A DNA stretch of 64,000 nt from Hysterangium stoloniferum. Lineage: Eukaryota > Basidiomycota > Agaricomycetes > Hysterangiales > Hysterangiaceae. The notes below the pieces were generated by a model. That model was given only the letters and a program-made list of their open reading frames with translations. It was not told where the DNA came from and made no database searches. Both the position numbers and the translations under genes were made by a program. The stretch is taken from assembly GCA_015178975.1 (NCBI GenBank), contig WHVD01000018.1:908001-972000 (forward strand), given 5' to 3'. The first letter of the stretch is position 1; each line of letters begins with the position of its first letter. Shown here piece after piece: positions 1 through 64,000 of this stretch.

Positions 1-554
1 GACAATATGAGGGCTATCCGAGATAAACGTCGGCATGGATTAGTGAATGATTGTTGCCCATGTTCTTTGTTGTTCTTCCGTAGCTTGCTTCATGCTATCC
101 AAACAGGCGACGTGAGAATAATGGTTATGGGGCTCTCTAAGACTTTCTGGTGGTATTCTATTTGAAGTAGATGGCGTCCAATAATTGGACCTGATGCCAG
201 CTGTCACCAATATTATCCAACATGTGTATGACATCAATGAGAAGCTGCAGAACACGCGGTGACGGGAAAATATTTATTGTATGCGTTCTGAAATTAGCTC
301 AAACTACGTAACTTGCAAATCCGAGTTAGAATGGAGTTAAGTAAAGAAAAATAGTACTATCCTTCCCCCCGGTTTGGACGAGATGTGTCGGCGTTATCCA
401 AAGAAATGATTATAGATCGTGTCGAATTGATGGAGCAAGGCCCTGCGCGGGCCAACCATGTTCCTCCAACACTGATCTGGAGTACGAATTAGACGCTACC
501 GACACACCAATGAAAGGTGTGGCGTCACACAAAGGAAGGAATGACAGATGAAAT
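1..554. other. No confident gene
   Basis: A minus-strand ORF lies at 40-255 (71 codons, hydrophobic start), but I see no splice context or family resemblance. Nothing else in this stretch can be supported. Confidence 0.3.
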
Positions 555-1193
555 TTATACTTTCAAGGCGGTCAAGAAGGTATTTGTCGTTGGTTGAGCC
601 ACGCGTTGCGTCACAATGTGGAAGAAGACGAGTGAACATGGCGATAATATCGAGGCACGCACTATAGTACACGCGGATTCGGTGTCGAAAGATCCAGCTA
701 TCAGCGTCAGAGTGAGCTTGATTTGATACTGGCAAGAAGCCAGGAGTTGCTCATTCAAGCTGGTGTCGTCAGAATCACACTGGTAGGATAGTTTCATGGG
801 CAGAGGTCAAATAATTCTTGAAGGCAAAACATTGTAAACATACCGTATGAGGGGCTCAATGAACGAAGAAATCGCATGCAGCTGGTTGACGTGATCGGTG
901 AGAAGCGTGCTGTCCTCAAAGAAGTTTACTAGGGAACAGGTATCTTGCCACAGTGACTCTGATGTTTCGTCATCAATTTGAAGTGTCAAGGACGCCATAC
1001 TAATTTTTGTGTCGTCTATTACCACTTTCAATACAGCCCCAGCAATTTCTCGAAACCATGCATCTTGGCGGATGCAAGGCTGGAGAAGGTCTATGTAATA
1101 TGGTAAGCACTGGTGATTTTGTCTGTTATGGCATTTGTAAACAGGATAAAAGATGTATTGGCGCGACGTACTGTCGTAACCAAAATTCGACAT
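555..1193 (-). CDS. Hypothetical protein, two exons
   Basis: Seen: an ATG at 1193 opens exon 1 (1193-844). A GTATGT donor at 843 and an ACCAG acceptor at 760 define an 84-nt intron, and exon 2 runs 759-555 to a TAA. The exons total 555 nt, giving 184 residues in one frame. Composition is ordinary for a soluble protein, with acidic patches (DDTK, DDETSE) and no signal peptide or TM segment. I do not recognise a family. A further minus-strand exon may lie upstream at 1317-1598, in which case this ATG is internal. The intron is inferred from consensus only. Confidence 0.45.
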
Positions 1194-1316
1194 AGCTTCT
1201 GATAGCAGTGAGTTCCTCTGCAGATAGTTGACGCACAAGGCAGATTACTTCCACAATGTACCCAAGGCCGGAAACAAGGAGGGAATATTCAAAGCATAAT
1301 AAATATTGGACGATTT

Positions 1317-1598
1317 TTATGATAAAATTTGATGCAACCTCATCAAAGTTGATGTGTAGTGGTGACTTCGTTGCAGTATTATAAAGGGATGACGTAATTG
1401 CAGTTGACTTATTTCATTTGACCAATAGGTGCCGGAGCAGCATGCGATGGCAAAACCCAAAGCTGCAATAAGCTCGGCAGCGGGACCTTTGTTCGTCCGA
1501 TGTACATCACGTTCATATTGGCGGAATTCCTGCAATACCCTGTTAAAATATATAGTCCCTAAGAAGAGCTCAGTCTCGTATAAGTATAACGGACTCAT
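1317..1598 (-). CDS. Hypothetical exon or short gene
   Basis: An ATG-initiated 93-codon minus-strand ORF with natural composition (a motif reading FNRVLQEFRQYERDVHR and an alanine-rich helix after it). It lies just upstream of the 555-1193 model on the same strand, so it may be its 5' exon, but I could not fix a splice junction. The start codon sits in a 25-bp sequence that is repeated upstream at 1673-1697. Function unknown. Confidence 0.35.
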   Translation of the reverse strand: MSPLYLYETELFLGTIYFNRVLQEFRQYERDVHRTNKGPAAELIAALGFAIACCSGTYWSNEISQLQLRHPFIILQRSHHYTSTLMRLHQILS

Positions 1599-1697
1599 AT
1601 AATGTGTACCTAAGAAGAGCTATTGTATACAGTAAGCGCATATACTAAGAGAGAAAGGATCGTTCTGTGCTCACCTCAGTCTCGTATAAGTATAACG
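1571..1697. repeat. Short direct repeat pair around a start codon
   Basis: CAGTCTCGTATAAGTATAAC plus GGACT occurs at 1571-1595 and again at 1673-1697. A neighbouring CTAAGAAGAGCT is also doubled (near 1559 and 1610). This looks like a small local duplication or an insertion footprint. Confidence 0.6.
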
Positions 1698-1699
1698 GA

Positions 1700-2067
1700 C
1701 TGAGGTTAAGCTATGTAGGTTATCCCTTTATATATTCTACATAAACAAAAGGACCATGTGCTCATATGTGAGACGTGTGGATGAGTGGAGCCTGATCGTG
1801 ACGACCGATCATGTTGTTACCGCACCGGTATCACCGTTATTCAGACAGTCCCCAAATATGTTGACCCTGCCACATATATGCGGTGCCTTTTGTCTTCAAC
1901 ATACCCTCAACGCTTTTTTCGTAATTTGAGGCGGGTATGAGGGTCTAAAAAGACGTGAGGATTTTGAGTGTATCTCAATGATTGAGCATTGAGTTATCAA
2001 TACCTCATCAAATCAACGCTCTCTTGTATTACTGTTCCCAGTCTTGATAGCGTGAGAGACTTGTTTA
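1700..2067. other. Intergenic, nothing recognised
   Basis: No long ORF, repeat or RNA gene is visible between the upstream minus-strand gene and the MITE. Confidence 0.4.
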
Positions 2068-2442
2068 CACTGGAGGCATCCCAATGTTTTTGGAGTTTGA
2101 AAACCTTCCAAAAATCCTAATATTTGGCCAACTTTTCTAAGAATTCTTTGAACTGATAAAATGTTTAAAATTTTTAACTTTTAGTAGGATTTTCCAAAGT
2201 GGGAAATTATATCTGAAAATCTCAAAAATATGTATCAAGAAACTCTGACTAATGATATTTCCTCAGATTTTCTAATAAAAATATTCCAAGTTTTCAGATA
2301 TGATTTTCCTGTTTGGAATATCCTAGTGAAACTTAAAATTTTCAATCAATTTATCAGTTCAAAGAATCCTTAGAAAATCTGGCCAAATAGTAGGATTTTC
2401 AGAAGGTTTTCCAACTCCAAAAACCTTGAGGTGCCTCCAGTG
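2068..2442. mobile_element. Palindromic MITE, copy 1
   Basis: About 375 bp with terminal inverted repeats CACTGGAGGCA.../...TGCCTCCAGTG. The similarity continues inward (TTTTGGAGTTTGAAAACCTT against AAGGTTTTCCAACTCC), so the whole element is close to a long hairpin. TTA flanks both ends (2065-2067 and 2443-2445), a possible 3-bp target duplication. It has no coding capacity. A diverged relative lies at 60593-60869. Confidence 0.7.
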
Positions 2443-2550
2443 TTAGCAACTTGTCAACGGCCTTATCGTCTCGGTATGATCCGCGCCCTATTCGCTCCTA
2501 TATCGTCAATTTTGCCATCAGCGAAGCTTTCTTTGCGTTATGAAGAACTT

Positions 2551-3093
2551 TCATGCCAACCCTTTCCAAACCGACTCCACAGTAATACCCGGGGCCAATT
2601 TCAATACTTGAAGATGTACGATCAGGCAATGAGACCACTCCCCAGTCTACGTCATGAATAAGGTATGGACCAAGATTAGATGTGGTGTTGGTGGATCTAC
2701 CCCGCATCTTAATAATCGTCGGGGGGTCATGGCAATTTCTCTCTCCTTGGCACTGAAACCCTCCGGTTTGTCAAAAGTGTACATGAAAGGATATGTCATT
2801 TTGCGCACCCATTCCTCCACCCAAATTTTCACGTCTTCTTCAGACAGTGATATGTGCTGGTCATCTTCGGGCGCTCGGTAACATAAACCGTGCCCATGTT
2901 CGATACAGCTCCATCGTTCTCGAAGCTTCACCCGGAATCTTTCCCTAATTCCCGCATCGATAATCTCCTCCCGTTCTTTTGAGCTCAATACAGCCGGGGA
3001 AACCAAGGGTTGTAGCCACTCAACCGCTTGTAGGAGGGTTTCAGCTGGTACGATATCGTGGCTGCTCAGAGTCGTCTCGTTTGAAGTTGACAT
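2551..3093 (-). CDS. Hypothetical protein, two exons
   Basis: Seen: an ATG at 3093 opens exon 1 (3093-2701, 131 codons). A GTAGAT donor at 2700 and a GTAG acceptor at 2647 enclose a 54-nt intron with a CTAAT branch-like site. Exon 2 (2646-2551) adds 31 residues before TGA, giving about 162 aa. Exon 1 is Glu/Arg-rich with tryptophans (IWVEEWVRK, LRERWSC). The unspliced frame stops at 2647, and another frame is open down to 2498, so a frameshift instead of an intron is possible. No family is recognised; a fungal-specific protein is my best reading. Confidence 0.5.
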
Positions 3094-3099
3094 TGGTGG

Positions 3100-3700
3100 A
3101 TAGCGGTTGTAGTCATACCGTATGGGAATGATGCTCCTTTAAGGTGCGGTAGCCGGAGAGTGAATTTCCAGGCATCATGCTCCTACAGGACACACACCGT
3201 TCCATCCTTTCCTTTTAAACAACTTGAAGGCACTCGTCCTTTTTCAAGAATACAGGCAGGATACTCTCCAGTTAATTTGCCATTTTTTGCACTCATCGCT
3301 TACACTTCATCAGGTCATCTACCGCAGACAACACACATGGCAGCTGGGAAGACATTGACAAGCCGTCACCGCATAATATGGTACTTCGGAGTTCTTGAGC
3401 GCTAGATTTCAGGGCATTTCCATCAGTTTGAGAAGTGACATCTGCATGGATAGAATATGTAAATGGAGTGGATACCACCCATGGCAGTGCTTATCAGGCA
3501 CAACCTCAGGCGCTTTCGACTCCCGCTATATCTAAAGGAAATATGCGCTTCGTGGCTAATTGGGGTCAAACCTAAATATTTTTGTTTGTGGCCAGTCCAT
3601 CAAAGTTTTTATTTTGCGTGTAATATAAATTCAGTCATAATTAATTACAAGTCTATTATTATCCTATCGTTCTCCGTGAACTAATTCGCCCCGGGCTTAC
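3100..3700. other. Weak ORFs only
   Basis: Short ORFs occur on both strands (plus 3160-3405, minus 3293-3478) without splice logic or recognisable motifs. No gene is claimed. Confidence 0.3.
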
Positions 3701-3708
3701 GGTATTTA

Positions 3709-4225
3709 TTGGGGACTTGTCCATTCGACGCCACAATGTCAAGGCAGATCAACGATTTGAGCCACCGTAGCTTGCTTTCAGGCAAGGCTCTTCGGGTTTG
3801 TAAAGATTCAGCATTCTATAGGTTTACGTGCCCTTTTCCTGCCAATTTGTCGACCCCTTCAACGCCAGCAACTCCATTGTCTCCTGTGATTTCACAAAGG
3901 TTGCTGTCGTCATCTTTATTCCCTACTATCATAGTGATTTCGTATTGTATCCGGGTTTGTTACGCCAGTTGACCTTCTTTTTTTTTCAGGATTCTCGGGT
4001 TCGGAATTAATGAGTACTGTGAGTCCGTACGAACGTCTAAGCTCACATCTGCTGGTACCTCCTTGCTGGAACCACTATGTGGGCGGACTTACCAACATTA
4101 TGCTTGATGGGCGGGTCTCAAAGCCTCATGGGTATATTCCCAGGATTTGCTCCTCAAAACTATATCATGCTCCCGCCGCAGCATTTCCATCCCCATTATC
4201 CCTACACGATCCGTCCATGCAATAA
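3709..4225 (+). CDS. Possible fragmentary multi-exon gene
   Basis: Open frames with natural composition alternate on the plus strand: 3709-3972, then 3828-4010, a good acceptor (pyrimidine tract ending TTTTCAG near 3989), then a frame encoding GFGINEYCESVRTSKLTSAG. A separate frame near 4095-4225 ends in a Pro/His/Tyr-rich tail (LPPQHFHPHYPY) before TAG. The switches of frame suggest short exons or a decayed gene. I could not build one consistent model and recognise no family. Confidence 0.22.
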
Positions 4226-4441
4226 TTAGAGCTTCATCCGTGCGTTGGTTATGGCCATCGTTTCTTCTCCTCACTAACCACTTGATTTCCCCAAAGGCTT
4301 GTTTCTTACCAGGACCACCGTTTCAGGTTCCGAAGGCACACATCAAGGGTTAAATAGCATTGAATTGAATCTATGCTACAGGATACTTTCTGGTCTCATT
4401 TCCACATGCAGGACCGCTCACCTTGCTACCAAGAACAGATC

Positions 4442-4534
4442 TACACTCGTATTTGGGATATACGACATCTCATAGTAGAAGGGCAGTTATATTAGATCAA
4501 TCAATATGTTCCAACTGATATAAAACTAGAGGGA
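4442..4534 (+). pseudogene. Ty1/copia RNase H C-terminal remnant
   Basis: The plus-strand translation contains WDIRHLIVEG, an in-frame TAG, then YVPTDIKL. This matches the end of copia RNase H, where a D-I-R-H-H-[LF]-[IV]-R-E element is followed by [YH]VPT..QLADI[FL]TK. The LADIFTK part is degraded. A polypurine tract and a TG-starting LTR-like sequence follow downstream (5058-5069), as expected for the 3' end of a copia element. Inferred from motif memory; short and decayed. Confidence 0.5.
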
Positions 4535-4680
4535 GAAATAAAGGTAGCAGCTAGCAAGGAAAGATCTCTTGGAAGATCAGTCCCCATTAAAGTCATTCAG
4601 GGGCAGTGGTACAAATGTGCACATGCAGGAAAATTGGCATCCACACCAAAATATGGTGGGAGTCCTTCATCATGTGACAT

Positions 4681-5054
4681 ATGGAGGGTAGTGGCATGCT
4701 ATGGAGGGTAGTGGCATATGGAGGGTAGTGGCATGCTATGGAGGGTAGTGGCATGCTATGGAGGGTAGTGGCATGCTATGGAGGGTAGTGGCATGCTATG
4801 GAGGGTAGTGGCATGCTATGGAGGGTAGTGGCATGCTATGGAGGGTAGTGGCATGCTATGGAGGGTAGTGGCATGCTATGGAGGGTAGTGGCATGCTATG
4901 GAGGGTAGTGGCATGCTATGGAGGGTAGTGGCATGCTATGGAGGGTAGTGGCATGCTATGGAGGGTAGTGGCATGCTATGGAGGGTAGTGGCATGCTATG
5001 GAGGGTAGTGGCATGCTATGGAGGGTAGTGGCATGCTATGGAGGGTAGTGGCAT
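4681..5054. repeat. 20-bp tandem satellite, about 19 copies
   Basis: The unit ATGGAGGGTAGTGGCATGCT is repeated almost without change; one early unit is 3 bp shorter. It sits between the copia RNase H remnant and the polypurine tract, so it is an expansion inside the 3' non-coding part of a retroelement. There are no spacers, so it is not a CRISPR array. Confidence 0.95.
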
Positions 5055-5057
5055 ACC

Positions 5058-5193
5058 AGGGGGGAGATTGTTAGAGTATGTAATACCAACCATTGTTCCA
5101 TCTATACAGCTCTGAGTTCAGTGTATATACTCTAATAGGAACAGGCACTTGAGGTTATATCCTTAAGTACAGTGTAAGACTGAACTTACCCAA
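5058..5193 (+). mobile_element. Copia polypurine tract and start of 3' LTR
   Basis: AGGGGGGAGAT at 5058-5068 is followed by TGTTAGAG at 5069, the classic copia PPT-LTR junction. A near-inverse (ATACTCTAATAGGAACA) appears near 5128-5144. The LTR cannot be followed beyond 5193, where an LTR-A remnant begins. Confidence 0.5.
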
Positions 5194-5609
5194 TGTTAGG
5201 ACTGGACAGCCTGCTGGGACCTGGACCTCCCTCACACATCTCCATCACTCCCTTTTTGTATGATCGGTGACCTGAACCTGCTCAGAGATCCCAGCTCTCA
5301 TGATATATGAAATATCCACCCCAATCAATTAGTATGACTCATCTAAATAAACTAGACAGATTTGTATTTACAATTTACTCAGAAAATCAACTAAGTTACC
5401 CCCCTACCTTGCATTAGTTAAATCTCTATTTGTACCCTCAAAACCATGGGCCCTCCACCTGAGGGTCTTCAGACTTCCTGTTTGTCCCTTTGAAGTTGGA
5501 CACAACAATCTCATGAGGGCCCAGCATATAAGCTGAAGCCAAGTCCTACCTGCATACTGGACTATCCATGGGTTTCCCACTGGACCCTACTTGTAAGCCC
5601 AGAGCTTAG
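5194..5609 (+). mobile_element. Degenerate LTR-A remnant
   Basis: Starts TGTTAGGACTGGACAGCCTG, like the family A terminus, and keeps the later landmarks: ACTCAGAAAATCA, GGGCCCTCC, GTTGGACACAACAATCTC and the shared core TAAGCTGAAGCCAAGTCCT (5529-5547). It is about half the usual 820 bp, with internal deletions. GTATTTTCTGATTGCA (5612-5627) follows and matches the leader just after the LTR-A at 8678, so this was once a 5' LTR. Confidence 0.65.
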
Positions 5610-6208
5610 CAGTATTTTCTGATTGCATGTTAAGAACAGAAAACTGACTAATGTTGGTAGACCGACAGGGACCAAATGGAAGGACTTGGCTTCAGCTTAT
5701 ATGCTGCACCCTCACAAGTTACCATCAGATGTCCTTTAAATTTCAGGCAGGTGGAAAACTAATCCTGTCAAATAATCCTCTCAGCAAGTCACCAATTGGA
5801 AGCTGGGATAGTTGGGGGTTGGAGGGTCGGAGACTGAGAGTGAGCAAGCACAAGCAAAGGCGAAGAGCAGGATATTTAGAGCAGGACTATGAGAGAGGTA
5901 TACAAGTGTTCTGAGTTGATATTCTGATTGAATTGTAGCTACATTACAGTAGGACTTAAATACTAGTTATTGGCATCTCGAAATACTAACTAGGTAAGAG
6001 CGGGAATGTCCAATTAGTGACAAATAAGCTTGCCTAGGAACTGGAAGGTTATGATAAGATCAGAGGCTGTGATTATCCAAGAGCAGGATTACAAGAAAAG
6101 GGAATAGTCCAAGAGCTACAAGTATATATGGGCATATGTGAAACATAGAGTAGAACAGATCATCATAATAAAAGGGGACATATCAAAGCATAACCAGATG
6201 GTACAAGT

Positions 6209-8013
6209 TGTTACGACCGTGTCGTAACCCATGTCGCAACCCGACGGTCCCCGAGAATACTACAGTCTATCGATGTTCCAAGTTATTGATCAAGTCATCA
6301 TTTCAGCAACCTTCGGAATACCGACACTGATGTATACCTTCACAGCGATCAAACCTTGTTTACCCCCCTGTCAAAATATACTCGTACCATCTGGTTATGC
6401 TTTGATACATCCCCTTTCATTATGATGATCTGTTTTACTCTATGTTTCACATATGCCCATATATACTTGTAGTCCGTGGACTATTCCCTTTTCTGGTAAT
6501 CCCACTCTCGGCTAAATCTCGGCTTCCGATCTTATCGTAACTTTCCGGTTTCTAGTCAAGTCTATTCATCAAATAGTGTTTCCGCTCTTCCCTTAGTTAG
6601 TAGTTTCTAGATGCTGACAACTCGTATATAAACCTGCTGTAAATGTAGTTATTAGACAATCAGAATATCAACTTAGATCGACTTAAATACCCCTCTAATT
6701 TCCAACTCCATTATCTATTCACGACCACCACATTCCGACTCCATCTGATTTACGATTCAACCTACATTTACGACTTCAACCTCTAATCTCTGACTCTCTC
6801 AGTCTCTGACTCTCTCAGTCTCTGACTCTCTCAGTTTCTGACTCTCTCAGTCTCTGACTCTCTCAGTCTCTGACTCTCTCAGTCTCTGACTCTCTCAGTC
6901 TCTGACTCTCTCAGTCTCTGACTCTCTCAGTCTCTGACTCTCTCAGTCTCTGACTCTCTCAGTCTCTGACTCTCTCAGTCTCTGACTCTCTCAGTCTCTG
7001 ACTCTCTCAGTCTCTGACTCTCTCAGTCTCTGACTCTCTCAGTCTCTGACTCTCTCAGTCTCTGACTCTCTCAGTCTCTGACTCTCTCAGTCTCTGACTC
7101 TCTCAGTCTCTGACTCTCTCAGTCTCTGACTCTCTCAGTCTCTGACTCTCTCAGTCTCTGACTCTCTCAGTCTCTGACTCTCTCAGTCTCTGACTCTCTC
7201 AGTCTCTGACTCTCTCAGTCTCTGACTCTCTCAGTCTCTGACTCTCTCAGTCTCTGACTCTCTCAGTCTCTGACTCTCTCAGTCTCTGACTCTCTCAGTC
7301 TCTGACTCTCTCTCAGTCTCTGACTCTCTCAGTCTCTGACTCTCTCAGTCTCTGACTCTCTCAGTCTCTGACTCTCTCAGTCTCTGACTCTCTCAGTCTC
7401 TGACTCTCTCAGTCTCTGACTCTCTCAGTCTCTGACTCTCTCAGTCTCTGACTCTCTCAGTCTCTGACTCTCTCAGTCTCTGACTCTCTCAGTCTCTGAC
7501 TCTCTCAGTCTCTGACTCTCTCAGTCTCTGACTCTCTCAGTCTCTGACTCTCTCAGTCTCTGACTCTCTCAGTCTCTGACTCTCTCAGTCTCTGACTCTC
7601 TCAGTCTCTGACTCTCTCAGTCTCTGACTCTCTCAGTCTCTGACTCTCTCAGTCTCTGACTCTCTCAGTCTCTGACTCTCTCAGTCTCTGACTCTCTCAG
7701 TCTCTGACTCTCTCAGTCTCTGACTCTCTCAGTCTCTGACTCTTAGTCTCCGACTCTTAGTCTCCGACTCTTAGTCTCCGACTCTTAGTCTCTGACTCTT
7801 GGTCTCCGACCCCTCAGCCCAACCCTCAACTGATCCTTCGGTTTCCGATCGGTAGTTTACCGAGAGGTTTACTTGACAGGACTAGTTTTCGCCTGCCCGA
7901 AATTTAAGGACACCCGACGGTAACTTGCGAGGGCGCAGCACATAAGCTGAAGCCAAGTCCTTCTGTTCGGTCCCCGTCGGCCAGCCGACATCCGTCAGTT
8001 TCTGCTCTTAACA
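6209..8013 (+). mobile_element. Solo LTR-B with giant internal minisatellite
   Basis: Starts TGTTACGACCGTGTCGTAAC and ends CTTAACA. It is flanked by perfect 5-bp direct repeats CAAGT (6204-6208 and 8014-8018). There is no internal region, so this is a solo LTR left by LTR-LTR recombination. A TATA box (TATATAAA, 6626-6633) lies upstream of the 16-bp minisatellite. Length is 1805 bp, against 658 and 891 bp for the LTRs of the element at 22447-30775; most of the difference is the minisatellite. Confidence 0.9.
6789..7740. repeat. 16-bp LTR minisatellite, about 60 copies
   Basis: Unit TCTCTGACTCTCTCAG, nearly perfect, with one slipped unit near 7312. It lies downstream of the LTR TATA box, so it would be in the transcribed part of the LTR. 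Confidence 0.95.
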
Positions 8014-8065
8014 CAAGTATAACTTGACAGGGGCATAAATGGGGTTTGATCACTGTGAAGGGATA

Positions 8066-8678
8066 CATCAGTGTCACTCCTGCTCCATTCCCGTTATGGT
8101 TTTATGACCTGTCACAATTTGGACTCTGCTCCATTCCGTCCCATTCCTAACACCAATTTTGGTGTTTACTTATCTTGTTTTATGTTTGTTAGTTTCATTT
8201 TCATTATTACTGGATTTGGTATGTTATTCATTCCACAGTCTATATAGTCTGGCAGATGTTGTACATACAATCCAGTCAGAAAATCAGCTTAGATTCTCCC
8301 CAGTAATCTTAGTATATTTTCCACTCTAAATTCCTCTTTGAATTACACTGCTCTCACTAGTCGGAGCCCATGGGCTCTGACACATCTATCACTTGACCTC
8401 TGACCTATCTATCTTGACTCCCCGACCTCTTGACCCACAACCTCTTGACCCACAACCTCTTGACCCACAACCTCTTGACCCACAACCTCTTGACCCACAA
8501 CCTCTTGACCCACAACCTCTCGACCCACGAACTCTGCCTGGACTCCCCGGGATACCTGTCCACCCATTTGAAATTGGACAACACGATCTCGTGAGGGCAC
8601 AGCCTATAAGCTGAAGCCAAGTCCTACTGGATTTCCCATGGGTTTCTCTGGAAACCCTCTGTGTATGCACCCTTAACA
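8066..8678 (+). mobile_element. 5'-truncated LTR-A (5' LTR of the gag-pol element)
   Basis: Lacks the first 250-300 bp of family A and begins in the tgctccattcccgttatgg region. It keeps a TATA-like CTATATAG near 8243, the palindrome GAGCCCATGGGCTC (8364-8377), a 15-bp minisatellite (8426-8520), the shared core at 8607-8625, and the CCTTAACA end at 8678. The gag gene follows 35 bp downstream. Confidence 0.75.
8426..8520. repeat. 15-bp minisatellite in LTR-A
   Basis: Unit CTCTTGACCCACAAC, about six copies, in the same relative place (after the palindrome, before the shared core) as the looser GGTCGTA-type repeats in other LTR-A copies. Confidence 0.85.
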
Positions 8679-8712
8679 GTATTTTCTGACTAAGACTCGC
8701 AGATTGTTCAAT

Positions 8713-10140
8713 ATGCCACCAAGAAGAAAAGCACATGCACAGGCATCATTACCTGGACCATCGACTCTTCATTCCCCATTAACTTTGTATACCAGCCAGA
8801 CACTCACAAACCAGCTGGAAGCCATGGAAGAAGCCCGTATTGAAGAAGTCCCAGAAAACCAGGATGAATCCGAGCACAAGGATGAGTCTGTGGCCCCTGA
8901 CAAGGGCAAGGGTGTTGAAAATCCTCCATCTAACAATCGACCACTGCTTTCGCACCCTGCCTCTGAGTATTTAGCAATCACTTTAGAAAGGTTGATGAAT
9001 CATATGCTCGGAGAAGGCAAAAAGAAGGATCTGGAACCTCTGCAGTCAAAAGTCAATGCTCCGGAACCCTTCATGGGTTCCAACCCAAACAAACTCTCTA
9101 CTTTCCTCATGCGATGTCGCTTCAATTTCTGCAATTGATCTGCTGCATTCTCCATGGACTCCCGAAAAGTCAACTATGCACTTTCATACTTGTTGGGATC
9201 TGCATTGAAATGGTTCAAACTGGCTTTTAGCAGACTTTTCGAGGAAGAGCTGCTTTGGCTCGAAGATTGGGATGCTTTTGTTGAGGAGCTTGAAACCAAC
9301 TTTGGCCCATATGACCTGACCGGAGAAGCCGAGAACAGTCTCACTAATCTTCATATGAAGGACATGCAGTGCATCACGGACTATATCATTGTCCAATTCA
9401 ATAATCTTGCAGCTTGTTGTCAGTGGGGCAATCCCACTCTCCACCACCAATTCTATGCCAGTCTGCCGTCCCACTCTCCACCACCAATTCTATGCCAGTC
9501 TGCCGTCCCACTCTCCACCACCAATTCTATGCCAGTCTGCCGTCCCACCTTAAGGACAAAGTCTCAAAAGGAGAAGATGGCAAGCCAAAAACCCTGTCCC
9601 GTATGCACCTTAAGGCTTAAAATGCGGATGCACACTATTGGGAATGTCGCGTGGAAGTTGCCCACGAGACCTCTGCAGACAAAGTGAACAAGTCCATGGC
9701 CAATAAAAACAACAACAACAACTCATCAACCAGCAACCAGAACTCCATGCAATCTGACAAGAAGAAAGATAAAGAGTCTTCTAACAACAACAACAACAAC
9801 AACAACAAAGGTCAACAGTCCGGCAAGCAAACCAGAAAACCCGACCTCACAGGCAAGCTCGGACCCGATGGCAAATTGACCCCACAAGAAAGACAACATT
9901 GTATGGACAATAACCTCTGTCTCTTGTACAGAAAACCCGGTCATTGAGTCCCGGAATGTCCACTGGCAAAAGCAAACTCTGCAAAGGTTTGAACAGCCAA
10001 GACCTCCACGGAAACCCCATCGAAGGACAAACTGGCTTCCGACTCGAAAAAAGAGTAAGCAACCCTGCGGACTCCATGCAGGTTGGGGGTTGTGTTGCCT
10101 CTCCACGCATTCAAGAGTTTACCCATCTCAATGCATCCGC
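8713..10140 (+). pseudogene. gag: gag of family A Ty3/gypsy element (broken)
   Basis: The first true ATG is 8713 (reads MPPRRKA). The N-terminal acidic region is followed by an in-frame TGA at 9136-9138, after which the same frame continues with a typical gypsy gag capsid segment (SALKWFKLAFSR, EDWDAFVEELETNFGP). A 37-bp triplication at 9458-9548 shifts the frame, and a TAA follows near 9618. Downstream are an Asn-homopolymer linker (AAC repeats near 9705 and 9784) and a degraded zinc knuckle (NLCLLYRKPGH, an in-frame stop, then PEC) at about 9912-9962; its second Cys is replaced by Tyr. The product would package element RNA. This copy cannot make a full protein. Confidence 0.8.
9443..9548. 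repeat. 37-bp triplication inside gag
   Basis: The sequence around CCACCACCAATTCTATGCC is present three times in tandem. The gag fragment at 18562-19258 has one copy, so this is a recent slippage event. Two extra units add 74 nt and shift the gag frame. Confidence 0.9.
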
Positions 10141-10440
10141 TCTTTTGCATTCTGATTTGTTTTTAATTAAACTTATGTCTAATATGATTCCAAAATTCAT
10201 TTTTTCAGCCCTTATTGTTTTTTAGATACAAAATTCATGCAAAAAAATCTGTTGTCAACTTATCCAATAAATCCCATTGGCCTCTGCCTTTTCAATGGCA
10301 CAAGTAATTCGGTTGTCACCCAAGCTTGTGATTTATCCATCTGTTTCCCATGTAGAACATCTCAGTTGGTCACTTTCTATGTGACCCAGTTAGACTCAAG
10401 TTGCTCAGTTGTCCTAGGACACAACTGGCTTACCCACTAG
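10141..10440 (+). pseudogene. Aspartic protease region of family A element
   Basis: The frame reading NPIGLCLFNGTSNSVVTQ and, further on, SSCSVVLGHNWLTH matches the gypsy protease C-terminal half (the ...VVLGYNWL... block). Upstream, SALIV runs straight into FLDTKFMQKN in another frame; the catalytic D-[ST]-G expected between them is not visible, which suggests a small deletion. Basis: motif recognition. Confidence 0.55.
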
Positions 10441-11220
10441 AATCTGATTTAAAAATTGATGAAGCAACTGGCTGTTTTTCAACCCAGGTATCCAAATCTG
10501 AGCAAGCCGCTGATCTAGAAGGTGTCCCAGAGAAATATCATGACTTCGTGGATGTTTTTAGTAAGCGGAAAGCTGACCAACTTCACCCCACAGAGAGTAC
10601 AACTTAAAAATCGACCTTGAAGAAGGTGCCCAGCCACCCCTAGGACATATTACCTGCTCTCGTCCATGGAACTTTCCGCAATCCACGATTTCCTGGATGA
10701 ACATTTGTCCATAGGCTTTATCAGACCCTCTAAGTCTCATTTTGGAGCACCTGTTCTGTTTGTCAAGAAAAAGGATGGATCCCTTAGACTATGTGTTGAT
10801 TTCAGAGGACTCACCAATGCTCTGTCTGTTTTTCAACATTTTATCAACAACATTTTCTCTGACATGCTCGATGTATGCATCATTGTTTACTTGGACGACA
10901 TTCTTATCTACTCCAAGAATCCCATGGAACATGACAAACAGGTCCATGAAGTTCTCTGGAGACTCAGACAACATGGTTTATTTGCAAATGGTAAAAAATG
11001 TACTTTTGACACAGACTCCGTGGAATACCTGGGCTTCATAATGGGACCTGATGGACTCCGCATGAATGAAACTAAAGTGCAAGTCATTAAAGATTGGCCA
11101 GAACCCTGAAAAGTTAAAGATATACAATCCTTCCTCAGCTTTGCCAATTTTTACCGACAGTTTATCCGCAGATATTCTGACATCACAGTTCCCCTTACCC
11201 ATCTTATGTGTAAGGATACT
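10441..11220 (+). pseudogene. pol: Reverse transcriptase, internally deleted
   Basis: The linker frame (VPEKYHDFVDVFSK) is followed by a stop and then an RT frame at 10666-11109. RT motifs seen are FIRPSKSHFGAPVLFVKKKD, LCVDFRGLT, and the catalytic YLDD at 10888-10899. The roughly 80-90 residues that normally sit between the DFRGLT block and the NA.SVFQ block (including the first catalytic Asp) are missing. After a TGA at 11107-11109 the frame continues with [12 protein letters not shown]. RNase H is absent: at about 11231 the sequence jumps into integrase. Confidence 0.8.
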
Positions 11221-11230
11221 CCATGGAATT

Positions 11231-11700
11231 TTAATCCACTTGCAGAATTTGCTTACAACAGTGCACCCTCAGCCACTACTGGTGTTTCCCCATTCTTTGT
11301 GAATAAAGGATATAATCCAAATATTACAGTACATCCAGAATGAAATCTCACCTCTGCCCATGCTCAAGAGTTCACCATGGACCTCCACAAGCTCCACGAG
11401 GAACTCTGGACTGCAATAAAGTCCACCCAAGAGCGATATCAACATTCAGCGGACAAGCACCGGATTCTGCCACCCAACTTCAAAATTGGTGATCATGTTT
11501 TTGTCAAAGCTCAATTCTTTTGGACTACCCGTCCATCAAAAAAGCTTGCTGAAAAATATTTAGGTCCATTTGAAATAATCGCACAAGTAGGTTCAGTTTC
11601 TTGGACCCTACGGCTTCCAGATTGTAGCATGCACATGGTTACACCTGGTATTTCATGTTTCTATACTAGAACCTTGTACTGCTAACACTATCCCAGATCA
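11231..11700 (+). pseudogene. Integrase C-terminal part with GPY/F-like motif
   Basis: Starts in [20 protein letters not shown], the region just after the integrase catalytic Glu, so the D,D(35)E core is deleted. An in-frame TGA at 11341-11343 follows NPNITVHPE. The 11377-11685 frame carries RYQHSADKHR and then KYLGPFEIIAQVGS, the GPY/F module typical of chromodomain gypsy integrases. The deletion borders resemble those of a recombination-deleted derivative. Confidence 0.75.
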
Positions 11701-11788
11701 CATGCAATCTCCACCTTCTCCGGTCATTATTGACGGAGAACCTGAGTTTGAAATCTCATAAATTTTAGATTCAAAAATTGACAAGACA

Positions 11789-11950
11789 TGTGCTTTACTT
11801 GGTCAAGTGGGTGGGTTACGAGGACACCGATGAAGAAACTTCATGGATTTTGGCCACGGAACTCAGTAATGCCACGGAACTCGGTAATGCCATGGAAATC
11901 ATTACTGACTTTCACACAGCTTACCCACTCAAACCCGGACCACTATCTTT
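11789..11950 (+). pseudogene. Chromodomain at end of pol (family A)
   Basis: The frame reads VLYLVKWVGYEDTDEETSWI, then ATELSNA...ITDFHTAYPLKPGPL, a clear chromodomain (Y-L-V-K-W-x-G-Y, E-x-S-W) of the type that targets Ty3 chromoviruses to heterochromatin. A short duplication (NATELSNA-like, CCACGGAACTC repeated) lies inside it. It lies out of frame or after a break relative to the integrase segment. Confidence 0.8.
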
Positions 11951-12135
11951 TCTTTGACTGCACTCCGCAGACCCCGTGTTACATTTGGACTCATTCTCAT
12001 TATTCCCTGTTGCCCTATGTCTCTCTTTGCTTTTACAGGTTCTGACATGTCTTTCAAGTCCTTAAGTGGATTTTCCACGGACTTTGATTTTTATGTTTTT
12101 TCACACTTTACTTTTATTATTTTATTCATCTACAT

Positions 12136-13101
12136 TTATGGGCTGTGCTTTTTCCCCACCTCAGCCGTCTCCTGAGGGAGCTCCACTATCTCTGTGGGAA
12201 ACCCATCCTCATCTGACCCAGCATCCTCGGAACTCCCGATTTGTGGCTCTTCATACACATAGCTGCCATACTCTGCTAGGAACTTCCAAAATTCCTCGCA
12301 GAGTCTGCAAAGTTCCTTAGCCACCACTATCTGCATTTTGTTGCTCTTCCTAAGCAACTCATTCTGGGCCTCTATGCCCTCAGCGATCCACTCCAAAACC
12401 TCATCCAAACGTGAAAACCCATCTGACCTGCTCATTTCCCACGCCACGGACCCCATGGGCTGCTCATGCATGAGCAAGCACCTTGCTTTGAGGTGCACAC
12501 ACTGAAAGCACCCCAGTCCCTGCCCGGACTTCTGATTGCAATCCGTGTTCCAGTCATTACAACCGGAACACCGCGGGTCATTCCTTGTTGGTAGGCAGAC
12601 TGGTGCCACTTTCCTTGCCTTCTGTTGATGTGGTTAGTTCCCCGGAACATCTGTGGACCTGAGACTTACCTTTTGGGGGCTCTCTGGCTCCCCTTCGGAC
12701 TCTGACTTGACCTCTGTCACCTTGGGCTGAAAATACCAAGTCAGTTAAAATCAACAAGTTGTAACTATGGGACTTACTTTTCCTGTGGCAACTGCAGCCC
12801 TATCTGCAGCCGCCTGGGCTTTCTTCACTGTGACCCATGCAGCCTCCTCCTCATCCTTCTTCCTTTGCTCCTCAGCCACTTTCTCCATGGCCAATGCCGC
12901 CTGGTATTCTCTATCCAACTGCTCTTTGGCCTCCTTGGCCTCCCTCTCCACCTCTTCTCGTTGACATCACTGCTCCTCCCACTGCACCAAGATTTGGGCA
13001 GTGGTGAGAGGCACTCGATATTGATTGCCTGTGGAGGGAGTCCCATCTTGGTTTTTCATGCAAGTCAGCATTGGTCTTCTTGGCATTGGCTTTGGTCCCA
13101 T
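12136..13101 (-). CDS. Antisense Zn2Cys6/coiled-coil gene of element A, three exons, one stop
   Basis: Exons are 13101-12778, 12726-12670 and 12621-12136 (108, 19 and 162 codons). The introns are 51 and 47 nt with GTAAG donors and TTCAG/AACAG acceptors. Exon 1 is a charged coiled coil rich in Glu, Lys, Ala and Gln. Exon 2 is an acidic Ser/Glu linker. Exon 3 carries C-x2-C-x6-C-x9-C-x2-C-x6-C (starting DPRCSGCNDW), the spacing of fungal Zn2Cys6 clusters, then a helical tail. An in-frame TGA at 12969-12967 (codon 45) breaks this copy or was a CGA. It lies between the chromodomain and the 3' LTR but on the opposite strand. The element B copy at 20489-21474 has the same architecture. A DNA-binding or RNA-binding role is only inferred. 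Confidence 0.75.
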
Positions 13102-13152
13102 GGTGTCGATGATGGGGGTAATAAAGAAGAAGAAAATTCATTTTTTCAATTT

Positions 13153-13210
13153 TTCATATAGGCTTGTTGCATCTGAACCTTACCTTCCAGATCACGTGAC
13201 TTTATGACAC
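13153..13210 (-). promoter_or_regulatory. Candidate promoter of the antisense gene (A)
   Basis: On the minus strand TGTCATAAAGTCACGTGATC (within 13210-13189) contains an E-box palindrome CACGTG, followed by a TATA-like CCTATATGAA about 55 nt before the ATG. The element B copy shows TGTCAAAACATCATGTGACT and a TATA-like ACATATAAAA at similar distances from its ATG. Confidence 0.45.
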
Positions 13211-13741
13211 ATACATGTAACTGACATGACTTTTGACACATGTGCATAGCTGTTATGTATTTCTAAGTTTTTTCCAATTTTTAAACAATTTCCCCTAACA
13301 AATTGCGAAAACAAATATTCAAATGTAATTATATTGCGACGATTAAATTGTACAATATTTGTTTGATTTATCTTGAATTTATACAATTTATTTTGTAGTT
13401 TTATCTAATAAATTTAGCAAATTATTGAATTTCTACTTTTTATTCTTTTTTGATTAATATGTCGGCGACTCAGCGCTTATTCACAACGCGCGAGTAATCA
13501 TGTGACATTCACATGATATTTCAAACTCCGACGCCGACAAAACGCGATTTGAAATACTCGCGCATTATCAAGGCGAAATATATATATATTTTTATATTAT
13601 TATAATAAAATATTATATTTATAACTAATTAAAAGTAAATATAATAATTATATAATAATATGAAACCGGCCTGGCGTTTATTACACGGCGGGCGGGAAAA
13701 TCGTCACAACGAGTGACAACCGTCATAACAGGTGACAGTTG

Positions 13742-13893
13742 TCACAAGGGCGCGCGACGGTCACAGAGGCGCGTGACGGTCACAGAGGCGCGCGACGGTC
13801 ACAGAGGCGCGCGACGGTCACAGAGGCGCGCGACGGTCACAGAGGCGCGCGACGGTCACAGAGGCGCGCGACGGTCACAAAGGCGCGCGACGG
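13742..13893. repeat. 19-bp GC-rich minisatellite, 8 copies
   Basis: Unit TCACAGAGGCGCGCGACGG. It is far richer in GC and CpG than its AT-rich flanks. The open frame at 13713-14033 is a by-product of the repeat. Confidence 0.9.
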
Positions 13894-14343
13894 TCACAAC
13901 GCGTGACAGTCACAAGACGCGAAGGGTGTCATGCGCGCGCACAGGCGCGAGAGCATTATGTCATCATATATGCTACTGCAACAAAAACAGGAAACTCTCT
14001 GGAACATTCCAGTGGCTTCCAATGGAACATTAGTTAATAGGTACTAATATTAGATAGAATATTGTAGAATATTCTATAAAATTCTACAATGTTCCATTAT
14101 GCCAAGAATATTCTATAGTGTCTTAGAAGTAGTTAGAACCTTCCACAATGCTCTAGAAAATTCTAGAAAATTCTAAATGACATCACTCCTCCCAGAATGA
14201 CATCATTAAATCTTCTAGAATCTTCTAAATGTCTCAGACTAAAATGTATATAAGGAGCTCAGCTCCAGCCTTGAATAAAAAAATAAATCATATTATCACA
14301 TCAACCCACCACATCTGTGTGTGTCACTGCAGCAAGCAGGCTA

Positions 14344-14720
14344 CTCCACCCCTATCTGGGCAGTTGGACATCTAATTCCACCTCTATCTGAGCTGTTGGA
14401 AACCCTTGCCACCTCTATCAGAGTTGTTGGCCCAATCAGATCCCTTGTCACCTCAATCTGAGCTGTTGACTGATCTGCTGTTCCCCTGTCACCTCAATCT
14501 GAGTTGTTGACTTTTGTTCCCCCTTGCCACTTCTTAACTGAATAGTTGGCTATCTTTTATATATTATTTCCACCTCAGTTAGAGTTGTTGGTTATTAACT
14601 AATAATATATAAATAATCTTATACTATAGTCATCTCTTAATTGAGTATTTGATTATTAGTTTTCTCTACATTGTTATTTGTAGTTTAAGACTTCAGTCAC
14701 CTCTAGTTGAGTAATTTGAC
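14344..14720. repeat. Array of about nine hairpin-like motifs
   Basis: A degenerate core CCACCTC-nnn(nn)-GAG-nnGTTGG recurs every 30-65 bp (near 14345, 14379, 14409, 14449, 14490, 14526, 14568, 14629 and 14697). CTC pairs with GAG in nearly all units although the loop changes. Confidence 0.6.
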
Positions 14721-15305
14721 TGTTTATTACATTGCAAATAATCCCGTTCCTTTGTTCATTTATTGTGAATCAGTAAAGCATATTCACATAAACAAATACT
14801 GAGAATATCCTTGCAGAATCCTTAAGACTACATTAAGATCCTGATAAGTTAATATCACAGTAGACCTTGTAGGTTAGTGTAAATAAAGCATATATTAGCC
14901 AAATAGTGTTTTATTCTATATCTAATCTTTTGACCCGTTTATAAATATTTTTACTGTTTGACAAATAGTATAAAATATATATAAACTAGCTAGCATTGAA
15001 GTTAAATCTAGCTTCGGAATCAGTAAATTGTTATTCTTATTTTAGTAGTTGTTTTTACAGAAAAAGAACAAGCTTGCACAAGCAGCTCTCAAAACCTTCT
15101 TTGCGAAGTTGGGTGCATATATTCAAGTAAACTCTTGACTTCAGGGGTTCTAAGTCTATTTAGGCTGCCACTGATTAATATCAAATACTTAAATTATTTT
15201 ACCTTGCAGTGAATTGAGTATTTGCACATTTTGATAGAGCATTGGACTCCTTTTTCGGAAAATAGTATTAAAATAAGGCTAATACATTACAATAGCCAAC
15301 AAAAA

Positions 15306-15357
15306 CCTTATCAAGTTCTAGAGCCTCTTTGGGACTTCAGCATAAAGGGAGGGTACT
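15306..15357 (+). other. PPT region of element A
   Basis: CAAGTTCTAGAGCCTC... leads to AAAGGGAGGGTAC directly before the LTR-A at 15358. The same layout (CCTCCTTGAGATTTCGG, then AAAAGGGGAGATAC) is found in reverse at 20314-20366 for family B. It marks the 15358 LTR as a 3' LTR. Confidence 0.75.
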
Positions 15358-16173
15358 GTTACGACTGGAAATCCTGCTGGACTCTGGGCACTAACTTATA
15401 TGCACCTGCACCCTATACACACCAATTGTCAGTTTACTGGAATTCCCACTGGAATCTGTACATCAGACTTGTCCATGTTCAACTTCGTTACTTCATGTAT
15501 CAGTCACCAGAATACCTGCCAGACTCCGTCCCTGTCTATGTCTGACTCTGCCCCATGCATCAGTCACTGGACCCTGCTCGGAAAACCCATCATCCCTTTA
15601 CCTGAGCCCTGTTCCCATTATAGTCAAATGACCTGTCACGATTCAGACTCCACTCCCACTCCATTCCCATTATGGTTTTATGACCTGTCATGATTCGGAC
15701 TCCGCTCCGTTCCATCCCATTCCTAACCAAGTTTGGTGTTTACTTATCTTGTTTTATGTGTGTTAGTTTCATTTTCATTATTACTGGATTTGGTATGTTA
15801 TTCATTCCACAGTCTATATAGTCTGGCAGATGTTGTACATACAATCCAGTCAGAAAATCAGCTGAGATTCTCCCCAGTAATCTTAGTATATTTTCCACTC
15901 TAAATTCCTCTTTGAATTACACCACTCTCACTAGTTAGAGCCCATGGGCTCTGATGCATCAATCACTCAACCTCTAACCTATCTATCTTGACTCCCCAAC
16001 TTCTTGACCCATGACCTCTTGACCCACGAACTCCACCCAGACTCCCCAGGATTCCCGTCTGCCCATTTGAAATTGGACAACATGATCTCACAAGGGTGCA
16101 GCCTATAAGCTGAAGCCAAGTCCTACTGGATTTCCTGCAGGTTTCTCTGGAAACCCTCCATGTATGCACCCTT
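15358..16173 (+). mobile_element. LTR-A, nearly complete (3' LTR of left element)
   Basis: TGTTACGACTGGAAATCCTG at the start, TATA-like CTATATAG near 15818, palindrome GAGCCCATGGGCTC at 15938-15951, shared core at 16106-16124, end CACCCTTAA. Gag sequence resumes immediately after it, so it also acts as the 5' LTR of a second, deleted element copy in tandem. Confidence 0.85.
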
Positions 16174-16301
16174 AAACACTCCAACCCCAACAAACTATCA
16201 ACCTTCCTCATGTAGTGCCATTTGACTTCCACAATCAACCTGCTATATTTCCCATGGACTCCTGAAAAGTCAATTATGCACTATTTTACTTCTTGGGATC
16301 T
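16174..16301 (+). pseudogene. gag: gag fragment (part 1)
   Basis: Matches gag around 9068-9200 at the DNA level (ccaaccccaacaaact, ccatggactcc.gaaaagtca, ttgggatct). The leader and gag N-terminus are deleted, and TAG and TGA codons interrupt it. The reading continues at 18562 after the nested LTR. Confidence 0.8.
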
Positions 16302-16384
16302 TGTTAGGATACACACACAGGGAGGGTCTCCGGAGAAACCCGCGGGATATCCGGTAGGACTTGGCTTCAGCTTATAGGCTGCGC

Positions 16385-17793
16385 TGTAGAGAGTTCAATC
16401 GGAAAGAGACTAATATGGCTATAGTTTGAAGTCACGTCACAAGCACAAATTCTTATATATACTTTGGCACTCAAGACGACTTCTACACAGCCAAATCAGT
16501 TTCATCAAACAGACGACCAAAACTCCATCATGTTCAACACTGCATTGTCCTCTAAAGTAACCCTCAGTTCCTACTCAAAACCGACTCTTCACTCCCAAAT
16601 AGAACTCCAGCCAATAACATCTCACTTCTCCTCATCCTCAGACATCATTTCCAAGCCCCTACCAGCCCACTCATGCTCCTCCAAGAAATACCATCGTTTC
16701 CTCCATCGACAAGGTATTCGACTCCCATATGCTCCAGACGATCCTGTCTTCATTCGTATAGAACACTATGATGGCTCCTCCGAAATCCTCCACTATCGAT
16801 TCGATCGAGTGTTCCAGCAGGACTGTTCCCCACCGTCATTGGGAATCTATTACATGGCAACGTTCAATCCAATAGGAGATCACAGAGGACCCAAGTTATT
16901 CAGGACCCCGGTTCCAGAGGGAAGTCAAGTAGAGCCTCGTTGAGGTCGTCATTGATTCGTGTTCCTTGCGTGGTTGTGGAGCCTACTCACCACCTGGTTC
17001 TAAAATGGTGAATGATTGCGTCCCCTCCTTATACTGCAAAACTAGGAACACAATACGTCCAATCTCGGTTCATTGATTGGTAATATTGTCAAGATTTCGA
17101 AATCAAGCATAGCATTTGAGGGTGATGCATTATCATGGGATTCTTGTGTTTCTGACTCATATCATCGATGTTTCATCAGCCATCACTTCTATTACTCCAT
17201 CATCCCTATTGTCTGACTCACTTCCCCTATTGTTCTATTGTGTTTCCCCATTTATCCGTATCACATGTCTGATCTCATCTTTTGTTTGTCATTCTCTTAT
17301 TGTTCAGCGCAGCCTCCCCCTATTATTGTTCACAGCTTTACTAACACTCCTATTATGATGACTCAGAGATGACTCACACCATATCACATCGTTATTGTGT
17401 CATTGTTTGTAGATGTTTGATTTGACCTGTGCTCTCTCATGTATATAAGGGCCTCTCTTTTGCCCACTATTGAACAAGCAATTTCGTTGTATCTCATTTC
17501 GAAGCTCATTCTTAAGGACAGTCTCTTAAGTCTTACTCTCAGTCTCACTCCTACGGCCAGTAAGGGATACTGTGGTGTCTCTTATTGTTGAAGTTCTACA
17601 CTCCTCGACATTGGGCTTATGTCAGCCTTTTGTATTCATCTTCGATTACGTCATCCAAGGTCCGATCTCTAGCCTCTCGCTCCGAGTGTGTTTGGTTATA
17701 GACTGGTTTCAAGAACGACTGTGTTAGTGACCGTCATAAAGACTTGACCGTTGCGCGCAGGTTATTAGGTCTTTTCCTAGTAATGAACTTACA
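16385..17793 (+). mobile_element. 1.4-kb LTR-like insertion inside LTR-A
   Basis: Bounded by TGTAGAGAG and ACTTACA, with GCGC (or GCGCT) repeated at 16381 and 17794. TATATAA at 17442-17448 and a downstream transcribed-looking stretch suggest a long solo LTR with a U3 of about 1 kb. It is unrelated to families A, B or C. It contains the 16464-16943 ORF. Confidence 0.65.
16464..16943 (+). CDS. ORF inside the U3 of the 1.4-kb LTR-like element
   Basis: A 480-nt open frame; the first ATG in it is near 16530, so the protein would be about 137 residues. Two parts are visible: a Ser/Thr/Pro/Gln-rich N-terminus, and a more folded-looking C-terminal half (YHRFLHRQGIRLPYAPDD, FIRIEHYDGSSEILHYRF). It ends before the TATA box. 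No family recognised. It could be the 3' end of the element's polyprotein running into the LTR, or an accessory ORF. Confidence 0.45.
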   Translation: MALKTTSTQPNQFHQTDDQNSIMFNTALSSKVTLSSYSKPTLHSQIELQPITSHFSSSSDIISKPLPAHSCSSKKYHRFLHRQGIRLPYAPDDPVFIRIEHYDGSSEILHYRFDRVFQQDCSPPSLGIYYMATFNPIGDHRGPKLFRTPVPEGSQVEPR

Positions 17794-18561
17794 GCGCTCT
17801 CACTAGATCGTGTTGTCCAATTTCAAACAGGTGGACGGGAATCCTGGGGAGCCCGGGCTGGGTTCATGGGTCGTAGGTCGTAGGTCATAGGTCGGAGGTC
17901 GGAGGTCGTGGGTCGGAGGTCATGGGTCGTGAGTCGAGATGGTTGAGAGAGATAGATGCGTCGGAGCCCGTGGGCTCCGACTAGTGCGAGCGGTGTGAAT
18001 TAAGTAGGGTTTTAGAGTAGAAAATGTTATTAGATTACTGGGGGGAATCTAAGCTAATTTTCTGACTGGATTGTATGTACAACATCTGCCAGTTTATATA
18101 GACCATGGAGTGCATGACATACCAAATCCAGTAATGATGAAACGAAACTAACAAAACATAAAATGGGAATAGTAAACACCAAGTTTGGTGTTAGGAACGG
18201 GATGGAACGGAGCGGAGTCCGAATCGTGACAAAGCATAACCCATAATGGGAAACAGAGCGGGAGCGGAGTCCTAAATCGTGACAGGTCATTTGACTAAAA
18301 CGGGAATGGGGCTCAATTAGAGTGGTGATGGGATTCTAAGTGGGGTCCGGTGACTGATGCGTGGGATGAAGACGGACATAGACAGAGACGGAGTCCGGGG
18401 GAAGTCTGGTGACTGATATGTGTCGTAATGAGGTCGAATGTAATGAGTCTTGTCGTATGGAGTCTGGGCAGGAAATCCTATAAACAGACAATTGGTGCTT
18501 GTAGCGCATGGGGGTGTATGGGTTAGTGCCCAGAGTCCGGCAGGATTGTCCAGTCATAACA

Positions 18562-19258
18562 GATCTGCATTGAAGTGGTTTGAACTGGCATTTAGTGGAC
18601 TTACAAAGGAAGAACCAAACTGGCTTGAAGATTGGAAATTCAACAATTTCACAGTGTGTTGTCAATGGGGCAATTCTGCACTCCACCATCAGTTTTATTC
18701 CAGCCTGCCATCCCACCTTAAAGATGAAGTCCCTAAAGGTGAAGATGACAAGCCAAAGATGTTGTCCCACATGTGCCTTAAGGCCCAGAATGCAGATGCA
18801 CATTATTGGCAATGTCCTGTGGAAATCACCTGTGAGATACCTGCAGACAAGAGCAGCAAGTCCATAATGGCAAAAGCAATAACAACCAGTCTGGCAATGA
18901 TTTGAACCCTGCACAATCTGACCAGAAGAACTGAAAAAAGTCTTCCAACAACAAAAACACTGGTAATAGCAACAAAGGTCAACAATCCTGGAAACATAGT
19001 CAACTGGAAAACCTGACCTTACTGGCAAACTCAGGCCTGATAGCAAACCTACCCCACAAGAAAGGCAATGTTGCATGGACAATAACCTTTGTCTCTTGGG
19101 CAGGAAACCAGGCTATCATGTCCTGGAATGTCTGGTAGCAAAAGCTAATGCTACTAAAGCTCAGGCAGCCACCACCACCTCCATGGGATCTCCACAGGAG
19201 AAGCTGGCCACCAAGTCAAAAAAAGAGTAAGCAACCTCCAGACTCCATGCAGACTGAT
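18562..19258 (+). pseudogene. gag: gag fragment (part 2)
   Basis: Continues gag of the 16174 fragment: ALKWFELAFSGL and WLEDW, then a deletion to FNNFTVCCQWGNSALHHQFY, KDEVPKGEDDKPKMLSHM, and a zinc-knuckle-like NNLCLLGRKPGY...LEC. A TGA (18903-18905) and frame breaks prevent translation. It has a single copy of the segment triplicated at 9458-9548. Confidence 0.85.
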
Positions 19259-19399
19259 ATTTGTGTTAGTTCACCCATCTTAATACATCCACTCTCTCAA
19301 ATTCTAACTCACTATTTGTAAAACTTACTTCTACTTGTCAGCCAGCCTGATAGTCAGAGTATCTTTCCCAATTCAGCCTTGTGATTCATTTCCAGTGAG

Positions 19400-19577
19400 G
19401 CTGCCTTGGCAGTAAACCTGATGCTATGACTAGATGATGGGACATCTACAGTACCTTAAAGAGAGGAAAAGTGATTATGCTGCAGTTGATCCACATAAAT
19501 TGAAGCCAATATTCACCTCTGAACAACTGACACCATCTGTGGAACTCAATTTCCATGGATTTCATTGAACATCTTCC
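19400..19577 (+). pseudogene. RNase H / integrase linker fragment
   Basis: MLWLDDGTSTVP, DPHKLKPIFTSEQL and NFHGFH (a diverged SMDFIEHLP block) match the same region of the minus-strand element near 24990-27050. Protease, RT and most of RNase H are deleted between 19258 and here. It is cut by the LTR-B2 at 19578. Confidence 0.65.
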
Positions 19578-20313
19578 TGTTAAGAACTGAAAACTGACTA
19601 ATGTTGGTGGCTGACAGGGACTGATCGGAAGGACTTGGCTTCAGCTTATGTGCTGCGCCCTCGCAAATATCCGTAGGGTGTCCTTGAATTTCGGACGGGT
19701 GAAGACTAATCCTAAAGAGTTCCCTTTGGCGAGATGCTGATCAGAACCAAAGGACAAGTCGAGTGTCGGGCCAGGGGCCAGGGCTGGGAGTGGGCGAGCG
19801 CACGCGAAGGCGGATGAGGGGATCCTTAGTATGAGACTGTTACAGATGTATGAGGGTATTCTGAGTTGATATTCTGATTGCCTAGTTACTACAACTACAG
19901 CGGGTTCATATACAAGTAACAGGCATCTAGAAAAATACTAACGGGGAGAAAGGCAGAGAATGGTATTAACAATAAGCTTGACTAGGAATGGGAAGTTTAT
20001 GATTAGTTCGGAAGCTGATGATAACCAAGAGCGGAATTACGATAAAAGGAAATAGTTCGTGGACTACAAATATAGATAGATATATGTGAAACATAGGATA
20101 GGACGGATCAACATCATAAAAAGAGACGTATCAAAAGTTTAACCAGACAATATGAGTATTTGACGTGGGCGTAAATGGAGTTTGATCATTGCGAAAGCAT
20201 ACGTCAGCTTCGGGGGCTGATGGTTTCCGATATGGTGACTTGAATGGTAACTTGAATCGTTGATAAGTGGCGATAACCTCGGGGACCGATAGGGTTGCGA
20301 CACAGTCGTAACA
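19578..20313 (-). mobile_element. LTR-B2, 3' LTR of a minus-strand element
   Basis: TGTTAAGAACTG at the left and CAGTCGTAACA at the right. There is no target duplication, and a PPT in reverse follows at once (GTATCTCCCCTTTTGGCC), so the element body lies to the right (20314-21735). It carries the shared core at 19630-19648. Confidence 0.85.
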
Positions 20314-20392
20314 GTATCTCCCCTTTTGGCCGAAATCTCAAGGAGGCCAAAAATCTAGATCTTGTACGTAAAAAACTTGTCGGGTATGGTTG

Positions 20393-20440
20393 GGTGTGTC
20401 AAAACATCATGTGACTCGGCAAAAAATTACATATAAAAAT
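20393..20440 (+). promoter_or_regulatory. Candidate promoter of the antisense gene (B)
   Basis: TGTCAAAACATCATGTGACT (20396-20415) contains an E-box-like CATGTG. TATA-like ACATATAAAA lies about 58 nt before the ATG at 20489. The layout parallels the A copy. Confidence 0.45.
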
Positions 20441-20488
20441 TTGAGGGGTCCTGGCACTTGAAATTCCACTTCTCTTCCCTTGACCACC

Positions 20489-21474
20489 ATGACCATAGGT
20501 TCGGGGTCGAAGCCCTTCCTGGTTCAGTTAACAGTCGCACCTATGTCGGTCCCGAGTGGACCAGCGAATGCGCAGGATCATCGACACATGCTTGAGCAGA
20601 AGAGAAAAGTGCATGAAGAGGAGGAGTGGAAGGAGAAGGAGGAGTTGGTGGCCATCGAGGCCGAGGAGAAGAAACAGGTGGCGGAAGAGGCCGCGTGCAA
20701 GCACTGGGAAGCAGTGCTTGCGAAGAACAAGCAGCAGGAGGCCAATCGGGCGCGAGAGGAGGCGGCAAAGAAGAAGCGGGAGGGGAAGGTAAGTCGGCTC
20801 CAGTGTTTTTACGAACCTTACTGACTTATATATATTTTAGCACAAGGCTGCAACGCCTTCGGAGTCTGATGACGAAGAGGAAGAGGAGGATGAGGAGGAT
20901 GCACCAGGGCCGTTGAGCCCCAAGGTGGGTTCAGTTTCCTAAATAAGAAACTCTTGTAATAATTTTCCTATAGAAACAAAAGCAGGCCCCCAAGGCGTGG
21001 CCCGAAAATGACCCTAAGTGCAACCAGTGCACGAAACGGGGTTGAACCTGCCATCCTCGGGCCAATGGTCGGGGCCGCACTTGTCAAGAGTGCGCCGATC
21101 AGAAGCTTGGATGTGTCTTCCCAGGGGCCGATGGATCGTTCCAGGAGTGACAGGCCGATGCTCTGGAAGAGCAAAACCACCTTATGTGGACTTTTTTCTC
21201 AGAGACGACTTGGTTCCGATACGAGACTCTGCGACATCGAGGGCTCATGACCGAGCAGTTGTGGCTTTTGGGCGTTGGGCTGGAGAAGCAGACCAGCGTT
21301 ATCGAGTCTCTTGGGGGTCAGCTTGAGCAGTACTTGGAAGTCTCGAGTTGCGATGGAGTTGGGCACGAGATTGGGGTGTCAGAAAAGGTCGGTGGAGCGG
21401 TATCGGTGGCTGTCGGTGCAGGGGGAGGTTCGGAGGCCGGAGAGGAAGGAGAAGTTGTAGAGGAAGAAACTTAG
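20489..21474 (+). pseudogene. Antisense Zn2Cys6/coiled-coil gene of element B, two stops
   Basis: Exons are 20489-20788, 20841-20924 and 20974-21474 (100, 28 and 167 codons including the stop). The introns are 52 and 49 nt, with GTAAG and GTGGG donors and TTTAG/TATAG acceptors. Exon 1 is a strong coiled coil (EEEEWKEKEELVAIEAEEKK and on). Exon 2 is acidic (DDEEEEEDEEDAP). Exon 3 has C-x2-C-x6-C-x10-C-x2-C-x6-C with in-frame TGA at 21043-21045 (inside the cluster) and 21148-21150; both could be CGA changed at C. It lies antisense to its retroelement between the chromodomain (21588-21735) and the PPT/3' LTR. It matches the A gene in exon number, junction positions relative to domains and length. 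Function unknown. Confidence 0.75.
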
Positions 21475-21587
21475 ATAGTAAAAAATATATCGGTTTTTAA
21501 AAACAAATGAATCATAGCGTGAAAATCATAATGCATAGTCGGGGAAAGGTCGGAATACCATGTGATAAACTTATAAAGAATTTAGAG

Positions 21588-21735
21588 GACCGGGTTTGTT
21601 CGGATAGGCTTGGTGAAACCCTAAAACGATTTCCGAGGCATTACCGAGCTCTGTAGCTAGGATCCATGAAGTTTCTTCATCTGTACCTTCATAGCCAGCC
21701 CATATAACCAAATAAAGTATAAAAGCTCACTATAG
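21588..21735 (-). pseudogene. Chromodomain remnant (family B)
   Basis: The minus strand reads LVIWAGYEGTDEETSWI, ATELGNASEIVLGFH and NKPGPL across frames, homologous to the chromodomain at 11789-11950. The rest of pol is missing, so this element is truncated at its 5' side and joins unrelated sequence near 21736. Confidence 0.75.
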
Positions 21736-21875
21736 TTCTAGGGAGTCTAGGGAGTCTACATAATGGGTGTAGACGTTCCCAAATCCCTGATGTCGGGCCA
21801 TTCGGTCAGCACACAATCGTAGCAAGAGGGACACACTCTCAAAAGGCCATGTCGTCGTTCAGACAACTTAATGTA

Positions 21876-22120
21876 TCATTCAGTGCATTTCCAGGCAGGT
21901 ACCAAGGCTGGATACAACACAGACAGAGAACTTCTCTCACTGGGGGCTATATACTTCCTGTAATAGAACAAACCATTAGGCCTTCCATCCCTAGTACCCG
22001 TGCAACTGCTGGAAACACCCATAGAGCCCATCAAGCTCAACGCATTGTCAGACACCGGTAAGTTGTCAACTTTTCGATTAGCCAGAATAAAGTGGTAATA
22101 CAAGTTCTCTAGAGACATCT
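21876..22120 (-). CDS. Hypothetical exon, possibly of a host gene split by the element
   Basis: After an acceptor-like TTGTTGCAG the minus strand reads MSLENLYYHFILANRKVDNL and continues open to a stop at 21876, with a Cys/Tyr-rich end (GLFYYRKYIAPSERSSLS). Composition is natural. It lies on the left flank of the 8.3-kb retroelement. Minus-strand exons continue on the right flank at 30781, so both could belong to one interrupted gene. The product is not recognised. The plus-strand ORF 22133-22432 just beside it is open but unsupported. Confidence 0.35.
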
Positions 22121-22446
22121 GCAACAACATGGTTGAAGAACTGCTGGATCCAGTTCCATGATGCCGTTAGCTCTATTGGTGCAGTGTTTAGCTATATAGC
22201 CTCACAGCCATTGAGGATGTTTGAGGGAAAGCCATGGCTCGTAGTCCCTTTTCTCATCTTATTCCACTGGCCAAGTTGTGCGCTCTTTACCATGTGGCAT
22301 CAATTCCTTGACTTTTGTGGAGTCAGACTGAACCGAGTTCGTGGAACAAGGACAGATGCATGTGGGTCAATGTCACATCTAGTTCAGCGAACATACAAGA
22401 ATCTTTTCGTTTCAGTCACACTCACAGTTTAACATGTGTTAGTATT

Positions 22447-23337
22447 TGTTAAGAACAGAAACTGACAGATGTCGGCTGGCTGACGGGGACCGAACGGAAG
22501 GACTTGGCTTCAGCTTATGTGCTGCACCCTCGCAAGTTACCGTCGGGTGTCCTTAAATTTCGGGCAGGTGAAAACTAGTCCTGTCAAGTAAACCTCTCGG
22601 TAAACTACCGATCAGAAACTGAAGGATCAGTCGAGGGTTGGGCTGAAGGGTCGGAGACCAAGAGCTGCAGACCAAGAGTTGGAGACTAAGAGTTGGAGAC
22701 TAAGAGTTGGAGACTAAGAGTTGGAGACTGAGAGAGTCGGAGACTGAGAGAGTTAGAGACTGAGAGAGTCGGAGACTGAGAGTCGGAGACTGAGAGTCGG
22801 AGACTGAGAGAGTCGGAGACTGAGAGAGTCGGAGACTGAGAGAGTCGGAGACTGAGAGAGTTGGAGACTGAGAGAGTTGGAGACTGAGAGAGTTGGAGAC
22901 TGAGAGAGTTGGAGACTGAGAGAGTCGGAGACTGAGAGAGTCGGAGACTGAGAGAGTCGGAGACTGAGAGAGTCGGAGACTGAGAGTCAGAGACTGAGAG
23001 TTGGAGACTGAGAGTCGGAGACTGAGAGTCGGAGATTAGAGGTTGAAGTCGTAAATGTAGGTTGAATCGTAAATCAGATGGAGTCAGAATGTGGTGGTCG
23101 TGAATAGATAATGGAGTCAGAAATTAGAGGGGTATCTAAGTTGATATTCTGATTGTCCAATAACTACATTTACAGCAGGTTTATATACGAGTTGTCGGCG
23201 TCTAGAAACTACTAACTAAGGGAAGAGCAGAAACACTATTTGACAAATAGACTTGATCAATAACCTGGAACATCGATAGACTGTAGTATTCTCGGGGACC
23301 GTTGGGTTGTGACATGGGTTACGACACGGTTGTAACA
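22447..23337 (-). mobile_element. 3' LTR-B
   Basis: 891 bp, TGTTAAGAACAG to GGTTGTAACA on the plus strand. It contains about 20 copies of a 16-bp GAGAGTCGGAGACTGA-type minisatellite (about 22730-23035) and TATA in reverse (TTTATATAC near 23180). The PPT in reverse (GTATCCCCATTTGGCC) follows at 23338. Confidence 0.9.
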
Positions 23338-23985
23338 GTATCCCCATTTGGCCAAAATCCCAAGGAGGCCGAAAAAGTGCTGAAGAATAAGGTGAAAGCA
23401 GGAAGGTTGGAAGGGGATGGGATTTGGCAAGGTGCTGGAAAGGGTTTGGAAAAGGTTCAGAAAGGTTCGGAATGGATTCAGAAAGGATTCGGAGAGGATT
23501 CGGAAAGTCAAGATCGAGATAAAGGTCAGGATGAGGCCATGGTCATATTGGATACTTGAATGTAAGTTCAGACCTCTAAAAAGGTCTAGAAATCTAAAAA
23601 TGTCCGAAAATCCAATAAGGTCTGAAAGTCCAAAAAGGTCCGGGACAGAGTCCGGAAGTTCCGAGGGATCCGAGCACAGTGAAAATGTGGGAGCAGACAA
23701 AACAGGGCAAGGGGGACAGGGGTGACAAAGTCCGAAGATGCCAAAATGCAGAGGGTGCAAGGCAGTGTGAGAATAAATGCTAACCAGTAGGACAGAAAGG
23801 TGCCGGAAAGGCCAGAGGATGTCCGAATGGACTGGAAATTGCCCATGAGGGGCTGGAGTGTTAACTGGGGGCAACAGGGAATGCCAAGTTGCTGGCAGCC
23901 ACTGAGAGGGCTGAGGAGGAAGCGAAGGAAAAGAGACAGGATACAAAACTATGGGAGTCGGAAAATGTCGGGATGCTGTAGGTTA
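23338..23985. other. PPT and spacer with antisense-gene residue
   Basis: This is the interval that holds the antisense gene in other copies. Here it is mostly a repeat-like spacer (runs of GGTCCGAAA, AAAGGTTCGG). On the plus strand AATERAEEEAKEKRQDTK (about 23900-23950) resembles the coiled coil of the antisense gene, and the zinc-cluster exon is missing. No intact ORF is credible. Confidence 0.5.
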
Positions 23986-24170
23986 TAGGCGTCCGGATTT
24001 GTTTGGATATGCTTGATGGAAGTCTTTGACGATGTCCGACACATTTCCAAGTTCTGTGGCAAGAATCCAGGATGCTTATTCATCGGTATCTTCGTAACCT
24101 GTCCACTTGACCAAAAGAGTAGTTTGCAGGTACATCGGTGATTATCCATCTTTGAATCTAGGATTTCCGA
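23986..24170 (-). pseudogene. Chromodomain of the 8.3-kb element
   Basis: Minus-strand frames read LLVKWTGYEDTD, an in-frame TAA, ASWILATELGNVSDIV and DFHQAYPNKSG. It is homologous to 11789-11950, with at least one stop or frame change. Confidence 0.75.
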
Positions 24171-24299
24171 TATCTCGAATTTGGGTTCCCCATTAATAAC
24201 CACAGGTGGAGGCGGAGGTTGTACTAGGCGTACTGCACGCATATTCTCAGGGAGCTGAAGCGTCTAAGAGAGTGTGCCTGCTTGTGCTATAATTTCAAA

Positions 24300-25320
24300 A
24301 GGTCCTAAGTACTTATTGGTGAGCTTTTTGGATGGCCTAGTCATTCAGAAGAACTCAGCTTTGACAAATACTCAGTCACCAATCTTGAGTTCAGGGGGTG
24401 GCAGCTGGTTTTTGTCTGTAGAGTGTTGGTAATGTTCCTGGGCCAATGCAATGTTCTTTCAAAGTTCTTGGTGTAGCTCGTTGAGGTTTGTGACAAAGTC
24501 CTGAGCACGGGTTGAAGTGAGATCACATTCCGGATGGATAGCGATGTTTGGGTTGTAGCCTTTATCTGCGAAGAAAGGCGAAATGCCGGTAGTAGCATTT
24601 GTGGTGTTGTTATATGCGAATTTGGCAAGCGGTAGAAGTGATTTCCAATTGTCTTGTTGATAGTTGCAATAGACTCGGATGTACTGTTCCAATGTTTGAT
24701 TAGTGCATTCGGTTTGGCCATCGCTTTCCAGGTGGTAGCCGGAAATGTAATGGAGTTTCATGTCAAGTGCTTTTCCAAGTGACCTAAAAAAGTGAGAGAT
24801 GAACTCGGATCTGCAATCGGAAGTGACATGCAACGGAAATGCCATGCTTGGAGAATACATGAATGTCGGACAATTTGGCCAACTGTATGGATGTTACTGT
24901 ATCATAAGTTGGAATGAAAATACTTTGCTTGGTAAGCCGATCCACAACAACGAGAATTGCGGTATGGCCGTTGGATGCCGGTAGGTGTTCGATGAAATCC
25001 ATTGATATTGAATTCCAGGGTTTTTCCGGTATTGGGAGTTGTTTGAGTAGGCCATGTGGTTTGTGACGTCTTGATTTGGAATGTGCACAGTTGGTGCATG
25101 ATTTACAATAATGCTTGACAAAATCTCGGAGACCGGGCCATGTATATTCTCTTCGGATAAGTCCGATGGTAAATTGATACTGAAATGTCCCGAGAACTGG
25201 TGGTCATGTTTATGCTGTAAAACTCGAAGTCGGAGAGTGTCGGAGTCTGTAACATATATGCAATTGTCAAGTTTAATGAAACCTTGCAGGTCGAGTGACC
25301 ATCGGGAATGATCGGGGTCG
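24300..25320 (-). pseudogene. pol: Integrase of the 8.3-kb element (frameshifted)
   Basis: Reading right to left, SMDFIEHLPAS gives the first catalytic Asp (about 24998). HVTSDCRSEF gives the second (codon at 24818-24816), and ESDGQTE gives the Glu (codon at 24710-24708), with 35 residues between the last two: a D,D(35)E core. The first Asp is in a different frame from the other two. YNNTTNATTGISPFF and a GPFEII-type GPY/F block follow with stops. The upstream zinc-binding part is decayed (LQHKHDHQFSGHF). Confidence 0.8.
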
Positions 25321-25321
25321 G

Positions 25322-26047
25322 TGTTACGACCGTGTCGCAACCCTATCGGTCCCGAGGTTATCGCCATTTTATCAATGTTTCAAGTCGCCATCTCGGAAAC
25401 CATCGGCCCCGAAGCTGACAAATGTTTTCGTGAAGAATCAAACTCTGTTTACGCCCACATCAAAATAACTTGTATTGTCTGGTCAAACTTTGATACGTCC
25501 CCTTTTATTATGTTGATCCATTCAATCTTATGTTTCACATATGTCTATCTATATTTGTAGTCCTTGAACCATCTCCTTTTATCGTAATCCCGCTCTCGGT
25601 TATCATCGGCCTCCGAACTAATCATAAACTTCCCGTTCCTAGTCACGCTTATTGTTAATACCGTTTTCCGCCCTTCTCCCCATTAGTATTTTCTAGACGC
25701 CTGTTACTTGTATATGAACCCACTGTAGTTGTAGTTACTAGGCAATCAGAATATCGACTCAGAATACCCTCATACGTCCGTAACAGTCTCATACTAAGAA
25801 TCCCCCCATCCGCCTTTGCGTGCGCTCACCCACTCCTGGCCCCGACCCCTTGGCCCAATGCTCGACTTGTCCTTCGGTTCCGATCGGTATCTCACCGAAA
25901 GGAGCTCTTTAGGATTAGTCTTCGCCCGCCCAAAATCTAAGGACACCCTACGGATATTTGCGAGGGCGCAGCACATAAGCTGAAGCCAAGTCCTTCCGAT
26001 CGGTCCCTGTCGGCCACCGACATTTAGTCAGTTTTCAGTTCTTAACA
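25322..26047 (+). mobile_element. Nested solo LTR-B2, copy 1
   Basis: 726 bp, TGTTACGACCGTGTCGCAAC to CTTAACA, with perfect GTCGG duplications (25317-25321 and 26048-26052). It is inserted into the pol remnant. Shared core at 25976-25994. Confidence 0.95.
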
Positions 26048-26052
26048 GTCGG

Positions 26053-27132
26053 ACAGGTTATTGAGGTGTACTTTGATGACTGGGTCTAATGGAATTGCCG
26101 ATAGTATGTCTTGATGTAATTTTTTGGTGTCCATAAGGATAACACTGTGCATGACTGGATGTATAAGTTAAGTAGCTCAGATTAACTCGGACAGTTGTTC
26201 CGATGAAAACATAAGCTTGAAATTATGCAGATTAACTGTGGCATAGTGTTACGACCATGTCGCAACCCTATCGGTCCCGAGGTTATCGCCACTTATCAAC
26301 GATTCTAGTTACTGTTCAAGTCACCACTTTGGAAACCCTCGGCCCTGAAGCTGACGTATGTTTTCGCAATGATCAAACTCCATTTACGCCCACATCAAAA
26401 TAACTCGTATTGTCTGGTTAAACTTTTGATACGTCCCTTTTATTATGTTGATCCATTCAATCTTATGTTTCACATATGTCTATCTATATTTGTAGTCCTT
26501 GAACTATTTCCTTTTATCGTAATCCCACTCTCAGTTATCATCGGCCTCCGAACTAATCATAAACTTCCCGTCCCTAGTCAAGCTTATTGTTAATACCGTT
26601 TTCCGCCCTTCTCCCTGTTAGTATTTTCTAGATGCCTGTTACTTGTATATGAACCCGCTGTAGTTGTAGTTACTAGGCAATCAGAATATCGACTCAGAAT
26701 ACCCTCATACGTCTGTAACAGTCTCATACTGAGAATCCCCCCATCCACCTTCACGTGTGCTCGCCCACTCCCGGCCCCGACCCCTTGGCCTGATGCTCGA
26801 CTTGTCCTTCGGTCCCGATCGGTATCACGCCGAAAAGAACTCTTTAGGATTAGTCTTCGCCCGTCCGAAATCTAAGGACACCCTACGGATATTTGCGAGG
26901 GCACAGCACATAAGCTGAAGCCAAGTCCTTCCGATCGGTCCCTGTCAGCCACCGACATTAGTTAGTTTTCAGTTCTTAACACATAGTTGCTACTCCCCTC
27001 TTTAGGATAGACGTCCCATCATCTAGTCATAGCATCAGGTTTTCCACCAAGGCGGCCAGGACGGAAGTGGATGACCATATTGAAGGCAGAAAGGTATTCG
27101 GAGAAGGGCTGGGTGATGGCATTTTTGGAATC
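26053..27132 (-). pseudogene. RNase H tail and integrase linker, split by solo LTRs
   Basis: Minus-strand text AITQPFSEYLSAFNMVIHFR, PGRLGGKPDAM, then after the solo LTR ATVNLHNFKLMFSSEQLSEL. It is homologous to the 19400-19577 fragment and to the end of gypsy RNase H. It has stops and is interrupted at 26247-26981. Confidence 0.7.
26247..26981 (+). mobile_element. Nested solo LTR-B2, copy 2
   Basis: 735 bp, TGT...ACA ends, with perfect CATAG duplications (26242-26246 and 26982-26986). Very similar to copy 1, so both are recent. Shared core at 26911-26929. Confidence 0.95.
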
Positions 27133-27952
27133 TGTTACGACCGGACAAATCCCACCGGACTCCGGGCACTAACTCGTACGCCCCCACGTGCTACAAGCAC
27201 CAATCGTCTGTTTATAGGATTTCCCACCTGGACTCCGTTACGTCAAGACTTGTTACGTTCGACCTCATTAAGACACATATCAGTCACCGGACTTCCCCCG
27301 GACCCCGTCTCTGTCTATGTCCGTCTTCGTCCCACGCATCAGTCACCGGAACCCGCTTAGAATCCCGTCACCGCTCTAATCGAGCCCCATTCCCGTTTTA
27401 GTCAAATGACCTGTCACGATTTAGGACTCCGCTCCCGCTCCGTTTCCCGTTATGGGTTATGCTTTGTCACGATTCGGACTCCGCTCCGTTCCGTCCCGTT
27501 CCTAACACCAATTTGGTGTTTACTATTCCCGTTTTATGTTTTGCTCGTTTCGTCTCATTATTACTGGATTCGGTATGTCATGCATTCCACGGTCTATATA
27601 AACTGGCAGATGTTGTACATACAATCCAGTCAGAAAATTAGCTTAGATTCCCCCCAGTAATCTAATACATTTTCCTCTCTAAAACCCTACTCTTATCAGA
27701 CCACTCGCACTAGTTGGAGCCCACAGGCTCCGGCGCATCTATCTCTCTCGACTATCTCGATTCACGACTCTCGACTCACGACCTACGACTCACGACCCAC
27801 GAACCCCCGCCCGGACTCCCCGGGATTCCCGTCCGCCTGTCTGAAATTGGACAACACGATCTAGCGAGGGTGCAGCCTATAAGCTGAAGCCAAGTCCTAC
27901 CGGATATTCCACGGGTTTCTCCGGAAACCCGCCCTGTGTGTGTATCCTAACA
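27133..27952 (+). mobile_element. Nested solo LTR-A, complete
   Basis: 820 bp, TGTTACGACCGGACAAATCC to TATCCTAACA, with perfect GAATC duplications (27128-27132 and 27953-27957). It is the best reference copy of family A: TATA (CTATATAAA near 27594), palindrome GGAGCCCACAGGCTCC (27716-27731) and shared core at 27880-27898. Confidence 0.95.
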
Positions 27953-27957
27953 GAATC

Positions 27958-30117
27958 CGAAGTTTCCAAAAGTTCGGAGAGATCGGAAAATCTGGAAATC
28001 TGAAATTGAGCTGAAACATTGGTGCCAAAGACCAAGTATGCTAAAATGGTTGGAATGGCACAAAAGGCCATATATGCTAAAAAGCCGAGATAAAAACAAT
28101 CATGGCAAGAAGGAAAACTCAACAAAGAGTTAAAATTCGGAGTCCGAGGTTTCTGGAAAGTCCAAGGGTTCTGGAAAATTTGAGGATTTCAGAAAGTCCA
28201 AGAAATTCCGAAAATCCAAAGGTTTTGGAAAGTCCGAAAATTCCGGAAGGTCCGAAAATTCACAGAATTTGAAGTCAGACAAAAGGGCTGAAAAGGTTGG
28301 AAGAGAGGTCAGGGATCCAAAAGGCTAGGATTGCCCGAAGGCCAAAGTTTGCCTGAAAGGCTGGATTAAACTGATTTTTGGCAAGCAAACACTCAACAGA
28401 TAATTGGGAACAGAAAGGTCTGAGAATTCCAGAAAGTCCAAACTGAGGAATCCGAAGTTAAGTGAAAGTGTTGAACATGCCGAAAACAGCCATAAATGCC
28501 TAAAGGGCTGAATATGCCAAAAGGCTTGAGGTGCCCAAAAGGGCCGAGGGTTGCCTGAAGGCCAAGAGTGCCAAAAGAGGCCAGGGGTGCCCGAGAAAAG
28601 GGCTGAGGGTTTCCCGAAGGCCAAAAGTGCCTGAAAGGCTGGATTAACTGATCTCAGCAAACAATCACTCAACAAACAGGTAGGATCTAAAGGGTCTGGA
28701 AATTCCAGAAAGTCCGGAAGTCTGAAGGATCCAAAAGTTCCAAAGGTTCCAAGGGTTCCGGAAAGTTCGGAAGAAACCATGGAATCCAAGTTTAAGTGAG
28801 AGAGTGGTAAGCCAAAAGACCAGAGATGCCGAAAAGGCCAGGCCCAGAAGGGCCATGGGTGCCCGAAGGCCAGAGATGCCTGAAAAGCCAGATTAAACTG
28901 ATCTTCACGAGCATATACTCAACAGGTAATTGAAATCTGAAGGGTCCGAAGATTCTGGAAAGTCCGGAAATCCAAGGAATCCAAAGAATCCAAAGTTGAC
29001 TGAAAGAGTAGAACACGCCAAAAGGGACCAGAGGTACCAAAAGGCCAGAAAATGCCCAGAAAGGGCTGAGGGTTGCCCGAAGGCCAGAGATGGCTGAAAA
29101 TATTCAGAGCAGACCAATACAGTCAATGAGAGGCATCAGAAGTTTCGGAAAATTTACTGCTCAATACCCGGAAATCAACAGATTATAGTGGGTGAGACAG
29201 TGGTATCCTAGAAATAATCAAGCAACTCATACTGCTAGTCAAAGGGGTGACGTCCAGATTTGTTCCACAAGGGAAACAAATAAATGCTCCTCAGAGAAAC
29301 TGGAAAGAGCCAGAAAATGTCCCAGAAGGGAACTGGAAAGCGTATTGCAGTTTGGAATGTATCCAGGTTGCAAAAGCCAATGAGAGATGGGTACTGCATA
29401 AAATCTTCCTGACTTGGAGTCCGACCTGCTGAAAAAACCAGAAAGTCTGGAGAGTCATTGTAGGAATCAATGCAGAGGTTGAGAGGAATCCGAATAGTCG
29501 GAAAATAGTCGGAGAAATGGGTCAGAGGGTAGTGACAAGACAAGGAACATGCATGGGACAGCATGGACCAAAGGGTAGGTCGGAAAAGGGTCCAAACAAA
29601 AAGTTTGGAAAAGGGGTTGGGACCCAAAAAAGGTCCGAAGGTGAGGCAAGGAACAAGGGTAAGCAAGGCGATGTCGATTTGGAGTTATGAGCAATAGTTT
29701 AGGAAGGTATATCTGTAAAGAAAACCAAGCACTAGGTGGCCAACACATTGTGAACTTGAATCCATAATATACCATCAAGGTAAATGGCAGACATAGCGAA
29801 TTCCCAGAGGCCGACAGATTCCGAGAGTACAGTGACTAGTAGGAAATTAGTCTGTTCGGAATATCTGGAAATAATCGGGAGCCGAGCAAACCAGGGGCAG
29901 GACGAAACAAGGATCAGAGCAGGGCAAAATGAGTGGAGTCTGAGTAAAACAGGATCAGCTTTGGCCATTAACTTATCTTTGCATCTGGAAATCAGAGTGA
30001 TGTCTGAAAACACAAAAGGGTTCTGTAAAAGATAAGTAATGCGATGCCGATGTGGAGTGATGAACAAATGAATAGATATGTATAAGGACGGGTTTGTGAG
30101 TAGAAATCAGAATATAC
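27958..30117. repeat. Spacer of degenerate tandem repeats in the 8.3-kb element
   Basis: Between the nested solo LTR-A and the 5' LTR, where gag and RT would be expected. From about 28080 to 29130 a unit of roughly 250-285 bp recurs about four times. Landmarks are CTGGATTAA(A)CTGATC near 28363, 28650 and 28891, an ACTCAACA block shortly after each, then GAAAGTCCGGAA-type runs and GCCCGAAGGCCA. Long minus-strand ORFs here (28325-28789, 29235-29666) are low-complexity and carry no recognisable domain. Confidence 0.6.
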
Positions 30118-30775
30118 TTTTAAGAACAGAAACTGACAGATGTCGGCTGGCCGATGGGGACCGAACGGAAGGACTTGGCTTCAGCTTATGTGCTGCACCC
30201 TCACAAGTTACTGTCAGGTGTCCTTAAATTTTGGGCAGGCGAAAACTAGTCCTGTCAAGTAAACCTCTTGGTAAACTACTGATTGGAAACTGAAGGATCA
30301 GTCGAGGGTTGGGCTGAGGGGTTGGAGACCAAGAGTTGGAGACTAAGAGTTGGAGACTAAGAGTTGGAAACTGAGAGTCGGAGACTGAGAGAGTCGGAGA
30401 CTGAGAGAGTCGGAGACTGAGAGAGTCGGAGACTGAGAGAGTCGGAGACTGAGAGAGTCAGAGACTGAGAGAGTCGGAGATTAGAGGTTGAAGTCATAAA
30501 TGTAGGTTGAATCGTAAATCGGATGGAGTCGGAATGTGGTGGTCGTGAATAGATAATGGAGTGGGAAATTAGAGGGGTATCTAAGTCGATATTCTGATTG
30601 TCCAATAACTACATTTACAGCAGGTTTATATACGAGTTGTCGGAAACTACTAACTAAGGGAAGAGTGGAAACACTATTTGATGAATAGACTTGATCAATA
30701 ACCTGGAACATCGATAGACTGTAGTATTCTCGGGGACCGTCGGGTTGTGACATGGGTTATGACACGGTCGTAACA
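30118..30775 (-). mobile_element. 5' LTR-B
   Basis: 658 bp. Its left terminus is TTTTAAGAACAG, a one-base change from TGTT. It contains only about eight minisatellite units (about 30372-30475), against about 20 in the 3' LTR. GGTCGTAACA ends it at 30775, followed by the GTATT duplication. Confidence 0.9.
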
Positions 30776-30780
30776 GTATT

Positions 30781-31343
30781 GCCCTTTCAATGTTCCCTCC
30801 AGCTCTGCCATGTCTTCCCACTCCCGGAATTTCAAGAACGCCATTGGCGCTCCCTCTACCAATGCTAAAAATAAAGCAAAAAAAGTCTTCACTTCCAGCT
30901 CGATACTTTACCGAGGCACGGAATTATACAACCACCCAACATATAAGTGACAAACTGTATAAAAGTGGAACACGTGTCTAGCGCCACAGATGAATGAAAC
31001 CTCACCTCCATGGTAGCATTGGATGAGGGTGAAAGTGCTTTCATTTTGTCCAAATGAAGAGCTACATGTATACCAAGGATTAATGTCCTTGCGGGAATGA
31101 AAGAAAAGGCACCCGCTCATTGGTAGCATATTGGCAAGCATGTTCAACAAGGTAGGATTGGATGGCAGTTTGAACCAAACTGTTGTTGCTGGTCTAAGAG
31201 TGCTGTGCGGTAGACTTTTATTGTACCGTTTTATAGTCAGAAGCTTGCCCAGATGTCTGCCTTTGCTGATCCCGGGGCGAATGTGAAGTTAAAAACTTTA
31301 TCAGTGGGCCCAGAACTGGCTGATGCACCAGAGTTTAAGACAA
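30781..31343 (-). CDS. Host gene exons on the right flank of the element
   Basis: Minus-strand frames look coding. One reads ASSGPTDKVFNFTFAPGSAK (about 31330-31260). One reads WFKLPSNPTLLNML, SGCLFFHSRKDINPW and NESTFTLIQCYHGG, up to a GTGAGG donor near 31009. After an acceptor (TTTTTAG near 30866) comes ALVEGAPMAFLKFREWEDMAELEG, which runs into the GTATT target site. Exons and junctions are tentative. I do not recognise the product. The 8.3-kb element would interrupt this gene. Confidence 0.4.
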
Positions 31344-31420
31344 GCTAACAACAAACAATGCAAATAGCAACGCAATGTATCAAAATAATGATAGAATTAC
31401 ATAAGCAGGGTGAAAATATT

Positions 31421-31549
31421 GACCTGAGCTGGATTTGAACCAGCAACCACTAAGTTTGGATTACATGTCTAGTGCTCTTTGGATTTGAACCAGCAACCAC
31501 TAAGTTTGGATTACATGTCTAGTGCTCTTAACCCCTGAGCTATCAGGCC
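31421..31549 (-). pseudogene. tRNA-Thr(UGU)-like gene with internal 50-bp duplication
   Basis: On the minus strand a 7-bp acceptor stem (GGCCTGA/TCAGGTC), D-arm (GCTC/GAGC) and T-arm (GCTGG TTCAAAT CCAGC) are all present. The anticodon loop CATGTAA gives UGU but has A instead of U at position 33. A 50-bp segment is tandemly repeated (31431-31480 and 31481-31530). Without it the molecule is 79 nt; about 6 nt next to the anticodon could be an intron-like insertion. A pseudogene is most likely; a 56-nt intron is the alternative. Confidence 0.6.
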
Positions 31550-34500
31550 ATTAAGAGTAGTTCTATTAAGAACCAGTTACTACTGAGATGATTAGTCATC
31601 AGTAAGATATTAATATATCCAGGTCAACCATTACTCATTCAACAAATAATCCTGCTGACCTTGAGATTGAATACTTACCAACATAATGAGATGATGGTTG
31701 GCATTCGTTGCCGCGCCAGGAATTGTCTGTGTGGTGGAGATCCTGGAAGGTGAATTTAGTTAAAGCTCAGGGGTGATTGAATGGCTTATTACTGTAGGTT
31801 ACGACGGTCTGATTTGTATTCATCTTGAATAGCGACGGTGAGGGAGGGAATTGTAGGTATTTCTCTGGTTTTTGTAGCAAGTGCCATCCACATCTGTTGC
31901 ACATGTTGGAATTTAACAAGCTGATTATGCGTTCGTTCCGCTTATGTAATCAAAGGTTTGCGTGTACCATTGTCAAGCCTTTTGTCTCTTCCCTTTTGTC
32001 CTCCCCTTTCTTTTGTTATCACCTTGCTATTGTTGGAGCATATATGAATAGCTACTTTTCATGTATGTACACTATCCATTTGCCCCAACGAGCTCACAGG
32101 ACAAACGATACAATTACATTGTGCTAACCTACTTGCGTTGTCTTTATTCACTCCCCTTATTTTAACAGCACACCCTCAAAAAAGGAGGTGTACGCCGTTT
32201 TTTCCCCAGTTGGATCCAACTTTCCAATGCGAAGTTGACGCTCAGCACAATTAGAACTGTTTTCGTCGTGGTCGAGATGCAGTCACGATGCTCGTCATAC
32301 CCTCAATGTAGGTTGTGTAGTTACTGGTGTAGTAGACCATCTGTAGAGGGTATCGGATGTTACACAAGAGAGAACGGAGGAGTGAAAGGTGGTATACATT
32401 TTTCTTAGGCGTCAATTTCGTAATGTTTATGCAGTCATTGTCCATGAAATGCTGTGAACAGGATGTGATCTGTGGGCAGTGTTGTTATAGGATGTGAGGA
32501 GGGAGGAATGATGGAACTAACAACGAGGATAAAGTTCTAGGTAGAAAGGTATGCTTCCAGCCGGACGACGGCTCCAAGATACAAGTGATTAGTCAGTTCG
32601 TCTGAGTGGGGTTTAGTAACGGAGTGGTAAGCAGTGAGGTAGGGCATTGTCTCTTCTAGCAACAAAAAGTGCGGCTTAGCACTCCGCGATGGGGCTGCCC
32701 GGTACTGTAGCTGATCTCTCTACATATATTCAATATTCAGGGCTCTCTAGCCGGCGTGCTCACACAGCACCACAATCGGCGAACTATGTTCTGGGGACTC
32801 CGATATTTGGAAGAAAGGATGACGGAATAAAAATGTGGGGAGAGATATACCGTTATCGATATAGTTATATGAATTGTTCACATGCGAAGCCATTGAGAAG
32901 AATAAAAGTATCAGTCCTGCCAGGTGCTGTGTTGATGAGATCTACATGATCTTATGCCGCAAGTTTTGGAAAATGCAGGTACTTGTCATTAGCTAGAATG
33001 AAGTGAAACAGAAAATGGACGATATCTCAATAACTTCGGGATTGTATCACTTGGAAGAGCTCCAATGTGTGAATACATCTCGTTAACAAGCAACCAGGCT
33101 CGCATTTTTGTTCCTCAAACATATGGATTATATATTCCAAAAAAAGAACTCGGCAACATCAGATTATGATAACTAGATGGAAAGGATATTGGGAGAATGG
33201 TATTATCAAGGGAAAAAGTTTAGAATGATGCACATGGTGACACGACATCTGAATCAAGCTGCCAGTTTTGAATGAGTGAGCTGAGTGAGCTCTCCAAATG
33301 ACTGAGAAGGGCTTTACCTCGAGGGAAAGGTCCCGGCACCTAGAGGTGATGCGGGTACAGCTACAATCTAACATGGGATACACGGTAGGCCCTAAAGGAC
33401 GTCAGTATGCCTATTCTCTCATAATGACAATGAATGGCATACCGGGATTGGGATTGGGACTGTGAAACAGTGATTGATGCACTGCTGCCTTTTCTCGACG
33501 GGAGTCGCGGAGACAAAGAAGAGAAGAGCCACAAGAGTGAAAAGTTTGGTGAAAGAGGCCATGAATTATGACGAAGGTCTGCGCTGAGAACGGTGACTAC
33601 TATCAAGTGAAAGTTTTAGCAGAGCATGTTAGCTTTTATAAGAAATTTGAGGGTCTCCACAGTGATGGTACTCGCAAGGTCACATGAATCATTGTTGGAG
33701 GTGTATCGCCATGAAACAACGGAACAAACCATGGCTATACATGGGAAAGGCGGAAAAACAAGCTATCGAGAGAATTGGCATTGTTGGTCATTTTAATCGG
33801 AGCCTAAAGGGGTAACAGTCGTGTCGAAGACGAATGTAAAAGACGCCACATGAGCCCATATTGTATACTCCGATCTACTAAATGCCAATAAGCCTAATGT
33901 ATGACAAACCAGTTCAATTACCGTTCGGAGCTCCGCCTTAAGTAACCTCCAGACGCTTCTCCACAAACTATATCGCATCGTCACCATCACGCCCACCCAT
34001 ACTATTCTGAAGGACGCGTGACTGTTGAATTACAGCGCTTTGGGAGTAAAATGGGGATACGTCATTCCAATTTGGGCTTTGTACGCACTGCTGCGGTGAA
34101 CCCTTTTTGGAGCATCCCACAATCCTTCCAAGGAGATGAACTTTAATAAATGAACTCTATTGTGCACTAAATCTTACAAAAATAGATGTTTTGGGACACA
34201 CAAGAATGGAACTAAAGGTAACTTTTAGGTTGAATGTAGTTTGTAAGTAAATATCACACCCAGTGTTAATATTAAGCATGTCAAAATATACCCAAAAATT
34301 ATCCTTTTATCAGCATTTTATGACCGCATAGATGAGTCCTTTTAAGACAAAATTAAAGTGAAACAATAGTTGACAATTAGATAGACTTTTACAAGGCTAA
34401 AAAAGATGACATTTTGACCTATTTTACGGAGTACTTAAATCCATTTCATCCATTACCCAGAGCGAAATTGGGAGTCTACAGCCAATAGATATTTCGATAA

Positions 34501-35402
34501 CAGCTGACCCTCCATGAACTTACACATAGGACAGTCAAATGAGACAGGTCGAAGAAATGGTGAAAATCGGGAGTCACCACACTTTGAATGAAGTATTGAG
34601 GTATACTAAGAAAGGAGATATTTTAATTAGTTGCTTCCAGTGGATATAATTATTACTCCGACACTTACATTCCCCAGGTAATTGATCGTTGCTGTAGTGA
34701 AACCAGACGTCCACAAATAGCAGGCACTATAATCTCGGACTGATACAATAGAACCGCGGTTGAACCTATACCAATGGCCATGTCAGCAGTAATACGGTCA
34801 ACAATGGGCATAGCGGGATTTTGAGCAGCACGGTACCGACGACCCGAACTCAACAGCAAGTTTGGATATGGCTAAGGCGCTGACCCAATTACCAGGCTAC
34901 AATGATGGCTCCTGAAAGTTATATCACCCAACACAGAAGTTCATGGCAATTATTGCGCTTACCTTGGGGTCCGGGGATGGGATGGTTCGACTTTGAATGT
35001 TCGAAGTACCTTTCAGGAGGAAAGAGTGAGCAGTCCTGTTGGGACTCCAATAACATAAACACAATACGCACAATGGAATTCACGTGAAGATCGCCTCCAA
35101 ATTGACCTGTGCAGAGCGCGATGAATTTTGTGGCATACAAAATTCTAAATTTGGGGGACATTTTGTGTTGTCTTTAATCCACTGACTACACAGCTCATTT
35201 TGATGTACCCTAAAATCCGATTACTGAATTTATTTTTTAACACTTTACCAAAGGACGGACACGTAGGAATGCTTGCCGAATCCATATCAAAACCGGTCCT
35301 TCCATTTTACCCCACATTTCGTTATGCCCAATCCTTCCGACACGCATTAAGCCTTCATGAACCCGTAGCGGCGAGATTTTTGCAGCCCAGTGGAGATGGT
35401 CG
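31550..35402. other. Mostly unassigned; scattered weak exons
   Basis: Short frames with natural-looking composition occur on the minus strand (33361-33606, 33793-33996, 34665-34859, 34919-35161) and plus strand (31825-32127, 32689-32949). None shows a recognisable domain, and I could not connect them by convincing splice sites. No repeats, LTRs or RNA genes are visible here. Host genes of unknown type may be present. Confidence 0.3.
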
Positions 35403-35469
35403 ATGAACGGTCCCAAGACTGGCCACCGGCTTTTCTATGGGATTTCATCTAAGGTGTCGTTATCGTCAA

Positions 35470-35824
35470 GAAGTACGGAAATCAGAGCGCTGTCGACACC
35501 GCGACTGTTGCATCGAGGTCGAACGTTTATCCAGAAGGCATTCAAACAGCCGCTGAGCGAGCAAAGGAGAAACTTGAGCGTAAAAGGCAAGAAAATAAAG
35601 GGATGAAAGAGGTGCGAGACAGTGCGAGGGAGGAAAGAGCGGGTCGACGAGGAGGGGGTCTGGACCAGCTCTGCTTCTCTGATGCAGCTGATGTAGTCTC
35701 TCTTCTCTCTGTGGATAGATTCTCTTTTGGGGCGGTCTGGACAGGATGCACGGTTGAAAGGGATGGTAGAACGCACAAGGCGCGAACAAGAAGAGCTCCA
35801 TATGACGTCAGAAAGAGTGGGTAA
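35470..35824 (+). CDS. Hypothetical basic/coiled protein exon
   Basis: The plus-strand frame reads VVIVKKYGNQSAVDTATVAS, NVYPEGIQTAAERAKEKLER, then an Arg/Glu-rich helix (KRQENKGMKEVRDSAREERA) to a TAA at about 35822. The upstream junction is unclear (a stop lies just before GVVIV). It is preferred over the 197-codon minus-strand ORF at 35435-36028, which has Ser/Arg/His-rich shadow composition. Unknown function. Confidence 0.35.
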
Positions 35825-35958
35825 ATGGCGGAGCGAGGTTGTGGATTCAGCCGACTGAATGTTTAATGTGTGATGATAGGTAAGGAGCGTGTCGACCTTG
35901 AAGGATTTCCGGTACCGGGCTATAGGAAAGTGCCGCGCAGGGTGGCGCGCTGCCGCGC

Positions 35959-36264
35959 AAGTGCCGCGACATGTTTCTTTTTTCAAAATCCGTGGATAGT
36001 TCATCAATTTTGTATTCAAAATTACCAAAATAAGATTATATTTGACATTATATCATCAAAACATGAGAACTGTTACATCTGGTGTACATTTTCCTTGATG
36101 AAATATACCTTGTGCACCACTTTAATTGGCACATACTTAGTTTTAGCCCTTCTTTAATTGGTATTAATTCTCAAATAAACTTATTAAGTCTTAAATAATA
36201 AAATGTAACTTCTAAATGACATAGGTTCTAGGTTTACACGAAAAGCTTGCATGTCGCGGCACTT
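35959..36264. mobile_element. Small TIR element with CpG-rich ends
   Basis: AAGTGCCGCGACATG (35959-35973) and its exact inverse CATGTCGCGGCACTT (36250-36264) bound an AT-rich, non-coding interior of about 276 bp. Additional TGCCGCG copies cluster outside (35931-35957, and TGCCGCGACA at 36283-36292, which makes a hairpin with 36252-36261). No clear target duplication. Confidence 0.5.
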
Positions 36265-36417
36265 CCTCATTAGGAAGGTAACTGCCGCGACACTGAAACA
36301 ACTGTACTTGTGGATAAGAGAGCCTCTAAAAATGTCAAATACTATGTATGAAATGCTTTATATTATGTTATATGCTCTTAAAAGTGAATATTATATACAA
36401 AAATCCTTCTTATTAGA

Positions 36418-36436
36418 GGTTAGGGTTAGGGTTAGG
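36418..36436 (+). repeat. Short interstitial telomere-like run
   Basis: GGTTAGGGTTAGGGTTAGG, three TTAGGG-type units, in AT-rich non-coding sequence. Confidence 0.8.
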
Positions 36437-36439
36437 ATT

Positions 36440-36798
36440 TACCATACCTCTATGTCTTTTCATAATTCACCCTGGGTCATTTTCTGAGTATTCTTTTAGG
36501 CTGCCTCTGAAACATAGCTTCCTCACCCATTCAGTCTGCTGTGTACTTCTGAGCTAATCAGATTTTTGGTCTATTTAGAGGCAAATGTGAGATTCTTGAG
36601 TGTCTGGTTCACTGCATTCACTAAATCCATATTACATGAAAGTATGAGCATCAGATTGTGAAATTGACAGTGAAATACCTGATATTCAGTCTTTCTGGTT
36701 CAGGAATATTACATTCATTCCAAGAATAAGGAATGAAAGAATATAGACTTCACTATTTCCAATCTCATGTCACTGTAGATACGTACACTGGTGATAGC
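36440..36798. other. AT-rich non-coding
   Basis: No ORF, repeat or RNA gene recognised up to the LTR-C pair. Confidence 0.4.
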
Positions 36799-37230
36799 TG
36801 TCACGAATCAATTATTCTTCAATAAAGTCGAATATTATTCTACTAATCGAACTCGAAAGCCTCATTTGACGAAGTATATATTTGCCCTGTTGATGAAGTA
36901 AGAGGCTATTACCAGTCATGAGAACTCATGGAAGTATTTGTCAAAGAAGTTATAACAAGATAGATTACTAATATCACTAATTTACAGATATTTCGACTGA
37001 CTTTCCTCGCTTCTTTCGTAGCCCTTTTATGCTTTTTCTTCACATTGTTATGACTATGTTATGAACTAATAATGAAATCATACATAACATTGAAATGAGA
37101 CATGTCAAAAGAGATTTGATGGTGTTGAATAATGTTTGGGTTTATCGAGTTGAATTCAATGAGTCGAAGAGTTGTCGAAAGTTACCTTTGAATATTTGTG
37201 ACAGTATTGTGACTTGTGACGGTTGTGACA
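36799..37230 (-). mobile_element. LTR-C, subfamily C2
   Basis: TGTCACGAATCAATTATTC to GGTTGTGACA, about 432 bp. It is homologous to the solo LTR at 45633-46058. It is separated by 5 bp (GTAAC) from the next LTR-C. Its flanks do not match each other. Confidence 0.7.
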
Positions 37231-37235
37231 GTAAC

Positions 37236-37715
37236 TGTCACGAATCGAATTTTACTCAATAAAGTTGAATAAACAATTGAAGAATATTCAACAATATTGA
37301 ATAAAGATGCCTCATTCGATGAAGTATTAATTCATCCTGTTGATAAAGCATGAGGCAAAGATAGAACACAGAGGCTCATGAATAATTAAGTTGAAGAAAG
37401 GCTCAGAAAAGTTTGACAATTATATAATACAGTAATAATATAATATAATACAGGTTTTCTGACTGACTTCCTTTGTTCCTATCATTGCCCTTATATACTA
37501 TATATCATTTACTTATGATGATAATATGATATCAAAGTGAAATCATCAATGATATCAAACTGAGACAAGTTGAAGATATTCAATATTGTCGAAGATATTG
37601 TCAAAGAATAGTTGAGTCGGAAGTCGAGTTGGAAATATGAGTTGGAAAGTTGAAGGAATGTCAAAGAAATATTAAGTTGAATATTATCAAAATTTGAGTT
37701 TGTATGTTCGTGACA
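37236..37715 (-). mobile_element. LTR-C, subfamily C1
   Basis: TGTCACGAATCGAATTTTAC to ATGTTCGTGACA, 480 bp, the same subfamily as the copy at 61974-62655 but without its minisatellite expansion. The right flank (GCTTG) does not match the left (GTAAC). Confidence 0.75.
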
Positions 37716-38153
37716 GCTTGCTGGCCTCCAGCACCTGCACTCCCAGTTGTTCTGCATCAGTCCATCTGCCCAGCTCAGAATATATAGCAGCCAAGTGGAA
37801 CCTGGCTCTATTCCAAAAGAATAATCTACAAATGATTGTTTGACTAAATTTTGTCAGATATAGGATAAATATTAATATTTTTGCATTCTTCAGAGTGATA
37901 CCTAATCAACTGAATTTGATTAAATATTAATTTTACAACAAACAATATAAATATATATACTTTAGTGGATAAATAACTTTTAAAGTTTTGGGTTATCCTC
38001 CTATGGTGATTCACCAAGACTCTTTTTTGTATTTTCTGAAACTCTTCCTGAGCCTTAATTCCACCTTGCAACACATATAACAGCACTGGTATATGAATAT
38101 AGTGTACCATCTCACTCCGCACATCATCTCAGCCATTCAGCATCGAGCACATC

Positions 38154-39503
38154 ATGTCGCAAGAACAGCCCGAAAATTCCAATAATCTTGTAGGGAGTAC
38201 TCATAACAATCGCAGATTTCCTTCCTAATATCCAAATAGCACGTGGAACGCTTTCGAATTTTGGTTATTGGCAACGCCAACGCTGGAAAGACAACCATTC
38301 TGAAAAAGGTGTGCCATGCCCAGGGTCGCGAACCGGTCTATCTAAATGTAGATCTGTGCCATACCTAACTGCAATATCCCTAATGCAGTTTACTTTATGC
38401 TTTTGTTACTTACCTGATGTAGAGCGATTCCAAGTTGGAGCCGTCGGCCTCGGTCTGTGTTGGATCGACTTGCACCTCCAGTGGTGGTGCGCTCATGATA
38501 ATTTTTAGCGCGGAAACCATGAGATCGAACACCAGTTTCAATATCCAACTGCTCACGGCTTCGTATTTCATGACTCCCGCGGGTTCGAAGCGGGTGGTGC
38601 TGTCGAACTGCAAAAAGTCAAGGACTTTATCGAAAACCGAGCAAAGGGTGGGCAATTAAAGGATCAATTGCATGCCATCTGGTGCGTGGAAGTTCTGTGT
38701 TATTTTTTCCACTTTCTGACTTTTGCGGTTCAGGTATTGCTTGCCAACTAGCAACGATAGAGGGATGACCAATGCGGAGATGAGTCTGTTCGAGAGCGGC
38801 ACGGGAAATGGTCAGCGAGTGTCTGCCTCATGAGCTGAGTTTACTGATTATCATCCAAGTCCCCATTATCGCCATTTTCACGAAGATGGATGCTCTGGAC
38901 CAGATGGCACGCAACCAGTTAATGTTTAATGACGATAACCTTTCTCGCGAAGAAATTGACGAGCAAGTTCCCAATGTGGCAAAGGCCATGTTTCAGGAGA
39001 AATACCTCAAACGACTCGATGAAGTAAAACACAAGCCTCGTTATGTCGTACTGCTCCGTGGTATGCTCCTTGTCGATGACACAGCAACCCGCTCACCCAT
39101 ACTGCTCAGACATGAACAAAGAGGATACTAATTGTGATGAGCTGATCGTGAGAACCTCACAGGCCCTTGACCGTGACACTCTGAAACTGTTCTGTCTGTC
39201 GATATTGCAGATCGACATTGAATCTCGTATCAAACAAGTTATCAACAGGTGAGTTCTCCGCCTTCAAAACAGACTGCCAATACATGGATATCCAAGGATA
39301 ATTATACCGCAGGTCCAAGGTGAGGGAGAATATAGCCAATGCAAGACATACTATTGAATTTGTGGGTATCGCTTTCCTCAGCTGTTCTCGAATCGGGCAC
39401 ATTTTCCGAAGAACAAGCAAAAGCCTTGTTCTGCAAGGTCATGTGTTGTTTTCCACACGTCTTGGTGCGAGAATGTTGTAACTCCTGCTCTTACACGTTT
39501 TAA
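38154..39503 (+). pseudogene. P-loop G-domain protein, eight exons, one-base frameshift
   Basis: Exons: 38154-38189, 38240-38347, 38423-38452, 38509-38681, 38734-38810, 38860-39060, 39110-39248 and 39313 on. The introns are 49-75 nt. VERFRILVIGNANAGKTT contains the Walker A/G1 (38270-38296). HDSRGFEAGG is the DxxG switch (38572-38598). IAIFTKMDAL is the TKxD base-recognition motif (38880-38891). These mark an MMR_HSR1/AIG1-like GTPase of a family I recall as expanded in Agaricomycetes. After TIEFV a run GTGGG (39362-39366) appears to contain one extra G. One frame runs on to 39481, while the expected C-terminal block (FSEEQAKALFCKV, FPHVLVRE) is in the other frame, ending at TAA 39501-39503. 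The intron/micro-exon array starts 6 bp later. Confidence 0.75.
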
Positions 39504-39508
39504 CGTTG

Positions 39509-42500
39509 GTAACAACAGGCCGTGAGTGACTCAAAGCTATCCTCTAATCATGTCATTCCCTGATATTTCATTGGTAGAGTGTGAGTGTCCATACATATGT
39601 TGACAATATCCGGAGATTATTGATTCCAGTATCTTGGCCTTTTAGTTTGTGAGTTGATCTTCCTTGGGATTGTCATTGCCTTATCTAACCTAACATCATT
39701 GCTTCTCAGCGGAATATAGGTCTATCTTGGGAAGTGTTATCATTATGTTGATCTCCACTTCTCCCTGCTCACCACAGAAAGTATGTAACACAATTCCACT
39801 GCAGTCTGCTTTTTCTATTCACAATCATTGAATTATTTTTTTATCATGTTTCCAGGTGGTGAGTATTTTAGCAAATATGATTATAATACTGCTCAAGCTA
39901 GTTTATCATCCACTGCCCTCTTTTAGATTGTGAGTATGGCTTCTTCATATTTGTATTTGGCTTGTGACATACTTGACAGGTGGTAAGCCCTTGCTGTTGT
40001 TTGAAGGCCGTGTAAGCTTCATCTGGTACATTGCCAATAGGATGTGAGTGTGTCTGCCCAGTTTCTCATATACTGGCTCATAACTGTTCCTGAAAAGTAC
40101 AATGTGGCAGATGGTGAGTCTTTTTGTACTGCATGGTCCTTTAGTGGCTTAATGACTTGTGGATGACTCAGGATGTAAGTATGCACACCCAATGCATAAA
40201 TAATTGATGGATACTAATAAGAGTATGATCCGACTGGTTTTAAACTGCACAGAATGTGAGTATGCTTATATGGTTATATTGAAGTTAACCTCATATGATT
40301 TTCACATTGTGAAAGAATGTAAATTCCCTCTGAGTTCTAATTACATACTTCATTCACTCACAGCAATTTTCTGCCTGCTTGGACTTGATAGGCTGTGAGT
40401 TGGAATATTCTCTGGATTTGGTTACTAAGAAATTCTAATACCATATTTGTAATGCTCAAACAGATTGATGTGAGTGTCTCTCCCAAACGACTATAGTATA
40501 CTTATTAAAAACTGTGTTTGAGATAGGCTGTAAGCACTGCCTATCCAAGGTTTGGAAACCAGTTCATGATACTTTGCTTTCATCTTACCAACAGACTGTA
40601 TGTGCTGTCCGGTTAAATGCATTGTCGAAGTCTGGATAACAATACTTATGCTCTTTTGTTGTGTGGATTACCTACAGAGAGTGAGTGTATCTGACTCTGT
40701 TGCATTCCATGGCTAAATGGGCTGTGGAAAATTTAGGAGGTTAGTCACATACTCACTGTCATGTATAAGTATGTATTATTGAGTGGTGGATTGATTGGAT
40801 GTAAATCAGAGTGTATGTGTTTTGCTTTTTGTACCAAATTGAAGAAGAGTACTCAATGGAATTTCTGTCCTGGGATTGCAGTTGGTGAGGATTCCTTGCT
40901 TGCTTGTAATCAGAATTATTATCACAAACTAAACTGACATCTTGAACAATTGTGGGGGTGGTCATTATAGGATGTAAGTTTTTCTGCCTTTTCTGCCCCT
41001 CATGGCTCATCTGCCTTGGCATGCTCTTCCCAGTTTGTGAGTTTCTGATTTTTTCCTCCTTCTCTGCCCCTCATGGCTCATCTCCTTTGGCATGCTCTTC
41101 CCAGTTTGTGAGTTTCTGACTTTGTCCTCCTTCTCTGCCCCTCATGGCTCATCTCCCTTGGCATCCTCTTCCCAGTTTGTGAGTTTCTGACTTTGTCATC
41201 CTCTGCCCCTCATTGCTCATCTCCCTTGGCATCCTCTTCCCAGGAAGTGAGTTTCTCTCCTTCTCTGGCCCTGGTGGCTCATCTGTTTTGGCATGCTCTT
41301 CCCAGGAAGTAAGTTTCTGACCTTTTCCTCTGTGTCTGGCCCTTATGATGTATCTCCCTTGCCATGTTCCCCAGCGAGTGAGTTTCTGACTTTTTCTCTT
41401 TCTCTGGCCCTCATGGCTAATCTCCCTTGGCATGCTCTTCCCAGTTTGTGAGTTTCTGACTTTTTCATCATTGTCTGGCCCTCATGGCTTATCTCCCTCG
41501 GCATGCTCTTCCCAGCGAGTGAGTTTCTGACTTGTCTCTCCTCTGGCCCTCATGGCTCATCTCCCTTGGCATGGTCTTCCCAGTTTGTGAGTTTCTGACT
41601 TTGTCCTCCCTGTCTGCTCCTCATGGCTCATTGCCCTTGGCATGCTCTTCCCAGGAAGTGAGTTTCTGACTTTTCCTCTTTGTCTGCCCCTCATGGCTCA
41701 TCTCCCTTGGCATGCTCTTCCCAGTTTGTGAGTTTCTGACTTTGTCCTCCTTGTCTGCCCCTCATGGCTCATCTCCCTTGGCATGCTCTTCCCAGTTTGT
41801 GAGTTTCTGACTTTGTTGTCCCCTTGTCTGTCCCTCATGGCTCATCTCCCTTGGCATGCTCTTCCCAGCAAGTGAGTTTCTGACTTTTTCCTCCTTCTCT
41901 GCCCCTCATGGCTCATCTCCCTTGGCATGCTCTTCCCAGGAAGTGAGTTTTGACTTTTTCCTCTTTGTCTGCCCCTCATGGCTCATCTCCCTTGGCATAC
42001 TCTTGCCAGCGAGTGAGATTCTGACCTTTTCCTCCTTCTCTCGCCCTGATGGCTCATCTCCCTTGGGATGCTCTTCCAGTTTGTGAGTTTTTGACCTTTT
42101 CCTCTTTGTCTGCCCCTCATGGCTCATCTCCCTTGGTATGCTCTTCCCAGCAAGTGAGTTTCTGACTTGTCTCTCCTCTGGCCCTCATGGCTCATCTCCC
42201 TTGGCATGCTCTTCCCAGTTTGTGAGATTCTGACTTTTTCATCTTTGTCTGCTCCTCATGGCTCATCTCCCTTGGCATGCTCTTCCCAGGAAGTGAGTTT
42301 CTGACTTTTTCCTCTTTGCCTGGCCCTCATGGCTCATCTCCCTTGGCATGGTCTTCCCAGGTTGTGAGTTTCTGACTTTGTCGTCCTTGTCTGTCCCTCA
42401 TGGCTCATCTCCCTTGGCATGCTCTTCCCAGGAAGTGAGTTTCTAACTGTGTCCTCCTTGTCTGCCCCTCATGGTGACTCATCTCCCTTGGCATGCTCTT

Positions 42501-44301
42501 CCCAGCGAGTGAGCTTCTGACTTTTCCCTGCTTCTCTGCCCCTCATGGCTCATCTCCCTTGGCATACTCTTCCCAGGAAGTGAGTTTCTGACTTTGTCAT
42601 CCTTGTCTGCCCTTCATAGCTCATCTCCCTTGGCATGCTCTTCCCAGATTGTGAGTTTCTGACTTTTTCTCCTTCTCTGGCCCTCATGGCTCATCTCCTT
42701 TGACATGCTCTTCCCAGGTTGTATGTTTCTGACTTTGTCCTCCTTGTCTGCCCCTCATGGCTCATCTCCCTTGGCATGCTCTTCCCAGGAAGTGAGTTTC
42801 TGACTTTGTCCTCCTTGTCTGCCCCTCATGCCTCATCTTCCCTGGCATGCTCTTCCCAGGAAGTGAGTTTCTGACTTTGTCCTCCTTGTCTGCCCCTCAT
42901 GGCAGCTCATCTCCCTTGGCATGCTCTTCTCAGCGAGTGAGTTTCTGACTTTTTCCTCCTTCTCTGCCCCTCATGCCTCATCTCCCTTGGCATGCTCTTC
43001 CCAGGAAGTGAGTTTCTGACTTTGTCCTCCTTGTCTGCCCCTCATGGCTCTTCTCCCTTTGCATGCTCTTCCCAGGAAGTGGGTTTCTGACTTTGTCCTC
43101 CTTGTGTTCCCCTCATGGCTCTTCTCCCTTTGCATGCTCTTCCCAGGAAGTAAGTTTCTGACTTTTTCCTCCTTGTCTGCCCCTCATGGCTCATCTCCCT
43201 TGGCATACTCTTCCCAGTTTGTGAGTTTCTGACTTTGTCATCCTTGTCTGCCCTTCATAGCTCATCTCCTTTGGCATGCTCTTCCCAGTTTGTGAGTTTC
43301 TGACTTTTTCTCCTTCTCTGGCCCTCATGGCTCATCTCCCTTGGCATGCTCTTCTCAGGAAGTGAGTTTCTGACTTTTTCCTCCTTGTCTGCCCCTCATG
43401 GCTCATCCCCCTTGGCATGCTCTTCCCAGTTTGTGAGTTTCTGACTTTGTCCTCCTTGTCTGCCCCTCATGCCCCATCTCCTTTGGCATATACTTCCCAG
43501 GAAGTGAGTTTCTGACTTTGTCCCCCTTGTCTGCCCCTCATGCCTCATCTTCCCTGGCATGCTCTTCCCAGGAAGTGAGTTTCTGACTTTGTCCTCCTTG
43601 TCTGCCCCTCATGGTGACTCATCTCCCTTGGCATGCTCTTCCCAGCGAGTGAGCTTCTGACTTTTCCCTGCTTCTCTGCCCCTCATGGCTCATCTCCCTT
43701 GGCATACTCTTCCCAGGAAGTGAGTTTCTGACTTTGTCATCCTTGTCTGCCCTTCATAGCTCATCTCCCTTGGCATGCTCTTCCCAGATTGTGAGTTTCT
43801 GACTTTTTCTCCTTCTCTGGCCCTCATGGTTCATCTCCTTTGACATGCTCTTCCCAGGTTGTATGTTTCTGACTTTGTCCTCCTTGTCTGCCCCTCATGG
43901 CTCATCTCCCTTGGCATGCTCTTCCCAGGAAATGAGTTTCTGACTTTGTCCTCCTTGTCTGCCCCTCATGCCTCATCTTCCCTGGCATGCTCTTCCCAGG
44001 AAGTGAATTTCTGACTTTGTCCTCCTTGTCTGACCCTCATGTTTCATCTCCCTTGGCATGCTCTTCCCAGGATGTGAGTTTCTGGCTTTGTCCTCCTTCT
44101 CTGCCCCTCATGCCTCATCTCCCTTGGCATGCTCCTCCCAGGAAGTGAGTTTTAGATTTTTTTTTCTCCCTGTTTCCCTCCCATGGCTTTTCTTCCTGGG
44201 TGCGATCTCCCTGTATTTTCAAATTGTTTCTATTTTCTATTTTTCTTTTGTTCTTTTCATTTATTGACAATTGTGTTGTCCTCATTCTTTTATTCCCTCA
44301 G
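39509..44301 (+). repeat. Intron/micro-exon array 1
   Basis: A chain of about 65 tandem units of 55-80 bp. Each begins with a 5' splice-site sequence (GTGAGT, GTAAGT, GTATGT) and ends with a 3' splice-site sequence (CAG or TAG). Successive units are separated by exactly 3 nt, sometimes 6. In 39519-41034 the units are unrelated in sequence (micro-exons such as AGT, TTT, AAA, GTG, ATT, GAT, ATG, AAT, GCT). From 41035 to 44141 there are about 45 copies of one unit starting GTGAGTTTCTGACTTTGTCC and ending GGCATGCTCTTCCCAG, with micro-exons TTT, GAA, CGA, CAA, GTT, ATT and GAT. I see no stop-codon triplet in this array. The last intron ends at a good acceptor, CCCTCAG, at 44301, before an exon. 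Confidence 0.85.
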
Positions 44302-44960
44302 GATTACTACTCCCAACAATGCTTTTTCTCTATCTCAACACATCCAATATATGAGGTGATAAACTTTGTCAATATCTACCTACTGGTTACCATTGGTTTA
44401 TTTAACCTCTCAGTCATGTTCTGACTTGCCCCAATGCAAGGTTGTCTGGCTTAGCATTGGTACTTTGCACTTGTTCAACTTGTTTCACCCTTTAACACAT
44501 AATTCTTAGCTGCCATGGTCATCAGTTGCCATTTGCTTGATGCTCCACCAAATTTGGACTTTCAGGAGACTGCTAACTCCTATATGGCTTCCTCAGCTAG
44601 GACTTTGGTAGATGATGTGAAGAAAGTATATCAGAAAGCAATTTCTTGTGGTAATGGAGACAGTGATGTGGTCTTTGATATAATGAAGAAGAATATCCTA
44701 GGTATGTTTCTTCCCCTTTGATTATCTGCTAGTGATGATACTTACTTGACCACTTGTGGTTGTTGTAGATTTTGCCATTTCTAGTCAGTATTAGCTCTCA
44801 TTTGTGCATTTCAGTATGTTATGGAAGACCAGGGGGAGTAACTTGCTGCCCATGTAAATGTTGCCTCATGTGTAACACATGTTCATGGTTTGAATACATC
44901 TGTCTCTGTATCTTGCAATTCTACAAATACTTTGGAGCTCCATCCATGTGGTTCTTCATG
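44302..44960 (+). CDS. Coding exons between the two arrays
   Basis: The first exon begins GATTACTACTCCC at 44302. A later frame from an ATG at 44515 reads VISCHLLDAPPNLDFQETAN, then TLVDDVKKVYQKAISC and DVVFDIMKKNIL, up to a GTATGT donor at 44702. After an acceptor near 44770-44817 a Cys-rich frame (GVTCCPCKCCLMCNTCSWFE) ends near 44979. Exon limits are approximate. The protein is not recognised. It is on the same strand as the upstream G-domain gene and both arrays, so all could be one transcription unit. Confidence 0.45.
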
Positions 44961-44964
44961 CACA

Positions 44965-47900
44965 GTAACAACAGGCTATGAGTGACTGTATGCTATCCTC
45001 TTATCATGTCATTCCCTGATATTTCATTGGTAGAGTGTGAGTGTCCATACATATGTTGACAATATCTGGAGATTATTGATTCCAGTATCTTGGCCTTTTA
45101 GTTTGTGAGTTGATCTTCCTTGTGATTGTCATTGCCTTATCTAACCTAACATCATTGCTTCTCAGTGGAATGTAGGTCTATCTTAGGGAGTGTTATCATT
45201 ATGTTGATCTCCACTTCTCCCTGCTCACCACAGAAAGTATGTAACACAATTCCACTGCAGTTCACTTTTTCTATCCACAATCATTGAATTATTATTATGT
45301 TTCCATGTGGTGAGTATTTTAGCAAATATGTTTATAATACTGCTCAAGCTATGTAGTTTATCATCCACTGCCCTCTTTTAGATTGTGAGTATGGCTTCTT
45401 CATATTTTTGTTTGGCTTCTGACATATTTGACAGGTAGTAAGCCCTTGCTGTTGTTTCAAGGCTGTATAAGCTTCATCAGGTATATTACCGATAGGATGT
45501 GAGTGTCTGCCCAGTTTTTCATATAATGGCTCATAACTGTTCCTGTAAACTACAATGTGACAGATGGTGAGTCTTTTTGTACTGCATGTTCTTTTAGTGC
45601 CTCAATGACTTGTGGATGACTCAGGATGTAAGTGTCATGAATCAAATTTTACTCAATAAAGTTGAATAAACAATCAAAGAATATTCAACAATATTGAATA
45701 AAGATGCCTCATTCGATGAAGTATTAATTCACCCTGTTGATGAAGTAAGAGGCTATTACCAGTCACAAGAACTCATGGAAGTGTTTGTCGAAGAAGTTAC
45801 GACAAGATAGATTATTAGTATCAGTAATTTACAGATATTTCAACTGACTTCTCTCGCTCCTTTTGTAGTCCTTTTATGCTTTTCTTCATATCGTTATGAC
45901 TATGTTATGAACTAATAATGAAATCATACATGATGTCCAAATGAGACATGTCGAAAGAGATTTGATGTTGTTGAATAATGTTCAGGTTTGTCGAGTCGAA
46001 TTTGATGTATTGAAGAGTTGTTGAAAGTTACCTTTGAATATTTGTGACAGTTGTGACAGTAAGTATGCACGTCCAATGCACAAATGATTGATGCACACTA
46101 ATAAGAGTATGATCCAACTGGTTTTAAACTGCACAGAAAGTGAGCATACTTATATGGTTATATTGAAGTTAACCTTATATGATTTCCACATTGTGAAAAG
46201 AATGTAAATTCTCTCTGAGTTCTAATTACATACTTCATTCACTCACAGCAATTTTCTGCCTGCTTGGACTTGATAGGCTGTGAGTTGGAATATTCTCTGG
46301 ATTTGGTTACTAAGAAATTCTAATGTTATATTTGTAATGCTCAAACAGGTTGATGTGAGTGTCTCTTCCAAACAACTATAGTATGCTTATTAAAAACTGT
46401 GTTGGAGATAGGCTGTAAGCACTGCCTATCCAAGATTTGGAAACCAGTTCATGATATTTTTTCATCTTACCAACAGACTGTATGTTTTGTCTGGTTAAAT
46501 GCATTGTCAAAGTCTGGATAACAATGGTTATGCTCTTTGGTTGTGTGGATTACCTACAGAGAGTGAGTGTATCTGACTCTGTTGCATTTCATGGCTAAGT
46601 AGGATGTGGACAATTTAGGAGGTTAGTCACATACTCATTGTCATGTATAGATATGTATTGAGTGGTGGATTGATTGGATATAAATCAGAGTGTATGTGAT
46701 TTGCTTTTTGTACCAAATTGAAGAAAGGTACTCAATGGAATTTCCATGTGGGATTGCAGGTGGTGAGGATTCCTTGCTTGCTTGTAATCAGAATTATTAT
46801 CACAAACTAAACTGACATCTTGAACAATTGTGAGGGTGATCATTATAGAATGTAAGTTTTTCTGCCTTCTCTGCCCCTCATGGCTCATTTCCCTTGGCAT
46901 GCTCTTCCCAGGATGTGAGTTTCTGACCTTTCCCCCTTCTCTGCCCCTCATGGCTCATCTCCCTTGGCATGCTCTTCCCAGTTTGTGAGTTTGTGACCTT
47001 TTCCTCCTTGTCTGCCCCTCATGACTCATCTCCCTTGGCATGCTCTTCCCAGCTTGTGAGTTTCCAACTTTGTCCTCCTTGTCTGCCCCTCATGGCTCAT
47101 CTCCTTGGCATGCTCTTCCCAGCTTGTGAGTTTCCAACTTTGACCTCCTTGTCTGCCCCTCATGGCTCATCTCCCTTGGCATGCTTTTCCCAGCCAGTGA
47201 GTTTCTGACTTTGTCCTCCTTATCTGCCCTTCACCACTCCTCTCCTTTGGCATGCTCTTCCCAGGGAGTGAGTTTCTGACTTTGTCCTCCTTGTCTGCCC
47301 CTCATGGCTCATCTCCCTTGGCATGCTCTTCCCAGGAAGTGAGTTTCTAACTTTATCTGCCTTGTCTGCCCCTCACCCAGTCTGTAAGTTTCTAACTTTG
47401 TCCTCCTTCTCTGTTACTCATGACTCATCTCCTTTGGCATGCTTTTCCCAGCGAGTGAGTTCTGACTGTGTCCTCCTTCTCTGTCCTCATGACTCATCTC
47501 CTTTGGCATGCTTTTCCCAATGAGTGGGGTTCTGACTTTGTCCTCCTTGTCTGCCCCTCATGGCTCATCTCCATTGGCATACCCTTCCCAGATTGTGAGT
47601 TTCTGACTTTGTCCTCATTGTCTGCCTCTCACAGCACATCTCCCTTGGCATGCTCTTCCCAGTTTGTGAGTTTCTGACTTGGTCCTCATCTGCCCCTCAT
47701 GGCTCATCTCCATTGGCATGCTCTCCCCAGGAAGTGAGTTTCTGACTTTGTCCTCCTTGTCTGCCCCTCAAGGCTCCTCTCCCTTGGAATGCTCTTCCCA
47801 GTTTGTGAGTTTTCTGACTTTGTCCTCCTTGTCTGCCCCTCATGGCTCATCTCCCTTGGCATGCTCTTCCCAGCTTGTGAGTTTTCTGACTTTGTGCTCC

Positions 47901-48560
47901 TTGTCTGCCCCTCATGACTCATCTCCATTGGCATCCTCTTCCCAGTTTTGAGTTTCTGACTTTGTCCTCCTTGTCTACCCCTCATGACTCATCTCCCTTG
48001 GCATGCTTTTCCCAGTGAGTGAGTTTCTGACTTTGTCCTCCTTGTCTGCCACTCATAGCCCATCTCCCTTGGCATGCTTTTCCCAGCCAGTGAGTTTCTG
48101 ACTTTGTCCTCCTTATCTGCCCTTCACCACTCCTCTCCTTTCGCATGCTCTTCCCAGGGAGTGAGTTTCTGACTTTGTCCTCCTTGTCTGCCCCTCATGG
48201 CTCATCTCCCTTGGCATGCTCTTCCCAGGAAGTGAGTTTCTGACTTTGTCTGCCTTGTCTGCCCCTCATGGCTCACGTCCCTTGGCATGCTCTTTGCAGA
48301 TTGTGAGTTTCTGACTTTGTCCTCTTTGTCTGCCCCTCATGACTCATCTCCATTGGCATGCTCTTCCCAGTTTGTGAGATTCTGACTTTGTCTGCCTTAT
48401 CTGCCCCTCACAGCTCATGTCCCTTGGCATGCTCTTCCCAGCCTGTGAGTTTCTGACTTTGTCCTCCTTGTCTGCCTCTCATGACTCATCTCCTTCGGCA
48501 TACTTTTCTCAGCCAGTGAGTTTCTGACTTTGTCCTCCTTGTCTGCCCCTCATGGCTCAT
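44965..48560 (+). repeat. Intron/micro-exon array 2
   Basis: Starts with the same GTAACAACAGGC as array 1 and repeats its diverse units in the same order (44965-46860 against 39509-40990). About 24 copies of the 72-bp unit then follow (46860-48520) with micro-exons GAT, TTT, CTT, CCA, GGA, GAA, TCT, CGA, ATT and CCT, and one TGA near 48016. Two units have lost their AG (near 45306 and 47520). A solo LTR-C interrupts it at 45633-46058. Confidence 0.85.
45633..46058 (-). mobile_element. Solo LTR-C2 inside array 2
   Basis: 426 bp, TGTCATGAATC to GTTGTGACA, with perfect GTAAG duplications (45628-45632 and 46059-46063). The corresponding place in array 1 (around 40168) is uninterrupted (AGGATGTAAGTATGCAC), giving a natural empty site. 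Confidence 0.95.
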
Positions 48561-48565
48561 CTCCA

Positions 48566-49208
48566 TTTCCATTGGCACCATTCATTGTCTACACTTTTAA
48601 CAATATCTTGCATGATGGTGCCACACACCTTACTGAACTTACAGATATCTTGGCACATATTGTGAGGTCCATATGCCATATGCATAAACTGTCTCTGGAT
48701 GAACTGTGTGCACTTCAATTGTACCTTCAGTTTTGGATACAACCATGTGTCCCTTCTTCTGATTCTCACCTCTTGGTGAATTGAACTGTATTGCCAGAGC
48801 CTATTGCAATAAGCCATCGAACTTTCATGTCATCTTTTCATCAAGATCCATGATTTGAGAATATTTCGAGGTTCAATGACAATATACCAACAGCAGATAT
48901 ATCCACTTCTATCGAAACAAGGAAGTATCTGTGTATTAGACCTAGTGGTCAAGCCCCTCTTACAGTCTTGCAGATGTGGTGTTAAAGGTACAAACATTGG
49001 TATGCCAGTGGTTAATATTCCAAGACATCAAACCATTAGACCATGGTCTGTGGGAGGATGTGTTCATACTTCCGATCAATCCAGTAAAGGGGTCAAAGTT
49101 GCAATTTGCAGAATATATTATTTTGCATGGCAGGTCCTTCCCAAGGGGTACAACACTGGAAACAACCCCCACTTCAAAAATCTAAAGGACCTTAGTAGAA
49201 GCTTGTAA
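48566..49208 (+). CDS. Coding exons after array 2
   Basis: The frame reads PLAPFIVYTFNNILHDGATH, LTELTDILAHIVRSICHMHK and LSLDELCALQLYLQFW, ending at TGA 48782-48784; it has strong coding character. The last array unit merges into it without its CCCAG acceptor. Further on, two overlapping frames (48855-49208 and 48976-49185) are open; LWEDVFILPINPVKGSKLQF looks the more natural. No family recognised. It may be the 3' end of the same gene as 44302-44960. Confidence 0.4.
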
Positions 49209-49209
49209 A

Positions 49210-52200
49210 CTCCCTTGATCATCAATTGGCTCCTTAGAAGAGTTAGAGTTGTTAAAGATCCACAAGGTGGGTGGGGATAAAGCCTCCCTTCAGTAATATG
49301 GATATGGACATGAATGTCACGGAAGTGAATCACTCGTCATCCTTTGGATATATCACTGAAAGTAAGCATGATATTTGGGAGGATTTATTGATAATCATTC
49401 TGAAAATATGAGGTGAAGATACTTTTTTTTGACCGGTCTGTATAATAGTTCTAACAGGGTTTAGCTTACGGAACCCAAATATGTGCTATAAAGATGCTAG
49501 AAGATTGAATTTGGTATTACAGAGCAGCAACTTGACTAATTATAACCAATTTGGCTGCTCATTTGTTTCTGGTATGGGAAAAAAGGTTTCTCATGTCAAG
49601 AAGACAATTGACAGTGTTGAAACTACCAGTCAGGCCTAGAGCCGGAATAATAAAGAGGCGCAAGCGTCACCCTACACAACGGGCTGCAGACATTGGCCAA
49701 AAAAAGTAGAAGTACTTAAAAATGAGTAAATTGTGTTAATTCCGATTTCTTTCGTGGTTTTCTGGAAGTCTAGGTATTTTCAAGCCATTTTGTATTCGTC
49801 AAGTATTTCTTTTGTCCAAAAAATATTCTCCCTATATCATACAAATCATAACATCATATAAATTTCATTTGATTATTACCCAGATAAATAAATAAGTATT
49901 TCTTTCGATTTTTCCTTTGCCAGGTACGCGCCCGCGCCGGCTTCCGATCCGAAGTCCGACCTGTCGTGGGACACTCAAAAGTTCCAAGCCCTCTTAGTAT
50001 TGTATTTGTGCAGCGGTTAACACTTAATTCCTTGGTCTGCCCTTACCATTGCAATATATACAAAGGATTTTATTTTAAACCATTCTGACATCCATGGAAT
50101 ACACTCGAACATACTGGAATATATATATATATACTTAACATAGCTTTAGTAACACTTTTGTAATCATTTGATTTATGAGATCCATGGTGAGTAATTCGTT
50201 TGTAAGTCGATTAAATATCTTTATCTTCTACCGTGGCCTGCGCAGGTCCCCAGTAATTGTACTCAGACTGAATAATGTGGCAGTCTAGTTTATCACGCAT
50301 GGTGTGATTAATTTTAACTAACAGGGTGTTTAGGATGATTTATCGGACATCGAAAACTTTACTTGACGGGATGAAATTTATGTAATATGGTATTGTAAGA
50401 AACGGTAGAACATTCCATAGCTCAAGAATCTCTTTGGGGAACTGTCTAGTAGTGCTTTCATGGTGCGGCGAAGGCTCACTCACATTAAGGATACTTAATA
50501 ACAGCTTTAAGGTCTCGAGTCATTTAAGTAAGCTCCTCTCTGAGTGATTGATGTGAAGTTTCATTTTGCGCTTTCATGATTACGGATCTATCATGTTCGC
50601 CATGGTTGTGGTGGCAAGTGAGTTGCTGCGCCTGTCAGTGGCAATGTGGCAGCGCAGTTGTTGGGCGAGGCCCCCGTCGACTCCATCATACGTTTATGCC
50701 AGGAAAAGGCTCAAGGCATTGCTGGATGTCTCGAAGTTATCCCGCTCATATGGTATTCTGTGCACATGGAAATTAGATGTCATAGCTTAGATACAATAGG
50801 AGTGAGCCCTAAATATCGATGTTACGTGTGTTTCATCATCCAGTGGCCACATTTGTTCCAAAGTATATCTAGAATGAAGTGAAAACTTAAAATATTGACC
50901 TCTGTTATCGGAAATTTGCGAGAGAAGTCTGAGGCGCTATTGATGTTATCTGTTATCCCGCACGGGCACTCATTAGTGTTCAGATATCTTTGAAATTCGG
51001 GGACAGTCAGCATAGCTCACACGTTCCTGATTTGAGCGGGACCGAATCAACGAAGCATGATGATTATAAATCAACGTTTATGACTGAGATGGCTTATCGG
51101 AAATCTCAGGCTGTGTTCTCCAGACAGAACAATAGGCCAATTTATATAAGAGTCATAATTAGGCTTAGTGCCGAGCCCGAGCGCCATGGGGCAGACAACT
51201 GCCACATTGACATAGTCACGTTGACCCCAGCAAAACGCCAGGATTGAGCGTCTTCAGGGGCTCGTTGTATTATCCTCTAGCGACATATGGACCTAAGCAG
51301 GATGTGCAAGACCAACCACATTTGGGATCCTGTAATAGCCCCAGAGTGCTTCGAGTGACAAAAGTGATCCTTGAAAAGTAAGTATATTATCTTTGGCGCT
51401 ATCGGCATCACAAATACAGTCTCGTCGCACTGTATGTGGCTATATGAGATTGGCCATGGCTAGGAATTTCGCGTTTCCTTCCTTTATCCTTGTCCGAACA
51501 CGATCCACACCTCTCAAAGACACAGCATTTGCCTAACTTCAACGGAGTATCGTTCTCGCCGGTAGCCTTAGGCTTGTTGGGAGATATGCCGATGATCAGT
51601 ATGCGGAGCTTAAACACAGCAATGATATGCCAAGGTGGCCGGGATGTAGTTAGTTCTTAGCATCTTGCAGATGAGATATATTCTGTACAAGTAATGTCTG
51701 CATTAAGAAGTTACTGCCTTGGATTTAATGAGGTATGGTATACCCGTTGTAGCCAAGAGCGACGCAGATATTTGAATGCTCTACGAATAGCTTCTGGTTA
51801 CCCCTGGACGACTCGGAGATGCGCAGCCAAGCCAAGCAGATGCGTAACTGGAGAGAGAACGTGTAATAGATCACATAAACAATATGGCAGCAAGGAAGCA
51901 CCTGTCAAAGCATTAATGGATTAAAGCGAAGTAGTCGCTCCACGTAGTGCCTAATTTCTTATGACCACGTAGATCGACCCATTTATGGCTAAGATACGAA
52001 ATTGACAACGCCACACATTCCAAGTGTTGCGAGTCGGACTGGATGTCAGTTTGTTCCAGGTTCGAGTCAGCCCACTATGGAGCGGCATAAAGGAGAGTAC
52101 AGCATTTACTATGTACACCTTGCAATCCGGGAGTGGTGGGATTCCACGTTCCTTTGTGTTGGTAGCGTGTTTCTAGAAACTGAAAGAATTTTGTAGAAAG

Positions 52201-52536
52201 CAGGGAACAATGGGAAAACGGACCAATGGAGATGGTGCCAAAATACTCACGCTCACAGGCTTCGTGGCAAATAGGCACCTACAGATATATTTTACGCTAA
52301 ATGATTTGAAAGTATATAATGCACAGAAACTCTGAGGGGACGTCGGTCAAGTAACTTAGCATTCCAGATCAGTCTACACTGATGTTATTTTATTTATAGC
52401 TGTACAGAAGACAGTAAATGGTTACAACCCAAAAAAAAAAACAAAAGAAATATCGCAGATAAATATGGCAGTATCGTATAAAGAACCCTTGATTCCCCAA
52501 ATAGCGACGCAGGCAATAAATAATGGGCCAACTACA
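49210..52536. other. Unassigned, AT-rich with a few weak frames
   Basis: Frames with mild coding character occur on the plus strand (50646-50882, reading VAAQLLGEAPVDSIIRLCQE; 50990-51247; 51694-51924) and minus strand (51408-51617). Splice connections and families could not be established. No LTR, tRNA or tandem repeat seen. Confidence 0.3.
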
Positions 52537-53632
52537 TTACCGTGCGGCCTCGCTCAAGCGCTCCCACTCTTCATCGCTCAGGGCATTGCGATTACCATGC
52601 AAGCCCGATTCGTCAAGATCCTCGGACATGTCATCGAGGGAGGAACTATCAGATGATTCGAATGATCCATCGGAATGGCTATCTGCAAATGCATCGCCCG
52701 CATCAAACACAGTGTGATCAACGCGATGGGTCCGGGGATACTCCTCTGCGGTGGCGGAAAATATTTCTGAATGGGCTATATCGGAGAAGGATGCGTCAGA
52801 TACCAATCCACCAGGCCCCGACATAGCATCTGTAAATGGTGTTCCCATGCGAGAAATATCCTCGCTGGTTATCGAAGAAGTGACTCCGGAGTTAAGTTCA
52901 GAGCCTGACGGCGCCCGATGATCAGGAGAAATAAAATGTGTATTTGACAGAACCGGTGAATGAAAGGGATTTTGAGATGTATCTTCGCCAAAGGGGGACT
53001 CCGCAGCCTGGAGGATCGTATTGCTGTTTTGTGAGGGCATCTCGGGGGAGATGGTGCCAGGCAATGGCAATGGCAACGGCATATTGGTCGTTGGCAAAGT
53101 TGGCTCATTTTCAGATCTAGATGGTGAATGGGAGGTAGAGTCCGGGGAAAGAGTGGTGAAGGGGATAAAGCTGTTGGGCTGAAATAGGGGGCTAAGCAAA
53201 TCATAGAATGCCCATTGATAGTTGATTACTCACCTTTTCAATCAATATGGACTCATCTGAACTTCTCAAAGCTGGATTTCTCCGCCTCAAAGATGTCTCT
53301 TCACCAGGGGTGTTGATCCCTCTGTCTATAAGCGGTTCGAGCTCTACGCTCGCTTTATCGACCGTACGGGAGCTTTCCCCTTCATCGTCATCTATGTTTT
53401 TATGCGGCGCGGCCCTCTTCCGGCGTCTTTCTTTTCGAAAAGCTGCATAAGTTGATGTCCATGCCTCAAGCTTAGGTGCGACATGTGGATCGTAAACGAA
53501 CTTGACGAGATAGAAACATTGTAAGGTAGTATCAGGAAAGATAGAAGATTAGAAACATACTTCCTTGAATGCTACACCAGCCACTGCAACACCAACGACA
53601 GCCACCACAACGTATAGAACAGGACCAGGCAT
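52537..53632 (-). CDS. TM-anchored Ser/Asp-rich protein, three exons
   Basis: Exons are 53632-53561 (24 codons), 53500-53234 (89) and 53178-52537 (213 plus stop). The introns are 60 and 55 nt, with GTATGT and GTGAGT donors and TCAAG/TTCAG acceptors; all junctions are phase 0. The total is 326 residues. The N-terminus is a hydrophobic anchor (VLYVVVAVVGVAVAGVAF, residues 5-22). A basic stretch (FRKERRRKRAA) suggests the bulk is cytosolic. The remainder is disordered, rich in Ser, Pro, Asp and Glu, ending in a short helix (SDEEWERLSEAAR). It is probably a conserved basidiomycete membrane-tethered protein. Function unknown. Intact, with no stops. Confidence 0.8.
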
Positions 53633-54273
53633 ATTGAGCTCTTCGGACTCTTGAGAGATTAGAAATCGACTGACGTTAGGTGATTAGTAATTACGGATCG
53701 CGCCGGGAGCTGCCGCACTTCGGCAAAGAAGTTATAAGTAATTAAAGTAAAGCGAAGCTACAAAGGAAAGGAGCAAGAAATACGCAAAACATATTTTCCC
53801 AATTGAAAGGTTATTCAAGAGGACGCACAGAAGAAAGATATAAAACTAGATTGGTAAACATAACTGCGGCAGCGCAACGCCGCAGTGGCGGAACAACCCG
53901 GCAAGTACATATCATGTGATACCCAATGTCAGCAAGTGAATGTTTATCACAGAACATTGGTTGAAATTCAGTATTCGTTATGGTGCATGTTGATCTTACA
54001 GTAAATAGATACTGACATCGTTCTAGCCGAGTCACAGAAAATTCATAAGATACATATGAAACATAGGAAGAATCCAAGCAATACAAAATGACGAGTAAGC
54101 ATGGTAGCAATACCTCGGGCACGAACGTAACAATACAGTTGAATGAATATATGACAATCAAAAGGGATATGGCGAAAATACACATAAGAAGTTGTGATTG
54201 TGATATCTCATTGCGCCCGAAATGCCATAGAGGGTTGAAAATAAGGGAGTTTGTGAATCAGCCTGAGTGCCAC
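53633..54273. other. Intergenic, 3' side of the C2H2 gene
   Basis: A 124-codon minus-strand ORF (53811-54185) is Cys/Val/Leu-rich and directly follows the C2H2 gene. It is probably UTR or chance. Nothing else is visible. Confidence 0.35.
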
Positions 54274-55024
54274 CTAGATGTCAGTCTGAGGTTGACTCAT
54301 CGCACGGTATCTCTTATTGTGGACTTTCGCGTGCTGCCGCATATTATCCACCCTATTAAACATCAAATGGCATTTTGGACATGGGATATCTGAAGGGATT
54401 GAGATTTTTAACCGACAACCGAAAAGAAGACATACCTTTGGAGTTTACATGAACTCCGCTGACATGGCGCCGCAAGTGATCATTTCTGTGGAAGCATTGT
54501 CCACAAATGTGGCAGGCGAACCGTCGATAGTTGGATCTAACACTCTGGCCAGCTCGGAGCTCATTAGCGGTGGGAACACGTCGACCAGGACGCTTCTTTC
54601 CTTCCGTTGAACTGCGTTTCGTCGTCTCTTCTCCGATATCCAACGTGCCATCGACCATTATCTCTGGTACCACTTCAAAGCATTCATGGTTCAGCCGTGG
54701 CTGCTCTTCCACCAGCCGTTCCCCACAGTACGACACGGGAAAATCTTCCTCAAATACCGTAGGTAGGCTAGAGGGAAGACTGGAAGGAGTTGTAGAAGGC
54801 GTTGAAAGCGGAGAGTGCCCCACTGGAATTGTCAAGTCACCTTTTTGTCGATTTGAGCCACTGCCAAAATACCATTGGAATAACGCACCAGCCATCAAAA
54901 GATAACTATTATAATATTGCGTGTCGTCGAAGGGTGATGTGACATTTAGGTAAACCACGTTTGGGAAATGCATATCCGAGTCGTCGAATGGATTGGTGCA
55001 AGAAAAATCGTTCGCTGGGTGCAT
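54274..55024 (-). CDS. C2H2 zinc-finger protein, two exons
   Basis: The ATG at 55024 opens exon 1 (55024-54436). A GTATGT donor and a TTCAG acceptor enclose a 46-nt intron (54435-54390). Exon 2 is 54389-54274, ending TAG. The total is 234 residues. Finger 1 lies before the intron: ACHICGQCFHRNDHLRRHVS (C-x2-C-x12-H, second His shortly after). Finger 2 lies in exon 2: CPKCHLMFNRVDNMRQHAKV, then H. The N-terminal region is acidic and Ser/Pro-rich (STPSTTPSSLPSSLP) with a basic patch (KKRPGRR) before the fingers, typical of a fungal transcription factor. DNA targets unknown. The unspliced frame would lose finger 2. Confidence 0.85.
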
Positions 55025-55792
55025 GATTAGGGAGAGTCTGAGCTGCTGAGAGAAGATTTGAGGCTGTCGAGTAATATTGAATATTCTCTCATTTTTTAAA
55101 GCCTTGGTCTTAATATATCAAATAGAACACAGCCCCAACGAGACGGATATGGTAGATCTTTATGACCCAACAGCACAGCAGAAGGAGCCACGTAAGAACA
55201 GCCCGGGAAGCGCTGTCACGCGCACCGCTGCTCAGAACTCGATTTTCGCTGTGTAACTGTATGTAAACGATCACCACCTGAAACACTAGTAATTCTCTTC
55301 CAACTTATGGTGGCCTGTATCGGGCACTGCACAGGCGCACTCACACCTAAGGCTGAGAATAGTTCAGCGAAATTCTCACGCTAACAGCCACGATCGATTC
55401 TAAAGCGATCTTAGGATCTGTACTAATGACTCATCTGGGCTGGGCGGCCGCTGTGAACATGAGAGAATCCTAATAACCCGGAAAGCCGTGCAAACCCTTA
55501 CTCCCAACGATCGCCCAAAGCGGGAAGTGAGATATTCAAGGATCATGTACATAGAAGAGAAGAATTCTCTTAAACAATCTCATCATTTTTGCCAAAACAT
55601 GCATCCAGCGGGGGGTTGCCATACCTGGCACAGATACTGTTCCGATCTCTGCCAGGTACCTGGAGTTCCGCCAATAGACTCCATTAAAATTTGTATAACT
55701 CATGAAACAATAAGGAAAAAACTCGAAACTTAATTTTAAACTTTTGTTTTCTAATGCGATGCCGGAAGGGAAGCCCGGGCGCTAACCTAATG
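55025..55792. other. Intergenic, upstream region of the C2H2 gene
   Basis: No convincing gene. A plus-strand ORF at 55488-55733 has unremarkable composition. Confidence 0.35.
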
Positions 55793-56094
55793 TTAGTCAC
55801 ACCCAAGTCTAACAAAACGACCAGTCGTCATCAATGGCAATATTTCCTCATAGGAGTCCTTTATTAAACTTTCATAAGCCTCAGAAACTGGGGTTGAAAT
55901 ATCCTTTAAAGGCTGAATCGCTCGCGTAAGTACGCAGTAAATTTCGTACAGCCTTCGCTTTGTGCTGATGCTCCGGTGGGCATGTATCTCTTGATTTGAC
56001 GATTTCAATCTCGCTATGAAGCTGTCTACGCAACCTATCCAAGTACCAGCGGCCAAAGCCGCCTGGGAGATTTCCCCGGTCCCGTAGAGCTGCT
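55793..56094 (-). CDS. Hypothetical exon
   Basis: The minus-strand frame reads GEISQAALAAGTWIGCVDSF, then STKRRLYEIYCVLTRAIQPL and PVSEAYESLIKDSYEEILPL, ending at 55793. Strong helical coding character. The 5' end is a splice acceptor or is lost: a TGA lies just upstream near 56112, and GAACAG near 56109 could be the acceptor. The minus-strand frame 56299-56634 could supply an upstream exon. Family not recognised. Confidence 0.4.
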
Positions 56095-56641
56095 GTCCTT
56101 GTCGCGCTGTTCATTGGCCGAGAAGGGGACTTATACGTTCTTCTCAGCCAGTCAGTAGAATATCCCGAATTTCATATTATTCTAAGACTTTCGCCTCAGG
56201 CGTGCAGAAAAATTGAGGAGTTACCCGGGAGATACCTCACTCCCTGGTGGTAAGCTAGAGAGAAATGATCGTTCGATAGAGAATACTGCGGTATTACGTC
56301 ATATTTTCTTCTCCAATGAGTCATAGACTGAGTCTGAGCTCGGTAGCGACGTGAGGCATTTGAAGAAGTGCGTGTGCGATTGACTCGTACATGATAATGC
56401 TCCTTTTACCCATGGATAGATCGGTTTACCGCTAGATAAGAACAAGGTTCCGCTACTCTGCATCTTAGAACCCTTCTTAGCCGGAAATAATGTAATAGTA
56501 ACACCGTAAGTTCGGTCTCTTATCGAGCCAGCGCCGCCGTTTGACAATCGTTCGCAGCGTTGTCGTACTCGTATTGGATCCCACCCTCCGTGTAAGTGAC
56601 TCAACGTGAACCTAAGCTGCGGCCAACCACTCACAGTTCCA

Positions 56642-57286
56642 CATATGCACAGCCAATATTAAACCGCAGCGAAGTGCAGAGTTTGTTCTCCCATCCGTTG
56701 CTGGGCTTCCTGACGACTTCTCCGATCCGTGAGCCAGAATCGCGCGCGCGTGCCACTGGCACTGAGCCTCACGCCAAGTCCAGTGAGACAGCGTAATTTT
56801 TTTCAAATTTTCCTGCTTATCAACTACCATGCAGCTGTGGAGCGCGCCGTGTCGAACACGTATGCGCTCGAGCCGCCAGCGAAGCCATATCATACTTTTC
56901 GCGATATCGGGTGGCACGGACGCCACGTTCGCATGCATAGCTTCTTGACTGGACGGGAAGATGGGGGAGTCAAGCCTGTATATGGCCTTACATCGTGAGC
57001 CTCATTCGTGGCCGAGTCGCTGGCAGCTTCAGAATATTTATGATTGTTCTTGCGAAGTTCCATCCTTGTTCGTACGGCCCAGATAGGCTATGCCAAGGAC
57101 CCTGATTTCCAGTTGAATGCAGAGGGACAGCTCAGTATACGTGATAGGATCACCATTGCAATGCGGGTGGAGGAGTCGCTCCGGCACGCGTGTGAGGCGG
57201 AGGGGATAGAAAAAGATTGGCTGAAGTATGACATCAGTACCGGTTCCTCGGTAAATAGCAAGGAGCACATACGTGGCCGTCTGTAG
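56642..57286 (+). CDS. Hypothetical protein, at least three exons
   Basis: Plus-strand exons: 56639 to about 56730 (STYAQPILNRSEVQSLFSHP, LLGFLTTSPI), a GTGAGC donor, an intron to CATGCAG near 56832, then VERAVSNTYALEPPAKPYHT and WHGRHVRMHSFLTGREDGGV. A GTATAT donor near 56979 and a CCCAG acceptor near 57080 lead to IGYAKDPDFQLNAEGQLSIR and MRVEESLRHACEAEGIEKDW, ending TAG at 57284. The 5' end is not resolved (exons before 56640 are likely). Coding character is clear. I do not recognise the family. Confidence 0.5.
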
Positions 57287-60200
57287 AATCATGATCCCTG
57301 TGAGTGACTTGCCTACTTCTACAAATGTTATCTGCTGACTGCGGTTCCGGTTATGTAAAGTTTTGATGCGTGTCCTTCCGCCATTTTATCCTGTATAGCT
57401 TACCATATCTCGGAACTCGGAAAATAATCATTCGGTATAAACTATGGCCAAGTGTGTAATAAAGTATTTGTTCACGGCGATAGCGTCCATAAGCGCTCAA
57501 CACTCACACTCGCATGTCTCATGGTGTCTTCCCTCGCTCAGGGGGGATCAAAGCAATAGAAATAGTTTTAGAGGCTGTTCCCTTTGTGATCGTTATAATT
57601 GGTGGCTAGTTGGGTTGGAAAAACATAGGTCTCAGACGTTTTAAGCGGAGAGAAGTACCATGTTCAACAGTTTAATTTCTCTAATGCTGAACATGCAGAT
57701 TTGCAAATTTGTCTTGCTGTACAAATGCAAGACCTCCATGTTACGAGAAGTGTGAAAGACACCCATGGCCCAATTGAGATAGGGTATTTGCTACCCTTCC
57801 AATTGTGGCATAATTTGGGCATTCATTAATTGGGTGTCGAATGAAGAATTTACACCACTACGGATATGGGCAAGACATCTGATATAACACGACACACGGA
57901 GTTTATTTGAGGTTTTCTAAAGGAATTGCTTTGATCGCAAGTGCTATACACCTTCCATTGTCAATTTTCGGGCAGCTAATCCCGCAGATATGATTAATGT
58001 TGCCACAGGCGACAATGCACCGCCTGGCCGTAGGTCGGAACCAGTCACTGTATAGTCGCCTTAGTTCGTTTGGCTATAGAGCTCACCGAAAGTGTTGTCT
58101 CTTTACTAAATCCGCACAGATTCCTATCAGGAAAACTAAACACTTAATTCCTGCGGCACCTCAATCGAGGGTTGATCTATTTCAGGGGCACATCATGACA
58201 TGAATGCTATAGCTTATCCACATATGACTGCGCCAATTGGTTGTTCTGCAGCACCGCAAAGTGAGTGATTTGGGTAAGTTCCTTTCATCATTTAACTATA
58301 AACCAGATACTTTCTTTTGGGATGGTTTTCAGGGAATACGCAGCAGCTTTCTAAGACCCACTGTTGACTTTGGATCAACTTTGGCTGCATAGTCATTGTT
58401 AAACGTTGAACCTCGATGAACTTTTCGACTGTTCTGGAAAAGGCATTGGAATGTCTATATCAGAGATGGTGATGTGCATCAAGGATAATTCTTCTCGCGC
58501 CATTGTACTTCTGATGACCATTAATTAGAGCGGAAAATAGCCAGGTAGAGTTCTTAACGGACGTTCTAATCAACTGGCGGCTCCTAAACGCTCATAGGGC
58601 TAAATCCTTTCTTGATATAGGGTCTTTCATCGATTCCTCCGTGCCTAGCTCAGCTTTTCCACATACTACCTCATCTCGCCCATACGGGGATGTCCAGAGA
58701 TTAATATAACTGGCCGGAAAGAGTTAGGAGTTGCACTGCCACAGCTCATCCTTATCAATGGGTGTGTCTTACCCCGTTTGAGTGGAGCGGATAATTTGAC
58801 TACGAAGCGGTTGTCAAGAGTTTGACTGTTACCCAAGAAGGCATTTGGGGTAAAATTATAGGAGAAATGCGGAGTCGAGGCCGAAGTTAGTTGTTGTATC
58901 GCCAATTATGTCTGTCGCAATGCAAGATGGTTTGAGGGAGCATGATGATAGCTGTTCGATGAGAAGAAAGATTTCCAGCGGTGTTAAACATGTGCGCTGT
59001 GTGCTACAAGCCACCCGTTCTAACACTCTGCATGCACTGCACAGCATGCCACCACCCATTCTTCTTATGACTCCCAGACACGATGCGATATCGATTGGCT
59101 GCATCTCTATGTGAACCATATATATATCCTTTTATATATCCCAACCCCATTATTATGTAGCCAAACATATTAAGAGTCACGGTTAAGCTTGAGATATGAC
59201 CGCTGTCAACATTAACTAGCCTCTTCATCCGTCGGACCGCAGGGCCATCTACCGCTTAATCCACTCTCGTGCACGGACTTCAAACTGTCATTATAGCATG
59301 GTAAATGCTCCATCTATGTTATTGCCCGAACTTCTCATGTATGATCTGAATAGGGGTCAATAGACCCTTACGCTTACATCTGCAGAACTTATAATACGAT
59401 ATATATATAGCCGTTGGAAGAAAATAACCTAATGGCATCTCCGAGGCCAAGGCATTGCTTTTCGGCGACGTCTGGTACCACTTATCCACTACAGGAAATG
59501 GGAGCGGAAATTAAGGAGCCCTGTCCGAGATAAGTTGCATAGCATTGGTGACAGTTTAGCAGGCACACGACATTTTGACATTATATAATAATACATAAGT
59601 CTTTGATATCCGAATATCGGCTCGTGACTTAACATATGATATCGTTAATGCCCGGTATTTAATAGAGAGTATTTGCAACTAATATTAACTACCGCAATAT
59701 CCGAGAGATGGCCACACCGCCGTTTACCAAAATCGCCGATGAACGGCCAAGGATGAATCTATCCTGCAGCGTCCGGAGAGGCTCTGTCGCAATTAAGAGA
59801 TGTGGATCGTAGATATCTTTCTTGCGCATGTCGGTGGGATTAATGGGTCCAAAGCTCTTTGATTGGTATTTGTTATACCTCATGGAGAAAGAATCACATA
59901 CAACAACCTCATTGTCACAGCGGCATCTGTAAGACTGTGTCAATCGGCTATTCCCTCACTGGATATTTTACCATATAAACTCCCGACCCCATGCTAGTCC
60001 CTTGGATCAGCTTGAATAATGCCTAAATCGGCAGGCCAGATGCCATTTTGCGTCTTTAGAGGCATCGCCCTAGGGAAACTATTTGACGCACTTTGTAGCC
60101 TTTTTGGTGGACTGGTTAATGGGTGATGGCCTGATTCCGTCGACACTGCAGAAATTCGCTTTTCTACTCAACTATAGTAGGCGAGCTTATGAACAATCCC

Positions 60201-60592
60201 AAGTGAAGCGGGCGCTTGATTGCATATGGATTCCACGAATGCCAAGAATTCGCCGACAATTCGCCAACCGAGTGTAAAAATAGTAATAAAAGGAATGTGT
60301 GTAACCTTAAATAAAAACAAAAAATGTGTAGTATCGGTATTTCGGCCAATTACTTGGCTGGAAAAAATCCAAGGTTTTTGCATAAAAAATAAAATAAAAT
60401 GTAAAGTATGAGATCTCAAATAAATAAATAAACATAAAAATGTAGTTGAGGTTGTTTCAGCTCTCTTAACCCTTGGGCATGTGTAGTCAGAGTCTGTGTG
60501 GTGAGAAAGTACATATCTTACATGATTTCAGTAATTATCTAATAATTAGTTTATGATAAAGTACTTTCAAAATATAACCACTTAAACAACCA
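57287..60592. other. Sparse region with unassigned exons
   Basis: Minus-strand frames at 58666-58905 (reading SYNFTPNAFLGNSQTLDNRF), 58856-59119 and 59689-59943 (reading PHLLIATEPLRTLQDRFILG) have coding-like composition. Plus-strand frames at 57997-58203 and 60083-60277 are weaker. No domain or reliable splice model. No repeats or RNA genes seen. Confidence 0.3.
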
Positions 60593-60869
60593 CTCACTAG
60601 AGGCATTGCAGGATTTTTGAAGTTGGAAAACCTTCAGAAAATCTGGCTATTCAGCCAAATTTTCTAGACATTTTTGAACTGAAAAATTATTTGATAATTG
60701 ATAATTTCAGTAGGTTTCTCTGAGGTGAAAATTTGTATCTGAAAACCCTAAATAATTTTATCAGGAAACTCTGAGGTAACATTATTAGAAATAGTATATT
60801 TTTGATGAAATTTCTAAATGAGAAAACTCTTAAAAAACCTTGTCTTTTGTTGGGGTTTTTCCAACTAGT
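60593..60869. mobile_element. Palindromic MITE, copy 2 (diverged)
   Basis: Starts CACTAGAGGCATTGCAGG and ends TTTTTCCAACTAGTG. It shares with copy 1 (2068-2442) the internal blocks GTTGGAAAACCTTC, AAATCTGGC and AATTTTCT, and the hairpin layout. About 277 bp; the right arm is shortened. Confidence 0.6.
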
Positions 60870-60989
60870 GTTAAGTTTTGGATCTCTGGGCAGAATTTCC
60901 AGACATTTCCCAGAATGTGTCCATGGAGTTCCCAAGAATTAGTCTGGGAGTTTCCAGGGATTAGTCTGGGGAGTATTGTAATATTACCA

Positions 60990-61110
60990 GAGTACAGGAT
61001 GGACTTGGCTTCAGCTTATGTGCTATGCTCTTGTGCACTCACTCAGGTGTCCATATTTCAGAGGGCAGATATATGCCAGAGTGTTTACAGATATCCAGAG
61101 TCTGGAGAGT
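60990..61110. mobile_element. LTR fragment with shared core
   Basis: TGGACTTGGCTTCAGCTTA (61010-61028), then TGTGCT...GGTGTCC, the reverse-orientation layout of the family B end. The rest of the LTR is unrecognisable. Confidence 0.5.
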
Positions 61111-61205
61111 TCCAGATATTGAGCATAAAGAAAGAACAAAGGAGTGGGTTAACTAAGTTGAGATTAAAACTGAGGAGTAAGTACATGACTATGGAAGACT
61201 ATATA

Positions 61206-61416
61206 CAGTGGGTGACAAAACTGTCCCAATGTTTTGATAATTCCCATTATATGTTTTATAACTGATCAATAAACTTCCTAAAATAGTGAAAATATTCTCC
61301 AAGATACCTTCACATACTAGCTTTTATATTTTCAAACATTACATAATATTGATGGAAATTGGTGTCTCAGTGAATATTTAAAAATAGCCAATCATTGGGA
61401 CAGTTTTGCAACCCTC
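61206..61416. repeat. Tc1 left terminal inverted-repeat structure
   Basis: CAGTGGGTGACAAAACTGTC (61206-61225) follows a TA target dinucleotide. GGGACAGTTTTGCAACCC (about 61396-61414) is an inverted internal copy, an IR/DR-like end. The right end of the transposon is not present before the LTR-A at 63170. Confidence 0.6.
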
Positions 61417-61973
61417 TCTTTTCACACATTTCATTATATCATATTATATTCTAGAGGGCTAGGAAAATTACAAGAAAAATCACATGACATCTATTTGATG
61501 TTCTAATTAATATGTGACATGAAATGTCACATTTTAACTATCATTCTTATCATGAAAGCTATTTCCCCTCTCAAAAGAGAACAAGCCATCTCCCTCCTAC
61601 AAAATGGACTCTCCAATAGGAATGTGGCCTCTATGACAGGTCTTGGCAAGCCTACTATCAGTTGAATTGGTCAGGAGATGGACATAGATGAAGAGAACCT
61701 GAAAGGAGGATGTCCTTCCAAGCTTTCTCCTACTGACCAAAGGAGCATCATGCATCAAATCACCTCTGGCAAGCTAGATAATGCTGTCCAGGCCACACAC
61801 TACATCAATTCCATCAATCAATATCATGTCTCACCCAACACAGTCAGGAGGACCTTGAAACAGCATGGTTTCAAAGCTGTAGTCAAGACAAAAAGACCCT
61901 TGCTCAAGGCTCAACATAGAAAGGCCAGGTTAAGCTTTGCCCTCAAATACCAAAACTGGACAGTGGATGATTG

Positions 61974-62655
61974 TGTCACGAACATACAAACTCAAATTTT
62001 GATAATATTCAATTTAATATTTCTTCAACATTTCTTCAACATTCCTTTGACTTTCCGACTCAATTTCTGACTCGACATCTGACTCAACTATTCTTCGACA
62101 ATATCTTTGACAATCTCGAATATCTTTGACAATCTCGAATATCTTTGACAATCTCGAATATCTTTGACAATCTCGAATATCTTTGACAATCTCGAATATC
62201 TTTGACAATCTCGAATATCTTTGACAATCTCGAATATCTTTGACAATCTCGAATATCTTTGACAATCTCGAATATCTTTGACAATCTCGAATATCTTTGA
62301 CAATCTCGAATATCTTTGACTTGTCTCAGGTTGATATCATTGATGATTTCACTTTGATATCATATTATCATCATAGGTAAATGATATATAGTATATAAGG
62401 GCAATGATAGGAATGAAGGAAGTCAGTCAGAAAACCTGTATTATAATTATATTATTACTGTATTATATAATCGTCCAACTTTTTCCGAGCCTTTCTTCAA
62501 CTTATTTATTCGTGAGCCTCTGTGTCCTATCTTTGCCTCATGCTTTATCAACAGGATGAATTAATACTTCGTCGAATGAGGCATCTTTATTGGATATTGT
62601 TGAATATTCTTCGATTGTTTATTTGACTTTATTGAGTAAAATTCGATTTGTGACA
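61974..62655 (+). mobile_element. Solo LTR-C1 inserted in the transposase
   Basis: 682 bp, TGTCACGAACATAC to ATTTGTGACA, with perfect GATTG duplications (61969-61973 and 62656-62660). The TATA box TATATAAGG lies near 62393. It includes an expanded 19-bp minisatellite. The reading frame of the transposase is in register on both sides once the insert and one duplication are discounted, so insertion is recent relative to frame decay at this point. Confidence 0.95.
62095..62320. repeat. 19-bp minisatellite in LTR-C
   Basis: Unit CAATCTCGAATATCTTTGA, about 12 copies. It is absent as an array from the C1 copy at 37236-37715, where only loosely similar GATATTGTC units occur. Confidence 0.95.
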
Positions 62656-63169
62656 GATTGGAAGAGGGTATTGTGGCCTGATGAGACCAAAATCAATAGG
62701 ATTGGGTCAGATGGACATCAATATGTGTGGAAGAAACCTGGAGAACCACTTTCTGATAGGACAACCCAACCTACTGTCAAGCATGGAGATGGAAATATCA
62801 TGGTCTGGGGCTGTATGGGTTGGAATGGAGTGGGAAGGCTTGTAGAGATTGAAGGAAGGATGGATTCTGCACAATATGTGGAGATCCTGGATCAGTATTT
62901 GTCCCAGAGCATTAGAGATTTGGAGATTCCAAAAGATAAGGCCATTTTCCAGCAAGATAATGATCCAAAACATACATCCAAGATGGCACAAAAATGGTTT
63001 TCTGAAAATCAGATTCAGGTATTAGACTGGCCAGCACAGTCTCCTGATCTCAATCCCATAGAACATCTTTGGAATCACCTGAAGAAACAGCTACAAAAAT
63101 ATCCTTCACTACCAAAGTGAGTTTGGAAGTTATGGGAGAGGTGGAAGTGGAATGGCCAAAGATTGAGCC

Positions 63170-64000
63170 TGTTAAGGGTGTGTACACAGAGGGTTTCCAG
63201 AGAAACCCACCAGAAATCTGGTAGGACTTGGCTTCAGCTTATTGGCTGCACCCTCACGAGATCATGTTGTCCAATTTCAAACAGGCAGATGGGAATCCCA
63301 GGGAGTCCAGGCGGAGTGTGTGGGTCGAGGGGTCGGGGGTTGGGGGTCGTGGGTCGAGAGGTCAGGGAGTCGAGATAAATAAGTCTGAGGTTAAGAGATA
63401 GATGTGTTGGAGCCCGTGGGCTCCAACCAGCGAGAGTGGTGTAATTCAGAGAGGAGTTTAGACTGGAAAATGTACTAGATTACTGGGGAGAATCTAAGCT
63501 GATTTTCTGACTGGATTGTATGTACAACATCTGCCAGACTATATATACTGTGGAATGAATAACATACCAAATCCAGTAATAATGAAATGAAACTAGCAAA
63601 ACATAAAACAGGATAAGTAAACACCCAATTTGGTGTTAGGAATGGGACAGAATGGAGTGGAGTCTGAATTGTGACAAATCATAGACCATAACAGGAAATG
63701 GAGCGGGAGCGGAGTCTGAATCATGACAGGTCATTTGACTAAAATGGGAATAGGGCTCAGTTAGAGGGATGACAGGTTTTCCAAGCGGGGTCCAGTGACT
63801 GATGTGTGGGACAGAGTTGGACATAGACAGGGATGGAGTCCAGCGGGTATTCTGGTGACTGATACACAACATAACAAAGTCGAACATAGACAAGTCTGAT
63901 GTACGGAGTCTGGCGGGAATTCTGGTAAACTGACAATTGGTGCATGTAGGGCACGGGTGCGTATAAGTTAGTGCCCAGAGTCCGGCGGGAATTCCGGTTG
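63170..64000 (-). mobile_element. LTR-A, reverse, running off the window
   Basis: Starts TGTTAAGGGTGTGTACACAG and keeps the shared core (63223-63241), the palindrome GGAGCCCGTGGGCTCC (63409-63424) and the ...GGGCACTAAC-type end in reverse. The last few bases of the LTR fall beyond 64000, so whether it is solo or part of an element cannot be told. Confidence 0.85.

What the first reader, a model, noticed from the sequence alone, without database searches (positions are those of the whole stretch)
39509..48560. Two long arrays of tandem intron-like units separated by single-codon micro-exons
Seen: across about 8 kb nearly every unit reads GTRAGT...(C/T)AG, then exactly 3 nt (or 6), then the next GTRAGT. 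Units in the first 1.5 kb of each array are unrelated in sequence to each other, so the pattern is not just a copied satellite. Later units are about 70 copies of one roughly 72-bp intron-like monomer. The micro-exons are multiples of three and, in the units I read, almost never stop codons (one TGA in array 2). Consequence (inference): any number of units could be spliced, retained as codons or skipped without changing the frame. Recursive splicing, 3-nt micro-exons and introner elements are known separately; a satellite built of consecutive introns with codon-sized exons is not something I know of.
Basis: partly seen in the sequence, partly recalled or inferred. Interest (0 to 1): 0.95.

Follow-up and report, generated by a model that had tools for sequence, protein, structure and literature searches.

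The report
Gene split into single-codon exons
In this mushroom-relative's genome, long stretches of protein appear to be spelled out by dozens of consecutive exons that are each just one codon long, with an intron between every two codons, in two unrelated gene families.

Summary
In 39,500-48,600, 78 of 83 GTRAGT lie exactly 3 nt after a YAG. A splice-only model with free exon length picks 3-nt exons in 57 of 62 cases; 0 of 15 on the other strand, 0 of 130 in control windows. Array 1 is the middle of a GTP-binding-protein gene of Hysterangium stoloniferum: 9 ordinary exons, 66 micro-exons (65 of 3 nt, one of 6), 4 ordinary exons, 462 codons in one open frame, 78 introns. Decisive point: the first micro-exons spell PSFNKLIVDMDKNAVDATRESVD (consensus of copies), 19 of 23 residues identical to a contiguous protein of unidentified source (200,000 shuffles: best 11). 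Two more such proteins run through stretches like those the 71-bp array encodes. Fourteen copies give 1,050 micro-exon codons with 2 stops (48 expected). Array 2 is a displaced remnant. An unrelated ankyrin gene family has the same architecture. Splicing is inferred: no RNA of this species was available. Ten literature searches gave no precedent. Origin is unresolved: identical introns often separate different codons.

The parts
38154..39464 (+). 5' part of gene 1: nine ordinary exons (38154-38189, 38240-38347, 38423-38452, 38509-38681, 38734-38810, 38860-39060, 39110-39248, 39297-39319, 39382-39464), 290 codons, G-domain GTP-binding protein ending ...CCFPHVL in phase 0
   Evidence: spliced by script, open; relatives among P0001-P0031; 217/319 identical to P0016, E 2e-159
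39465..40970 (+). diverse intron units; micro-exons at 39519-39521 ... 40882-40884 spell A S F K V I V D M D N N A ID A T R E S L (consensus of 19 copies PSFNKLIVDMDKNAVDATRESV). Unit 4 has a broken donor (ATAGGT at 39716) and is skipped in the model
40971..44144 (+). last diverse micro-exon GAT (40971-40973), then 71-bp intron+codon monomers; single-codon exons 41034-41036 to 44142-44144; codons mostly GAA and TTT, then CGA, GTT, CAA, ATT. The GAA at 43929-43931 is followed by ATGAGT, not GT
44145..44301 (+). last array intron (157 nt), GTGAGT...CTCAG
44302..44794 (+). 3' part of gene 1: four exons 44302-44355, 44414-44459, 44510-44701, 44769-44794; ends ...VVFDIMKKNILDFAISSQY*
   Evidence: open frame; a 3' module lies behind the array in 17 of 20 fetched stretches; part of it is annotated apart as 70-aa BU17DRAFT_85476 = P0122
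44970..48564 (+). array 2: displaced copy without the 5' gene; first donor ATGAGT, two TGA micro-exons, 3 of 22 diverse junctions broken (array 1: 1 of 22), monomer junctions 1 of 18 broken (array 1: 1 of 41); nearest to paralog L009 (97.3%), not array 1 (93.5%)
45637..46058 (.). 422-bp insertion in array 2, flanked by a 6-bp direct repeat GTAAGT that duplicates a donor

Best explanation
The window holds a protein-coding gene whose middle is split so that nearly every codon is its own exon. Ordinary U2-type introns, mostly 50-80 nt, are removed one after another. Because a 3-nt exon can hardly hold splicing complexes on both sides at once, removal is probably sequential, each splice bringing the next donor up to a longer exon (inferred from general knowledge of the spliceosome). 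The first ~22 micro-exons encode a conserved segment (PSFNKLIVDMDKNAVDATRESVD). The 71-bp monomers add about 14 to 74 further residues (14 copies), a fast-changing stretch rich in F, E, D, R, Q and L. Ordinary exons then finish the protein. Skipping a unit only drops one residue, so lengths can vary and single damaged units are tolerated. Shown: sequence pattern, conserved splice signals, open frame, identity of micro-exon residues with contiguous proteins, many paralogs, a second unrelated gene family. Inferred: splicing in this species, order of removal, translation, function of the variable stretch.
For: Spacing and free-length splice model. Micro-exon consensus matches P0016 at 19 of 23, P0010 at 17, P0013 at 15; in 200,000 shuffles each, none reached the observed value (maxima 11, 9, 10). 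P0121, found with a profile that held these residues but not P0121, is contiguous across the same segment (41/69 identical with the array-1 product, E 2e-24) and runs on through MTEDVFRFDFDELRRRVFRFQQRRRLRFDDL. That segment and P0127's score +20.9 and +43.0 bits for the array's residue make-up, against at most -23.9 and -52.7 elsewhere in the same proteins (segments picked by eye). W1 chain: 462 codons, no internal stop. Fourteen of 16 copies tried gave a full chain; 1,040 of 1,047 introns GT-AG. Two stops in 1,050 micro-exon codons, 48 expected, minimum 27 in 2,000 column shuffles. In 19 copies the GT and AG letters differ in 0.5-2.9% of pairs, intron interiors in 13.4%. 5' exons pN/pS 0.36. 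P0025 ends ...CFPHML-PS-VSVLA and P0017 ...CFPHML-P-VRIAIL, as if an intron (GTGAGTGT..., GTGCG...) had been kept right after a micro-exon codon (my reading of protein letters). Second family: 91 of 102 and 73 of 83 exons = 3 nt, 0 of 76 and 0 of 64 on the other strand, 0 stops in 196 codons (18.8 expected).
Against: No RNA from H. stoloniferum was available. That the jgi proteins are spliced transcripts is inferred from short contigs (1-2 kb) and uninterrupted frames; I could not see their DNA or source. Array 1 itself has two units with broken donors (39716, 43932). The product of the 3' exons is not matched to P0016 or P0121 by pairwise BLASTP; their kinship rests on position, frame and a few motifs in an alignment. 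Micro-exons of the conserved part show no excess of synonymous change (0.165 observed, 0.259 expected) and are only slightly more conserved than intron interiors (10.6% against 13.4%). P0016's variable stretch scores only +2.5 bits (highest elsewhere -12.0). Of the 14 chained copies 11 are free of both micro-exon stops (L009, L024 have one each) and 5' frame breaks (L015). Monomer junctions of the remnant array 2 are hardly more broken than those of array 1 (1 of 18 against 1 of 41).
Confidence: 0.9

Rival explanations
1. The array is spliced out as one long intron, or as a few large ones, and the micro-exons are relics without use.
For: Public annotation ended paralogous genes before the array and called the 3' exon of this one a separate gene (P0001 255 aa, P0122 70 aa). 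Outer splice sites exist.
Against: The micro-exon residues match contiguous related proteins, P0121 and P0127 carry the variable stretch, stops are nearly absent, and internal GT/AG stay conserved across paralogs.
Confidence: 0.06
2. A decaying satellite derived from one intron plus 3 nt, with splice signals inherited from the founder unit and no gene function.
For: Array 2 looks like such a remnant; the monomers are 71-bp tandem repeats; monomer junctions in array 2 are still mostly intact (17 of 18).
Against: The diverse units are largely unrelated in sequence yet keep the 3-nt spacing. In 883 monomer junctions each AG and GT letter is kept in 881-882 while the three codon letters are the most variable. 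Stops are depleted.
Confidence: 0.02
3. Nested or recursive splicing: stwintrons or zero-length recursive exons rather than true 3-nt exons.
For: Each junction sets an acceptor next to a donor, as in recursive sites.
Against: Spacing 0 occurs in 0 of 83, and the 3 nt are codons of the protein. Stwintrons split a splice signal of an outer intron, which I did not see.
Confidence: 0.02

Closest known systems
Schistosome micro-exon genes (MEG)
   Same: many short exons, mostly multiples of three, between introns; hard for automatic annotation (abstract and one passage seen, PMC10526429)
   Different: the passage gives 6-81 bp, mostly 15 bp (the abstract says 3-81); here dozens of exons of exactly 3 nt in a row, and the introns form a tandem satellite
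Aphid bicycle and megacycle genes
   Same: fast-changing gene family recognised by many micro-exons, megacycle more than 100 (passages seen, PMC9168663)
   Different: internal exons there are almost all phase 2, about 17 exons a gene on average; megacycle about 2,000 aa; here phase 0 and one codon each
Single 3-nt exon of Drosophila homothorax; 1-nt exon of Arabidopsis APC11
   Same: show that exons of 3 or 1 nt can be spliced (abstracts seen, PMC7392893, PMC4674806)
   Different: one isolated exon in the gene described
Introners / introner-like elements
   Same: copies of one intron at many positions (start of abstract and passages, PMC9860276)
   Different: those insert into many genes; here in arrays at every codon, with no sign of a 3-bp target duplication (neighbouring codons alike in 0.151, as at other distances)
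Stwintrons
   Same: fungal introns in direct neighbourhood (search listing and starts of abstracts only)
   Different: one intron inside a splice signal of another; here a codon lies between

Membership tests
U2-type spliceosomal introns | GT-AG ends | tested here: met
   1,040 of 1,047 introns in 14 gene models; the chain builder favours such ends, so
U2-type spliceosomal introns | branch-point-like YTNAY 8-50 nt before AG | tested here: inconclusive
   present in 20 of 22 diverse consensus introns and in the monomer, but no shuffle control was run
U2-type spliceosomal introns | removed from RNA | not testable with these tools
   no RNA data for this species
Micro-exon genes (schistosome MEG) | exons multiples of three | tested here: met
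   57 of 62 exons 3 nt and one 6 nt with free exon length
Micro-exon genes (schistosome MEG) | exon size 6-81 bp, mostly 15 bp | tested here: not met
   3 nt in 57 of 62 with free length; 1,016 of 1,033 in chained models, which allow 3, 6, 9
Micro-exon genes (schistosome MEG) | secreted product | not tested
   no signal-peptide search was run
Aphid bicycle genes | internal exons in phase 2 | tested here: not met
   the micro-exons follow a phase-0 exon end and are multiples of three
Introners | near-identical introns at different sites | tested here: met
   511 pairs of units with identical introns, 299 of them between loci
Introners | spread over many unrelated genes | tested here: inconclusive
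   listed matches of the 71-bp array lie on contigs that also gave gene-family matches, but only about half of 321 matches were listed
Stwintrons | inner intron splits a splice signal of an outer intron | tested here: not met
   nearly every unit has its own donor and acceptor with 3 nt between
G-domain GTP-binding protein family of Agaricomycetes | sequence kinship and P-loop domain | tested here: met
   217/319 identical with P0016, 648 relatives; Pfam GTPase models reach P0016 and P0001 only below their cut-offs

The most novel reading that the evidence does not exclude
A genome in which coding sequence can be held as one-codon cassettes: satellites of intron plus codon, arisen separately in at least two gene families (GTP-binding proteins, ankyrin proteins), where introns are copied or homogenised almost independently of the codons between them, so that recombination in the introns reorders, adds and drops single residues and yields hypervariable protein stretches without frame damage. 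The same arrangement probably occurs in other ectomycorrhizal fungi whose annotated proteins stop at the same place.
Probability: 0.4. Interest if true: 0.97.

Novelty: categorically new. Interest (0 to 1): 0.95.

Why it matters
It would be the extreme of gene fragmentation: tens of consecutive exons of one codon each. It asks how the spliceosome handles adjacent introns only 3 nt apart, shows that annotation can miss a large part of a gene, and offers a natural system for intron spread and for making variable protein stretches one residue at a time. Because a conserved part and a variable part lie side by side in about twenty paralogs, splicing order, tolerance of skipped units and origin of the introns can be tested directly. 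The parts (U2 introns, 3-nt exons) are known; the serial arrangement is what I rate as new.

Tried and rejected
Coiled coil: the 499-bp higher-order period (7 x 71) suggested heptads, but hydrophobicity and charge of the array codons show no positive peak at lags 3, 4 or 7 (largest deviation there: charge at lag 4, z -2.2).

Simple growth by copying one unit next to itself and then mutating: introns of neighbouring units are no more alike than distant ones (0.88-0.89 at lags 1 to 25) and about as alike between loci (0.876) as within (0.886). Of 511 pairs with identical introns 399 have different codons, 169 at all three letters. Block copies exist and carry codons along: 12 distinctive runs, 66 units, 45 same codon, misses often at the first unit of a run; yet even there codon letters differ in 43 of 198 and intron letters in 38 of 4,464; 76 other runs had 55 of 325 units with the same codon. 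Codon difference exceeds intron difference in each of 14 copies (JC ratio 5.5-25.6). So either introns came between older codons or codons are under very strong diversifying selection in a recombining pool; I could not decide.

A rule that codons NYA are shunned because they make a new YAG: it fits family 1 (16 NYA, 315 NYT) but not family 2 (GCA alone 11 of 196); dropped as a general rule.

Array-less paralogs: of two G-domain loci outside the array list, L029 has seven micro-exons and then foreign sequence, L030 shows no array in the 5 kb fetched.

A scan of viral contigs for the last exon (P0125) found no relative. AlphaFold of P0016: GTPase part confident, residues from about 291 on at pLDDT 53 or less per block of ten, so no fold search was made.

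Literature: ten full-text searches listed no report of serial one-codon exons; the library holds only open papers, and I saw listings, abstracts and passages, no whole paper.
Full report
What the window is. The window is G000:C90:908001-972000 of a 111-Mb genome in 554 contigs. The product of the exon at 44,510-44,701 matches P0122, hypothetical protein BU17DRAFT_85476 of Hysterangium stoloniferum, at 100%, on a contig of 1,016,692 bases, the length of C90.

The pattern is real. In 39,500-48,600, 78 of 83 GTRAGT lie exactly 3 nt behind the nearest YAG, 2 at 6 nt; elsewhere 1 of 9 and 0 of 12 on the + strand and 2 of 33 on the - strand. With generic splice weights and free exon length, 57 of 62 exons in array 1 are 3 nt; 0 of 15 on the reversed strand; 0 of 130 in seven control windows. 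A genome-wide pattern for three GTRAGT joined by two such steps gives 744 matches, 45 for the pattern read backwards; only the first hundred or so were listed.

It is a gene family. The diverse part (40,200-41,000) has 28 matches in the genome, two of them in the window. I fetched 20 further stretches from that list, not all of it. In 17 of these 20 the 5' G-domain region matches, in 17 the 3' module, not the same 17. Protein searches gave 25 G-domain places (one weak) and 22 3'-exon places. Loci with both ends share one plan: G-domain exons, about 22 diverse intron units, a 71-bp array of varying length, 3' exons.

The micro-exons are codons. The exon before the array ends ...CCFPHVL in phase 0. 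Read in order, the consensus of 19 copies is PSFNKLIVDMDKNAVDATRESVD. The jgi proteins P0016, P0010 and P0013, found by a query without these residues, continue after FPHML with PSFDKLINDMDKNAVNAMRESVD, PSFNKLILNMDKNAVAATMKSVI and PSFNELVDNLDKNAVKATTESVV: 19, 17 and 15 of 23 identical; no shuffle of 200,000 reached these. Array 1's own version scores 14, 12 and 10, other copies up to 20. P0019 reads PTFDNLIHNMGENAIDAS and P0121 PSFDNLIQDMDNNAVDATTESIN. P0121 and P0127 also hold MTEDVFRFDFDELRRRVFRFQQRRRLRFDDL and LQRFFQLFQFELRQLFEFQERERFQFQERQLRQQLQALAGRRGEFGEFE, the residue palette of the H. stoloniferum arrays (+20.9 and +43.0 bits against at most -23.9 and -52.7 elsewhere in these proteins; P0016 +2.5, P0019 +12.4; segments chosen by eye). 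Their contigs are 1-2 kb and their frames run without a break over the positions of the Hysterangium introns, so I take them for transcripts; their DNA was out of reach.

The gene model. Array 1 gives 9 exons, 66 micro-exons and 4 exons, 1,389 nt with the stop, 462 residues, 78 introns (8 in the 5' part, 67 in the array, 3 in the 3' part). One unit (donor ATAGGT at 39716) is skipped in the model and one micro-exon (43929-43931) is followed by AT; without it the frame stays open (461 residues). The last intron, 44,702-44,768, follows the public model P0122. Public annotation has such genes in two pieces: GTP-binding proteins of 237-255 aa (paralogs P0001-P0005) and 70-aa proteins (P0122-P0124).

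The copies. I tried to chain 16 of 22 array sequences (left out: W2 as a remnant; L012, L018, L022, L027, L028 as incomplete or split). Fourteen gave a full chain with 36 to 96 micro-exons; L021 and L026 lacked the 3' anchor. The chain builder allows exons of 3, 6 or 9 nt only, so exon length is not evidence there, but stops are: 2 of 1,050 codons (both TGA) against 48 expected from base frequencies; minimum 27 in 2,000 within-copy column shuffles. 1,040 of 1,047 introns are GT-AG. 5' exons: pN 0.049, pS 0.136 over 78 pairs, L015 left out for a frame break; 3' exons pN 0.124, pS 0.205 over 91 pairs.

Conservation. In the diverse part of 19 copies, GT and AG letters differ in 0.5-2.9% of pairs, micro-exon letters in 10.6%, intron interiors in 13.4%. 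Micro-exon changes are not biased to synonymous (0.165 against 0.259 expected), perhaps because the third letter is also the last exon base before the donor.

The variable array. Among 665 monomers (of 1,033 units; the rest were of other length or too unlike), the three codon letters are the most variable columns (1.82, 1.63, 1.23 bits; next 1.21). Within copies codon letters differ in 61.7% of comparisons, intron letters in 11.4%. Of 511 pairs of units with identical introns, 399 differ in codon. Intron likeness hardly falls with distance in the array and is nearly the same between loci. Block copies carry most of their codons, though even there codons differ more than introns. This fits introns copied or converted between older codons, or a recombining pool under strong selection for different codons. 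I favour neither firmly.

A second family. A pattern search met chains of another monomer (3 of 25 matches, the other 22 a simple repeat; pattern read backwards 10). L031, L032 and L033 (C24, C542, C209) carry that monomer; in L031 it follows ankyrin-repeat exons (Pfam Ank_2 1.6e-21), which end ...ELFDLLLNKNVNA, after a frame with hydrophobic segments (by eye). Free-length model for L031 and L032: 91 of 102 and 73 of 83 exons are 3 nt, 0 of 76 and 0 of 64 on the other strand; chains of 101 and 86 micro-exons with 0 stops in 196 codons (18.8 expected; ends chosen by me, 3' ends of the genes not reached). The first residues KFFG(N/K)ERFEAY recur as KFFENERFEVY in L033. The two monomers show no kinship (local score 18; shuffled 15.6 +/- 3.0, highest 25). 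A fourth place, C507, is a fragment. A GTATGT pattern found nothing. So this is not a freak of one gene.

Other species. Proteins of Amanita muscaria (P0011, P0015) and Russula decolorans (P0008) end ...FPHM(L/S)VRICS, which looks like reading into an intron beginning GTGCG..., as in H. stoloniferum (GTGCGAGAATGT). P0025 (...PSVSVLA) and P0017 (...PVRIAIL) look like transcripts that kept an intron right behind a micro-exon codon. P0125 and P0126, from contigs of 47 and 79 kb, begin with other residues just before TEAIADFC, where P0016 is continuous, so an intron probably lies there, close to that of W1. All this is inference from protein letters.

Mechanism. Ordinary splicing of short introns one at a time is enough. 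Adjacent introns can hardly be engaged at once (general knowledge), so removal should be stepwise. A lost donor or acceptor costs one residue, not the frame. The use of the variable stretch is unknown; length and residues differ even among close paralogs (L010 and L011, 96.8% alike in the diverse part), which would suit a recognition or interaction surface, but this is a guess.

Novelty. Isolated 3-nt and 1-nt exons are known (PMC7392893, PMC4674806; abstracts seen), as are genes of many micro-exons (PMC10526429, PMC9168663; passages seen). Ten searches of the held library listed no report of serial one-codon exons.

Noticed in passing
L031 1-9901, L032 1-8001, L033 1-3893: Second, unrelated gene family (ankyrin repeats, 73-bp monomer) with the same one-codon exon arrays; four genomic places (C24, C542, C209, fragment C507).
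   Followed up: partly
45637-46058: 422-bp insertion with a 6-bp direct repeat GTAAGT in array 2; similar-looking sequence seems to lie near 37,500-37,700 (by eye, not tested).
   Followed up: partly
44970-48564: Array 2 is nearest to paralog L009 (97.3%), about 245 kb away on the same contig, not to array 1.
   Followed up: yes
6787-7799, 22675-23028, 30332-30480, 4680-5054, 62100-62320: Other tandem repeats: 16-bp unit x 64; a 16-bp unit AGAGTCGGAGACTGAG at two places; 20-bp x 19; 19-bp x 12.
   Followed up: no
P0011, P0015, P0008 (Amanita muscaria, Russula decolorans): Annotated proteins end right after FPHM(L/S) with VRICS, as if reading into the intron that opens the array; the array may exist in these genera too.
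   Followed up: partly
L027-L028; L029 after 1594: Arrays interrupted by long foreign sequence (about 10.5 kb between the two pieces in L027/L028).
   Followed up: no
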